Shown piece after piece: positions 1 to 47,088 of a DNA stretch of 47,088 bases (position 1 is its first letter; the number at the start of each line of letters is the position of its first letter). The DNA comes from Bacteroidales bacterium (GTDB taxonomy: Bacteria; Bacteroidota; Bacteroidia; Bacteroidales; UBA1715), in the NCBI GenBank assembly GCA_012519815.1, contig JAAYPM010000006.1, positions 1 to 47,088 on the forward strand. The letters are read 5' to 3'. A model generated the notes under the pieces. That model saw only the letters and a program-made list of their open reading frames with translations, had not been told where the DNA came from and did not search any database. Position numbers and translations under genes: made by a program.

Positions 1-120
1 CTCCTTTTTTTGCCGTTTTTAAGAGTTAGAATCTTCAATTCTTTAATTTGAGAATCAAATTCTTTACAAAAATCATCAACTTTAACAAAAAATTTCCGTA
101 ATTTTATCCTTTAATATCAT
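1..120 (-). pseudogene. IS982-family transposase, N-terminal fragment with a frameshift
   Basis: Reading minus from ATG at 120-118 gives MILKDKITEIF and then a stop. Shifting by one base at a run of six T recovers VKVDDFCKEFDSQIKELKIL and a Lys/Arg-rich tail running off the window edge. Joined, the two parts read KITEIF-VKVDDFCKEF, which resembles the start of IS982-type transposases of Bacteroidetes. The natural reading is a one-base insertion in the T run, giving a dead copy. A sequencing error in the homopolymer, or recoding, are alternatives. The catalytic domain lies outside the window. Family assignment is from memory of conserved N-terminal residues, not a search. Confidence 0.55.
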
Positions 121-224
121 AGCAACAGTTCGTTTAAATATTTGTAATTCAATACTTTAAATGTGCAAATTGTTGCTTTTTTATCCAAATAATTTTATAA
201 ATTATTATCCCGAACTCAGGTTAT
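1..224 (-). mobile_element. Right-hand end of an IS982-like insertion sequence, cut by the window edge
   Basis: The minus strand from 120 downward encodes the N-terminus of a transposase resembling the IS982 family, so the element continues left of the window. The sequence CCCGAACTCAGGTT at 209-222 is my candidate for the terminal inverted repeat, because it lies where the transposase-proximal end should fall and matches my memory of Bacteroidetes IS982 ends. The other end is not visible, so neither the repeat nor the target duplication can be confirmed. A 7-bp inverted repeat (AGCAACA at 121-127, TGTTGCT at 171-177) sits just upstream of the transposase start and may be a protective or regulatory structure. 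The rest of 225-326 shows no feature I can name. Confidence 0.5.
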
Positions 225-326
225 TTTACTACTTTCTTAATATATCAAAAGTACGGTAATTTTAATTTATAAAAAATTCGTTTCTGACACTTTTTAAGAT
301 TGTATCGTTTCTACATGTATAAATCG

Positions 327-3299
327 TTATTCCTTTATAAAATATCCCTTTCCGGGTTCAAAATTATGTAAAGAATTATGCGTTCCGTTTGGCTGCCAAA
401 ATCCGTCGAAGTTTTTGATAATACTATTATTCGTAGCATTAAAATAATCAGATATTGGAATAGGAGCAAAGTGCGAATTACCCTGTGCAGGATAGCCTAT
501 TAATTTCCAACCATGGGCTACGGAGGGAATGTCCGAAGCTTGCATTGGTGTTCCGGTAAGAAATACGGTGCCCGGCTCCTCCATATACACTAAATATCCT
601 TTTCCGGCAGTTATCGTTTTTAAAGAATTAAATGCTGCATCTTGGTATTTATTCCAAAATCCATCTTCGTTTTTTATCACCTGTACATTAAGCGTGGCAA
701 ACATCTGATCTATGCTGCTATCTTGCACATGGATATGTGTAGATATAAGATTCCAACCCTTGTGGAGTGATATAGATTGCTGTATCTCTACCAAAGGAGT
801 ATAAGGCGTATAATGTATAAATCGTGGTTTTGTAACTTCTTGTTTCCAATAATTAAACACTTCGCTGCTCGATTCCACTCGGCTATCGCCCCACACATCT
901 GCCCAGCCCTTAGCCACCCAATTGCTATTAATATACACCCATGCTTTTATATCATATTGATTAATAATAGCAATGACTTTTTGTAAATATCCAATTTTAT
1001 GAGCATCAGATGTTTGTGCTGTAGTGTGAGATTGCACGGCAGATTCGGCAATAACAATAGGTTTTTTTATACTATCTCTCGCCCAATTTAAACATTGTTT
1101 TATATTATCATCCATTTCTTGCGTTTGCGGACAATTATTAAATGGCGGAGTTTCGCCTTCCCAGGTGGGCCAACACATATCGTGGTTAAAAAACGATAAA
1201 GCAAACGCATCTACATATTCATCGCCTGGATAGAGATTTTTCGCATCACTAATTCCTCGTACTGGGTGATACACAAATAATACATTATCGACATTATTTA
1301 CAACCCGTATCCGATGTGCTATATAATTATATGCATTTTTATATGCTTCTAAATCAAACTCTTCTACTTCGGCAGCACGCTCTAAAGGATTAATACCAAG
1401 GTCATTATATTTTATAAGAATATCAATAAACTCGTTCGTAGTTTTATTAGCAAATGCCATAAGACTTACTTCGTATCCGATTCGCACTAAAAACTTTATA
1501 TTTCTTTTTTTAAACGATGCAGCCAAAGCATCAATTTCGCTATCCCACACGCCATTTGCAATATCAACACAGGCCTGCCAACTTGCATTTGGACCAGAAT
1601 ATCCACCTGCGGCAGGATTATCTTTAATACTAATAGCCATCATTGTATAGGAGCCGGGATAATTTGATTCCACATATTGCAAAAACGCCTCATTATTTCC
1701 GTCATCGCCCTGATTAATTGCCCCATTATATATTTCGGCATAATGCGAAGAACCAGCAGGAGCTAAATTCATAGCTGCCACATAATCTGTATATTCTTGC
1801 GTATATGTTTGCCCAACCATAAGGAGCGTTTTTCCATTTTCTGGAAGAGTAACATATCCATAATTTTCTGATACAGTATCAAGCACTGTAATGTTTTTAA
1901 CATAGTGTTTATTACATTCTATTTCGGTGGTTACTACAGACACAGCAAGTGTATAGTTGCCAAGTTCAAGATTATTCAATGTATAAGAATACGGTGCAGA
2001 ATAATCTGTAAATAATATTGTGCCTGAATTTTCATCAATAAATTGCACATAAGAAATTAATTCTTGATGTGTTATTACTTCTACTGAAATATGTGCATCA
2101 TTACCTACTCTGATTTCTGATGGTGCCTGAACAGAAATTGCAGGACAAACGGTGCTTCCATAAGGAAACGGAACAAGTTGGTCAAATAATTGCTCGGAAC
2201 CATGCAACCAAAAATCGGTAGAGATTTCTTGCAGCCATTTATTTGTAATTTCAGCATGTGCTTCAACTCGTGTATCTCCCCAATATCCTTCATTATAAGG
2301 CGGAGCCCATTTTGCTTGAGAATCCCAATTACAATTTATATATGCAACCGCCTTAATAACATCATTATGTGTATGTATATAATTAAAAAACGGTTCAAAC
2401 CATTCATTCCAAATTTGTGTAGCTGTTTTAGTAGTAGCACCTGTGCCCGAAACACCATCGAGCATTGTATTAATATTTTTTCTTTGTAATTGCAATAAAT
2501 CATATCCTTGTGGAGCAGATTCGCACACCATAACAGGTTTTTGATGCAATCGTGCTAACTCCAAAACCTCATCAGCCAAAGTTATTTGCAATGGATGGCT
2601 ACTAAGAAACCATGACAATCCTAACCAATCAACATATTCATCTCCCGGATACCAATCTGCAATATTTTCATGTACATTTTCAACAATATCATCAACAGGC
2701 GAAGTGCACGCTTGCAAAATCATTTCGCATTTTGGGGCAATTGGTCTAATTACATCAACAATATATTTATATGCATTTTTAAAATTTGCTCTGTTTTCAT
2801 ATCCAATATTCCAATTACCATCAAATTCATACCCAATACGCAAATATGTAGGTTTGTCTATGCTTTTAATAAATTGAGCTAAACGAATAATTTCTGTATC
2901 ATACTCACCCGACGCAATGTTTGTAAGCCCATTAGGAAAAAACTCTTCGGTCATATATAGTCCAATTGCTAAGGTAGAATGTGGATATCCTAAAGCAGCA
3001 TTTCGTGTGTTTAGCGGTCCCGAACCCCAATCAATATCGGGAGCAGCGGTTCCATCTAATGTTTCTCCTAATCCACCAAAAGGGAAATGTGCATTTGGAT
3101 TTGCACAATCATACAAACTAATGTATGAGGTAATTCCTCCTGGAGTTGGAAAAAATTTAGATGAGGTATATCCATACACAGACTGTAAATCTTGTCCAAT
3201 AATTAACAAGGTTTTGTTATGTGCAGGAACAAATTTTTGTGCATTACTAAACAGATTTAAACAGATAAGGCATACAAGAAGTACATTGTTTTTTTTCAT
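327..3299 (-). CDS. Secreted protein with two GH26-like glycoside hydrolase domains
   Basis: This 990-residue protein has a Sec signal peptide (about 1-20, cleavage near SNA-QK). Domain 1 (about 22-385) carries RIGYEFDGNW with a likely acid/base Glu158 and VMVCES with a likely nucleophile Glu260, the two-glutamate layout of GH26-type (beta/alpha)8 enzymes. An Ig-like linker follows (about 385-475). Domain 2 (about 485-825) repeats the plan with RIGYE (Glu610) and IVIAES (Glu752). Both share PGDEYVD, a YIN.NW strand and a WGD.RVE segment, so they look like an internal duplication. The C-terminus has two copies of a GWNLI...DGFW...GKGY repeat (about 842-990). I see no clear type IX sorting domain. 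The substrate is unknown; beta-mannan or beta-glucan would be guesses. The gene stands alone beside an IS end. Confidence 0.7.
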   Translation of the reverse strand: MKKNNVLLVCLICLNLFSNAQKFVPAHNKTLLIIGQDLQSVYGYTSSKFFPTPGGITSYISLYDCANPNAHFPFGGLGETLDGTAAPDIDWGSGPLNTRNAALGYPHSTLAIGLYMTEEFFPNGLTNIASGEYDTEIIRLAQFIKSIDKPTYLRIGYEFDGNWNIGYENRANFKNAYKYIVDVIRPIAPKCEMILQACTSPVDDIVENVHENIADWYPGDEYVDWLGLSWFLSSHPLQITLADEVLELARLHQKPVMVCESAPQGYDLLQLQRKNINTMLDGVSGTGATTKTATQIWNEWFEPFFNYIHTHNDVIKAVAYINCNWDSQAKWAPPYNEGYWGDTRVEAHAEITNKWLQEISTDFWLHGSEQLFDQLVPFPYGSTVCPAISVQAPSEIRVGNDAHISVEVITHQELISYVQFIDENSGTILFTDYSAPYSYTLNNLELGNYTLAVSVVTTEIECNKHYVKNITVLDTVSENYGYVTLPENGKTLLMVGQTYTQEYTDYVAAMNLAPAGSSHYAEIYNGAINQGDDGNNEAFLQYVESNYPGSYTMMAISIKDNPAAGGYSGPNASWQACVDIANGVWDSEIDALAASFKKRNIKFLVRIGYEVSLMAFANKTTNEFIDILIKYNDLGINPLERAAEVEEFDLEAYKNAYNYIAHRIRVVNNVDNVLFVYHPVRGISDAKNLYPGDEYVDAFALSFFNHDMCWPTWEGETPPFNNCPQTQEMDDNIKQCLNWARDSIKKPIVIAESAVQSHTTAQTSDAHKIGYLQKVIAIINQYDIKAWVYINSNWVAKGWADVWGDSRVESSSEVFNYWKQEVTKPRFIHYTPYTPLVEIQQSISLHKGWNLISTHIHVQDSSIDQMFATLNVQVIKNEDGFWNKYQDAAFNSLKTITAGKGYLVYMEEPGTVFLTGTPMQASDIPSVAHGWKLIGYPAQGNSHFAPIPISDYFNATNNSIIKNFDGFWQPNGTHNSLHNFEPGKGYFIKE

Positions 3300-3777
3300 A
3301 CTTTTCCTTTTTTATTTTTACATGCAGTAATATTACAGTTCTTTCAAAAACAACATCTTTAAATATGTTTCAGATATCTATAAATTTGATTACAGTAAAA
3401 AAGGGGTATTGTTTTATGTCTTAGTTTTTTATAGTTTAGGGCAATTTGAGAAATAAAGGTAGGGTGATAGTTAAAATTGGTGTTTAATTGTAAAACACTA
3501 TTTTTTAACAAATACAGCTTTTATATATTTGCAATATAATTTGTTTTTACTTGAATAAGCAAAAAGAAATTTTAAACTTTGAAAGGTTTTCTAATATAAT
3601 TTTTTTATTTTTGAATAAAGTTACATCTTGCGTTAATTGTCTGATTGTTAGGAGAGTGTGTTGTGTTGTTGGCATGAGCCACTTTTTTATTTGTTTAAAA
3701 AACACAACGGATAACGTAAATATAAAAAGTAATTAATTAAAAGAATATAGAGTCTTTAAAAATAAATATACATAAAA
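3300..3777. other. Intergenic region of 478 bases without a convincing gene
   Basis: This divergent region separates the GH26-like gene from the secreted protein at 3778. It contains a TAnnTTTG box (TATATTTG, 3524-3531) facing right but with no well-spaced TTG, and a short hairpin (GTGTTT 3480-3485, AAACAC 3493-3498) followed by a T-rich run. A 61-codon TTG-start frame at 3551-3736 encodes a Cys- and Phe-rich peptide with no recognisable pattern and is probably not a gene. Promoters for both neighbours are expected here, but I cannot place them firmly. Confidence 0.4.
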
Positions 3778-4629
3778 ATGAAACGTATTATTTTTTCACT
3801 TTTAACCTTTACTTCGCTTGTGGGCTTTGCACAACGTCCTACTGCAACTCCCGAACAGCTTGAAGCTTTTTTTACAACAACTACGTATGTAATTAAACGA
3901 GATGACCTCATGAATGAGTACAATTCTCATATGGAGCAAGCGTTTGAAACTGCCTGGAAAAACACAAAGTTTGAGTTTATTACGTATGCCGAATTTCAGG
4001 AAAAACAAAAAGACCCAAATGCTTCGTTTGTGTTGTTAACTGAAACAAGTTTTTTGAATGATAAAGTTGTTACGGGATATAATTTTATAAGCGTTGTGCT
4101 TGGCGGCGATTATGAAAATATTAATAAAATGCCCGAAATTTGCTCGTTTCCTCTTATTTCTTCAGATACCGAAGACGAAGAAATTATGGCAACGCTTCCG
4201 GCAATAATGAAATTTATTACACAACATATTGCCACAATGAAGTCAAATCCAAAACTTTTAAAAGACAAAAAATATACATTTTATACAAAGCAAAAAAAAG
4301 CAATTGTATCTAAAAATATGTATCTTGTAAAAGAAAATCAAACAGAAACATTGCAAAAAGAAAATGCAATACAATCATTGTATAAAGGTAAATTTACATT
4401 TGTTTCGTATGATGATATTGCTACTGCAATTGCAGAACAAAATAATGCTGTTGTATTTCACATTCGTGTGGCTGCCAATAAAGCCACAGTTGGAGCACGG
4501 TGCTATACCATAATTATGGGAGTTGATGGCAGCTTATATTATTATAATTATCATACTATTAAAAACGCAAAAACAGCAAATGGTATCACTGCAAAACAGT
4601 GGAAAGCATTTAATAAATTTGTAAAATAA
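3778..4629 (+). CDS. Conserved secreted protein of unknown function
   Basis: The 283-residue product begins with a signal peptide (MKRIIFSLLTFTSLVGFAQ, cleavage after about residue 18), so it is exported to the periplasm or outer membrane. The rest is soluble, with no membrane segment and no metal or catalytic motif that I recognise. Features such as TTTYVI near the start, a central EICSFPL segment and LYYYNYHTI near the end resemble a family of uncharacterised Bacteroidetes proteins of about 280-300 residues that I recall without a named function. It lies 33 bases upstream of ruvB on the same strand and may be co-transcribed with it, but nothing ties the two functionally. Confidence 0.75.
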   Translation: MKRIIFSLLTFTSLVGFAQRPTATPEQLEAFFTTTTYVIKRDDLMNEYNSHMEQAFETAWKNTKFEFITYAEFQEKQKDPNASFVLLTETSFLNDKVVTGYNFISVVLGGDYENINKMPEICSFPLISSDTEDEEIMATLPAIMKFITQHIATMKSNPKLLKDKKYTFYTKQKKAIVSKNMYLVKENQTETLQKENAIQSLYKGKFTFVSYDDIATAIAEQNNAVVFHIRVAANKATVGARCYTIIMGVDGSLYYYNYHTIKNAKTANGITAKQWKAFNKFVK

Positions 4630-4662
4630 TACATAAAACTATTTCAATAGAAATTATATATA

Positions 4663-5679
4663 ATGAATTCAAATCTTGACCCAGAACATATAGATACAAA
4701 TGATAAGGAGTTTGAAAAACAACTTAGACCACTTGAATTTGCTGATTTTAAAGGGCAAGATAAAATTCTTGAAAATTTAAAAATTTTTGTGCAAGCAACT
4801 CGTATGCGCGGAGAATCAATGGATCATGTGTTGTTGCACGGACCTCCAGGATTAGGGAAAACAACGCTGGCAAATATTCTGGCAAATGAACTTAGAGTAA
4901 ATATTAAAATCACTTCGGGTCCTGTGCTTGATAAACCAGGCGATTTAGCCGGTTTACTCACAAATTTAGAAGAAAACGATGTGTTGTTTATTGATGAAAT
5001 TCATAGATTATCTCCTATTGTAGAAGAATATTTGTATTCTGCTATGGAAGATTATAGAATTGATATTATGCTCGATAAAGGTCCAAGTGCACGTTCGGTA
5101 CAAATTTCTCTAAATCCTTTTACATTAGTTGGTGCAACAACTCGTTCGGGCTTGTTAACCAGCCCGTTACGTGCACGATTTGGCATTACATGTTTGTTAG
5201 AATATTATGATGTAAATCTTTTAGCAACTATTATAATTCGCTCGGCAGCAATTCTTAATGTGAAAATTGACCCAAAAGCTGCACATGAAATCGCATCGCG
5301 AAGCAGAGGAACTCCCCGTATAGCAAATGCATTATTACGGAGAGTAAGAGATTTTGCACAAGTAAAAGGTGATGGCACTATTACTATGGAAATTACTAAA
5401 TTCGCTTTGGAATCGCTCAATATTGATATATACGGACTTGACGAAATGGATAATAAAATTTTATGTACCATTATTGATAAATTTCAAGGCGGTCCGGTTG
5501 GACTAAATACTATAGCAACTGCGGTTGGCGAAGATGCCGGAACTATTGAAGAGGTGTATGAGCCGTTTCTTATAAAAGAAGGATTTCTACAACGCACTCC
5601 ACGTGGACGAGAAGTAACAATGCTGGCATATAAACATTTAGGAAGAGATACTATAAGTAAACAAGGAAATTTATTTTAA
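4663..5679 (+). CDS. ruvB: Holliday junction branch migration ATPase RuvB
   Basis: RuvB forms hexameric rings that pump DNA through the RuvA-Holliday junction complex during recombination and fork repair. The 338-residue length is standard. Walker A is GPPGLGKT (60-67), Walker B is VLFIDE (107-112), sensor 1 lies in GATTRSG (about 157-163), and the arginine-finger region is LRARFG (169-174). The C-terminal winged helix has the typical [10 protein letters not shown] and [17 protein letters not shown] patterns. ruvC follows about 2.8 kb downstream with a histidine kinase between; ruvA is not in the window. The ATG start places the RuvB N-terminal arm ([12 protein letters not shown]) at the usual distance. 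Confidence 0.97.
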
Positions 5680-5761
5680 AAATCATATTGTATGCTATTT
5701 TTAAATAAATTGCCGTATTTTAGAATTTCGTTTCTAATTAAATGATGTATATATTTCGTGT

Positions 5762-8482
5762 ATGAATTCTTTTTTAACGCAATATTTTCTTTCACACATT
5801 CATGACACATATTATATAATAGATGTTGAAACTTTTACCATAGTTGAAACAAATGATGCTGCGTATGTGTCTCCTGCTCTGTGTTATACATTTATTCATA
5901 ATTTTGAAAAACCTTGTTTTGAGTGTAATATAGCTTGCCCAATTATTGAAGCACAAAAAAATATACACGATTCTCGAAGAATATGTGATGCAAATGGAAA
6001 ATTAACGCATGTTATTTTATTTTTGAAAAGAGATGAAAGTGAATTAAAAAAAGACTATACACATGATGCTTCGTGGCATACACTTATTGAAACTAATAAA
6101 AAATATCGCACATTATTTAACAACTATTTTTCGGCTTTTTTGTTGATAGAAGTTATATATGATAGCAAAGGCAAAGCTGTTGATTATATATTTTTAGAAG
6201 CAAATCCTGCATTTGAACGATTAATAGGAATAACTGCCGAAAATAGTGTTGGAAAACAGTTTTTAAAAACATTTCCAAACATAGAATCATATTGGATTAC
6301 TACCTTTGAACAAATTGCATTGCAAACAAAAACTACTGTTTTTGAGAATTTTGCAGAGCATCTTGGAAAATATTTTGAAATATATGCCTATCAATTAAAA
6401 CACGGGCAATTTGCAGTAATTTTTAATGATATTACCCAACGAAAACGTGCTGTACGAGCACTTGCCGAAAGCGAAAATAGATTGCGTGCTATTATAGAAC
6501 ATGCTCCAGGAGCAATTTATTTATTAAATAATAAGGCAAAAATTATAAAAGTAAATAAACGAGCAGTAGTAGAAACAGGCTATTCATACGATGAACTTGT
6601 ACATATGTTTGTTTCTGATATTGATGTGGGATTTGCTCAACAAGATAATTTTTCAAAATTATGGCTACAAGTTACTGATGAAAGGGTGTTTTTTGCCGAA
6701 TCGGTACATAAACGAAAAGACGGTTCATTGTATCCTGTTGAACTACGTGCTGGAGCAATAAATATACATGGAGAACGCCATATTATAGCATTTGCTCATA
6801 ATATAAGCGAACATTTAGCTACACTTAAAAAGTTGGAAACACACAATGAATTACTCGAAAGTTTACAAAGAATTTCACACTATACATTTAGCACCAACAA
6901 AAAATTTTTTGATTTTTTGCTCAAAGAAGCTATTGCATTATCGCAAAGTAAAATAGGCTATATTTTCATGTATAATGAGCAAACAAAAATATTTACCTTG
7001 AGTGCATGGTCAAAAGAGGTAATGCCAAATTGTGCTATTCCAAACCCACAAATACAATATAAATTAGATGATACTGGACTTTGGGGCGAAACTGTTCGTC
7101 AGCGTAAACCAATTATTGAAAATAATTACTGTGCAAAAAAATCTCCTTTAAGTAAAGGAACACCCGATAAACATGTGGTATTAAAAACATATGCAACAGT
7201 TCCTGTTTTTGTTGATAATAAGATAGTTGCAGTTATTGGTGTTGCAAATAAATCACAAAATTACACAGAAACAGAAGTTACACAATTACAAGTTCTTACT
7301 GATAGAGCGTGGAAAATTCTTGAAAAACAAGAATTATTTGCGTCTTTAGTAATTGCCAAAGAAAAAGCTGAGGAAAGCAATGCTCTTAAAACAAAATTTT
7401 TGTCAAATATTAGCCACGAAATCCGAACTCCAATGAATGCAATTCTTGGTTTTTCGGATATGCTTGATATTGAAAACATTACCGCCGAAGAACGTACACA
7501 TTACGTGTCTATTGTTAAGCAATCGGGGCAACAATTAATGAAAGTAATAAATGATATTATTGAAATATCTAAAATTCAAACACAAACAATTGTTCCCGAA
7601 AAGCAAGTTTGTACAATATTTTCTATAGTAAAAAATGCTATAGAAATTGTTCAGCAACAACAATATTTAAAATTAAAAACACATATTTCAATTGAAATAA
7701 GCGATTCTATTAAACAAGCCGATATTTCAATTATTTCTGACCAAGTTTACTTGCAAAAAATTTTCACAAATCTTATTAGTAATGCTATAAAATATACAAA
7801 AGACGGGTGGGTTAAAATTGGTGCTTACGAGCCTCGTAATGGATTTATTACATTTTATGTTCAGGATACGGGCATTGGGATTCCACAAGAAAAACATGAA
7901 GAAATATTTGGCTTTTTTAATCAGCTGCAAAACAAAACAATTGTTGAAGGAATTGGCATTGGTTTAAGTATTATTAAAGGTTTAGTAAATGTTTTGGGCG
8001 GCTCGGTGTGGCTCGATTCAGAAGTAAATGTGGGGACTACATTTTATTTTTCATTGCCATATATTCAGGCACCTCAACATACCAATTCAATGGGTACTGT
8101 TAATACACAAGTTTACAATTGGTCGGCATATACCATATATATTGCCGAAAACGACGAGATTTTATGTGAATATTTAGATATTTTGTTGCATGATACGGGA
8201 GTACATCTAAAATACGCAGCAAATGGAAAACAATTAATTACATTACTCGAAACCGCTATCCCTGATATTATTTTACTTGATATTAATATGCCCGAAATGA
8301 ATGGAAAAGAAGTGATACAATGGATTCGTAAACAAAAAATTTCTGTGCCAGTTATTGCACAAACAGCATATTCATTACCCGAAGATATTAGTTCCTTACT
8401 TGATATTGGCTGCACCGATCATATTGCAAAACCCATTCAAAAAGCAGAATTGTTCGAAAAAATCATGAAATATTTACCATAA
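5762..8482 (+). CDS. Cytoplasmic hybrid sensor histidine kinase (PAS-PAS-PAS-GAF-HK-REC)
   Basis: This 906-residue kinase has no signal peptide or membrane segment, so it should sense a cytoplasmic cue. Domains in order are an N-terminal PAS-like region (about 5-95) with a Cys cluster (Cys41, Cys52, Cys55, Cys59), two more PAS regions (about 112-228 and 232-352), GAF (about 365-520), HisKA with SHEIRTP (His552), HATPase (Asn674, DTGIG from 702, GIGIGLS near 730) and a receiver with phosphoacceptor Asp840, Thr868 and Lys890. No output domain is fused and no response regulator is adjacent, so phosphate would pass to an unlinked partner. The Cys cluster could bind metal or sense redox state, which is inference. 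It ends 11 bases before ruvC and is probably co-transcribed with it. Confidence 0.93.
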
Positions 8483-8493
8483 CATATAATAAG

Positions 8494-9045
8494 GTGGAAA
8501 AAATTATTCTCGGTATTGACCCCGGCACAAGTATTTTAGGATACGGTTTAATTAAAATTCAAGGAAAAACCATTTCCCTTATCACATTAGGGGTAATAAA
8601 TCTTACAAAATTTGATGATCATTATATAAAACTACAAAAAATATTTTTACGACTTTCGGGACTTATCAAAGAATTTTGCCCCGATGAAATGGCTTTAGAG
8701 GCTCCTTTTTTTGGAAAAAATGTGCAGTCTATGTTAAAACTTGGAAGAGCACAAGGAGTGGCAATGGCGGCCGGACTTATGCATGAAATTCCTATAACAG
8801 AGTATGCTCCTCGAAAAGTAAAAATGTCTATCACTGGCACAGGAACCGCTTCAAAAGAACAGGTGGCACGTATGCTTGCTAAAATGTTACATACCGACGA
8901 AAAACCTGAATTTCTTGACGCCACCGATGCACTTGCAGTAGCGGTTTGTCATTATTATCAAATTTCAAATCCAATTCATGCGCTTGGTAAAAGTGCAAAT
9001 TCATGGAAAGATTTTATTCAAAAAAATCCTGGTAGGGTTAGGTAA
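8494..9045 (+). CDS. ruvC: Holliday junction endonuclease RuvC
   Basis: RuvC resolves Holliday junctions with RuvAB. The 183-residue protein has the RNase H-like fold signature GIDPG with Asp9, a second acidic residue in ALEA (Glu69) and the C-terminal pair Asp142 and Asp145 in LDATDALA, which form the four-carboxylate active site. The [21 protein letters not shown] segment is typical of the family. The start is GTG at 8494, 11 bases after the kinase stop, and is needed to keep the first beta strand. Downstream is the accessory patch with the DUF1016 gene, so ruvC marks the edge of the conserved block. Confidence 0.95.
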
Positions 9046-9095
9046 AACAATTTAAAATATTTGACTATATTTATCAAGTTAAATTACATAATTAA

Positions 9096-9285
9096 TATGC
9101 AATAAATGAAACAATAGCTGAACTTACAGAAGAACAAGAGTTAACCATAGAAATGGAAATTAGAACTGGTAAAACACTTTGCTATTTCGGGAGTGAAAAT
9201 ACAATATAAAACACCTATAAAAGACTATATGTTCTTTAAAGGTGAAGCAGTAAATACGATTAATAAAATAGAAGATGAAAATTAA
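9096..9285 (+). pseudogene. Coding remnant, possibly of a type III restriction subunit
   Basis: Two short open stretches lie in different frames. Frame A (9096-9209) reads NETIAELTEEQELTIEMEI then RTGKTLCYF. The LTIEMEIRTGKT part resembles the motif I region of type III restriction (Res) subunits, usually METGTGKT. Frame B (9151-9285) reads ELVKHFAISGVKIQYKTPIK and continues to IEDEN then stop, overlapping the start of the next gene by 11 bases like the tail of an upstream operon member. Neither has a plausible start. The simplest reading is a gene reduced by an internal deletion and frameshift. The Res link rests on one motif and is weak. Confidence 0.35.
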
Positions 9286-10258
9286 TAGCAGACATAACTC
9301 TCTTGTTAATGAGATAAAAAGTATTCTTAAAACAGCTCAGTCAAAGGCTGTAAGTGCTGTTAATTCTGCAATGATATATGCTTATTGGGGAATAGGCAAA
9401 AGAATTGTAGAAGAGGAGCAAAATGGAAGTGAAAGAGCTGATTATGGTGCGTTTTTATTAAAACAATTAGCAGAGAGTCTAACAAAAGATATAGGAAAAA
9501 AATTTGATGAACGAGAGTTGCGAAGAATTAGACAGTTTTATCTCATTTTTCCAATTCGGGACACAGTGCGCCCCGAATTAAGTTGGTCACATTATCGCTT
9601 GTTAATAAGAGTTGAAAATGAGACAACAAGAAAGTATTATTTAAATGAATCGATTTCACAACATTGGAGCACAAGAAAGTTAGACCGTAATATTAGTTCT
9701 CAATTTTTTCAGAGAATGTTATCTAATCAAGATGCTACGCAAAAAACAGAAAAAGAGGATGTTATTGATAACAGAGATTTTATAAAAAATCCGTATGTAT
9801 TAGAATTTTTAAACCTTCCAGCAAATTTAACTCACAAAGAAAAAGAAATTGAAAAAGAGATTATCAATCATCTGCAATTATTTTTATTAGAATTAGGTAA
9901 GGGATTTGCTTTTGTAGCACAACAAAAATTAATTAGAACAGAAACTTCAGATTTTTTTATTGACCTTGTGTTTTATAATTACCTATTAAAATGCTTTGTG
10001 ATTATTGATATTAAATCAACTAAACTTACTCATCAAGATATAGGACAGTTAGATATGTATGTGAGAATGTTTGATGAAATAGAAAAGTTAGAAAACGACA
10101 ATCCAACTATTGGAATTTTGCTATGTGCAGATACAGACAATGTTGTGGCAAAATATTCTGTTTTAAACGACAATAAAAATTTATTTGCATCAAAATATCA
10201 GTTGTATTTACCTACAGAAGAAGAACTACAAAAAATAATTAAAAAGGAATTGTCATAG
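9275..10258 (+). CDS. DUF1016/YhcG-family PDDEXK nuclease
   Basis: This 327-residue protein matches the YhcG (DUF1016) family, which has an N-terminal DUF1016_N domain (about 7-150, with ELSWSHYRLLIR at 101-112) and a C-terminal PDDEXK nuclease domain. Likely catalytic residues are Glu206, Asp230 in DFFIDLVFYN and Asp245-Ile-Lys247 in VIIDIKSTKLTHQD. The motif has Asp-x-Lys where many relatives have Glu-x-Lys, a conservative change I believe is common in Bacteroidetes members. The family is often found beside restriction-modification genes, and its exact job is not settled. Here it is intact but flanked by fragments: its start overlaps an upstream remnant and a 34-codon ORF follows after 2 bases. 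Confidence 0.88.
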   Translation: MKINSRHNSLVNEIKSILKTAQSKAVSAVNSAMIYAYWGIGKRIVEEEQNGSERADYGAFLLKQLAESLTKDIGKKFDERELRRIRQFYLIFPIRDTVRPELSWSHYRLLIRVENETTRKYYLNESISQHWSTRKLDRNISSQFFQRMLSNQDATQKTEKEDVIDNRDFIKNPYVLEFLNLPANLTHKEKEIEKEIINHLQLFLLELGKGFAFVAQQKLIRTETSDFFIDLVFYNYLLKCFVIIDIKSTKLTHQDIGQLDMYVRMFDEIEKLENDNPTIGILLCADTDNVVAKYSVLNDNKNLFASKYQLYLPTEEELQKIIKKELS

Positions 10259-10260
10259 TT

Positions 10261-10365
10261 ATGACACAAGAAAAATATAATCCCTTAGAACGTGTGCAAT
10301 CTCACGATTGGAATAAAGAGCGATTAGAACAATTGAAAAAAGCATTAGATAAAGGGTTTTATTAG
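10261..10365 (+). CDS. 34-residue ORF, probably the truncated start of a lost gene
   Basis: An ATG 2 bases after the DUF1016 stop opens a 34-residue frame beginning MTQEKYNPLERVQSHDWNKE and ending LDKGFY. It is charged, with no signal peptide or membrane segment. The close spacing and normal-looking amino acid content suggest it was the first part of a larger gene co-transcribed with the nuclease and cut short by deletion. A genuine small protein is possible. I do not recognise a family. Confidence 0.35.
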   Translation: MTQEKYNPLERVQSHDWNKERLEQLKKALDKGFY

Positions 10366-10390
10366 GAGAACTCAAAAACACTATAAACAC

Positions 10391-10960
10391 ATGAAAAAAC
10401 ATACTGTACCTATAAAAAAATGTATTCTCTGTATATTTTTATCATCTTGTTTTTTACAACAATATGCTCAAGAATTTAAAGGAGGGATTTTAGGCGGAAT
10501 TACAACAAGTCAAATACATGGAGATGGAGTTGGTGGTTTTTATAAAATTGGAGGAACATTTGGGGGATTTGTACAAAGAGAGTTTTCACCAAAAATACAT
10601 GGGCAATTTGAATTGCGATTTTCGCAAAAAGGCTCGGGAGATTCGTATGGAAGTTTTAAAATTCATGTGGGATATGTAGAAATGCCTGTTCTTGTAAAAT
10701 ATGCTTTGCCAAATGATTTTACACTATTTGGAGGATTAGGTGCCGGAGTACGAGTGTACGAATCTTTAAAAACACCCGGTTTAAAAGTTAAAACAAACGA
10801 TTTTGCTCCTATTGATATTCCGTTTTATATAGGAGCAGAATATCATCTGTCAAACGCACTATATTTTGATGTTCGGAGTGCTTATTCTTTGTTGCCAATT
10901 AATTATAAATACATACATTGGTGCTTATATGCATCTATACATGTATATATTTCACAATAA
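10391..10960 (+). CDS. Outer-membrane beta-barrel protein, PorT-like
   Basis: The 189-residue product has a signal peptide ending near QQYAQ (about residue 26) and then alternating, Gly- and aromatic-rich strands typical of small eight-stranded barrels of the outer-membrane beta-barrel group (PF13568-type) common in Bacteroidota. Supporting patterns are the early GILGGITTSQIHGDG strand, FELRFSQKGSG, VEMPVLVKYALP and the closing ALYFDVRSAYSLLPIN. The protein ends with YISQ rather than the common Phe. Function is unknown. It lies 15 bases before ubiX on the same strand, but a functional link is unlikely. Confidence 0.78.
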   Translation: MKKHTVPIKKCILCIFLSSCFLQQYAQEFKGGILGGITTSQIHGDGVGGFYKIGGTFGGFVQREFSPKIHGQFELRFSQKGSGDSYGSFKIHVGYVEMPVLVKYALPNDFTLFGGLGAGVRVYESLKTPGLKVKTNDFAPIDIPFYIGAEYHLSNALYFDVRSAYSLLPINYKYIHWCLYASIHVYISQ

Positions 10961-10975
10961 TATAAAATAATACGC

Positions 10976-11533
10976 ATGAAAATAGTTATAGGTATAACAG
11001 GAGCAAGTGGCGTTATATATGCCGATATTCTTTTACGTGCATTGCATACATTTAATGCACAGCTGTCTGAAGTGGCGGTTGTTTTTTCTGAAAGTGCAAA
11101 ATTAGTGTGGAAACATGAACAAAAAAATAAACCCGAATTATACACATTTCGCAGTTTCGAAAATTCAGACTTAACAGCACCAACAGCGTCTGGTTCTGCA
11201 GGATACGATGCCATGGTTATTTGTCCGTGTAGCATGGGAACACTTGCACGAGTATCGCATGGTATTTCTGATACGCTTATTACTCGTTCTGCTGATGTGA
11301 TGCTTAAAGAACGAAAAAAGTTAATTTTAGTAGTTCGCGAAACGCCCTATAATTTAATTCATATTAAAAATATGGAAACGCTTACACAGGCTGGGGGTAT
11401 TATTTGTGCAGCATCGCCCTCTTTTTATTCGCAACCAAAAACAATTGAAGAGGCATGTGAAACGGTTGTTTTTCGGATATTATCATTACTTGGAATACAT
11501 CACACAGGATATGTATGGGGAAGCAATACATAA
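10976..11533 (+). CDS. ubiX: Flavin prenyltransferase UbiX
   Basis: UbiX joins dimethylallyl phosphate to FMN to make prenyl-FMN, the cofactor of UbiD-type decarboxylases. The 185-residue protein begins with the flavin-binding GITGASGVIYADILL (about 5-19) and has VICPCSMGTLARVSHGISD and the ERKKLILVVRETPYNLIHIKNM segment diagnostic of the family. Because the window also has mqnA and mqnB, a plausible consumer is the UbiD-like decarboxylase of the futalosine menaquinone pathway; ubiquinone synthesis is not expected in this phylum. No ubiD-like gene is in the window. The downstream gap of 101 bases suggests a new transcription unit starts at the YfhO gene. Confidence 0.93.
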   Translation: MKIVIGITGASGVIYADILLRALHTFNAQLSEVAVVFSESAKLVWKHEQKNKPELYTFRSFENSDLTAPTASGSAGYDAMVICPCSMGTLARVSHGISDTLITRSADVMLKERKKLILVVRETPYNLIHIKNMETLTQAGGIICAASPSFYSQPKTIEEACETVVFRILSLLGIHHTGYVWGSNT

Positions 11534-11578
11534 GCGTTTGTGTGTGTAATTACTAAAATGTTATGAATTAGTTTTTTA

Positions 11579-11605
11579 TTGAATTAAAAAAATAGTGTAC
11601 TTTCG
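11579..11605 (+). promoter_or_regulatory. Possible promoter of the YfhO-family gene
   Basis: TTG at 11579-11581, a 16-base spacer and TACTTTCG at 11598-11605 approximate the Bacteroidota pattern TTG-N17-23-TAnnTTTG. The start codon follows 29 bases later. One mismatch in the downstream box and a short spacer make this a moderate match. Confidence 0.4.
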
Positions 11606-11634
11606 TAAGAGATTTTAAACTAAAAATAGAGTAT

Positions 11635-14085
11635 ATGAAAACGCTACAAGCATATAAACCTTTTATGTATAGTTTGGCAATAATAGTGCTATTCTTTGGT
11701 ATGATTTTATTATATTTTTCTCCGATGCTCGAGGGAAAAACGTTAGGGCAACATGATGTTGCTCAGTACCTTGGAATGTCAAAAGAATTAAATGATTACC
11801 GTGATTCTACTGGTAACGAAGCTATTTGGACAAATTCTATGTTTAGCGGTATGCCCGGATATTTAATATCGGTTACATACAATAATCTTATAAAAGTTGT
11901 ACATATCGTCTTGAAAATTGATAAAGAACACCCGCAGATGCTTGCGTTTCTTTATTTTGTATGTTTTTTTATAGCATTATTGTTTCTTAAAATACCTATT
12001 TGGTTAAGTATGTTAGGTGCTTTGTTTTATGGGTTTTCGAGTTATTTTTTTATAATAATTGAAGCCGGACATATTACCAAAGCAATTGCCTTAGCATATA
12101 TGCCTGTAATAATAACTACTGTTGTTGCTACGTATAGAGGAAATTTTATACTCGGAAGTATTACGTTTAGCTTTTTTCTGGCACTGCAAATCATGACAAA
12201 TCACATGCAAATTACCTATTATACCATGCTTATAATCCTTATTTTTATAGGGTTTCATATATTTGATTTGTATAAAAAGCGGGAATTAAAGCAGTTTATA
12301 AAACCTTCTGCTTTATTATGCGTCGGAATTATTTTAGCTGTACTTACAAACTTCGGCACCTTGTATATGACGTATGATTATGGAAAAGATACCATGCGTG
12401 GAGCAAGCGAACTTACTCATAATAAAGATGATCAAACTTCGGGACTCAATAAATCATATGCAACATCATATAGTTATGGTATTTCGGAAACATGTAATTT
12501 ACTTATTCCAAATTATAAAGGCGGTGCATCACAAACTAAATTAGGAACTGATTCACATATGTATAAAGTGCTTCAAGAAAATAGAGTTCCTCGAAATCAA
12601 ATAAAAAGTATTGTATCAAATGCTCCTACATATTGGGGCGATCAACTTTCAACTTCAGGCCCTGTATATATAGGAGCGGTGGTTATATTTTTATTTATAT
12701 TTGCTCTGTTTATTATACAAGGACCAATAAAATGGTGGTTGCTGAGTGCTACTATATTTTCAATTTTAATAGCATGGGGAAATAATTTTATGTTCTTAGT
12801 GGAACCAATGCTCGATTATTTTCCGGGATTTAATAAATTTCGTACCATTTCTATGATTTTAGTAATAGCACAATTTGCAATTCCTACACTTGCAATTATT
12901 GGGCTTCATAAGTATATAACAGACACAGAATCAAGAGATGTGCTTTTTAAAAAATTACGGCAAAGTTTATATGTAACTGGTGGTTTTATACTTTTATTGC
13001 TTGTTACTGCTGGAGTTTATGATTTTTCGGGAAGTATAGATGCTCAATTACAAGGTGCATGGCCTGATTGGCTGTTAGAAGCACTCAAAAGCGATCGTAA
13101 AAGCATGCTTATTGCTGATGGATGGCGTTCGTTTGGTTTTGTTGTGGCTGTTTTTGCTGCACTTACTGCATATCATTATAAAAAACTTACCGTTTCAAAA
13201 GTAATTATAGTGCTAAGCGTTCTTACTGTTTTTGATTTATGGCCTGTAAATAAACGTTACTTAAATGATGATGATTTTAAATCGCCACAAGCTATTCAAA
13301 ACATGTTTTTTAAAACAACAGAGGTTGATAAAGCTATTTTACAAGACCCCGATATTCATTATAGAGTTATGAATATGAATAATCCATTTAATGATGCTAT
13401 TACATCATATCATCATAAATCAATTGGTGGATATCATGGAGCAAAACTACAACGATACCAAGATATTATTGATATGCATTTAAGTAGAATGAATATGAGT
13501 GTTTATAATATGCTTAATGCAAAATATTTTATTATGCAAGACAGGGAAACAGGAGAAGAATTTGCTCAACAAAATCCAGAAGTTCTCGGAAATGCATGGT
13601 TTGTTGAACATCTTTCATTTGTGCAAAATCCTGATGAAGAAATAGCAGCATTAACGAATTTTAATCCTAAAACCACTGCATTTGTTGATGTTACATTTAA
13701 AGATTTTGTTACCGATACTATTAGAACTATTGATTCTACTGCATTTATTCAATTACAAACATATGCTCCCAATCATTTACAATATTCGGTTCAAACACAG
13801 CATGATGCAACTGCTGTGTTTTCTGAAATATATTATAAAAAAGGTTGGAATGCATATATTAATAATGAATTAGTTCCGCACTTTAGAGTAAATTATGTGT
13901 TGCGTGCATTAGAAATTCCTGCAGGAAATCACACAATAGATTTTAAATTTGAACCGCATATGTACACTGTAAGCAATAGAATTTCGCTTGTGAGTTCCTT
14001 GCTTTTACTTATAGGATTTTTATCGGCATTAGGCTGGAAAGCAAAATCTGTTATTACTGAACGTACACGCATTTTGCAGGAATAA
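11635..14085 (+). CDS. YfhO-family integral membrane protein
   Basis: The 816-residue protein has about a dozen hydrophobic segments, starting at about residues 12-30, and a soluble C-terminal part (about 560-780) before a last membrane helix near 785-805. This matches the YfhO family, which includes glycosyltransferase-like proteins linked to glycosylation of lipoteichoic acid in Bacillus. Here the context is a polysaccharide-type flippase 14 bases downstream, which supports a role in building or decorating a surface glycan with a lipid-linked sugar donor. That is inference; the substrate is unknown. The early motif with GQHDVAQYLGMSKELNDYR and the WTNSMFSGMPGY stretch are typical of Bacteroidota members. 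Confidence 0.85.
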   Translation: MKTLQAYKPFMYSLAIIVLFFGMILLYFSPMLEGKTLGQHDVAQYLGMSKELNDYRDSTGNEAIWTNSMFSGMPGYLISVTYNNLIKVVHIVLKIDKEHPQMLAFLYFVCFFIALLFLKIPIWLSMLGALFYGFSSYFFIIIEAGHITKAIALAYMPVIITTVVATYRGNFILGSITFSFFLALQIMTNHMQITYYTMLIILIFIGFHIFDLYKKRELKQFIKPSALLCVGIILAVLTNFGTLYMTYDYGKDTMRGASELTHNKDDQTSGLNKSYATSYSYGISETCNLLIPNYKGGASQTKLGTDSHMYKVLQENRVPRNQIKSIVSNAPTYWGDQLSTSGPVYIGAVVIFLFIFALFIIQGPIKWWLLSATIFSILIAWGNNFMFLVEPMLDYFPGFNKFRTISMILVIAQFAIPTLAIIGLHKYITDTESRDVLFKKLRQSLYVTGGFILLLLVTAGVYDFSGSIDAQLQGAWPDWLLEALKSDRKSMLIADGWRSFGFVVAVFAALTAYHYKKLTVSKVIIVLSVLTVFDLWPVNKRYLNDDDFKSPQAIQNMFFKTTEVDKAILQDPDIHYRVMNMNNPFNDAITSYHHKSIGGYHGAKLQRYQDIIDMHLSRMNMSVYNMLNAKYFIMQDRETGEEFAQQNPEVLGNAWFVEHLSFVQNPDEEIAALTNFNPKTTAFVDVTFKDFVTDTIRTIDSTAFIQLQTYAPNHLQYSVQTQHDATAVFSEIYYKKGWNAYINNELVPHFRVNYVLRALEIPAGNHTIDFKFEPHMYTVSNRISLVSSLLLLIGFLSALGWKAKSVITERTRILQE

Positions 14086-14099
14086 TAAAAGTACAACTC

Positions 14100-15584
14100 A
14101 TGGGAATTGTTCGCACTCAATCTATTATAGGCTCAATAGTTATATATGCTGGAGCTATTCTTGGATTTATTACAAGTGCTCTCCTTTTTCCAACCTTTTT
14201 AACTCCCGAACAAATAGGTTTATTGAGTCTTTTAGTTACTTATGGAGTACTGTTTGCACAATTAGCATCAGCAGGATTTTTGCATACAATAACTCGTATG
14301 TTTCCTTATTTTCGCGACAAACAAAATGGACATAACGGATTTTTGCGACTTTCGTTATTAGTTGTAACTATAGGAAGTGTGTGTATGATAGGCGTGTATT
14401 TTTTAATAGAACCGCTTCTTGTAGCAAATAGCACACAGCAAAACACATTGTTTACCGAATATGCAATTTTAATAATTCCTCTTTTTTTAAGTGTTTTATA
14501 TTTTAATGTGTTTGATACATATACTAAATCATTGTTTAATGCAACACGCGGAATTATTCAAAAAGAATTTGTTTTACGCATCTATATAATTATTACTTTC
14601 ATCCTTTTTTATTTTCAATTAATTCAATTTTCGAGTTTTGTATATCTATATATTGTTGCATACGCATGCATTATGATATATATGGCTGTTCGCCTTATTG
14701 GAGAAGGTGATTTTAATCTTGCTGCCAAAAAAAAACCATATAGTGCATCAATGAAACAGGAATTACGAAATGTAAGTATATATGGATTTTTAATAACAGC
14801 TGCTGGTTTTATTATTTTGAACATAGATAGAATTATGATTGAAAAATTAGTGTCAACTAATCCTTTGGCACAAGTGGGGATTTATACAACTTGCACGTAT
14901 TTTGCAACCATGATAATTTTACCTTCTCGTTCACTTATTAAAATTTCATCTACCATAATAGCAGAAGCATGGAAACAAGGCGACATGCAAAAATTACAAG
15001 AAGTATATGAAAAAAGTACTATTAATCAATCAATAATTGGGGTGCTTGTGTTTATTGGAATACTTATTAATATTGATACAATTTTTGCAATACTCCCCGA
15101 TGTATATTCACAGGGATTGTGGGTGATTGTATTTATAAGCATTTTTTACCTGAGCGAAATGTGTGCAGGTGTGGCAGCTTCAATAATTAGTAATTCTCCG
15201 CATTATAAAATTCTTTCTCATATTACATTTGCTTTTATAGCACTCATAATTATTTTAAATTATATATATATACCAAAATATGGTATTAGTGGTGCTGCTG
15301 CTTCGTCATGTGTTGCAAAAATTTTATATAATGTTGCTATTTATGTGTTTATAAAACGTAAATTCAAATTACAGCCATATTCTTATAATCATATAAAGAT
15401 TTTTATAATCGCCGCTGTTTCATTTTTTGCGGCATATTTCATCCCTGATTTTTCGCATTATATTGTGAATTTTCTCATAAAAAGCACAGTGATTGTAGGT
15501 GTTTTTTCTACTCTTATTTTATATTTTCGTATTTCAACAGATATTTCAGAAATGCTTACACATTTTTTTAAATCAAAAAAATAA
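14100..15584 (+). CDS. Polysaccharide flippase (MOP/Wzx-like)
   Basis: The 494-residue protein is hydrophobic along its length with about 14 predicted membrane helices and no signal peptide. The N-terminal SIIGSIVIYAGAILGFITSA and LLFPTFLTPEQIGLLSLLVTYG match the start of oligosaccharide flippases of the MOP superfamily, where a mover across the inner membrane carries lipid-linked glycans. It begins 14 bases after the YfhO gene, so the two are probably one operon acting on the same surface glycan. No glycosyltransferase cluster is nearby. MurJ is less likely because the MurJ-typical central sequence is absent. Confidence 0.87.
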   Translation: MGIVRTQSIIGSIVIYAGAILGFITSALLFPTFLTPEQIGLLSLLVTYGVLFAQLASAGFLHTITRMFPYFRDKQNGHNGFLRLSLLVVTIGSVCMIGVYFLIEPLLVANSTQQNTLFTEYAILIIPLFLSVLYFNVFDTYTKSLFNATRGIIQKEFVLRIYIIITFILFYFQLIQFSSFVYLYIVAYACIMIYMAVRLIGEGDFNLAAKKKPYSASMKQELRNVSIYGFLITAAGFIILNIDRIMIEKLVSTNPLAQVGIYTTCTYFATMIILPSRSLIKISSTIIAEAWKQGDMQKLQEVYEKSTINQSIIGVLVFIGILINIDTIFAILPDVYSQGLWVIVFISIFYLSEMCAGVAASIISNSPHYKILSHITFAFIALIIILNYIYIPKYGISGAAASSCVAKILYNVAIYVFIKRKFKLQPYSYNHIKIFIIAAVSFFAAYFIPDFSHYIVNFLIKSTVIVGVFSTLILYFRISTDISEMLTHFFKSKK

Positions 15585-15610
15585 CTGTTTCGGCAAATTT
15601 AGAAAGAATG

Positions 15611-16105
15611 TTATAGCTTCACATACTGCTCAAAACTATAATCATACGCATGTTTTTCGTCTTTTTTAAAATATTCTGTTGACACAAGTTTCCATTGTTT
15701 TGTAGAAAAATCAGGGAAAAATGTATCGCCTTCAAATTCAGCATGAACACGAGTAAGAAAGATGGTTTGAGCTGTGTCAAATGCTGCTTTATAAATTTGT
15801 GCACCACCACAAATAAAAATGTGAGTTCCGTGCGAAAACAACGAATATGCCTCTTGTAATGAATGAGCAATATATACGCCTTCGGGAGCTTTGTAATGAG
15901 CGTTTCGAGTAATAATTACCGTTGTTCTATTTGGAAGCGGTTTGCCACCACCAATAGATTCAAATGTTTTTCGTCCCATAACAACAACATTTCCAGTAGT
16001 TTTAGCTTTAAAAAACCGCAAATCCGAAGGAAGATGCCATATAAGGCTATTATTTTTACCAATTACATTATTTTTGGCAACCGCAACTATAATTGAAACA
16101 TTCAT
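15611..16105 (-). CDS. folA: Dihydrofolate reductase
   Basis: FolA reduces dihydrofolate with NADPH, restoring the cofactor oxidised by ThyA. The 164-residue length is standard. Diagnostic stretches are SIIVAVAKNNVIGKNN (Met20-loop region), LIWHLPSDLRFFK with the active-site Asp28, VVMGRKTFESIG and IFICGGAQIYKAA. The start codon overlaps the thyA stop by one base (TAATG at 16107-16103), so translation is likely coupled and the two enzymes of the dTMP cycle are made together. The convergent flippase gene ends 26 bases away with no clear terminator. Confidence 0.96.
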   Translation of the reverse strand: MNVSIIVAVAKNNVIGKNNSLIWHLPSDLRFFKAKTTGNVVVMGRKTFESIGGGKPLPNRTTVIITRNAHYKAPEGVYIAHSLQEAYSLFSHGTHIFICGGAQIYKAAFDTAQTIFLTRVHAEFEGDTFFPDFSTKQWKLVSTEYFKKDEKHAYDYSFEQYVKL

Positions 16106-16899
16106 TATACAGAAACCTCCCCTTTAATATGTGGATGTGCGTCATAATCAGATATAATAATATCATCAATAGTAAAATCAAAAATTGACAAAACCGAAGG
16201 ATTGAGTGTTAGTTTTGGAAGTTTTTTAGGCTCACGAGTTATTTGCAATTTACATTGTTCAATATGATTTTTATAAATATGCACATCGCCAAATGTATGC
16301 ACAAAATCACCCGGTTGCAAGCCCGTTACCTGTGCAATCATATACGTAAGCAAGGCATACGAAGCTATGTTAAACGGCACTCCCAAAAACACATCAGCAC
16401 TTCGTTGATATAGTTGACACGAAAGTTTACCATGTGCCACATAAAATTGAAATAATATATGACAAGGAGGCAATGCCATTTTATCAATCATGGCAACATT
16501 CCACGCACTAAGAATGTGTCTTCGTGAATCGGGGTTGTTTTTGATAGAATCTATTATTTGAGATATTTGATCAACATGACCACTAAAATAATCAGGCCAC
16601 GAACGCCATTGGTATCCATATATAGGACCTAAATCTCCATTTTCATCAGCCCATTCATCCCAAATACGCACATTATTATTTTTTAAATACGCAATATTTG
16701 TTTCCCCTTTTAAAAACCAAAGTAGTTCATGAAAAATTGAACGAGTATGTAATTTTTTTGTGGTTAATAATGGAAATCCATCTTGCAAATTAAAACGCAT
16801 TTGATGCCCAAACATACTAATAGTGCCAGTTCCAGTGCGATCACTTTTTTCAACACCATTATGTAAAATGGTCTGTATTAAATCTAAATATTGTTTCAT
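16105..16899 (-). CDS. thyA: Thymidylate synthase ThyA
   Basis: ThyA methylates dUMP to dTMP using methylenetetrahydrofolate. I start it at the ATG at 16899-16897 (MKQYLDLIQ), which gives 264 residues, the classic length, rather than the in-frame ATG 21 bases upstream. The catalytic motif [12 protein letters not shown] contains the nucleophilic Cys, and [37 protein letters not shown] and HIYKNHIEQ are family hallmarks. It leads the thyA-folA pair. A TATATTTG box on the minus strand (16925-16918) just upstream is a possible promoter element, though no TTG box is well placed. Confidence 0.97.
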
Positions 16900-16992
16900 T
16901 TTATTAAAGATTTGAAACAAATATACATATTAGTTATGAGTTGATTTGAAAAAAACCTATTTAAAAAAATAAAAAAGAAGATGTTTTTTAGA

Positions 16993-17018
16993 TTGATAAA
17001 TATTTTTTAATACATTTG
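16993..17018 (+). promoter_or_regulatory. Possible promoter of the atp operon
   Basis: TTG at 16993-16995 and TACATTTG at 17011-17018 fit the TTG / TAnnTTTG pattern of Bacteroidota, with a spacer of 15 bases that is shorter than usual. The atpB start lies 42 bases downstream. Confidence 0.45.
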
Positions 17019-17060
17019 TATTATATAAATTAGTCTAAAACTAAACTTTTTTATAGGTTT

Positions 17061-18155
17061 ATGATACAAATACTAAAACATAGGTTTTTAACAACGTTTT
17101 TACTACTTTGTTGTTTCACAATAACAACGCTTGCATCTGAAGACACAACAACTAAAGAAAAAATTGATATAAACGAGGTGATTTTTTCCCATATTGCAGA
17201 TAGTTACGATTGGCATATGTGGGATATTACGGACGAGCAAGGCGTAAGTCATCCTGTTTCAATGCCATTACCTATTATTTTAATTAACACCTCTCCTTTT
17301 TCAATAGATGTGTTTTTATCAAGTGAATTCCATCATGGTCATTCACCCGTTACAAAAAAAGAACATACCTATGTAATATATAATAATAAAATTTATTATG
17401 CCAACAATCAAGAGGGGGAACTCACATTTAATGAGCAAGGAATTATTCAAAATGCACAACCTATAGATATATCAATCACAAAAAATGTATTTACATTGTT
17501 TGTGGCAGCATTGCTTATGATATGGTTGTTTACAGCTTGTGCACGTGCATACAAGCGTAATCCGGGGCAGGCACCAAAAGGTTTGCAAGGATTTATGGAG
17601 CCACTTATTTTGTTTATAAAAGAGGATATTGCAATTGCAAATATTGGTGAGAAAAAGCATGCAAAATTTCTTCCCTATTTATTAACAGTATTCTTTTTTA
17701 TTTGGTTTTTAAATATTATAGGATTAATACCTTTTTTCCCAGGGGGTGCAAATGTTACAGGAAATATTTCGGTTACATTAGTGTTATCGTTATTTACATT
17801 ATTTATAACTAATATGTATGCAAATAAATCATATTGGCGACATATATTTGCAATGCCTGGAATGCCCGTATGGCTGTTACCTATTATGGCTGTTGTTGAA
17901 TTAATAGGAATTATTACAAAACCTTTTGCTTTAACAATACGGTTATTTGCAAATATTACTGCTGGGCATATCATAGTGTTAAGTTTAGTTTCATTAATTT
18001 TTATATTTCAAAGTTTATCAATATCGCCTGTTTCAGTGTTTTTTGTGTTATTTATGGATGTGTTGGAATTGTTTGTGGCAACACTTCAGGCGTATATTTT
18101 TACAATGCTATCAGCCTTGTTTATTGGCATGGCGGTAACCGAACAAGAACATTAA
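17061..18155 (+). CDS. atpB: ATP synthase F0 subunit a
   Basis: Subunit a forms the proton half-channels next to the c ring. The 364-residue protein starts with a signal peptide-like segment (about 1-25) and a long soluble region before the first core helix (about 142-160), including a His-rich HHGHS stretch near residue 91; this extended N-terminus is usual in Bacteroidota. The essential arginine is Arg294 in ITKPFALTIRLFANITAGH, with helices at about 205-225, 235-255, 270-290, 300-320 and near the C-terminus. It is the first gene of atpBEFHAG; no atpI-like gene precedes it. atpD and atpC (beta, epsilon) are absent from the window and must be elsewhere. Confidence 0.96.
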   Translation: MIQILKHRFLTTFLLLCCFTITTLASEDTTTKEKIDINEVIFSHIADSYDWHMWDITDEQGVSHPVSMPLPIILINTSPFSIDVFLSSEFHHGHSPVTKKEHTYVIYNNKIYYANNQEGELTFNEQGIIQNAQPIDISITKNVFTLFVAALLMIWLFTACARAYKRNPGQAPKGLQGFMEPLILFIKEDIAIANIGEKKHAKFLPYLLTVFFFIWFLNIIGLIPFFPGGANVTGNISVTLVLSLFTLFITNMYANKSYWRHIFAMPGMPVWLLPIMAVVELIGIITKPFALTIRLFANITAGHIIVLSLVSLIFIFQSLSISPVSVFFVLFMDVLELFVATLQAYIFTMLSALFIGMAVTEQEH

Positions 18156-18188
18156 ATTAATATATTGTTTCATTTAAAATAAATCTAT

Positions 18189-18401
18189 ATGGAAAGTACA
18201 GTGTTATCTTTAGCCGGAATTGGTGCTGCAATTGCAGTAATTGGTGCTGCGTTAGGGATTGGTAAAATTGGAAGTGCTGCAATGGAAGCTATTGCACGAC
18301 AACCCGAAGCTGCAGGTAAAATTCAAACAGCTATGATTATTTCTGCTGCTCTTATTGAAGGAGTTGCGTTGTTTGCGGTGGTTGTTGCACTTATTGGTTA
18401 A
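18189..18401 (+). CDS. atpE: ATP synthase F0 subunit c
   Basis: This 70-residue hairpin of two membrane helices forms the rotor ring. The loop RQPEA (37-41) contacts the central stalk, and the ion-binding carboxylate is Glu57 in ALIEGVALF. The position equivalent to Gln32 of sodium-type rings is Ile24, and the residue after the carboxylate is Gly rather than Ser, so the ring should be proton-driven; that is an inference from known Na+ signatures. The gene is followed by a strong hairpin before atpF, which may raise its expression over the downstream genes to supply the many copies needed per ring. Confidence 0.96.
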
Positions 18402-18408
18402 ATAAATT

Positions 18409-18448
18409 TGTTGTTCTCTTTGCGGTTGGCAAAGAGAACAACATTTTT
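18409..18448 (+). terminator. Strong intercistronic hairpin between atpE and atpF
   Basis: TGTTGTTCTCTTTGC (18409-18423) pairs perfectly with GCAAAGAGAACAACA (18429-18443) around a GGTTG loop, and five T follow (18444-18448). This 15-bp stem with a T tract has the form of an intrinsic terminator but lies inside an operon, 24 bases before the atpF start. It could be a partial terminator or a 3' end that stabilises atpBE mRNA. Confidence 0.75.
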
Positions 18449-18471
18449 GCATTACTTTAATACAAATAGCT

Positions 18472-18966
18472 ATGGATTTAATTACACCTGGGTTTGGACT
18501 TGTTTTTTGGACAACTGTTATATTTCTAATTTTATTGCTCGTGCTTAAAAAAGTGGCATGGAAACCAATTGTTGGTGCAATAGATTCACGAAATAAATCA
18601 ATTGCAGATGCTCTAAAATTAGCAGAAACAACACGTGCCGAAATGGCTCAGCTACAAGCTGATAATGAAACAATTATACAAGAAGCACGAAAAGAACGCG
18701 ACACCTTACTTAAAGAAGCTCGCGATTTAAAAGAACAAATTATAGCGCAAGCACAGCAAGAAGCAAAAAGTGAAGCCGAGAAAATTACACAACAAGCATT
18801 GCAGTCTATCGAAAATGAAAAACTCAATGCTATTGAAGAATTGAGAGGTAAAGTTGCTGAAATTTCAATAGAAATTGCTGAAAAAATACTTGCACAAGAA
18901 TTATCTGATAAAAAAGCATCAGAGAAATTTATTAATCAGTCTATTCAAAATCTAAAATTAAATTAG
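18472..18966 (+). CDS. atpF: ATP synthase F0 subunit b
   Basis: Subunit b is the peripheral stalk that holds F1 to the membrane part. The 164-residue protein has one N-terminal membrane helix (about 8-26, FGLVFWTTVIFLILLLVL) followed by a long, charged, Ala/Glu/Lys/Gln-rich helix to the end, as expected for the right-handed coiled coil dimer. The KKVAWKPIVGAIDSR segment just after the helix is typical. It sits behind the atpE hairpin and 17 bases before atpH. Confidence 0.95.
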   Translation: MDLITPGFGLVFWTTVIFLILLLVLKKVAWKPIVGAIDSRNKSIADALKLAETTRAEMAQLQADNETIIQEARKERDTLLKEARDLKEQIIAQAQQEAKSEAEKITQQALQSIENEKLNAIEELRGKVAEISIEIAEKILAQELSDKKASEKFINQSIQNLKLN

Positions 18967-18983
18967 AACTAAAAAAAACGTAT

Positions 18984-19526
18984 ATGAATCAAAGTAAAAT
19001 ATCCGTACGATATGCAAAAGCGTTTTTTCAACATATGCTTGAAAAACAAAAACTTGATGCGGCTATTACTGATGTTCAGCTTGTATATAATGCTATTCAG
19101 GAAATACATGATTTGCAAAATCTTTTACAAAATCCTATTGTAAAACCAAGTCAAAAAAAGATAGTATTTGACACATTATTATCTAAAAAAGTACAGGCAG
19201 AAACGCTCCGTTTTTTTTATGTAATTATTGATAATTCTCGCGAAAATTTATTAGCTGACATTTTACGTAATTTTATTGACATGTATCGAAGTCATAAGGG
19301 CATTACAAAAGTTACCGTTACAACAGCAACTAAATTCTCATCACAAAATACTCAAGAAATAACTGATTTTATATCAGAAAAATTTAATACAAAGGTTGAA
19401 TTACATGAGCAAATTGATAATCAGCTAATAGGAGGCTTTGTGCTACGTATTAACGACCTGCAATATGACGCGAGTGTAAAATCAAAAATTAAAAATATTA
19501 AAAAAGAAATGCTGAAAATCGTATAA
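18984..19526 (+). CDS. atpH: ATP synthase F1 subunit delta
   Basis: The delta subunit (OSCP homologue) links the b stalk to the top of the alpha/beta hexamer. The 180-residue length is normal. The N-terminal SVRYAKAFFQHMLEKQKLDA helix bundle and the C-terminal DNQLIGGFVLRINDLQYDAS motif are diagnostic. It lies between atpF and atpA in the standard order, with gaps of 17 and 35 bases. Confidence 0.95.
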   Translation: MNQSKISVRYAKAFFQHMLEKQKLDAAITDVQLVYNAIQEIHDLQNLLQNPIVKPSQKKIVFDTLLSKKVQAETLRFFYVIIDNSRENLLADILRNFIDMYRSHKGITKVTVTTATKFSSQNTQEITDFISEKFNTKVELHEQIDNQLIGGFVLRINDLQYDASVKSKIKNIKKEMLKIV

Positions 19527-19561
19527 AATAAGATAAGTTTAAATATTAATATACAAATTCT

Positions 19562-21139
19562 ATGGCTGATATTAAACCTGCTGAAGTTTCTGAAATATTA
19601 AAACAACAATTAGACGGATATAAATCCGAAACAGAACTTCAAGAAGTTGGAACAGTGTTACAAGTTGGAGACAGTATTGCTCGCATACATGGTTTAACAA
19701 ATGTTCAAGCAAATGAAATGATTGAGTTTGCAAGTGGCACAAAAGGTATTGTACTTAACTTGGAAGAGGATAATGTTGGTGCCGTGCTTTTAGGACAATC
19801 TGAAACAGTGCACGAAGGAGATGTGGTGAAACGTACAAAAAAAATTGCTTCAATACATGTCGGTGAGGGACTTTTAGGACGAGTAATAAATACTATTGGC
19901 GAACCAATAGACGGAAAAGGGTCTATTAAAGGTGAACTGCTCGAAATGCCATTAGAGCGAAAAGCTCCAGGGGTATTGTTTCGTCAACCAGTAAATGAAC
20001 CGCTCCAAACAGGAATAAAACCTATTGATGCAATGATTCCTATTGGTCGTGGACAGCGAGAACTTATTATTGGCGATAGACAAACAGGAAAAACAGCAAT
20101 TGCTATCGATACAATTATTAATCAAAAAGAGTTTTATGATAAGGGTGAACCTGTATATTGTATTTATGTAGCAATAGGCCAAAAAGGATCTACGGTTGCA
20201 AATATTGCAAAAACACTCGAAAAATATGGTGCGTTTGCATATACTGTAATTGTTTCTTCTACAGCATCAGACCCTGCTGCTTTACAATTTTATGCACCGT
20301 TTGCAGGCTGTGCTATTGGCGAATATTTTAGAGATACTGGTCGTCCAGCACTTATTGTATATGATGATTTATCAAAACAGGCAGTGTCGTACCGTGAAGT
20401 TTCTCTGCTCCTTCGTCGTCCACCAGGACGTGAAGCGTACCCGGGTGATGTGTTTTATCTACATTCACGCTTATTAGAACGTGCTGCAAAAATTATTGCG
20501 TCTGATGAAATTGCTCAAAATATGAATGATGTTCCTCCTTCATTGCAAGGTAAAGTTAAAGGAGGAGGCTCGTTAACAGCACTGCCAATAATTGAAACAC
20601 AAGAAGGTGACGTGTCTGCATATATTCCAACAAACGTAATTTCTATTACCGATGGACAAATATTCTTGGAATCAAGTTTATTTAACGCAGGAATTCGTCC
20701 CGCAATTAATGTGGGAATTTCGGTGTCGCGAGTGGGTGGAAGTGCACAAGTTAAATCAATGAAAAGTGTTGCGGGAACCTTACGGGTTGACCAAGCTCAG
20801 TATCGTGAACTCGAAGCTTTTTCTAAATTTGGTTCTGATTTAGATGCAACAACTATGGACGTGTTAGAAAAAGGTAAACGAAATGTTGAAATACTAAAAC
20901 AAGGACAATATACTCCTGTTCCTGTAGAAGAACAAGTTGCTATTATTTATTTAGGAACAAAAGGATTATTACAAAAAGTTCCTATTGATAAAATTGCAGA
21001 ATTTGAAAAAGAATACATTGATTTTCTTAAGTTAAAACATGCTGATGTTCTTTCTCAAATTAAAAAAGGTGTATTTAATGATTCAATTACATCAGTATTA
21101 GAGTCTGTTAGTAAAGAACTTACGCAAAAGTATTTATAA
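19562..21139 (+). CDS. atpA: ATP synthase F1 subunit alpha
   Basis: Alpha carries the non-catalytic nucleotide sites of the F1 head. The 525-residue protein has the P-loop GDRQTGKT (171-178), the [23 protein letters not shown] segment and the alpha signature region [17 protein letters not shown]. The substitution pattern is conventional. It is the fifth gene of the operon; its catalytic partner beta (atpD) is not in the window. Confidence 0.98.
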
Positions 21140-21159
21140 AATTTTGAAATTAAAATTGC

Positions 21160-22035
21160 ATGGCAGGAATTAAGGAAATACGCACACGAATAGCATCGGT
21201 AACAAGCACTCAAAAAATTACAAGTGCTATGAAAATGGTGTCTGCGGCTAAACTTAGAAAAGCACAGCAATCTGTTCTGCAAATGCGCCCGTATGCAGAA
21301 AAATTACAAGAAATTTTACACACTATTACAGAACAACTTGCCGAAACAAATAGCAATAATAAGTATGCAACAGTGCGTGAAGAAGAAACAGTTGTAATTG
21401 TTGCAATAGCTTCAAATGGTGGTTTGTGTGGTGGTTTTAATTCAAATATTAGTAAAGCTGTTGTTTCATTATATAAATCATATTCCCATACAAACGTACA
21501 AGTATATGCAATAGGTAAAAAAGTGTGCGATGGTTTAAAATCTCGCGGTATTATACCTCATAAAGCTTTTATTGATATTTTTGATGATTTATCGTACGAA
21601 AATGTATCATTACTTGCTGCTGAATTAATGGAATTGTTTGTACAAGCAAAAATTGATAAAGTTATTTTAGTATATAATAGCTTTAAAAATGCAGCAACGC
21701 AAGTGGTTACCGAACAACAATTTTTACCAATTGTTCAAACAGAAACAAATCAGGAAACAGATATCGCTTTTGCTAAAGATTATATATTTGAACCTACTAA
21801 AGAATATATTGTTACTGAATTAATTCCACGTTCGTTAAAAATTCAATTTTATAGTGCTATACTTGAATCGTATGCATCTGAACATGGCGCACGTATGACC
21901 GCAATGCATAAAGCTACGGATAATGCAAGTGATTTACTTCGCGAACTACGTATTCAGTATAATAAAGCTCGCCAAGCTTCTATAACAAATGAAATTTTAG
22001 AAATTGTTGGTGGAGCAAATGCGCTAAAAGCTTAG
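21160..22035 (+). CDS. atpG: ATP synthase F1 subunit gamma
   Basis: Gamma is the rotating central shaft. The 291-residue protein starts with the conserved IKEIRTRIASVTSTQKITSA helix (about 4-23) and ends with the paired helix containing EHGARMTAMHKATDNASDLL. The middle carries the Rossmann-like domain with SNGGLCGGFNSNI. It is the last gene of the operon and is followed after 28 bases by a clear bidirectional terminator shared with the convergent glnS. Confidence 0.97.
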   Translation: MAGIKEIRTRIASVTSTQKITSAMKMVSAAKLRKAQQSVLQMRPYAEKLQEILHTITEQLAETNSNNKYATVREEETVVIVAIASNGGLCGGFNSNISKAVVSLYKSYSHTNVQVYAIGKKVCDGLKSRGIIPHKAFIDIFDDLSYENVSLLAAELMELFVQAKIDKVILVYNSFKNAATQVVTEQQFLPIVQTETNQETDIAFAKDYIFEPTKEYIVTELIPRSLKIQFYSAILESYASEHGARMTAMHKATDNASDLLRELRIQYNKARQASITNEILEIVGGANALKA

Positions 22036-22063
22036 TTTTTGTTTACATTTATTATTTATTATT

Positions 22064-22097
22064 AAAAAGCCACATGCTATGTAACATGTGGCTTTTT
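22064..22097. terminator. Bidirectional terminator between atpG and glnS
   Basis: AAAAAGCCACATG (22064-22076) pairs with CATGTGGCTTTTT (22085-22097) around an 8-base loop. A-tract and T-tract flanks make it work in both directions, fitting its place between convergent genes. Confidence 0.9.
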
Positions 22098-22102
22098 AGT
22101 AA

Positions 22103-23794
22103 CTATTTGTTTTGAACTTTTGCCCATGTGTCACGTAAACCTACCGTTTTATTAAATACAAGTTTTTCGGTAGTTGAATCTTTGTCCACACAAAAATAAC
22201 CAATACGTTCAAATTGAAATCGATCTCCTATTTGTGCATTTTGTATAGAAGGTTCTATATATGCCGTAGCAATTTGTAATGATTCAGGATTTAAATATGA
22301 AAGAAAATCTTCTTGTTCGTTTGTGTTAAGAGGGTTTTCAACGGTAAATAATCTATCATATAAACGAATTTCTGTTTGAACAGCATCGGCAATAGAAACC
22401 CAATGCAGAGTTGCTTTTACTTTTCGTTGTGCTTCTTCGGTTCCACTTCCACTTTTTGAAAGAGGATCGTACGAACAATGCAATTCTATAATTTCACCAT
22501 TTTCATTTTTAATTACTTCGTTACACATAATAATATATGCATTTTTTAAGCGTACTTCTCTACCGGGAGCAAGTCGGAAGAATTTTTTTGGAGCATCTTC
22601 CATAAAATCAGCGCGTTCAATATATAATTCTCTTGAAAATGGTATAGCACGTTTTTCTGAATTTGGATTTTCGGGATTTATAATACCATATACTGTTTCT
22701 GTAGTGTTTTCAGGATAATTGGTAAGTATAATTTTTAATGGGTCCGTAACTGCCATAACGCGTGCACTTGTGCTATTTAAATCTTCGCGAACACAATGTT
22801 CAAGCAAGGCTACATCTATAACATTTTCGCGTTTTGAAACCCCTACTTTATTCGCAAACGTGCGTATCGATTCAGCAGTATAGCCTCTTCGTCTCAACCC
22901 AGAAATAGTTGGCATACGAGGGTCGTCCCAGCCATTTACATGCTTTTCTTCAACTAATTGAAGTAATTTTCGCTTACTCATAACCGTGTAGTTCAAATTT
23001 AAGCGTGCAAATTCTCGCTGTTTTGGAACAGCTTGCCCCGGTTCAGCAATATATTCTAAAAACCATTCGTATAACGGACGATGCACTTCAAATTCTAAGG
23101 TGCAAAAAGAATGAGTTATTCCTTCAATAAAATCAGACTGACCATGTGCAAAATCATACATAGGATATATACACCAATCATTTCCTGTTCTATGATGATG
23201 TGCGTAACGAATTCTATACATAATAGGGTCACGCATATGCATATTAGGCGATGCCATGTCAATTTTGGCACGCAACATACATTCACCCTCTTGAAACTCT
23301 CCGTTTTTCATACGGGTAAATAACATCAAATTTTCATCAACAGAACGGTTTCTGTACGGACTTTCTTTTCCTGGAACAGTAGGCGTACCTCTACTATCCG
23401 ATACTTCTTGGGCTGTCATATGACATACATACGCTAAACCTTTTTTTATAAAAAGCACAGCCCATTCATATAATTGTTCAAAATAATCAGATGCATATAA
23501 TTCTCTCGCCCACTGGAAACCAAGCCATTGCACGTCTTCTTTAATAGAGTCAACATATTCAACTTCTTCTTTTGTAGGATTTGTATCATCAAATCTAAGA
23601 TTACATTCTCCACCATATTTTTGTGCAAGACCAAAATTTAAACAAATAGACTTAGCATGTCCAATATGCAAATATCCATTTGGTTCAGGTGGAAAACGTG
23701 TGAGTACTTTAGAATTTGAAACTAAATCTTGTTCAATAATTTGTTCTAAAAAATGTAATGACTTTTTATCGTCCTGAGAATTTAAATTTACCAT
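22103..23794 (-). CDS. glnS: Glutaminyl-tRNA synthetase
   Basis: GlnRS charges tRNA-Gln directly with glutamine. The 563-residue length and sequence fit the bacterial GlnS group: the class I HIGH motif is in [15 protein letters not shown] (HIGH at 43-46) and the KMSKS-type loop is VMSKRK (271-276). The [13 protein letters not shown] segment and the C-terminal two-barrel anticodon region (after about 340) are typical. Discriminating it from GluRS rests on the GlnS-like [13 protein letters not shown] and the [10 protein letters not shown] segment. The gene is divergent from folB and ends at the shared terminator. Confidence 0.96.
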
Positions 23795-23905
23795 GCCTAT
23801 AATTTTTATGCAAAAATATAATTATATCGCATCAATAATGCAGTTACTTTGTTTAATTCTATGTTTTTTACAGAAAAAACAATAATTTACGCAAAAAATT
23901 GCAAA

Positions 23906-24271
23906 ATGGGAGTTGTTGAAATAGAAGATATGGAGTTTTATGCCTATCATGGATGCTACAAAGCAGAACGTGAAGTGGGTAATTATTTTAGAGTATATAC
24001 ACGTATAGAAGCAGATTGTACACAAGCCGCAAAATCAGATTTAATAGCCGATGCCTTAAATTATCAAACAGTATATGAAATTATTAAAGAACAAATGATG
24101 ATACCTTCATCGCTTCTTGAACATGTTGCTAACAGAATACTTGATGCTTTATTTCAGAAATTTTCTGAATCAATACACAAAGTAGATATTAAAATTTCAA
24201 AATTAGCTCCACCTATGGGAGGAAAAATAGGTGCTGTAAGCGTTACACTTTCTCGTTTTAAAAACATGTGA
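23906..24271 (+). CDS. folB: Dihydroneopterin aldolase FolB
   Basis: FolB converts dihydroneopterin to hydroxymethyl-dihydropterin plus glycolaldehyde in folate synthesis. I start at ATG 23906 (MGVVEIEDMEFYAYHGC), giving 121 residues, the usual size; the frame is open further upstream but that extension is not family-like. Hallmarks are FYAYHGCYKAEREVGN near the start, DALNYQTVYEII, LLEHVANRI with the conserved Glu, and KVDIKISKLAPPMGGKIGAV with the catalytic Lys. It complements folA in this window, though the two are in separate units. Confidence 0.92.
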   Translation: MGVVEIEDMEFYAYHGCYKAEREVGNYFRVYTRIEADCTQAAKSDLIADALNYQTVYEIIKEQMMIPSSLLEHVANRILDALFQKFSESIHKVDIKISKLAPPMGGKIGAVSVTLSRFKNM

Positions 24272-24286
24272 TATATATTTTAGTAT

Positions 24287-24338
24287 GTGTTCTTTTTATT
24301 TTTACATAAAATAATACCTATAAAAAACACAATTTTTT
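24287..24338 (+). terminator. Possible weak terminator after folB
   Basis: GTGTTCTTTTTAT (24287-24299) can pair imperfectly with ATAAAAAACAC (24320-24330), and six T follow at 24333-24338. The stem is A/T-rich and the loop long, so the call is tentative. Confidence 0.3.
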
Positions 24339-24402
24339 CGCTGCTGGTCGTTACAATATAATCGTTGGTAGATTACATTATGCAAGTTTGTTTTTACTCT
24401 TG

Positions 24403-24410
24403 TATATTTG
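24403..24410 (+). promoter_or_regulatory. TAnnTTTG box upstream of the Spy-like gene
   Basis: TATATTTG lies 31 bases before the start codon. A TTTG at 24387-24390 is too close to serve as a standard upstream box, so only the downstream element is supported. Confidence 0.35.
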
Positions 24411-24441
24411 GAGATAATTACAAACTTTAAAACTTACAGAT

Positions 24442-24948
24442 ATGGAAACAAAAAGTTTATTAGTCGGTGCCGCTTTATTATTAGTCGGTGTGATTTTAGG
24501 ATTTGGTGTAAGTACTATAAGTGCAAATAGTAAACAGCCATATTATCCAAAATACGAAAAAAAATACAAAAAAGAATTTTCTCAATGTCATTATAATGGT
24601 GATAAACGCAAAGGCATGAAGTCAAAACAAGGTAGAAATAATTTTAATTATGCAAATTATGGACAACTACAAAAAATTATGACAGAAGAGCTTTCTTTAA
24701 GTGCTGAACAACAAGAAAAAATTGATGCTCTTTTTGCTAAACAAGCAGAAATGCGTGAAGCTCATCAAACAAAAATGAGAGCAGAACGTGAAGCACGTCA
24801 ACAAATTCGTATAGCAGAACGTGAAAAAATGCATGATGAGATTTATAAAATTCTTGATGACTCGCAAGGAGAAATCTTTAAAAAAATAGTGGAGAATTAT
24901 TGTAATAGACAGTCAGGCAACAAAGGACGTGCATTTAAAAATCGTTAA
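24442..24948 (+). CDS. Small membrane-anchored Spy/CpxP-like protein
   Basis: The 168-residue protein has one N-terminal hydrophobic helix (about 5-28) and a basic, strongly helical remainder. The region after residue 75 has LSLSAEQQEKIDALFAKQ followed by a Glu/Arg/Gln/Met-rich helix and ILDDSQGEIFKK, the layout of LTxxQ-type Spy/CpxP and heavy-metal resistance proteins, which act as periplasmic chaperones or metal-binding stress sensors. The central linker is Tyr/Lys/Asn-rich. There is no clear lipobox. No two-component pair or efflux gene is adjacent, so its regulation and partner are unknown. It appears monocistronic, with a terminator 68 bases downstream. Confidence 0.6.
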   Translation: METKSLLVGAALLLVGVILGFGVSTISANSKQPYYPKYEKKYKKEFSQCHYNGDKRKGMKSKQGRNNFNYANYGQLQKIMTEELSLSAEQQEKIDALFAKQAEMREAHQTKMRAEREARQQIRIAEREKMHDEIYKILDDSQGEIFKKIVENYCNRQSGNKGRAFKNR

Positions 24949-25015
24949 AAAATTATATACTTTTGTTCATGGTGGGTAGAGAAGTTTTTAGTTATATAAA
25001 AACTACCTAAAAGAG

Positions 25016-25053
25016 AGAGAAGGGAGGTTATTATCTTCCTTCTCTTATTTTTT
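25016..25053 (+). terminator. Terminator after the Spy-like gene
   Basis: AGAGAAGGGAG (25016-25026) pairs with CTTCCTTCTCT (25035-25045) with one G-T pair around an 8-base loop, followed by a T-rich tail. A second hairpin just before it (AGTTTTTA 24983-24990 with TAAAAACT 24997-25004) makes the 3' region unusually structured. Confidence 0.8.
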
Positions 25054-25106
25054 TAATACATATCAATGTTCAAATATAAAAACCACGTATATTTGAAAAA
25101 AAACAT

Positions 25107-27065
25107 ATGAAAAATCATCCCAAGGCACTTACAATGCTTTTTTTAACCGAAATGTGGGAACGATTTAGTTTCTACGGAATGCGGGCATTGCTCATGTTAT
25201 ATTTAACATTGCAATTATTTCGTGATTTATTTGAGCCTGAAAAAAGTCAAACCGCAATAGGAATATATGCAGCATACGGTGCTTTGGTGTATGCAACGCC
25301 ATTTATTGGTGGTTTTATTGCCGATACATTTTTGGGTCGTAGAAAAGCAGTTGCTTTTGGTGCAATACTTATGGCAATAGGGCATTTTGTGATGACTATT
25401 GAAACTGAATTTTGGCTCTATATTGCACTTGCATTTTTAATTTTAGGAAATGGTTTTTTTAAACCAAACATCTCTTCAATCGTTGGAGATTTATACCACA
25501 AAAACGATATACGGCGTGATGGAGGATTCACTATTTTTTATATGGGAGTGAACTTAGGTGCCTTTTTTGCCCCACTTGTTTGTGGTACTATTGGAGAATT
25601 ATACGATTGGAAATATGGATTTGGACTTGCTGGATTGGGAATGATAGCTGGCTTGTTTATTTTTTTACGTAATCAACATATGTTAAATGTACGTGAACAT
25701 AGAGAAGAAACAGAACAAGGATATATTGTTACACATGAGCAAGTTCGTATTGGAGCACCATCAAATCCTGAACAATTATCTAAAAAAATATTTTTGGGCA
25801 TTACCACAGAATACATAATTTATATTCTTAGTTTTTTTGCTGTAGGAGGATGCGCATATTTAGTATATAATTTTAAACTTATGTCGAATGTGCTTACTTA
25901 TTTTGCTTCAGCTGTGCTTATACTTATTTTTATCATGGCATTACGAAGTCCAAAAATAGAACGAGAACGCTTATTTGTAATATTAATTTTGTTACTTTTT
26001 TCAAGTTTATTTTGGGCTTTTTTTGAACAAGCAGGTTCGTCATTTACCTTATTTACCAATACAAATGTAAATCGTAATTTATTTTCGTGGCAAATACCAA
26101 CTTCAGTATTTCAGTCAATTAATCCTTTTTTTATTTTATTATTAGCCACACCTTTTACTCTTTTATGGTTAAAATTAGCTCGCAAAAAGAAAGAACCCAA
26201 TACGCCCGTAAAATTTGCAATAGGAATATTTTTATTAAGCCTCGGTTTTTTAATCTTAGGATTTGCCCCATATTTTGTTTCACAAGTAAATTTAGAAATT
26301 CCCGGACAAGATTTTCCAGTGCTTATACAAGCAGCAGCAGTTCCTCTTATTTTTTTATTGGCAAGTTATTTATTGCAAACTATGGGAGAATTATGCTTGT
26401 CGCCAATCGGTTTATCAATGGTAACCAAACTTTCGTCTCCTAAAAATGTAGGAATGATTATGGGTGCATGGTTTCTTTCAGTTGCGTTTGCGCATCATAT
26501 TGCTGGTTTTATTGCCAAACAAACTACCGTTGCCGTTTCTACCGAAGATGTTATGTGGAATTATATGAAAAACACCTATTCCGAATCAACATATATTGTA
26601 ACAAAAGAGGAATTCGAAAATGAGTATAAAAATCCTTTATCAAAAGCTTTATATAAAGGAATGGAAGCTGTTCTTACAGAGGGGAATAATATATCAACTA
26701 ATGATGGAATTAATACGTTTTCAATACATACTATTGTTGATTCTATAACTGTTTCTTTATCTCGTCAAAATATACAACATCTTGTTGCAGATTCTGTAGA
26801 ATTTAAATCTCATTTAGCAGCTACGGTATTTCACGGTATTTCACATGTTTATGATGTTGGAAATGAGGCTGTACAACACGCTATTCAGAATAAATTTGTA
26901 AACGAAGTTGAAAGCAATACATATTCTATAACAACGCGTTATTCTTTATCTAATTTATTTCAATACACAAACGTATTTTGGAATTTAGGGCTTATTGCAC
27001 TTGCTGCGTCGGTGTTGTTATTAGTATTATCGCCAAAAATTATTAAAATGATGCATGGAGCGTAA
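25107..27065 (+). CDS. Proton-dependent oligopeptide transporter (POT/PTR2)
   Basis: This 652-residue major facilitator imports di- and tripeptides with protons. The proton-coupling ExxER motif is EMWER (15-19) followed by FSFYG, and the PTR2 pattern GIYAAYGALVYATPFIGGFIAD with FLGRRKAV follows. The mid-protein FWAFFEQAGSS segment and the late GELCLSPIGLSMV signature are also family hallmarks. It is longer than typical bacterial POTs because a soluble insertion of roughly 145 residues (about 475-620) precedes the last helix, as in a subgroup I associate with Bacteroidota and Gammaproteobacteria. The gene is a single unit, convergent with the HU/SPOR gene 8 bases away. Confidence 0.93.
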   Translation: MKNHPKALTMLFLTEMWERFSFYGMRALLMLYLTLQLFRDLFEPEKSQTAIGIYAAYGALVYATPFIGGFIADTFLGRRKAVAFGAILMAIGHFVMTIETEFWLYIALAFLILGNGFFKPNISSIVGDLYHKNDIRRDGGFTIFYMGVNLGAFFAPLVCGTIGELYDWKYGFGLAGLGMIAGLFIFLRNQHMLNVREHREETEQGYIVTHEQVRIGAPSNPEQLSKKIFLGITTEYIIYILSFFAVGGCAYLVYNFKLMSNVLTYFASAVLILIFIMALRSPKIERERLFVILILLLFSSLFWAFFEQAGSSFTLFTNTNVNRNLFSWQIPTSVFQSINPFFILLLATPFTLLWLKLARKKKEPNTPVKFAIGIFLLSLGFLILGFAPYFVSQVNLEIPGQDFPVLIQAAAVPLIFLLASYLLQTMGELCLSPIGLSMVTKLSSPKNVGMIMGAWFLSVAFAHHIAGFIAKQTTVAVSTEDVMWNYMKNTYSESTYIVTKEEFENEYKNPLSKALYKGMEAVLTEGNNISTNDGINTFSIHTIVDSITVSLSRQNIQHLVADSVEFKSHLAATVFHGISHVYDVGNEAVQHAIQNKFVNEVESNTYSITTRYSLSNLFQYTNVFWNLGLIALAASVLLLVLSPKIIKMMHGA

Positions 27066-27072
27066 TGTTGTT

Positions 27073-28146
27073 TTAGCTTTCAGCATACAGCCATGCTCCA
27101 GAAAACTTTGGATTTGTTCTAATTGTTTCGAGTTCGGTTAATGCAACATCTTTTGATTCAGATTGAGAAATATACACACGTATTTTGTTATTGCTCACCA
27201 CAACGCCTGCATTGTGTGATGCTTTTTGCAATTCATCTGCAAAGCGCGTTGCATTTTGTTGAGAACTAAAACTGCCAACTATGATATAAAATTGTTCAGT
27301 TGTTTCAACATTTTCAACAGTTTGTATATGATTGGTACTTTGTTTTGTAGAAGAAGAATCTGAAAATTGTTGGTTTTTGAGGGAGGAGGGATTGGTTGTT
27401 TGTTCTGCAATATGTGTTTGTGGTGGGGGAGTTTCTGTTCCTAAAGGCATATCATACACACTATTTGAAGGTTCAGCATTATGATAATATGCTGATGCTA
27501 AATCAGGAGGAGCAGGTTTGTAGGGATTACTCATATCATATACTACTTGTGTGTTTCGAAATAAGGAAACAATGCTTGCCGACTGTGAAATATGAAGAAT
27601 ATTAGGAATAAGAACAAGTGCAAAAAATATAGGTATTGCTATAAAAAGAGCTTTTAGCACTTTTTTTTGTGTTGAATCTGTTTTCTGTGCATGTTTTTGT
27701 ATGGCACGTTCTAAAGCATCTTTTTTAGGAATCGTATGAACCTGAAAATCAGATAATCCATACGTGTTATATGAAAAATCACTTTGAGTGTCAGTTTGTA
27801 ATTCAATAATGCCTTTTTCATTAGATATTAATGTTCCAACTCCTTCTATTACATATGAATTGGTGCGTGTAATTGCATCTTTTGTTCTATGTATAAACGA
27901 CTGAATTTCTGATACAGCATCAGAAAAAGACATATTGTATTCTGTTTCTAATATAGAAGCTAAGGGAGAGTCATCAATGTTTTCATTTGATTCAAATTCA
28001 ACAAATGTGTGGGGAGGAATAAATTTTACATGATCAGATTTTATGATTCGAGCTGCTTGATATCTTGAATAAAACACACCAAACCCAGGCAGAGCAACAA
28101 CATTTGTTTTTTGTAATAAATCTTGTAGTACAATTTCAAGTTTCAT
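27073..28146 (-). CDS. HU-CCDC81 and SPOR domain membrane protein
   Basis: The 357-residue protein opens with two HU-like domains of the bacterial CCDC81 type (about 1-55 with VVALPGFGVFYSRY, and about 60-130 with YVIEGVGTLIS), then a single membrane helix (about 166-187), a polar Ser/Thr/Pro linker and a C-terminal SPOR domain (about 283-357, FYIIVGSFSSQQNATRFADEL). SPOR domains bind denuded septal peptidoglycan, so the protein probably sits at the division site with its HU part in the cytoplasm. The joining of these domains is characteristic of Bacteroidota. It is the last gene in the minus-strand string, 62 bases after mqnA. Confidence 0.88.
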   Translation of the reverse strand: MKLEIVLQDLLQKTNVVALPGFGVFYSRYQAARIIKSDHVKFIPPHTFVEFESNENIDDSPLASILETEYNMSFSDAVSEIQSFIHRTKDAITRTNSYVIEGVGTLISNEKGIIELQTDTQSDFSYNTYGLSDFQVHTIPKKDALERAIQKHAQKTDSTQKKVLKALFIAIPIFFALVLIPNILHISQSASIVSLFRNTQVVYDMSNPYKPAPPDLASAYYHNAEPSNSVYDMPLGTETPPPQTHIAEQTTNPSSLKNQQFSDSSSTKQSTNHIQTVENVETTEQFYIIVGSFSSQQNATRFADELQKASHNAGVVVSNNKIRVYISQSESKDVALTELETIRTNPKFSGAWLYAES

Positions 28147-28208
28147 GAAAACAAGTTTTCACAAACTTAATGCGAAGGGTTTGTTTTTAGAACAAATTAC
28201 AGAGGGAG

Positions 28209-28985
28209 TTATGAGCCTTTTATCAACAAATCGGGCAATAAACCCAATTCTGCGGCTTCTTTATAAAATAATGAAATCACTTGTGTGCGTATTGATGGTT
28301 CAAGAAAATATACGATTCGTTGTGTAAGATATTCGTACATATTCCATGTATGCTGTTGTGCAGCAAAATTAATACTTTCTTGAATATGTGAAACACCATG
28401 TTCAAGCGATTGTTCAAATTCCTCTTGATAAGTATCAGATATTGTAGTATTTGCAACCCAGCATGCAAATACAAATGGTAGTGAATGAAGTTGATACCAT
28501 TCTTCAGCCAAATCATACACATAGGGATATTTGTGAGCGTTTTGCAAAGCTCTATCTCCAATTATAACGTATGCGTCTGCATCTGTATGCATATTGGTTT
28601 TTGGGGTGGAAACGCTATAATGCGGTGAAATATTCCAAAGTTTTTTAGCTATAATCTGCACTAATACATTTGAAGTCCTTGATTGATAATCAAGTGCAAT
28701 GTGCATAATTTTTTCGCGTGGCACAGTACTACAAAGTAAAACAGAATCAACTTTACCCTGTGCCGCTATACAATAATTAGAAATAATGCGAGCATTGGGA
28801 ATGAATGGTATAGCCGCCACTGGAATTATTGAAATATCTATAGCATTTTGTTGCATTAATTCACCTCCCTGAGCAGGGTAGTGAGAATAAAACAAGGTGT
28901 TTTTTTGAATATAGGCATTTTTATGAAATCCATAGCCAAATGGAATAGTATTCGCATATGAAATATTTGAAAGCTTTACTTTCAT
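28209..28985 (-). CDS. mqnA: Chorismate dehydratase MqnA (futalosine pathway)
   Basis: MqnA removes water from chorismate to give 3-enolpyruvylbenzoate, the first step of futalosine-dependent menaquinone synthesis. I start at ATG 28985-28983 (MKVKLSNISYANTIPF), giving 258 residues; this ATG overlaps the psd stop by one base (TAATG). The periplasmic-binding-protein-like fold shows in VKLSNISYANTIPFGYGF, the DISIIPVAAIPFI segment, and DYQSRTSNVLVQII. AYVIIGDRAL and YDLAEEWYQLHSLPFVFACW are strongly typical. mqnB is present at 33741 on the other strand, supporting the pathway call. Confidence 0.9.
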   Translation of the reverse strand: MKVKLSNISYANTIPFGYGFHKNAYIQKNTLFYSHYPAQGGELMQQNAIDISIIPVAAIPFIPNARIISNYCIAAQGKVDSVLLCSTVPREKIMHIALDYQSRTSNVLVQIIAKKLWNISPHYSVSTPKTNMHTDADAYVIIGDRALQNAHKYPYVYDLAEEWYQLHSLPFVFACWVANTTISDTYQEEFEQSLEHGVSHIQESINFAAQQHTWNMYEYLTQRIVYFLEPSIRTQVISLFYKEAAELGLLPDLLIKGS

Positions 28986-29638
28986 TATTGTTTTGCAATA
29001 ATTGTTTGCCCGCCCCATGTTATTTGTCCAAGTTCTACCGTAACCTCCAAGTCAAGCGGTATAAAAACATCAACCCTTGAACCAAATTTTATAAAGCCAA
29101 ATTCTTGATTTTGCGATACCATATCGCCTTCTTTTGCATAATTAACAATGCGGCGTGCAACAGCTCCTGCAACTTGTCGAAATAGAATAGAATATCCATT
29201 ATTTGTTTGCAGCACTATATTTGTTTGTTCGTTTAATTCCGAAGATTTAGGATTAAACGCTGGTAATTTTTGTCCGTTTTTATGTTTACTTATAAGAACT
29301 TTGCCGCTTATAGGATATCTGTTAACATGCACATTGAGTGGCGACATAAAAATAGATATTTGTCGGCATTTTTGATTCAAAAATGTAGGTTCATATATTT
29401 CTTCTATAGCTACTATTTTTCCATCGGCAGGAGCAATAATTGCATGAGGATTAGTAGTATATACACGATTTGGTACGCGAAAAAAACGTACTATAAATAC
29501 AAAAAATGCTATGAGAACCGCATAAACGCCATAGGTAATAAGGGGTATAGAACTCACGTATGAAACAACAACACTAATAAGTACAACAAGCACTAATACT
29601 AATATAATTGTTGGATATCCTTCTTTATGTATTTTCAT
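28985..29638 (-). CDS. psd: Phosphatidylserine decarboxylase
   Basis: Psd makes phosphatidylethanolamine from phosphatidylserine at the inner membrane. The 217-residue protein is the short form, with two membrane segments near the N-terminus (about 9-30 and 33-52). The self-cleavage site that creates the pyruvoyl cofactor is in KFGSRVDVF, between Gly186 and Ser187. IAPADGKIVAIEE and SIFMSPLNVHVNRYPISGKV are family hallmarks. It lies 20 bases after cdsA, which makes the CDP-diacylglycerol needed upstream in the same route. pssA is not in the window. Confidence 0.95.
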   Translation of the reverse strand: MKIHKEGYPTIILVLVLVVLISVVVSYVSSIPLITYGVYAVLIAFFVFIVRFFRVPNRVYTTNPHAIIAPADGKIVAIEEIYEPTFLNQKCRQISIFMSPLNVHVNRYPISGKVLISKHKNGQKLPAFNPKSSELNEQTNIVLQTNNGYSILFRQVAGAVARRIVNYAKEGDMVSQNQEFGFIKFGSRVDVFIPLDLEVTVELGQITWGGQTIIAKQ

Positions 29639-29658
29639 GGAACGTAGAATATAGATAA

Positions 29659-30477
29659 TTACAGAACTGAAATAACATGCAAATATGCAAAAAATGCGGG
29701 AATACTAAAAATAGCACTATCAAATCTATCTAAAAAACCACCATGCCCAGGCAATAAATGGCTCGAGTCTTTTTTATTTGCCTGCCGTTTTAGTAATGAC
29801 TCAAAAACATCTCCTATTGTTGCAAAAACAACGATAATAATGGCAGCAACTATCCATTGTATGGGTGATAAACCATACGAAAAAAATCTTGTTATAAGTA
29901 CAACTATAAGAATAGTTGATAAAAATCCACCTATAAAGCCTTCTATTGTTTTTTTAGGTGAAATTTTTGGTACAAGAGGATGTTTTCCAATATTCACACC
30001 CCATATGTACGAAAATGTATCATGTGACCAAATAATTATAAAAAACCCACACATAAGTTCACCCGAAAATGAGTTTTTTGCAACTATATATGAAACTGAT
30101 GAAAATGGAATGGTAATGTAGAGTATTCCTAAAGCTGTATATGCTAATTTTTGAAAAAAATGTGTGTCTTTAAGATATAATTCAACACTCAAAAATCCAA
30201 AAAATAAAACTAATAGTATTGGTAGCAGAGGTATATGAGCGTATGAAAAAGCGTCTATAAAAAACAGGGTAAAAATAGTTGCACTAAAAATTATTCCAAA
30301 AAATGTATTAAAAGAGGTTTGTGTAATTTGTTTCGCAATATCATAAAATTCATAAAGAGTAAAACTCATGAACAATAAAAAAACACCAAAAAATACAAAT
30401 GGGTGAATCAATAAACCAATAAAAACACATGAAACATATATGGTTCCAGTTATTATGCGTTGAATTAAATTTTTCAT
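29659..30477 (-). CDS. cdsA: Phosphatidate cytidylyltransferase CdsA
   Basis: CdsA makes CDP-diacylglycerol from phosphatidic acid and CTP. The 272-residue protein has about eight membrane helices and the C-terminal signature SLLKRQANKKDSSHLLPGHG followed by GFLDRFDS, which matches the CDS pattern S-x-x-K-R-x4-K-D...PGHGG..DR.D. It starts on the base after the LUD-protein stop and precedes psd, forming a phospholipid module behind ftsH. Confidence 0.96.
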   Translation of the reverse strand: MKNLIQRIITGTIYVSCVFIGLLIHPFVFFGVFLLFMSFTLYEFYDIAKQITQTSFNTFFGIIFSATIFTLFFIDAFSYAHIPLLPILLVLFFGFLSVELYLKDTHFFQKLAYTALGILYITIPFSSVSYIVAKNSFSGELMCGFFIIIWSHDTFSYIWGVNIGKHPLVPKISPKKTIEGFIGGFLSTILIVVLITRFFSYGLSPIQWIVAAIIIVVFATIGDVFESLLKRQANKKDSSHLLPGHGGFLDRFDSAIFSIPAFFAYLHVISVL

Positions 30478-31113
30478 TTATACATTTTTTATAATAACTA
30501 CCACTAAATTTTTTGGTCCATGAGCACCAAGAACTAACGTTTTTTCAATATCGGCAGTTCTGCTCGGACCAGTAATAACTGTTATTTGTGAAGGAATTGT
30601 TTCATAAGAAATGTGTGCAAATGCATCGGGTAAATCGGCATACATTTGCGTTTCGTACGCAAGTACAATATGTGTTTCTGGAGCAGCTATTGATTTTCGT
30701 CCGTTAAGAGTTTGAGAATTTACAAGCACACTTGCAGTGCGAGCAACAAGAGCATCGCAACTTGTAATTGCAAATTTCGCAGTTTCTGCAAAAAGCTCGT
30801 CTGAAGCTACAGCAATTCCCTCTGTTTTACACATTTGCGAGATTTTAGGTTCTATACTATATGCAGTGCAAGAATTAAGTATAGAAGCAATATATTGCAA
30901 AGCCTCTTTTTCAGAATCACACACCACACAAGAACCAGAAATGTTGGTAAAAACAGAGCAAAATGTTGTAATAAGCGAGTGAGCATCGGGTTGCACAAAA
31001 TATTCGGCATTTGAACGTACCGATTCATAGTGCACATTCGAAAAATGCTGATTGTGCATAGAATCGAGCTTACGCAATATTGTTTCTCGTGCCGAATTAC
31101 TTATTGTTTTCAT
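30478..31113 (-). CDS. LUD-domain protein (LutC/YkgG-like)
   Basis: The 211-residue protein belongs to the LUD family, named after LutC of the lactate-utilisation iron-sulfur enzyme. The diagnostic part is the C-terminal ITVITGPSRTADIEKTLVLG followed by AHGPKNLVVVII. It lacks Cys motifs for iron-sulfur clusters, and no LutA or LutB partner is nearby. In Bacteroidota a lone LUD gene commonly sits between ftsH and cdsA, as I recall, with unknown role. It overlaps the ftsH end by 17 bases, so translation is probably coupled. Confidence 0.88.
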   Translation of the reverse strand: MKTISNSARETILRKLDSMHNQHFSNVHYESVRSNAEYFVQPDAHSLITTFCSVFTNISGSCVVCDSEKEALQYIASILNSCTAYSIEPKISQMCKTEGIAVASDELFAETAKFAITSCDALVARTASVLVNSQTLNGRKSIAAPETHIVLAYETQMYADLPDAFAHISYETIPSQITVITGPSRTADIEKTLVLGAHGPKNLVVVIIKNV

Positions 31114-33112
31114 TAGGTGTTTCAGTTTCAGGTTTCACCTTTTTGGTTTTTTTCTTTTTTGGTTTATCATGTACAGGTGCGGTGTATTTTCGTTTGCCAA
31201 ACACACGTTCTAAGTCTTCGCTAAAGATTACTTCTTTGTCGAGTAATAATTCTGCTAATTCTGTAAGTCCGTCTTGATTTTCTTTAAGAATTTTCACTGC
31301 TTTTTTATACGCCAAATCAATTATTGCTTTAGCTTCTGCATCAATAAGTTGCGAAGTTTCTTCGCTGTATGGTTTATTAAACGCATATTCTGATTGTCCA
31401 GTAGAGTCGTAAAAACTCAGATTTCCTACCTTGTCGCTCATTCCAAAATACGTAACCATTGCATATGCTTGTCGGGTTACTTTTTCAAGGTCATTAAGTG
31501 CACCTGTAGAAATTTTACCAAATGTAAGTTCTTCCGACACCCTTCCTCCAAGGGTAGCACAAATTTCATCAATAATCTGTTCTTTTGTAGTAATTTGTCG
31601 TTCTTCGGGCAAATACCAAGCAGCACCAAGAGCCTTACCACGCGGGATAATAGTTACTTTAATAAGCGGATGTGCATGTTCCAAAAGCCAACTTAAGGTA
31701 GCATGTCCAGCCTCGTGATATGCAATTGTTTTTTTCTCATCAACCGTAATAATTTTATTACGTTTTTCCAAACCTCCAACAATTCTATCTACAGCATCTA
31801 AAAAATCTTGCTTTTCTACTTGTTTTTTATCATTTCGTGCAGCTATTAATGCAGCTTCGTTACATACGTTTGCAATGTCAGCGCCTGAAAATCCAGGAGT
31901 TTGTTTTGCAAGAAATTCACTTTCAACTTCAGACGCAACTTTTATAGGTTTTAAATGCACATTAAAAATAGCTTCACGTTCGTGCAAATCGGGCAATTCC
32001 ACATGTATTTGTCGGTCAAATCTACCCGCACGCATTAACGCTTTATCAAGAATATCAGCACGGTTTGTGGCTCCAAGTATAATAACTCCTTTATCCGTTT
32101 CAAAGCCGTCCATTTCTGTAAGCAATTGATTTAATGTATTTTCTCTTTCATCATTTGCTCCCATATTTGGATTTCTTCCTCGTGCTCGTCCAATCGCATC
32201 AATTTCATCAATAAACACAATACAAGGAGCCTTTGCTTTAGCTTCTTTAAATAAATCTCGCACACGTGCAGCACCTACTCCCACAAACATTTCAACAAAA
32301 TCTGATCCTGACATTGAAAAGAATGGTACACCAGCTTCGCCTGCAACAGCTTTTGCTAATAATGTTTTACCCGTACCCGGAGGACCAACTAATAAAGCAC
32401 CTTTTGGTATTTTTCCACCAAGTTCTGTATATTTTTTAGGATTTTTTAGGAAATCCACTATTTCACGAATTTCTACTTTAGCTTCTTCAAGTCCCGCAAC
32501 ATCGTTAAAATTTGTTTTAACCTTATCTTCGGCACTATTAAATACCTTTGCCCGAGATTTTCCGATGTTAAAAATATGAGCACCTGGTCCGCCACCAGAG
32601 CCACCGCTCATGCGTTTCATGAAAAACATCCAAATACCAATAATGAGTAAAAACGGTAATATCCACCCAATAATTTCTCTCATATAATTATGACGAGTTT
32701 CTGAACTTACGCTAATTTTTTGTCCGGGAGCTAATCCTTCTTCAATTGCATGTACTCGTTCTAAGAAAAAATCAATAGAAGCAATGGAGAATTTATAATC
32801 AGGTGTACCAAAACCTGGTCCGCTTGATGGGTTTGATTTAAGATATACCTCAACATATTCTTTGTTGACAATTACAACTCGCTCTATCTCATTTGATTGC
32901 AGCTGTGCGAAAAAATGACTGTCATTTACCTCTTTAGGACCCCCATCTAAGTCCATAAAATTTATTACAATAAATGCTATAAATAAAGCAATATATATCC
33001 ATGATATATTAAAGCCACCTTTTGGATTATTCATATTTGGGAAAGGTGGTTTTTTAGGTTGCTGTTTGTTTTGATTTGTGCTTTGATTTGTATTTGATTC
33101 TTGTTGTGCCAT
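31097..33112 (-). CDS. ftsH: ATP-dependent zinc metalloprotease FtsH
   Basis: FtsH is a membrane-bound hexameric protease that degrades damaged membrane proteins and regulatory substrates. The 671-residue protein has two membrane helices (about 35-53 and 145-165) flanking a periplasmic domain, AAA Walker A GPPGTGKT (243-250), Walker B CIVFIDE (297-303), the second region of homology around ATNRADILD and RAGRFDRQ, and the zinc site HEAGH (466-470). An Asn/Gln-rich N-terminal tail and a Lys-rich C-terminal tail extend it beyond the E. coli protein, as is common in Bacteroidota. It follows rsfS by 11 bases. Confidence 0.98.
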
Positions 33113-33123
33113 GTCTGTATTCC

Positions 33124-33489
33124 TTAATTATATTCTTGTATAAAGCAATCTGCCCAAAGCTCCTCAATATTATAATGTTTACGAATATGAGGTTGGAAAA
33201 TATGTACAAAGATATCGGAATAATCGAGAATTATCCATTCTGAGTTTTTGTATCCTTCTTTTCCATATATTTTTCCAACTTTCTGTTTCGAAACCGTTTC
33301 AATCACAGAATCTGCAATTGCTGCAACATGAGTCGTAGAATCGCCTTCGCAAATTACAAAATACTTTAATTCTGCATTTTCAATGTTTGAAAAATCGAGT
33401 GATAGTATTTCTTTTCCTTTTTTTTCTTGAATACCGTATATAATAGTATGTAATAATTCGTTTGTTCGTTTTTTTGTCATAAAATTCAA
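33124..33489 (-). CDS. rsfS: Ribosomal silencing factor RsfS
   Basis: RsfS binds ribosomal protein uL14 and blocks subunit joining when nutrients are low. The 121-residue length is typical. Hallmarks are SLDFSNIENAELKYFVICEG, DSTTHVAAIADSV, and the YGKEGYKNSEWIILDYSDIF segment followed by VHIF. It is the first gene of the long minus-strand string (rsfS-ftsH-LUD-cdsA-psd-mqnA-SPOR). A TATTTTTG box on the minus strand (33508-33501), 12 bases upstream, may serve as promoter element. Confidence 0.95.
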   Translation of the reverse strand: MNFMTKKRTNELLHTIIYGIQEKKGKEILSLDFSNIENAELKYFVICEGDSTTHVAAIADSVIETVSKQKVGKIYGKEGYKNSEWIILDYSDIFVHIFQPHIRKHYNIEELWADCFIQEYN

Positions 33490-33701
33490 AAAATAAATAG
33501 CAAAAATATAATTATAATCTGATAAACATACCTATTCTTATTCAAAATATAGCATAAAAAAACATGTTTTTGTAATGTAATGTCAAATAAAACAGAGTAT
33601 ATCTTTATTTTTATGATGTAAATAGCAGCACATAACAAAAAATGCACGCAATTATGTAACTAAGAATTTGTAAAAAAATTACATATTTCTTTGAAAGAAT
33701 G

Positions 33702-33709
33702 TATCTTTG
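33702..33709 (+). promoter_or_regulatory. TAnnTTTG box upstream of mqnB
   Basis: TATCTTTG lies 31 bases before the mqnB start. No TTG is well placed upstream, so only half of the consensus is met. Confidence 0.4.
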
Positions 33710-33740
33710 TAGCATACATTATATTTTTATTTAATATGCA

Positions 33741-34373
33741 ATGAATATTCTTGTTGCGTTTTCAACTGACATAGAGGCAAAGGGTTTTATTCCTTGCGAA
33801 TCTGCTCACACCGTGCATGTGCTCATAAGTGGTGTTGCTATACATAATACTATATATAATCTTACGCAATACTGTTGCATACACAAGCCTGATATTGTGC
33901 TATATGCAGGCATTGCTGGTTCATTCAATAGTTCATACGTATATGCTGATGTTGTGTGTGTTACCGAAGATTGTTTTGCTGATATAGGAGTTGCAGAAAA
34001 TGCAACATTTTTAAATCTTTTTGATTTAGGATTAGAATCTCCTAACGCATTTCCATTTACAGATGGATATATTCGCGTTTCGCCCACATATTGTCCCTCG
34101 CATATTCCACAAGTGAGAGGAATTACTGTTAACGAAATTACGAGCAGCGAAACACGTAAAAATATGTTACAACAAAAATATGCCCCTGCTATTGAAAGCA
34201 TGGAAGGTGCCGCGGCTCATTTTGTATGTGCACATCAAAATATTCCGTGCATTCATCTTCGTTCAATATCAAATATTGTTGGCGATAGAAATAAAAATAA
34301 TTGGCAAATTCCCCAAGCACTACAATCACTTCATGCTGAAATTAATGCAACTATTAAATCGCTTTGTATATGA
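33741..34373 (+). CDS. mqnB: Futalosine hydrolase MqnB
   Basis: MqnB removes adenine from futalosine to give dehypoxanthinyl-type product for the next step in menaquinone synthesis. The 210-residue protein belongs to the nucleoside phosphorylase/MTAN fold. Supporting patterns are VLYAGIAGSFN near the ribose site, CVTEDCFADIGVA, the substrate-binding IESMEGAAAHFVC, and LRSISNIVGDRNK with the catalytic Asp. The presence of mqnA at 28209 and these MqnB-like signatures favour it over MTA/SAH nucleosidase. Its stop overlaps the next start as ATGA (34370-34373), so the MauE-thioredoxin gene is translated with it. Confidence 0.88.
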   Translation: MNILVAFSTDIEAKGFIPCESAHTVHVLISGVAIHNTIYNLTQYCCIHKPDIVLYAGIAGSFNSSYVYADVVCVTEDCFADIGVAENATFLNLFDLGLESPNAFPFTDGYIRVSPTYCPSHIPQVRGITVNEITSSETRKNMLQQKYAPAIESMEGAAAHFVCAHQNIPCIHLRSISNIVGDRNKNNWQIPQALQSLHAEINATIKSLCI

Positions 34374-35278
34374 ATGTTATGCGTATCATCAAAATAACAA
34401 CTTCAAGTATTATTGGTGCATTATTTATTGTGTCTGCAATTACAAAATTATTCCCAATTCAATTGTTTGAAGCAGCTTTGGTTGAAGCTCATTTTTCAAA
34501 TTGGACATTGGCTCCATATTTTGCTCGAATAATTATATCATTTGAATTTTTACTTGGAGCACTTCTTATAGGAAATATATATTTTTCAAAACGCATTCTA
34601 AAACTAAGTGTCGTAACGCTTATAGCTTTTTCTGTACATCTGTGTATTGTAATTGCAAGCGAAGGAAATACGGGAAATTGTATGTGTTTTGGAAATGTTT
34701 TTGTAGTAAGTCCACTTGCTTCTCTTATTAAAAATATAATACTTATAGGGCTATTGTTACTATTACATATATATCACGATGGTATTTCGACACCAAATTC
34801 CTATAAAATTTTACTTTTTCTTAGTGTTTTTAGCATTATAATCCCTTTAACTCAACCATTTCATAAAAAATTACATACTATTGATAGCGAAGTAATAGGA
34901 AAACATCTTGATTTACGCAGCATTAGCGATACCGTGCACTACACTAATCTTGCACATGGAAAACATATTGTTGCATTTATGAGTTTTACCTGTCCGCATT
35001 GTAAAATTGCCGCATTCAAATTACATGTGATGAAAAAAAAGAATCCAAATCTCCCCTTATTTATATTTTTTTACGGCAAAGAATCACAGATTGCAGATTT
35101 TCAATCCGAAACAAAAATACATACTATTCCCTTTACATTACTTTCGCAGATTGACTTTATATATCGTTCAGGATTAAAACTTCCTGCAATTTATTATGTT
35201 GAAAACGACATTGTTGTGAGGAAAGTTACCTACCTCACATTGCATCAAGATGAGGTGGAAGCATGGTTGCAAGAATAG
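34370..35278 (+). CDS. MauE/DoxX-like membrane protein fused to a thioredoxin domain
   Basis: The 302-residue product (start ATG 34370, overlapping the mqnB stop as ATGA) has four membrane helices in the first half (about 9-28, 50-70, 78-97, 118-136) with a Cys-x-Cys (104, 106) in GNCMCFG, as in MauE-type proteins. After a fifth hydrophobic segment (about 147-162) comes a thioredoxin-like domain with CPHC (208-211) and a LKLPAIYYV cis-Pro region. The likely role is disulfide exchange across the membrane, with electrons passing from the MauE pair to the periplasmic CPHC; that is inferred from domain logic. The link to mqnB suggests it may take electrons from the quinone pool, also inference. 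Confidence 0.82.
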   Translation: MNVMRIIKITTSSIIGALFIVSAITKLFPIQLFEAALVEAHFSNWTLAPYFARIIISFEFLLGALLIGNIYFSKRILKLSVVTLIAFSVHLCIVIASEGNTGNCMCFGNVFVVSPLASLIKNIILIGLLLLLHIYHDGISTPNSYKILLFLSVFSIIIPLTQPFHKKLHTIDSEVIGKHLDLRSISDTVHYTNLAHGKHIVAFMSFTCPHCKIAAFKLHVMKKKNPNLPLFIFFYGKESQIADFQSETKIHTIPFTLLSQIDFIYRSGLKLPAIYYVENDIVVRKVTYLTLHQDEVEAWLQE

Positions 35279-35302
35279 ATGTCTGCGTTTTTACATATCC
35301 AT

Positions 35303-36070
35303 TTAATATGCTGCATCGTCATATTCCAAACTCATTTCAATAGCCCGCACCGACCTTGCGTACAGCTCAACAAAAGGAATTGTACCATACGTATGTGTAA
35401 GATTTTTTAAAATCGCTTTATATATATCTATATTTTCTTTTTCGCGAAGCAAAACAGGCATATAACGAATAGTATCAAAACTCATAAAACTTGCAGTTGT
35501 TGCAATAGGAGAATGCATATTTTCAGCAATAAATGTTTTCAAAAACGCAAGATGATTACTATATAATTGGTCTAATTTAGAAATATACACAATTCGCAAA
35601 GAATCATGATTGTTTGTGTATTCACGTTCTTGTTTAAACACACGCACCGTTGAATCAAACGATTCTTTGTTTGTATTGTGCCATGCATATAAATCTTGGA
35701 GTAGCACACTTTCGGGAGAATTATAAATTACTGCTTGCTGCATGTGTGCAGTATCGGTAATATGTACTTGAATTTCACACACGCTGTCGGCAAATAGCTG
35801 TAATACAGAGGTTAATGAAGTGGAAGGGGAAATTCTCACAAAATCTGAATACTGATTTGTTTTCACAAATTCAAAATTTCCTTGCATATCAGTTATAGTA
35901 CTATCAATCTGTCCGCGTACAGAAATATATATAGGTTTATAGGCATAATTTTCAATTGTACCCGAAATTTTCCATTCGTTTTTTGCTTGATTACATGAAA
36001 TACATACAATTATTGAAAAAAGACTAAGCAGTAAAGCTCTGTTACTAAGCGATTTAAAAAATATTTTCAT
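35303..36070 (-). CDS. DUF4369-like lipoprotein lacking a thioredoxin domain
   Basis: The 255-residue lipoprotein has a lipobox ending at Cys26 (VCISC). The following WKISGTIENYAYKPIYISV and the DMQGNFEF segment fit the DUF4369 beta-sandwich that usually begins TlpA-type thiol-disulfide proteins of Bacteroidota, followed by a helical part (about 120-250). A full member would continue into a thioredoxin domain with CxxC, but this one stops at DDAAY. A natural short form or loss of the domain are both possible. It is convergent with the MauE-thioredoxin gene (24-base gap) and divergent from tRNA-Ser. Confidence 0.65.
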   Translation of the reverse strand: MKIFFKSLSNRALLLSLFSIIVCISCNQAKNEWKISGTIENYAYKPIYISVRGQIDSTITDMQGNFEFVKTNQYSDFVRISPSTSLTSVLQLFADSVCEIQVHITDTAHMQQAVIYNSPESVLLQDLYAWHNTNKESFDSTVRVFKQEREYTNNHDSLRIVYISKLDQLYSNHLAFLKTFIAENMHSPIATTASFMSFDTIRYMPVLLREKENIDIYKAILKNLTHTYGTIPFVELYARSVRAIEMSLEYDDAAY

Positions 36071-36097
36071 ATTTTCACATTTTTACATCAATTAAAA

Positions 36098-36126
36098 TTG
36101 AAATATACAAAAAATTTGTATTTTTG
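36098..36126 (+). promoter_or_regulatory. Promoter of tRNA-Ser
   Basis: TTG at 36098-36100, an 18-base spacer and TATTTTTG at 36119-36126 match the Bacteroidota consensus TTG-N17-23-TAnnTTTG. The mature tRNA starts only 4 bases after the box, so the transcript likely begins at or very near the tRNA 5' end. Confidence 0.75.
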
Positions 36127-36130
36127 CAAC

Positions 36131-36215
36131 GGAGAAATGGCAGAGCGGTCGAATGCGGCGGTCTTGAAAACCGTTGTGCTGCGAGGCACCGGGGGTTCGA
36201 ATCCCTCTTTCTCCG
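36131..36215 (+). tRNA. tRNA-Ser (anticodon UGA)
   Basis: The 85-base tRNA has acceptor strands GGAGAAA and TTTCTCC with discriminator G215, a D arm with AGCGGTCGAATGCGGC, an anticodon stem CGGTCT/AACCG-type with loop CTTGAAA (anticodon TGA), a long variable arm (GTTGTGCTGCGAGGCAC) as expected of class II tRNA-Ser, and the T arm GGGGGTTCGAATCCCT. It reads UCA and related codons. CCA is not encoded and must be added enzymatically. Confidence 0.95.
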
Positions 36216-36220
36216 CACAA

Positions 36221-36262
36221 AAAAAGCGTAACAATTTAACTTTAAATTAGTTACGCTTTTTT
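36221..36262 (+). terminator. Terminator of tRNA-Ser
   Basis: AAAAAGCGTAAC (36221-36232) pairs with GTTACGCTTTTT (36250-36261). The loop region itself holds AATTTAA/TTAAATT, which can extend the stem. The T run ends it. Confidence 0.88.
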
Positions 36263-36330
36263 ATTTTTACATATCACAACCGTTCGCGGTATTTTTCAAA
36301 TATTTGCTTTACTCAAAAAATCTTGATTTA

Positions 36331-36870
36331 TTATTTTTTCTGTAATAATAATGTGTCTATTTTTTGTATATATTCCTCTTTACTTAAAACTCCAAGAGAG
36401 CCTTCTGGATTGCTGTTTAATGGACTAAACACTACAAGTGGAATATTTCGTATTTGAAAAACCTGTGATAATTCTCGTTCTTGATCGATATTAACTTTAT
36501 AAAAAATCACATCATCTTTATATGTTGCTGCTAATTCCGTTAATATTGGCTCTATCATTTTACATGGACGACACCAATCAGCATAAAAATCAATTACACA
36601 GGGTTTGGTGCCTTTATACACCCATGTTTCGGGGTGTTGGGTGTAATCATATATTAATTCTTTAAATTCGGCAGTAGTAATTTGAATTATTTTACCGCTT
36701 TCACCCACTTCATCTAATTTTGTGTTTTCTTCAAAATCAGCTTTCAAAACCGAAGAAAGTTCATCAGTAACTTCATTAGTAGATGAATCTTGTGCTTGGA
36801 TGGTTTCGCTTGTATTACAAGCAAAAAAAACTGCAATAAAAGCACTTATAGCAAAAATTGTTTTTTTCAT
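36331..36870 (-). CDS. Thioredoxin-like lipoprotein (CRPC active site)
   Basis: The 179-residue protein has a lipobox ending at Cys18 (VFFAC), an acidic linker (about 20-60) and a thioredoxin domain (about 62-179) with FYADWCRPCK (Cys100, Cys103) and the cis-Pro in RNIPLVVF. Arg replaces the usual Gly of WCGPC, which is expected to affect redox potential and partner choice; the direction is not predictable from sequence. A membrane anchor on the periplasmic side suggests disulfide reduction or exchange there. It shares a region with another thioredoxin-domain gene (34370) and the DUF4369-like lipoprotein. Confidence 0.88.
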   Translation of the reverse strand: MKKTIFAISAFIAVFFACNTSETIQAQDSSTNEVTDELSSVLKADFEENTKLDEVGESGKIIQITTAEFKELIYDYTQHPETWVYKGTKPCVIDFYADWCRPCKMIEPILTELAATYKDDVIFYKVNIDQERELSQVFQIRNIPLVVFSPLNSNPEGSLGVLSKEEYIQKIDTLLLQKK

Positions 36871-37204
36871 ACATTAAAATTATTAAGTTTTTACATGCGT
36901 TTATATTTTAAATTGATACATGAAAAATTGCATAATCAACTGTTTGTATAAACATATGCAATAATACATTTATTATTTGAAATTAAACACAAGAAAAATC
37001 ATAGTTTCCAAAAATGATTTTTATACATTATTTTCAAAAAATATGAAATGCCATGATAATATAAACATGTATATGTCCGTACTATTTCAAATAAAAATAC
37101 TTATTTTGCAATAAATAATTATATAGCGGTTTTATATGTATTATTTGAATTTATTGTAGTAATTCTTGGCAGAACTATTTAGTATATTTTTATCATTACC
37201 TATT
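36871..37204. other. AT-rich divergent intergenic region of 334 bases
   Basis: This region separates the thioredoxin lipoprotein and the lolD-like gene. It should hold both promoters, but I see no full TTG-N17-23-TAnnTTTG match on either strand and no gene, hairpin or repeat that stands out. The frame upstream of the lolD start (37166-37204) stays open from a TTG, but the family start is ATG 37205. Confidence 0.4.
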
Positions 37205-37864
37205 ATGGTTATACAAGCTCTCAATATTATAAAGTCATACGGAGATTTATCGGTGCTTAATTCAATTTCAATTTCAATTAAAAAAGCCGAAATCGTTTCA
37301 ATTGTGGGACAAAGCGGCGCTGGAAAAACAACGGCACTCCAAATAATGGGAACATTACTAAAAGCTGATAGTGGAACTATTGAAATTCTTAATACAAATA
37401 TTGCAAATCTTACCGAAAAACAACTTTCGCGTTTTCGTAATAATAATATTGGATTTGTATTTCAATTTCATCATTTATTAGCGGAATTTACGGCACTCGA
37501 AAATGTGTGTATTCCAGCTTTTTTACAAAATGTTTCTAAGCGTAAAGCCGAAACACGAGCAAAAGAACTTCTTGATTTTTTGAATCTCTCGCATCGCATG
37601 CACCATAAACCATCAGAACTTTCTGGTGGCGAACAACAAAGAGTTGCGGTGGCACGTGCTTTAATGAATAATCCAGCAATTATTTTTGCCGACGAACCTT
37701 CAGGAAATCTTGACTCAAAAAACAAAACAGAACTGCATGAATTGTTTTTTTCGCTTCGAAAAGAATTTAATCAAACCTTTGTGATTGTAACTCACGATAC
37801 AAGTCTTGCTGAGCTTTCTGATAGAGTTATTAGCATGCAAGACGGATATATAATTTCTGATTAA
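37205..37864 (+). CDS. ABC transporter ATP-binding protein, LolD-like
   Basis: LolD powers release of lipoproteins from the inner membrane by LolC/E-type partners. The protein (219 residues from ATG 37205, [13 protein letters not shown]) has Walker [10 protein letters not shown], the Q-loop [18 protein letters not shown] typical of the LolD/MacB group, signature [15 protein letters not shown], and Walker [13 protein letters not shown]. No permease gene is adjacent, so LolD versus MacB- or FtsE-like identity stays open. LolD is favoured by length and the [13 protein letters not shown] stretch. It precedes the M23 gene by 86 bases on the same strand. Confidence 0.78.
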
Positions 37865-37950
37865 TTGAACTAATAATTGTATATTTACACACCTATTTTT
37901 TATGTATAAAGATTTAATTTTGCGACTTTCAAAAATATAACAAAAATTAT

Positions 37951-38820
37951 ATGGAAAAATCCAAACAAAAAAAACGAATTGAAAAATTACGCGATAAATA
38001 TCGCCTTATTATATATAATGATGAATCATTTGAGGAGGTTTTTTCATACAAATTAAATCGTTTAAATGTTGTTTTTCTTGTTGGATTAAGTTCTATTATT
38101 CTTATTTCATTTGTATATATTCTTATTGCACATACTACATTAAAAGAATATGTAATACCCGATTATCCAAAACTTGAAGAGCGTCAAAAAATTATTGAAA
38201 CAGCTATTCGTACTGATTCATTAGAAAATCAACTTCGCATACATAAACAATATTTGTCGGTGCTTAAAACTATTTTAAATGATGGAGATGCTCCTCAATA
38301 TATTTTGGAACCAAACGCATATGAAACTGACGCAAAAGATATTACTTTTCAACGTTCGGTGTTTGATTCTTTGTTGCGATTAGAAGTTGCAGAATATGAG
38401 TCTATTAATCTTGAATATGAGCAAAAATCAATTAATAAAACACAATTATCAAATCTTAATTTTACAACACCAATTAGTGGTATTATTTCAGAAGATTTTT
38501 CGATAAAAAAGCACCATTTTGCAATTGATATTGTTTCTACAAAAGACCAAGTTGTACGAAGCGTGCTTGCCGGAACGGTTATTATAAGCACATGGACATT
38601 AGAAACAGGGTTTGTAATTGGAGTGCAACATTCAAATGATTTTTTGTCATTTTATAAACATAATTCAAAATTATTGAAACATGTAGGCGAGGAGGTTAAA
38701 ACTGGTGAAGGTATTGCGGTAATCGGTAATACTGGAGAATATACTACTGGTCCTCATTTGCATTTTGAATTATGGCACGAAGGAAAACCTGTGGATCCAA
38801 AACGTTTTATTGTTTTTTAA
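37951..38820 (+). CDS. Membrane-anchored M23 (LytM-type) peptidase
   Basis: The 289-residue protein has a cytoplasmic N-terminus, one membrane helix (about 48-70), a helical linker and a C-terminal M23 domain. Zinc ligands appear as HFAID (H-x3-D) and HLH in GPHLHFELW, so the site looks intact and it may cut or bind peptidoglycan cross-links. It likely takes part in cell-wall remodelling during division or growth. It lies 6-12 bases before dxr and probably shares its transcript. The layout is the common Bacteroidota short M23 form. Confidence 0.9.
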   Translation: MEKSKQKKRIEKLRDKYRLIIYNDESFEEVFSYKLNRLNVVFLVGLSSIILISFVYILIAHTTLKEYVIPDYPKLEERQKIIETAIRTDSLENQLRIHKQYLSVLKTILNDGDAPQYILEPNAYETDAKDITFQRSVFDSLLRLEVAEYESINLEYEQKSINKTQLSNLNFTTPISGIISEDFSIKKHHFAIDIVSTKDQVVRSVLAGTVIISTWTLETGFVIGVQHSNDFLSFYKHNSKLLKHVGEEVKTGEGIAVIGNTGEYTTGPHLHFELWHEGKPVDPKRFIVF

Positions 38821-38832
38821 TTTTATGTGAAA

Positions 38833-39987
38833 ATGACAAAAAAAATCGCAATTTTAGGTTCTACTGGTTCTATTGGTACGCAAACATTTGATGTAATTAC
38901 AAAAAATCCAGACCTTTTTTCTGTTGAAGTTCTTACCGCACATTCAAATGTAGATTTATTAATACAACAGGCTATAGCGTGTAATCCAAATACAGTTATT
39001 GTAAGCGATAAAAACAACTATAAATATGTATTTGAGCAGCTTGATAAATATGATATAAAAGTATTTGCTGGCGAAGAATCGTTAATAGATGTAGTTTCAA
39101 TGGATTCTATTGATATAGTTGTTGGCGCTTTGGTTGGCTACGCTGGACTGCTTCCTATTTTAAATGCAATTAAACATGGAAAAACAATTGCTCTTGCAAA
39201 TAAAGAAGTGCTTGTGGTTGCAGGACAGTTAGTTAACGCTTTGTGCAAAAAACATGAAGCCTCAATTATTCCTATTGATTCTGAACATTCTGCTATTTTT
39301 CAATGTTTGGTTGGAGAAATGCATGTTGGAAATATTCCCGAAAAACTTATTCTTACTGCTTCAGGAGGACCGTTTCGAGGATATACCCAAAAGCAACTTT
39401 CAACTATTCGTGTGCAAGAAGCATTAAAACATCCTAATTGGGAAATGGGTTCAAAAGTAACAATTGACTCAGCAACGCTTATGAATAAAGGTTTAGAAAT
39501 GATTGAAGCAAAATGGCTTTTTGGAATAGAACCTGATAATATTGAAATTATAATTCATCCGCAATCAATTATTCATTCGGCAGTGCAGTTTATTGATGGC
39601 TCTATAAAAGCACAAATGGGCTTACCCGATATGAAATTGCCTATTCAATATGCACTATCATACCCTACACGTATTGCTTCTGATTTTCCGCGTTTTAATT
39701 TTTTAGATTATCCAGAACTTACTTTTGAAAAACCTGATGTTTCTAATTTTAAAAATCTATCACTTGCATTTCATGCGATAGAAAAAGATGGAAACATGCC
39801 ATGTATTATGAATGCCGCAAATGAAGTAGCAGTTGAGGCTTTTTTACACGAAACTATTTCGTTTCAAGATATTCCAATGCTTATTGAAAAAACAATGCAA
39901 TCTGTTACTCATATTTTAGAACCTACTATTGATGAATATATTGAGACTCACAAAGAAGCTACAATATTTGCTCAATCTTTAATGTAA
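38833..39987 (+). CDS. dxr: 1-deoxy-D-xylulose 5-phosphate reductoisomerase
   Basis: Dxr commits the DXP pathway to isoprenoids by making MEP with NADPH. From ATG 38833 (MTKKIAILGSTGSIG) the protein has 384 residues; a GTG 6 bases upstream is a possible alternative start. Hallmarks are the NADPH site GSTGSIGTQT, ALANKEVLVVAG, PIDSEHSAIFQCL, the ASGGPF and HPNWEMGSKVTIDSATLMNKG motifs with the metal and substrate residues. It shows this organism uses the DXP route. It sits in a tight string with the M23 gene and rseP. Confidence 0.97.
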   Translation: MTKKIAILGSTGSIGTQTFDVITKNPDLFSVEVLTAHSNVDLLIQQAIACNPNTVIVSDKNNYKYVFEQLDKYDIKVFAGEESLIDVVSMDSIDIVVGALVGYAGLLPILNAIKHGKTIALANKEVLVVAGQLVNALCKKHEASIIPIDSEHSAIFQCLVGEMHVGNIPEKLILTASGGPFRGYTQKQLSTIRVQEALKHPNWEMGSKVTIDSATLMNKGLEMIEAKWLFGIEPDNIEIIIHPQSIIHSAVQFIDGSIKAQMGLPDMKLPIQYALSYPTRIASDFPRFNFLDYPELTFEKPDVSNFKNLSLAFHAIEKDGNMPCIMNAANEVAVEAFLHETISFQDIPMLIEKTMQSVTHILEPTIDEYIETHKEATIFAQSLM

Positions 39988-39992
39988 TTATT

Positions 39993-41297
39993 ATGCAACA
40001 AACTCTTCAACTTATTCTTAGCCTTTCACTACTTGTTCTTATTCATGAACTTGGACATTTTACATTTGCAAAATTATTTAAAGCGAGGGTAGAAAAATTT
40101 TATTTGTTTTTTAATCCATGGTTTTCTCTTTTTAAATTTAAAAAAGGCGATACAACATACGGTATTGGCTGGTTGCCGTTTGGAGGATATTGTAAAATTT
40201 CAGGCATGGTTGACGAGTCTATGGATACCGACCAACTTAAAAAAACACCGCAACCATGGGAATATCGCTCTAAAACAATTGGACAAAGATTGTTGATTAT
40301 TTCGGGAGGGGTGATTTTTAATTTTGTTTTAGCATTTATTATTTATTCTGGCATTTTATATACATGGGGAGAAAAATATTTGCCTATTGAAAATGCTCAT
40401 TATGGTATTTATTGCGACTCATTGGCTTTGAGTGCGGGATTTATGCACGGCGATAAAATTATTATGGTAGAAGACCAAGTTCCCAGCCGATTAGCTGATG
40501 TGGTGTCGGCAATTGTAATTGATGACGCACAAAATATTCGTGTAGAACGACAGGGAAAAATAGTTGATTTGGTTTTGCCAAAATCCTTAAAACAGAATAT
40601 TATTGCGAATCAAAATGCGTATTTTATTACTGATTTTATTCCTTTTATTGTTGATTCATTAATTCCAAATATGCCTGCTGCACAATCAGGATTACGAAAA
40701 AATGATCATATAATAGCTGTTGATAGCGTTTCTACACCAGCATTTTTCGATTTTTCAATTAAAGCTAAATCATTACAAAATGCTCAAACTACCATTACTG
40801 TTATACGAAACGGATTTGAAGAAATTATTCCTATCACTTTTACTGCCGAAGGAACAATTGGCGTGTATCCAAAAGGAATTGACAAATTATATGAATTTAA
40901 ACAGCTTGAATATACTCTATTACAATCTATACCTGCAGGCATTAAAATGGGAGTTTCAAATCTTACATTTTATATGAAACAGTTAAAATTGGTATTCACT
41001 AAAGAAGGAGCACAGCAAATAGGCAGTTTTGGCACCATGCGAACCATGTTTTCATCTGAATGGAATTGGCAATGGTTTTGGCTTATGACTGCATTATTTT
41101 CGGTTATCCTGGGTTTTATGAATATTCTTCCTATTCCGGCACTTGATGGGGGACACCTTATGTTTTTATTGTACGAATTATTTACAGGAAAAAAACCTTC
41201 TGATACATTTTTAGAACGTGCTCAAAGAATTGGTATTACTATAGTTCTTGGTCTGTTTCTGTATGCTATAATGCTTGATATAGGCAGGTTATTTTAA
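39993..41297 (+). CDS. rseP: Site-2 protease RseP
   Basis: RseP cleaves anti-sigma factors and signal-peptide remnants inside the membrane. The 434-residue protein has HELGH (18-22) in the first helix, a PDZ domain (about 210-280 with AAQSGLRKNDHIIAVD), and the distal metal ligand in NILPIPALDGGH. Only one PDZ is clear, where E. coli has two. The order dxr-rseP is widely conserved. It starts 5 bases after dxr and is followed 13 bases later by the SMR gene. Confidence 0.96.
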   Translation: MQQTLQLILSLSLLVLIHELGHFTFAKLFKARVEKFYLFFNPWFSLFKFKKGDTTYGIGWLPFGGYCKISGMVDESMDTDQLKKTPQPWEYRSKTIGQRLLIISGGVIFNFVLAFIIYSGILYTWGEKYLPIENAHYGIYCDSLALSAGFMHGDKIIMVEDQVPSRLADVVSAIVIDDAQNIRVERQGKIVDLVLPKSLKQNIIANQNAYFITDFIPFIVDSLIPNMPAAQSGLRKNDHIIAVDSVSTPAFFDFSIKAKSLQNAQTTITVIRNGFEEIIPITFTAEGTIGVYPKGIDKLYEFKQLEYTLLQSIPAGIKMGVSNLTFYMKQLKLVFTKEGAQQIGSFGTMRTMFSSEWNWQWFWLMTALFSVILGFMNILPIPALDGGHLMFLLYELFTGKKPSDTFLERAQRIGITIVLGLFLYAIMLDIGRLF

Positions 41298-41310
41298 TTG
41301 ATTTTATTGT

Positions 41311-41634
41311 ATGAATTGGGTTGTTTTAATAATTGCAGGATTATTTGAAGTTGCGTTTGCTTTTTGTTTAGGAAAAGCGAAAGAAACAATAGGTAACGAA
41401 ATGTATATGTGGTACATGGGTTTTGCTATTACTCTTATAATAAGCATGTTACTTTTAATAAAAGCAACGCAAACACTCCCAATTGGAACTGCATATGTGG
41501 TATGGACAGGAATTGGTGCTGTTGGAACTGCATTAATAGGAATTATTATATTTAAAGAACCAACAACATTTTTACGACTGTTTTTTATTACGAGTTTATT
41601 ACTATCAATTATTGGTTTAAAATTGGTTTCGTAG
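41311..41634 (+). CDS. SMR transporter, Gdx/SugE-like
   Basis: The 107-residue protein has four membrane helices and the central Glu13 in AGLFEVAF, as in SMR dual-topology transporters. TLPIGTAYVVWTGIGAVGTA (with Trp65) and FKEPTTFLRL match the guanidinium-exporter (Gdx/SugE) group. The Trp found near position 16 in Gdx is Phe here, so substrate choice may differ. The first loop is a few residues longer than in Gdx, a form I believe is common in Bacteroidota. It lies 13 bases after rseP. No guanidine riboswitch precedes it. Export of a small cation or biocide is inferred. Confidence 0.85.
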   Translation: MNWVVLIIAGLFEVAFAFCLGKAKETIGNEMYMWYMGFAITLIISMLLLIKATQTLPIGTAYVVWTGIGAVGTALIGIIIFKEPTTFLRLFFITSLLLSIIGLKLVS

Positions 41635-41663
41635 CTTGATTTGACTCCTTGCTGTAATAAAAA

Positions 41664-42644
41664 TCACTCAAACACCTGTATAAGAATAACTCCTATAACA
41701 ATTAATGTGAAAATTAATTCTTGCCAAAACCGTGAACGTATATTTTCTAAATAATTACCAATAATAAATGCAAGAGGTATAATTAAGAAAAATACTATTT
41801 CTTTTCCAGCGGCAGGAACAAGAAAAAATATTCCTGTAGTTACAAGCATAAAAATAAAAAACAGACTATAATATTTTTTAGTTGCAACTTTTTTTATACT
41901 TCCAGAAAATGTATGAAACAAAGCAAAAATGAATATAAGAGCAAGAAATCCAAAAAATATAAAATGCTCATAATGAAACGAAAATGACTTTTGCCATATA
42001 AATGTGTTTTTTATAAATAATTCAAAAAAATCATAGAGCTGATCTTGTAAAAAATAAATTGAACTTACTATAATAAAAGGTGTAAGTATTCCAATAGTGA
42101 GCGAAATCCATTGTCTCCAATTAAATGGCACAAGTACAAATAAAGCAATATATAAAAAGACAGCATAAAAAATCATATTTGCATAAAACATACTTGCAAG
42201 AGCAAGCATAAATCCTGCTTCAAATACGGGCTGTAAACTTTGCTCGTTTTTATACATTTTAAAAATTGAAATTATACTTATTAACAAAAAAGTAAGAGCT
42301 GCATGTAATGGACTACACTGTTGAAATACATTAGAACTTGCTGAAAGTAAAAAATAAAGAAGCATAGGAACAGCGGTTGCGGTATCTATTATGCGAAATA
42401 AAATTTGCATGCGTGATAGCAAAAAAGCATTCATAAGCATAAAAAGTAAAATTACGCCATACCATATATATTTTGAATACATATGAAGTTGCGTAATCCA
42501 TGCGTACAAAGGCATAGGATTCGTATCATAATACATTGGTATTTCGATAGGATGTAGTATGTGCGAAATAAAAAGAACAATAAATAATACCGGATATATA
42601 AATATAATATACGGAGAATTTTTATGAATTAATGAAAATAACAT
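41664..42644 (-). CDS. DUF6427-family membrane protein
   Basis: The 326-residue protein is mostly hydrophobic with about eight to ten membrane helices and no signal peptide. The stretch EAGFMLALASMFYANMIFY with VLVPFNWRQWISLTIGILTP matches a family known in Bacteroidota as DUF6427, often next to purD as here (2-base gap). Function is unknown; a link to cell-envelope or glycan precursors has been proposed only by context, and I have no basis to prefer it. The gene is convergent with the SMR gene. Confidence 0.75.
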   Translation of the reverse strand: MLFSLIHKNSPYIIFIYPVLFIVLFISHILHPIEIPMYYDTNPMPLYAWITQLHMYSKYIWYGVILLFMLMNAFLLSRMQILFRIIDTATAVPMLLYFLLSASSNVFQQCSPLHAALTFLLISIISIFKMYKNEQSLQPVFEAGFMLALASMFYANMIFYAVFLYIALFVLVPFNWRQWISLTIGILTPFIIVSSIYFLQDQLYDFFELFIKNTFIWQKSFSFHYEHFIFFGFLALIFIFALFHTFSGSIKKVATKKYYSLFFIFMLVTTGIFFLVPAAGKEIVFFLIIPLAFIIGNYLENIRSRFWQELIFTLIVIGVILIQVFE

Positions 42645-42646
42645 GG

Positions 42647-43915
42647 CTATAAATCAAATCCTATATCAGTTCTATAATACATATCTTTATATGAGATATG
42701 GCGAATACTTTCGTATGAATTTTGTAATGCTTCTTCCTTAGTTGTGCCATACGAACTAACAGCTAATACTCGTCCACCTGCTGTTTTTACTGCATTATCT
42801 TGTAATTTTGTACCTGCATGAAAAACAATGCTTTGTGTAACATTTGACAAGCCTTGTATTGTTTTTCCGTTTTCGTATGTATCGGGATATCCTCCTGAAA
42901 CTAACATAACAGTAGCCACTGTTTGGGGTGATACAGATACGGTGTAATCTGCAAGTTGCTGTTTAGATGCCGCCACACAAAGTTCTAATAAATCTGATTG
43001 TATGCGCGGTAACACTACTTCGCTTTCGGGATCGCCCATGCGAACATTATATTCAATTACTTTTGCAACGCCATTTTGCACCATTAATCCAAAAAATATA
43101 AATCCTACATACGGAATAGAATCTTTTTGCAAACCTTGTATTGTTGGTTTTATTATTTGTGTTTCTATAGTTTCTATAAGTACTGTATTGGCAAATGTCA
43201 CAGGAGATATTGCTCCCATTCCACCAGTATTAAGCCCTGTGTCGCCTTCACCTATTCGTTTATAATCTTTAGCTTCAGGTAAAATTACATAGCTTTTTCC
43301 GTCAGTTAATACAAAAATTGACATTTCTATGCCGTGCAAACATTCTTCTATAACTACTTGTTTACTTGCATCGCCAAATTTACCCGAAAGCATTTCCGTA
43401 AGCTCTGTTTTTGCTTCGGCAAGGTCTTCTAAAATCAACACGCCTTTTCCAGCTGCAAGTCCATCTGCTTTAAGAACATAGGGAGGTTTTTGTGTTTCAA
43501 GAAATTCATACGCTTCTTGTATATTTTTGGAAGTTGCGGTAAAATACGCTGCGGTAGGAATATTATGACGAATCATAAATTCTTTTGCAAATTTTTTACT
43601 TCCCTCTAAAGTGGCAGCATGTTTTTGTGGTCCAATAACAGCAACATGCGAAATTTCTGAATCATTACAAAAAAAGTCGTGAATACCTGCAACCAAAGGA
43701 ACTTCGGGACCAACAACTACCATATCTATTGCGTGCTCTAACACTATGTTTTTTATGCCAGCAAAATCGTTTACAGCAACAGGTATATTAGTACCTATTT
43801 CAGCTGTTCCTGCATTACCGGGAGCAATGTATAATTTTTTTAGCAAAGGACTTTGTGCAAATTTCCATGCAAATGCATGTTCTCTTCCGCCTGAACCTAT
43901 TAGTAAAATATTCAT
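42647..43915 (-). CDS. purD: Phosphoribosylamine-glycine ligase
   Basis: PurD joins glycine to phosphoribosylamine in purine synthesis, using ATP. The 422-residue length is standard. The ATP-grasp core shows LLIGSGGREHAFAWK at the N-terminus, VLKADGLAAGKGV, VVIEECLHGIEMSIFVLTDG and VIEYNVRMGDPE with the metal ligands. It heads a two-gene unit with DUF6427. A TACCTTCG box on the minus strand (43949-43942) is a weak promoter candidate. Confidence 0.97.
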   Translation of the reverse strand: MNILLIGSGGREHAFAWKFAQSPLLKKLYIAPGNAGTAEIGTNIPVAVNDFAGIKNIVLEHAIDMVVVGPEVPLVAGIHDFFCNDSEISHVAVIGPQKHAATLEGSKKFAKEFMIRHNIPTAAYFTATSKNIQEAYEFLETQKPPYVLKADGLAAGKGVLILEDLAEAKTELTEMLSGKFGDASKQVVIEECLHGIEMSIFVLTDGKSYVILPEAKDYKRIGEGDTGLNTGGMGAISPVTFANTVLIETIETQIIKPTIQGLQKDSIPYVGFIFFGLMVQNGVAKVIEYNVRMGDPESEVVLPRIQSDLLELCVAASKQQLADYTVSVSPQTVATVMLVSGGYPDTYENGKTIQGLSNVTQSIVFHAGTKLQDNAVKTAGGRVLAVSSYGTTKEEALQNSYESIRHISYKDMYYRTDIGFDL

Positions 43916-44110
43916 GATATAATTAAAATAAATTTGCTATGCGAAGGTACATATTTTCTGCATTAATAGCTTAGCATCAAGATGTTTTTTTATATGAATA
44001 CCAAATAAAAATGGTTTAGACTTTAAAAAATCTATTATGCAAAACCGCACATTTTTACAAGAAAATAAGAAATACACCAATAGTATAATTTAACTTTCTA
44101 AACTCTTTTG

Positions 44111-44119
44111 TATGTTTGC
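44111..44119 (+). promoter_or_regulatory. TAnnTTTGC box upstream of the Ig-like lipoprotein
   Basis: TATGTTTGC is an exact match to the Bacteroidota downstream element, 15 bases before the chosen start codon. The expected upstream TTG is not seen at 17-23 bases, so the promoter call is partial. Confidence 0.45.
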
Positions 44120-44134
44120 ATACAATTTTTTACT

Positions 44135-46717
44135 ATGAAACAATTTGTACAATTCTTTTATATTCCAACTATTATTGTTTTTTTATTTGTGTTTGGACTC
44201 ATGAATTGTGCACGTGAATCTCGTCCTACTGGTGGACCAATTGACACTCTTGCTCCTGTAGTAATTCGCGAAAAACCTCATAATAATGCAACACTTGTTC
44301 GTCCCTCGAAAATAAAGATTGTGTTTGATGAAAAAATTCAATTAAATTCTGGTAAGGAAACGTGCTTAATTTCGCCTTTTTTTGAAACACCTCCTAATAT
44401 TACTGCACGTAAAAAAAAGCTTATTATACATCTTAAAAAACATCCATTAGAAGATAATACCACATACACATTTAATTTTTCAAATGCTATTAAAGATGTG
44501 CACGAAGGAACTGCTATAGAACAATATGTATATGCGTTTTCTACAGGACAAAGCATAGATTCTCTTAAAATACAAGGCTCTGTTCGTGTTGCAGAAACCA
44601 ATGAAATTCCTGGAAATTGCCATGTGCTTTTATATGCATATAATGAAACATTTTCGGATTCTTCGATATATGTTTCTATGCCAACATATACCACAAAAGT
44701 AAGTGAACAAGGTACATTTATGTTTTCTAATATTCAACAAGGAACGTATGCTATATATGCAATAGTTGATAAAAATAAGGATTTTCGATACTCTCCACAA
44801 GCACAAGAATTAATAGCTTTTCTTGACACTTTGATTGTGCCCGAAGCACGGATATTATCGGATACTGTTCGTGTTCCTATTTCTAAGAAAAATGCTGTTT
44901 TACACACGAAACAGGCTGATAGCCTTGCACATCATATACATACAGATTCTCTTTTGGACACAACATTGTTATCTGAAAAAGATACTTTTTATATACAAAC
45001 TCGCACCCATTTTTTTCCTGATAATATACAATTAAATTTATTTACTAATCAACCACATACACAATCAATTCGTTCTCGTTCTCGTGTTTCTCCTTATTTA
45101 TACACGCTTGCATTTTCGCTTCCAATTACTGAAAATTCTTTCCGCATATCTTCAAATCATTTTGCGTCAAATGCATATTCTTTTGAGGTGTTGCCTTCGC
45201 AAGATAGTGTGCTTATTTGGTTACACGACACCACGCTTATATATGCAGATAGTGCTCAATTAATTCTTTCTCATGCTCAAAAAAACAATACATATACCGA
45301 CACCGTTTTTTTGATGAAAAGCAAAGATATGCCTGCACGTTTAGAATTTTCTGATGCTCCTAAATCAACACATACGGTATTTCCTTATGATACCATTACT
45401 GTTCATGCTTCTCGTCCACTTAAAACCATGCATACTCATGCACGCCTGTTTATGGTTAAAGACACAATAGCATTGCAAGATTCGTATGGTAATTATATTG
45501 ACACTGCACATATACACAACGAACATATTCGTCAGCAAGCCCCTATTACAAAGCCGTTTATACCAAAATATTATTATGAATCGCAACAAATTATTAATCA
45601 AAATATAGGAAATGGACGTTTTGCCTTATATTTCAGCAAACCGTTTGATATACATCAAATTTCAATACGTCTTGCTGAATATCCTGATTTGCAAAATTGG
45701 TATATTGCTGAGGTTGATTCTACAACAAATTCTTTATTATGTTGGATTACTGATACGCGAGCAGCAAGGCTTAAAAATCCTATTATGACAGTTACGTATA
45801 AAGATAAAGAGATTGAAAAAGAACAAATTATTTCGTTTTCTACCATATTTTCACAAACAGAACGATACCGAAATCACCGTCCACCACGACCTATACCGTT
45901 TATTCACGACTACCAAAAACAAGCATTATTTATACATAATGTAATAGAAATTATATGGAATAACCCAATACAAGAATTTTCTGATAGTTTATTTGTATTG
46001 TATGATGCGACTGATAGTCTTAAAAAGAATTGCATTACAAACATTCAGTTATCGCCTCACTCTAAACGCACACTTTACATATATCATAGTGCAGATATTG
46101 CTAAAAATTATGTACTTACACTCCAAAAAAATGCAATACGTGATATATATGCACATGAAAACAAAGAATTTTCGACAACAATAGCAACACAAAAACTTGT
46201 GAATGTATCACATTACACACCCGTTCCTTGCGAATATAATTTACATGAAAATAATAGAACATATTCTGTAACAGCCAATTGGGAGCCGCAAACAAACTAT
46301 CAACTTATATTTCCACATGCCGCTGCCGAAGATATATATGGAGCAGTTTCTGATTCACTTTGCATACAGATTAACTGTCCAAAATTAAATACATACGGTT
46401 CCTTAATTATTGAAATTGACAGTATTAACACGCAAGAACATTATCTATTTGAATTGCGAAAAAAAGGAGCTTCGGAATCTGAAGTTGTAACGCAAGTATA
46501 TCAAAATACGGGTTCAATTACATTTACGCATTTAACAGCCGATGAATATACCCTTTCATGTGTGTTAGATACAAACAAAAATGGATTATGGGACACTGGT
46601 TCTCTTGAACAAAAACAACAAGCCGAAATTCGTATATTTTTCCCTGATAAAATTCAAATAAAAGCAAACTGGGAAAATAGAATTTCGTGGAATATTCAAA
46701 AACAACTACAACAATAA
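44135..46717 (+). CDS. Large lipoprotein with Ig-like domains
   Basis: The 860-residue product from ATG 44135 (MKQFVQFFYI) is a lipoprotein with lipobox ending at LMNC. After a short linker (SRPTGGPIDTLAPVV) comes an Ig-like Big_5-type domain (about residues 40-140). The rest is beta-rich and ends in a region with EYTLSCVLDTNKNGLWDTGS, typical of a group of long Bacteroidota Ig-like lipoproteins whose function is not known. The N-terminal CARESRPTGGP segment is common in this group. I see no catalytic motif. The gene is followed after 24 bases by the cut hypothetical gene, so they may share a transcript. Confidence 0.8.
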   Translation: MKQFVQFFYIPTIIVFLFVFGLMNCARESRPTGGPIDTLAPVVIREKPHNNATLVRPSKIKIVFDEKIQLNSGKETCLISPFFETPPNITARKKKLIIHLKKHPLEDNTTYTFNFSNAIKDVHEGTAIEQYVYAFSTGQSIDSLKIQGSVRVAETNEIPGNCHVLLYAYNETFSDSSIYVSMPTYTTKVSEQGTFMFSNIQQGTYAIYAIVDKNKDFRYSPQAQELIAFLDTLIVPEARILSDTVRVPISKKNAVLHTKQADSLAHHIHTDSLLDTTLLSEKDTFYIQTRTHFFPDNIQLNLFTNQPHTQSIRSRSRVSPYLYTLAFSLPITENSFRISSNHFASNAYSFEVLPSQDSVLIWLHDTTLIYADSAQLILSHAQKNNTYTDTVFLMKSKDMPARLEFSDAPKSTHTVFPYDTITVHASRPLKTMHTHARLFMVKDTIALQDSYGNYIDTAHIHNEHIRQQAPITKPFIPKYYYESQQIINQNIGNGRFALYFSKPFDIHQISIRLAEYPDLQNWYIAEVDSTTNSLLCWITDTRAARLKNPIMTVTYKDKEIEKEQIISFSTIFSQTERYRNHRPPRPIPFIHDYQKQALFIHNVIEIIWNNPIQEFSDSLFVLYDATDSLKKNCITNIQLSPHSKRTLYIYHSADIAKNYVLTLQKNAIRDIYAHENKEFSTTIATQKLVNVSHYTPVPCEYNLHENNRTYSVTANWEPQTNYQLIFPHAAAEDIYGAVSDSLCIQINCPKLNTYGSLIIEIDSINTQEHYLFELRKKGASESEVVTQVYQNTGSITFTHLTADEYTLSCVLDTNKNGLWDTGSLEQKQQAEIRIFFPDKIQIKANWENRISWNIQKQLQQ

Positions 46718-46741
46718 ATATTGTTTTTTACATACACATGT

Positions 46742-47088
46742 ATGAGCAGTTTATTTTATTTTAATCCTACAAGCGAATTAGAAATCGCGAATGAATATCC
46801 ATATTATACAGCCTCAAAACATATTGAATTATTTAAAAAATCACTGTCAATTGTTCCAATATATATAGCACATGCAGACGATTACATTCTTATTGATGGT
46901 GAATATCCAACAACATTTATTACACAATTACGTGCCTATGGGTGGCACATTCCACATATTATTACACAAAAAAACATTGCTCGTCTTAAAGGACTCACAT
47001 TCAGTTCTTTTGAGCCATGGGGTTGGAGTCCGTCTGTGATAAAGAACATAGAAAACCTACAAATGAGCAATGATTTTCGCATTTCTCA
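46742..47088 (+). CDS. Conserved hypothetical protein, 5' part only (cut by window end)
   Basis: An ATG at 46742 opens a frame that runs off the right edge: 115 complete codons are visible. The N-terminus MSSLFYFNPTSELEIANEYP is close to a FNP-x-x-x-L-E-I-AN pattern I recall at the start of Bacteroidota conserved hypotheticals, followed by PYYTASKHIELFKKSLSIVP. There is no signal peptide, so it should be cytoplasmic. The function of that group is unknown to me. It is 24 bases after the Ig-like lipoprotein. Confidence 0.75.
   Translation, partial: MSSLFYFNPTSELEIANEYPYYTASKHIELFKKSLSIVPIYIAHADDYILIDGEYPTTFITQLRAYGWHIPHIITQKNIARLKGLTFSSFEPWGWSPSVIKNIENLQMSNDFRIS

Follow-up and report, generated by a model that had tools for sequence, protein, structure and literature searches.

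Members of the DUF1016/YhcG family are already known as phage-defence candidates and are represented in PADLOC by the profile PDC-S02. PDC systems are putative and without experimental validation, having been found by "guilt-by-embedding", according to the accessible part of their description (PMC10855318). In Methanosarcina acetivorans, one YhcG homologue accompanies a type I cluster, as related in the accessible part of PMC1189080. In the accessible parts of PMC1189080, PMC13356809, PMC10855318 and PMC11341870, and with subscription journals mostly outside the search, we found no account of a DUF1016 gene inside a type III restriction-modification operon. The locus described here lies in a stretch of 47,088 nucleotides from a Bacteroidales bacterium (GenBank assembly GCA_012519815.1, contig JAAYPM010000006.1), which was analysed as a whole and is hereafter called the window. 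It belongs to a 2.26-Mb draft genome of 146 contigs that is 94.9% complete.

The closest described arrangement is found in Salegentibacter echinorum (L102) and Mesonia oceanica (L103), both of which carry a complete operon in the order XRE-type regulator-res-DUF1016-mod. These two loci are the best by E-value among the best 80 of 460 confirmed DUF1016 relatives, and their DUF1016 proteins are 76% identical to that of the window. In L102, Res is about 905 aa and Mod 686 aa long. Specifically, PADLOC assigns the L102 Res and Mod proteins to REase_III and MTase_III, and Pfam recognizes ResIII and RE_endonuc in Res and N6_N4_Mtase in Mod. Additionally, the N-terminal 120 aa of L102 Mod show 32.8% identity to the mod gene product of phage P1 (E 6e-7). 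In such a whole operon, the DUF1016 protein would add a second nuclease beside Res.

The window retains the same order as the L102 and L103 operons, with homologous res and mod pieces flanking the DUF1016 gene on the proper sides and with the same DUF1016-mod junction, but most of its res and all of its mod except the start have been lost (Table 1). Used as a query, the L102 regulator finds nothing in the window at E≤1. The sequence-only reading had taken this patch for what might be left of a larger locus; that suspicion proved right, since two intact operons with DUF1016 between res and mod are available in L102 and L103 and the scraps match them, and the parent of an anonymous decayed patch now has a name, a type III restriction-modification operon.

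Table 1. Features of the decayed type III patch and its neighbours in the window.
Feature	Position	Strand	Basis
ruvC, intact left neighbour	8494..9045	+	Pfam RuvC, E 1.6e-42
Spacer from the ruvC stop to the first clearly res-derived codon	9046..9101	+	composition; L102 res matches begin only at 9099
res remnant A, Res codons 64-88, altered Walker A	9102..9176	+	alignment with L102 Res
res remnant B, C-terminal Res codons from 869 to the stop, other frame	9172..9285	+	
DUF1016/YhcG nuclease gene, intact	9275..10258	+	both Pfam domains
mod remnant, beginning of the type III methyltransferase gene	10261..10365	+	homologous to about mod residue 32
Outer-membrane beta-barrel (OMP) gene, right neighbour	10391..10960	+	Pfam OMP_b-brl, E 2.1e-12

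Upstream of the DUF1016 gene, the stretch reads INETIAELTEEQELTIEMEIRTGKT and then, in a second frame, KHFAISGVKIQYKTPIKDYMFFKGEAVNTINKI, which align to residues 64-88 and 869-901 of L102 Res, respectively. In remnant A, the Walker A motif has changed from METGTGKT to MEIRTGKT. Measured on L102, about the first 63 codons of res are missing, and the gap between remnants A and B amounts to about 780 codons (2.34 kb). By the Pfam positions of L102, this internal loss takes nearly all of the helicase part together with the endonuclease domain except its last residues. What the window holds of Res is thus pieces in two frames, not a complete protein with helicase motifs and an endonuclease domain. 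The junction between the two remnants lies within AAACA at 9172-9176, and AAAC stands at both edges of the deletion in L102 and L103; the internal deletion may have arisen between these short AAAC repeats. A two-frame coding remnant had been proposed at 9096-9285, and its coding nature is real, although the homology starts only at about 9099-9102. Its overlap with the start of the nuclease gene, which had also been pointed out, measures 11 bases. The first 50 bases behind ruvC (9046-9095) contain just 12% G+C.

On the other side, only 2 bases separate the DUF1016 stop from the mod start, and TAGTTATG at this junction is identical in the window, L102 and L103. The downstream 34-codon ORF, seen before as a small ORF without a name, does exist, but it is the start of mod: it matches Mod residues 10-32 at 78% (window 10279-10347), and past residue ~32 it continues into an unrelated or unclear tail and then a stop, so that no complete Mod methyltransferase is present in the window.

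Several comparisons show that these scraps are real pieces of res and mod. Against the full L102 proteins they score 43.1 bits (Res 869-903), 39.7 bits (Res 64-100) and 45.1 bits (Mod 10-32). When both flanks were shuffled by single bases 500 times, the highest score was 25.0 bits, and elsewhere in the window neither L102 Res nor L102 Mod has a match at E≤10. Across the whole genome, the L102 mod query yields a sole match at E≤0.001, at 10276-10374 (1.1e-6), and the res query yields only two, at 9118-9273 and 9099-9221. When the limit is relaxed to E≤1, the res query finds the scraps (1.1e-5 and 5.7e-4) plus one other place at 0.06. With a single mod match and no further res at E≤0.001, the draft genome therefore shows no other such type III system. 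Within the scraps, 3 of 25 invariant columns are changed, two in Walker A and one the A of AP.K; these columns were defined among up to 14 intact operons, and just four of these operons cover the Walker A piece. Taken together, these findings make it very probable that the patch is what remains of a type III restriction-modification operon, res-DUF1016-mod in layout, that was gained by horizontal transfer. The cell, by this account, could neither restrict nor methylate with this type III system.

Between the two remnants, the DUF1016 ORF is complete, with 984 bases and 327 aa, and the earlier description of an intact protein with its key residues holds in full. Pfam detects both DUF1016_N (PF17761; E 1.2e-41, 142.5 bits against a cut-off of 32.8) and YhcG_C (PF06250; E 4.9e-55, 186.1 bits against a cut-off of 32.5). 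The protein was aligned with its relatives in a set of 93 sequences including the window, from which two with stops and two partial copies from its own genome were removed. In this alignment with 88 relatives, it retains all 35 invariant columns and 75 of the 76 columns conserved at ≥95%. The PD-(D/E)XK site is present in the C-terminal domain as D230 and D245-I-K247; D230 and K247 occur in 89 of 89 rows, and position 245 is D in 60 and E in 27. Compared with its family, the protein itself is therefore unremarkable, sharing both domains, D230 and K247 and keeping within the D/E choice at position 245, and its broken context is the sole difference. PDC-S02 is likewise its best PADLOC profile (E 9.3e-133), but the embedding operon is destroyed in the window.

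In the structure model of the DUF1016 protein (mean pLDDT 69, pTM 0.43), residues 189-284 form a predicted core of helix-strand-strand-strand-helix-strand. The top Foldseek match is 2vld, a Pyrococcus repair endonuclease, with E 4.7e-4 but a TM of only 0.23, and the third is EndoMS, with E 1.3e-3; the TM values of the two are 0.22-0.23. The N-terminal helical domain, at residues about 29-150, resembles the DNA-binding structures of Noc/ParB with Z scores of up to 8.8, a middling strength for a helical domain, and HTH_ParB is found at E 0.0041, below the Pfam cut-off. A sequence search with DUF1016 against solved structures gave none at E≤0.01. The fold matches, all of middling strength, support a DNA-binding nuclease in outline only. 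If the protein is still made, its N-terminal domain would bind DNA and its PD-(D/E)XK domain would cut it.

The closest DUF1016 relatives, at 71-77% identity, are records from Salegentibacter, Mesonia, Bacteroidetes, Flavobacteriales, Oleispira and Methylobacter (best 80 of 460), the Oleispira and Methylobacter records being MAG contigs that could be misbinned. The best match in a same-genus genome reaches 34%, and the family genomes searched give at most 58%. Because relatives at 71-77% occur in such distant records, and because a coupling-protein gene lies near the L102 operon, we infer a horizontal origin. This gene, of the type IV secretion kind, stands upstream of the operon at L102:2920-4500, suggesting a conjugative element as the vehicle of the L102 operon. 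Viral contigs contain one DUF1016 relative at 58%, and the 457 DUF1016 records on plasmids are all under 60%. Base and codon composition are ambiguous as a sign of foreign origin: among the 36 ORFs of the window, the DUF1016 gene has the fourth lowest total G+C, an ordinary third-position G+C and the sixth highest codon-use distance.

Around ruvC the genomes differ: the one same-genus genome has ruvC and OMP-ubiX on separate contigs with other neighbours, and the gene order of the ruvC region in the window is not shared in four family genomes (G002, G004, G005 and G009). In an order-level relative (G022), ubiX follows ruvC immediately, without DUF1016 or the OMP gene in between.

Among the 80 nearest DUF1016 loci (best 80 of 460), this res and mod stand beside DUF1016 in two, L102 and L103, a lower bound since in 17 of the 80, L104 and L106 among them, one flank is shorter than 600 bases. 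DUF1016 often has a type I methyltransferase or specificity gene beside it. In particular, with neighbours taken up to 1200 bases away and trimmed to 600 aa, and with loci lacking a neighbour in range excluded, the type I methyltransferase model PDLC03019 matches 13 of 75 upstream and 18 of 71 downstream neighbours of these 80 loci, and the type I specificity model matches 13 of 71. An assignment of the window remnants to a type I system was rejected, because the pieces match type III proteins.

Other type III operons were drawn from six of 12 mod-match loci and from 17 further loci. Excluded from the count of res-mod gaps were loci with mod before res (L198, L201, L202, L214, L215), loci with no res on the stretch (L216, L221, L222, L225) and two duplicates (L223 and L224, the same places as L217 and L219). 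The operons that were counted resemble L102 and L103 in having res and then mod on the same strand. Unlike the window, eight of them (L199, L200, L209, L210, L212, L213, L217, L220) have a res-mod gap without gene-size content. The gap of L197, an order-level relative, holds a RhuM-family gene and a 23S-IVP-like (23S rRNA intervening-sequence) gene at 2770-4181, and the gap measures roughly 400-530 bases in L211, L218 and L219. Searches by tblastn (E limits 1e-5 and 1e-4; short flanks) found no DUF1016 in these other type III loci, so that the case for DUF1016 in a res-mod slot is built on three examples, L102, L103 and the window. From these few cases, the res-mod gap looks like a slot for passengers. 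In L198, a 778-aa ORF, with what resembles an ATP-binding loop on inspection by eye, lies between mod and res (L198:1287-3623). A family-level relative carries a RhuM-like piece of 28 residues (68%) just before a DUF1016 gene (L091:10107-10190).

A dN/dS comparison had been proposed as a check on the nuclease and was carried out. Under a codon model with nine sequences, the window-branch omega of DUF1016 is indeed low, at 0.038 versus 0.047 elsewhere, and fixing omega at 1 costs 33 log units. However, the dead res/mod scraps, over 79 codons, have a window-branch omega of 0.02, and fixing it at 1 costs 7.4 log units, which leaves the test undiagnostic. The trees were preset, as a polytomy for the nine DUF1016 sequences and with the window as sister of L102 and L103 for the scraps; the window branch of the scraps hit the upper length bound of 20, and an omega of its own improves their fit by only 1.65 log units. 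The absolute omega values are rough because synonymous change is saturated. Since the omega of the scraps is as low as that of DUF1016, a low omega cannot show that DUF1016 is still selected, and dN/dS was rejected as proof of its retention; the value of 0.02 also implies that most change predates the decay. More generally, a low dN/dS on a long branch is uninformative on selection after decay unless dead neighbours are tested alongside. When a neutral last segment was added, the smallest length tried, 0.001, fitted best for both DUF1016 and the scraps, and a segment of 0.1 costs DUF1016 2.5 and the scraps, a quarter as long, 0.6 log units. The decay of the operon looks recent.

The DUF1016 gene has most likely survived through the recency of this decay, with some chance that it has been kept as a stand-alone nuclease. 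That it is a passive survivor which will be lost too is a reading on which we stand evenly divided. The controls with the scraps and with the neutral last segment are best fitted without any measurable neutral period after the decay, and a DUF1016 copy of the same genome, on contig C84, already has two stops, but the deletions in the window hit both partners and spared the nuclease gene, whereas about 4% of random positions of a ~1.17-kb block along the 5.8-kb operon would take in the whole of DUF1016, a post hoc figure chosen after the data were seen. The same figure speaks for the reading that selection has kept DUF1016 as an anti-phage nuclease acting on its own once the restriction partners were lost, and so do the intactness of the gene, its typical residues at conserved sites and the low omega with its margin over neutrality. 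L105 points the same way, with a DUF1016 76% identical, whose 8.6-kb contig shows neither res nor mod; its neighbours there encode an ABC transporter and a 176-aa protein that Pfam does not match at E≤0.001. The nuclease may have been kept for its own function, yet we hold this only tentatively, given that the dead scraps show an equally low omega and that the shortest neutral segment fits best for scraps and DUF1016 alike. Furthermore, between ruvC and DUF1016 we found neither a sigma-70-like site on the + strand (6 observed versus 8.5 expected over 8950-10500) nor a Bacteroidetes-type promoter pattern (5 observed versus 6.2 expected in the window). With its passenger nuclease intact and its carrier operon dead, the locus is a clean case for asking whether DUF1016 proteins act alone. 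A bolder proposal, that DUF1016 is a self-sufficient defence module which rides in the res-mod gap of type III operons and, as may also be the case for RhuM in that gap, can persist when the operon is lost, strikes us as doubtful; if it were true, the window would show the module shedding its carrier.

Two further explanations concern the origin of the patch itself. As no relative among the genomes examined has an intact operon between ruvC and the OMP gene, the piece could have been imported already truncated, by recombination, in which event the type III operon never worked at this site. The relatives examined share neither an empty nor a full site, which is consistent with such an import, but the internal res deletion, by which the Walker A and C-terminal pieces became joined, must then first have occurred elsewhere, and we consider this history quite unlikely. 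It is more improbable still, to the point of being hardly credible, that an assembly error joined unrelated pieces: the window is indeed a contig of a many-contig draft, but the operon order is kept, the DUF1016-mod junction is the same as in two other genera, and no second res or mod copy that could have been mixed in was found in the genome. A decayed type III operon remains our preferred reading of the patch.

The genome of the window has four other DUF1016 places. The copy on contig C84 is broken, with both stops inside the matched piece (L090:183-957); one copy stands beside a type I specificity gene and another close to a transposase gene where a contig ends. The fourth, 48% identical to the DUF1016 gene of the window, lies upstream of AbiEi/AbiEii, a type IV toxin-antitoxin pair (L087:580-3416).
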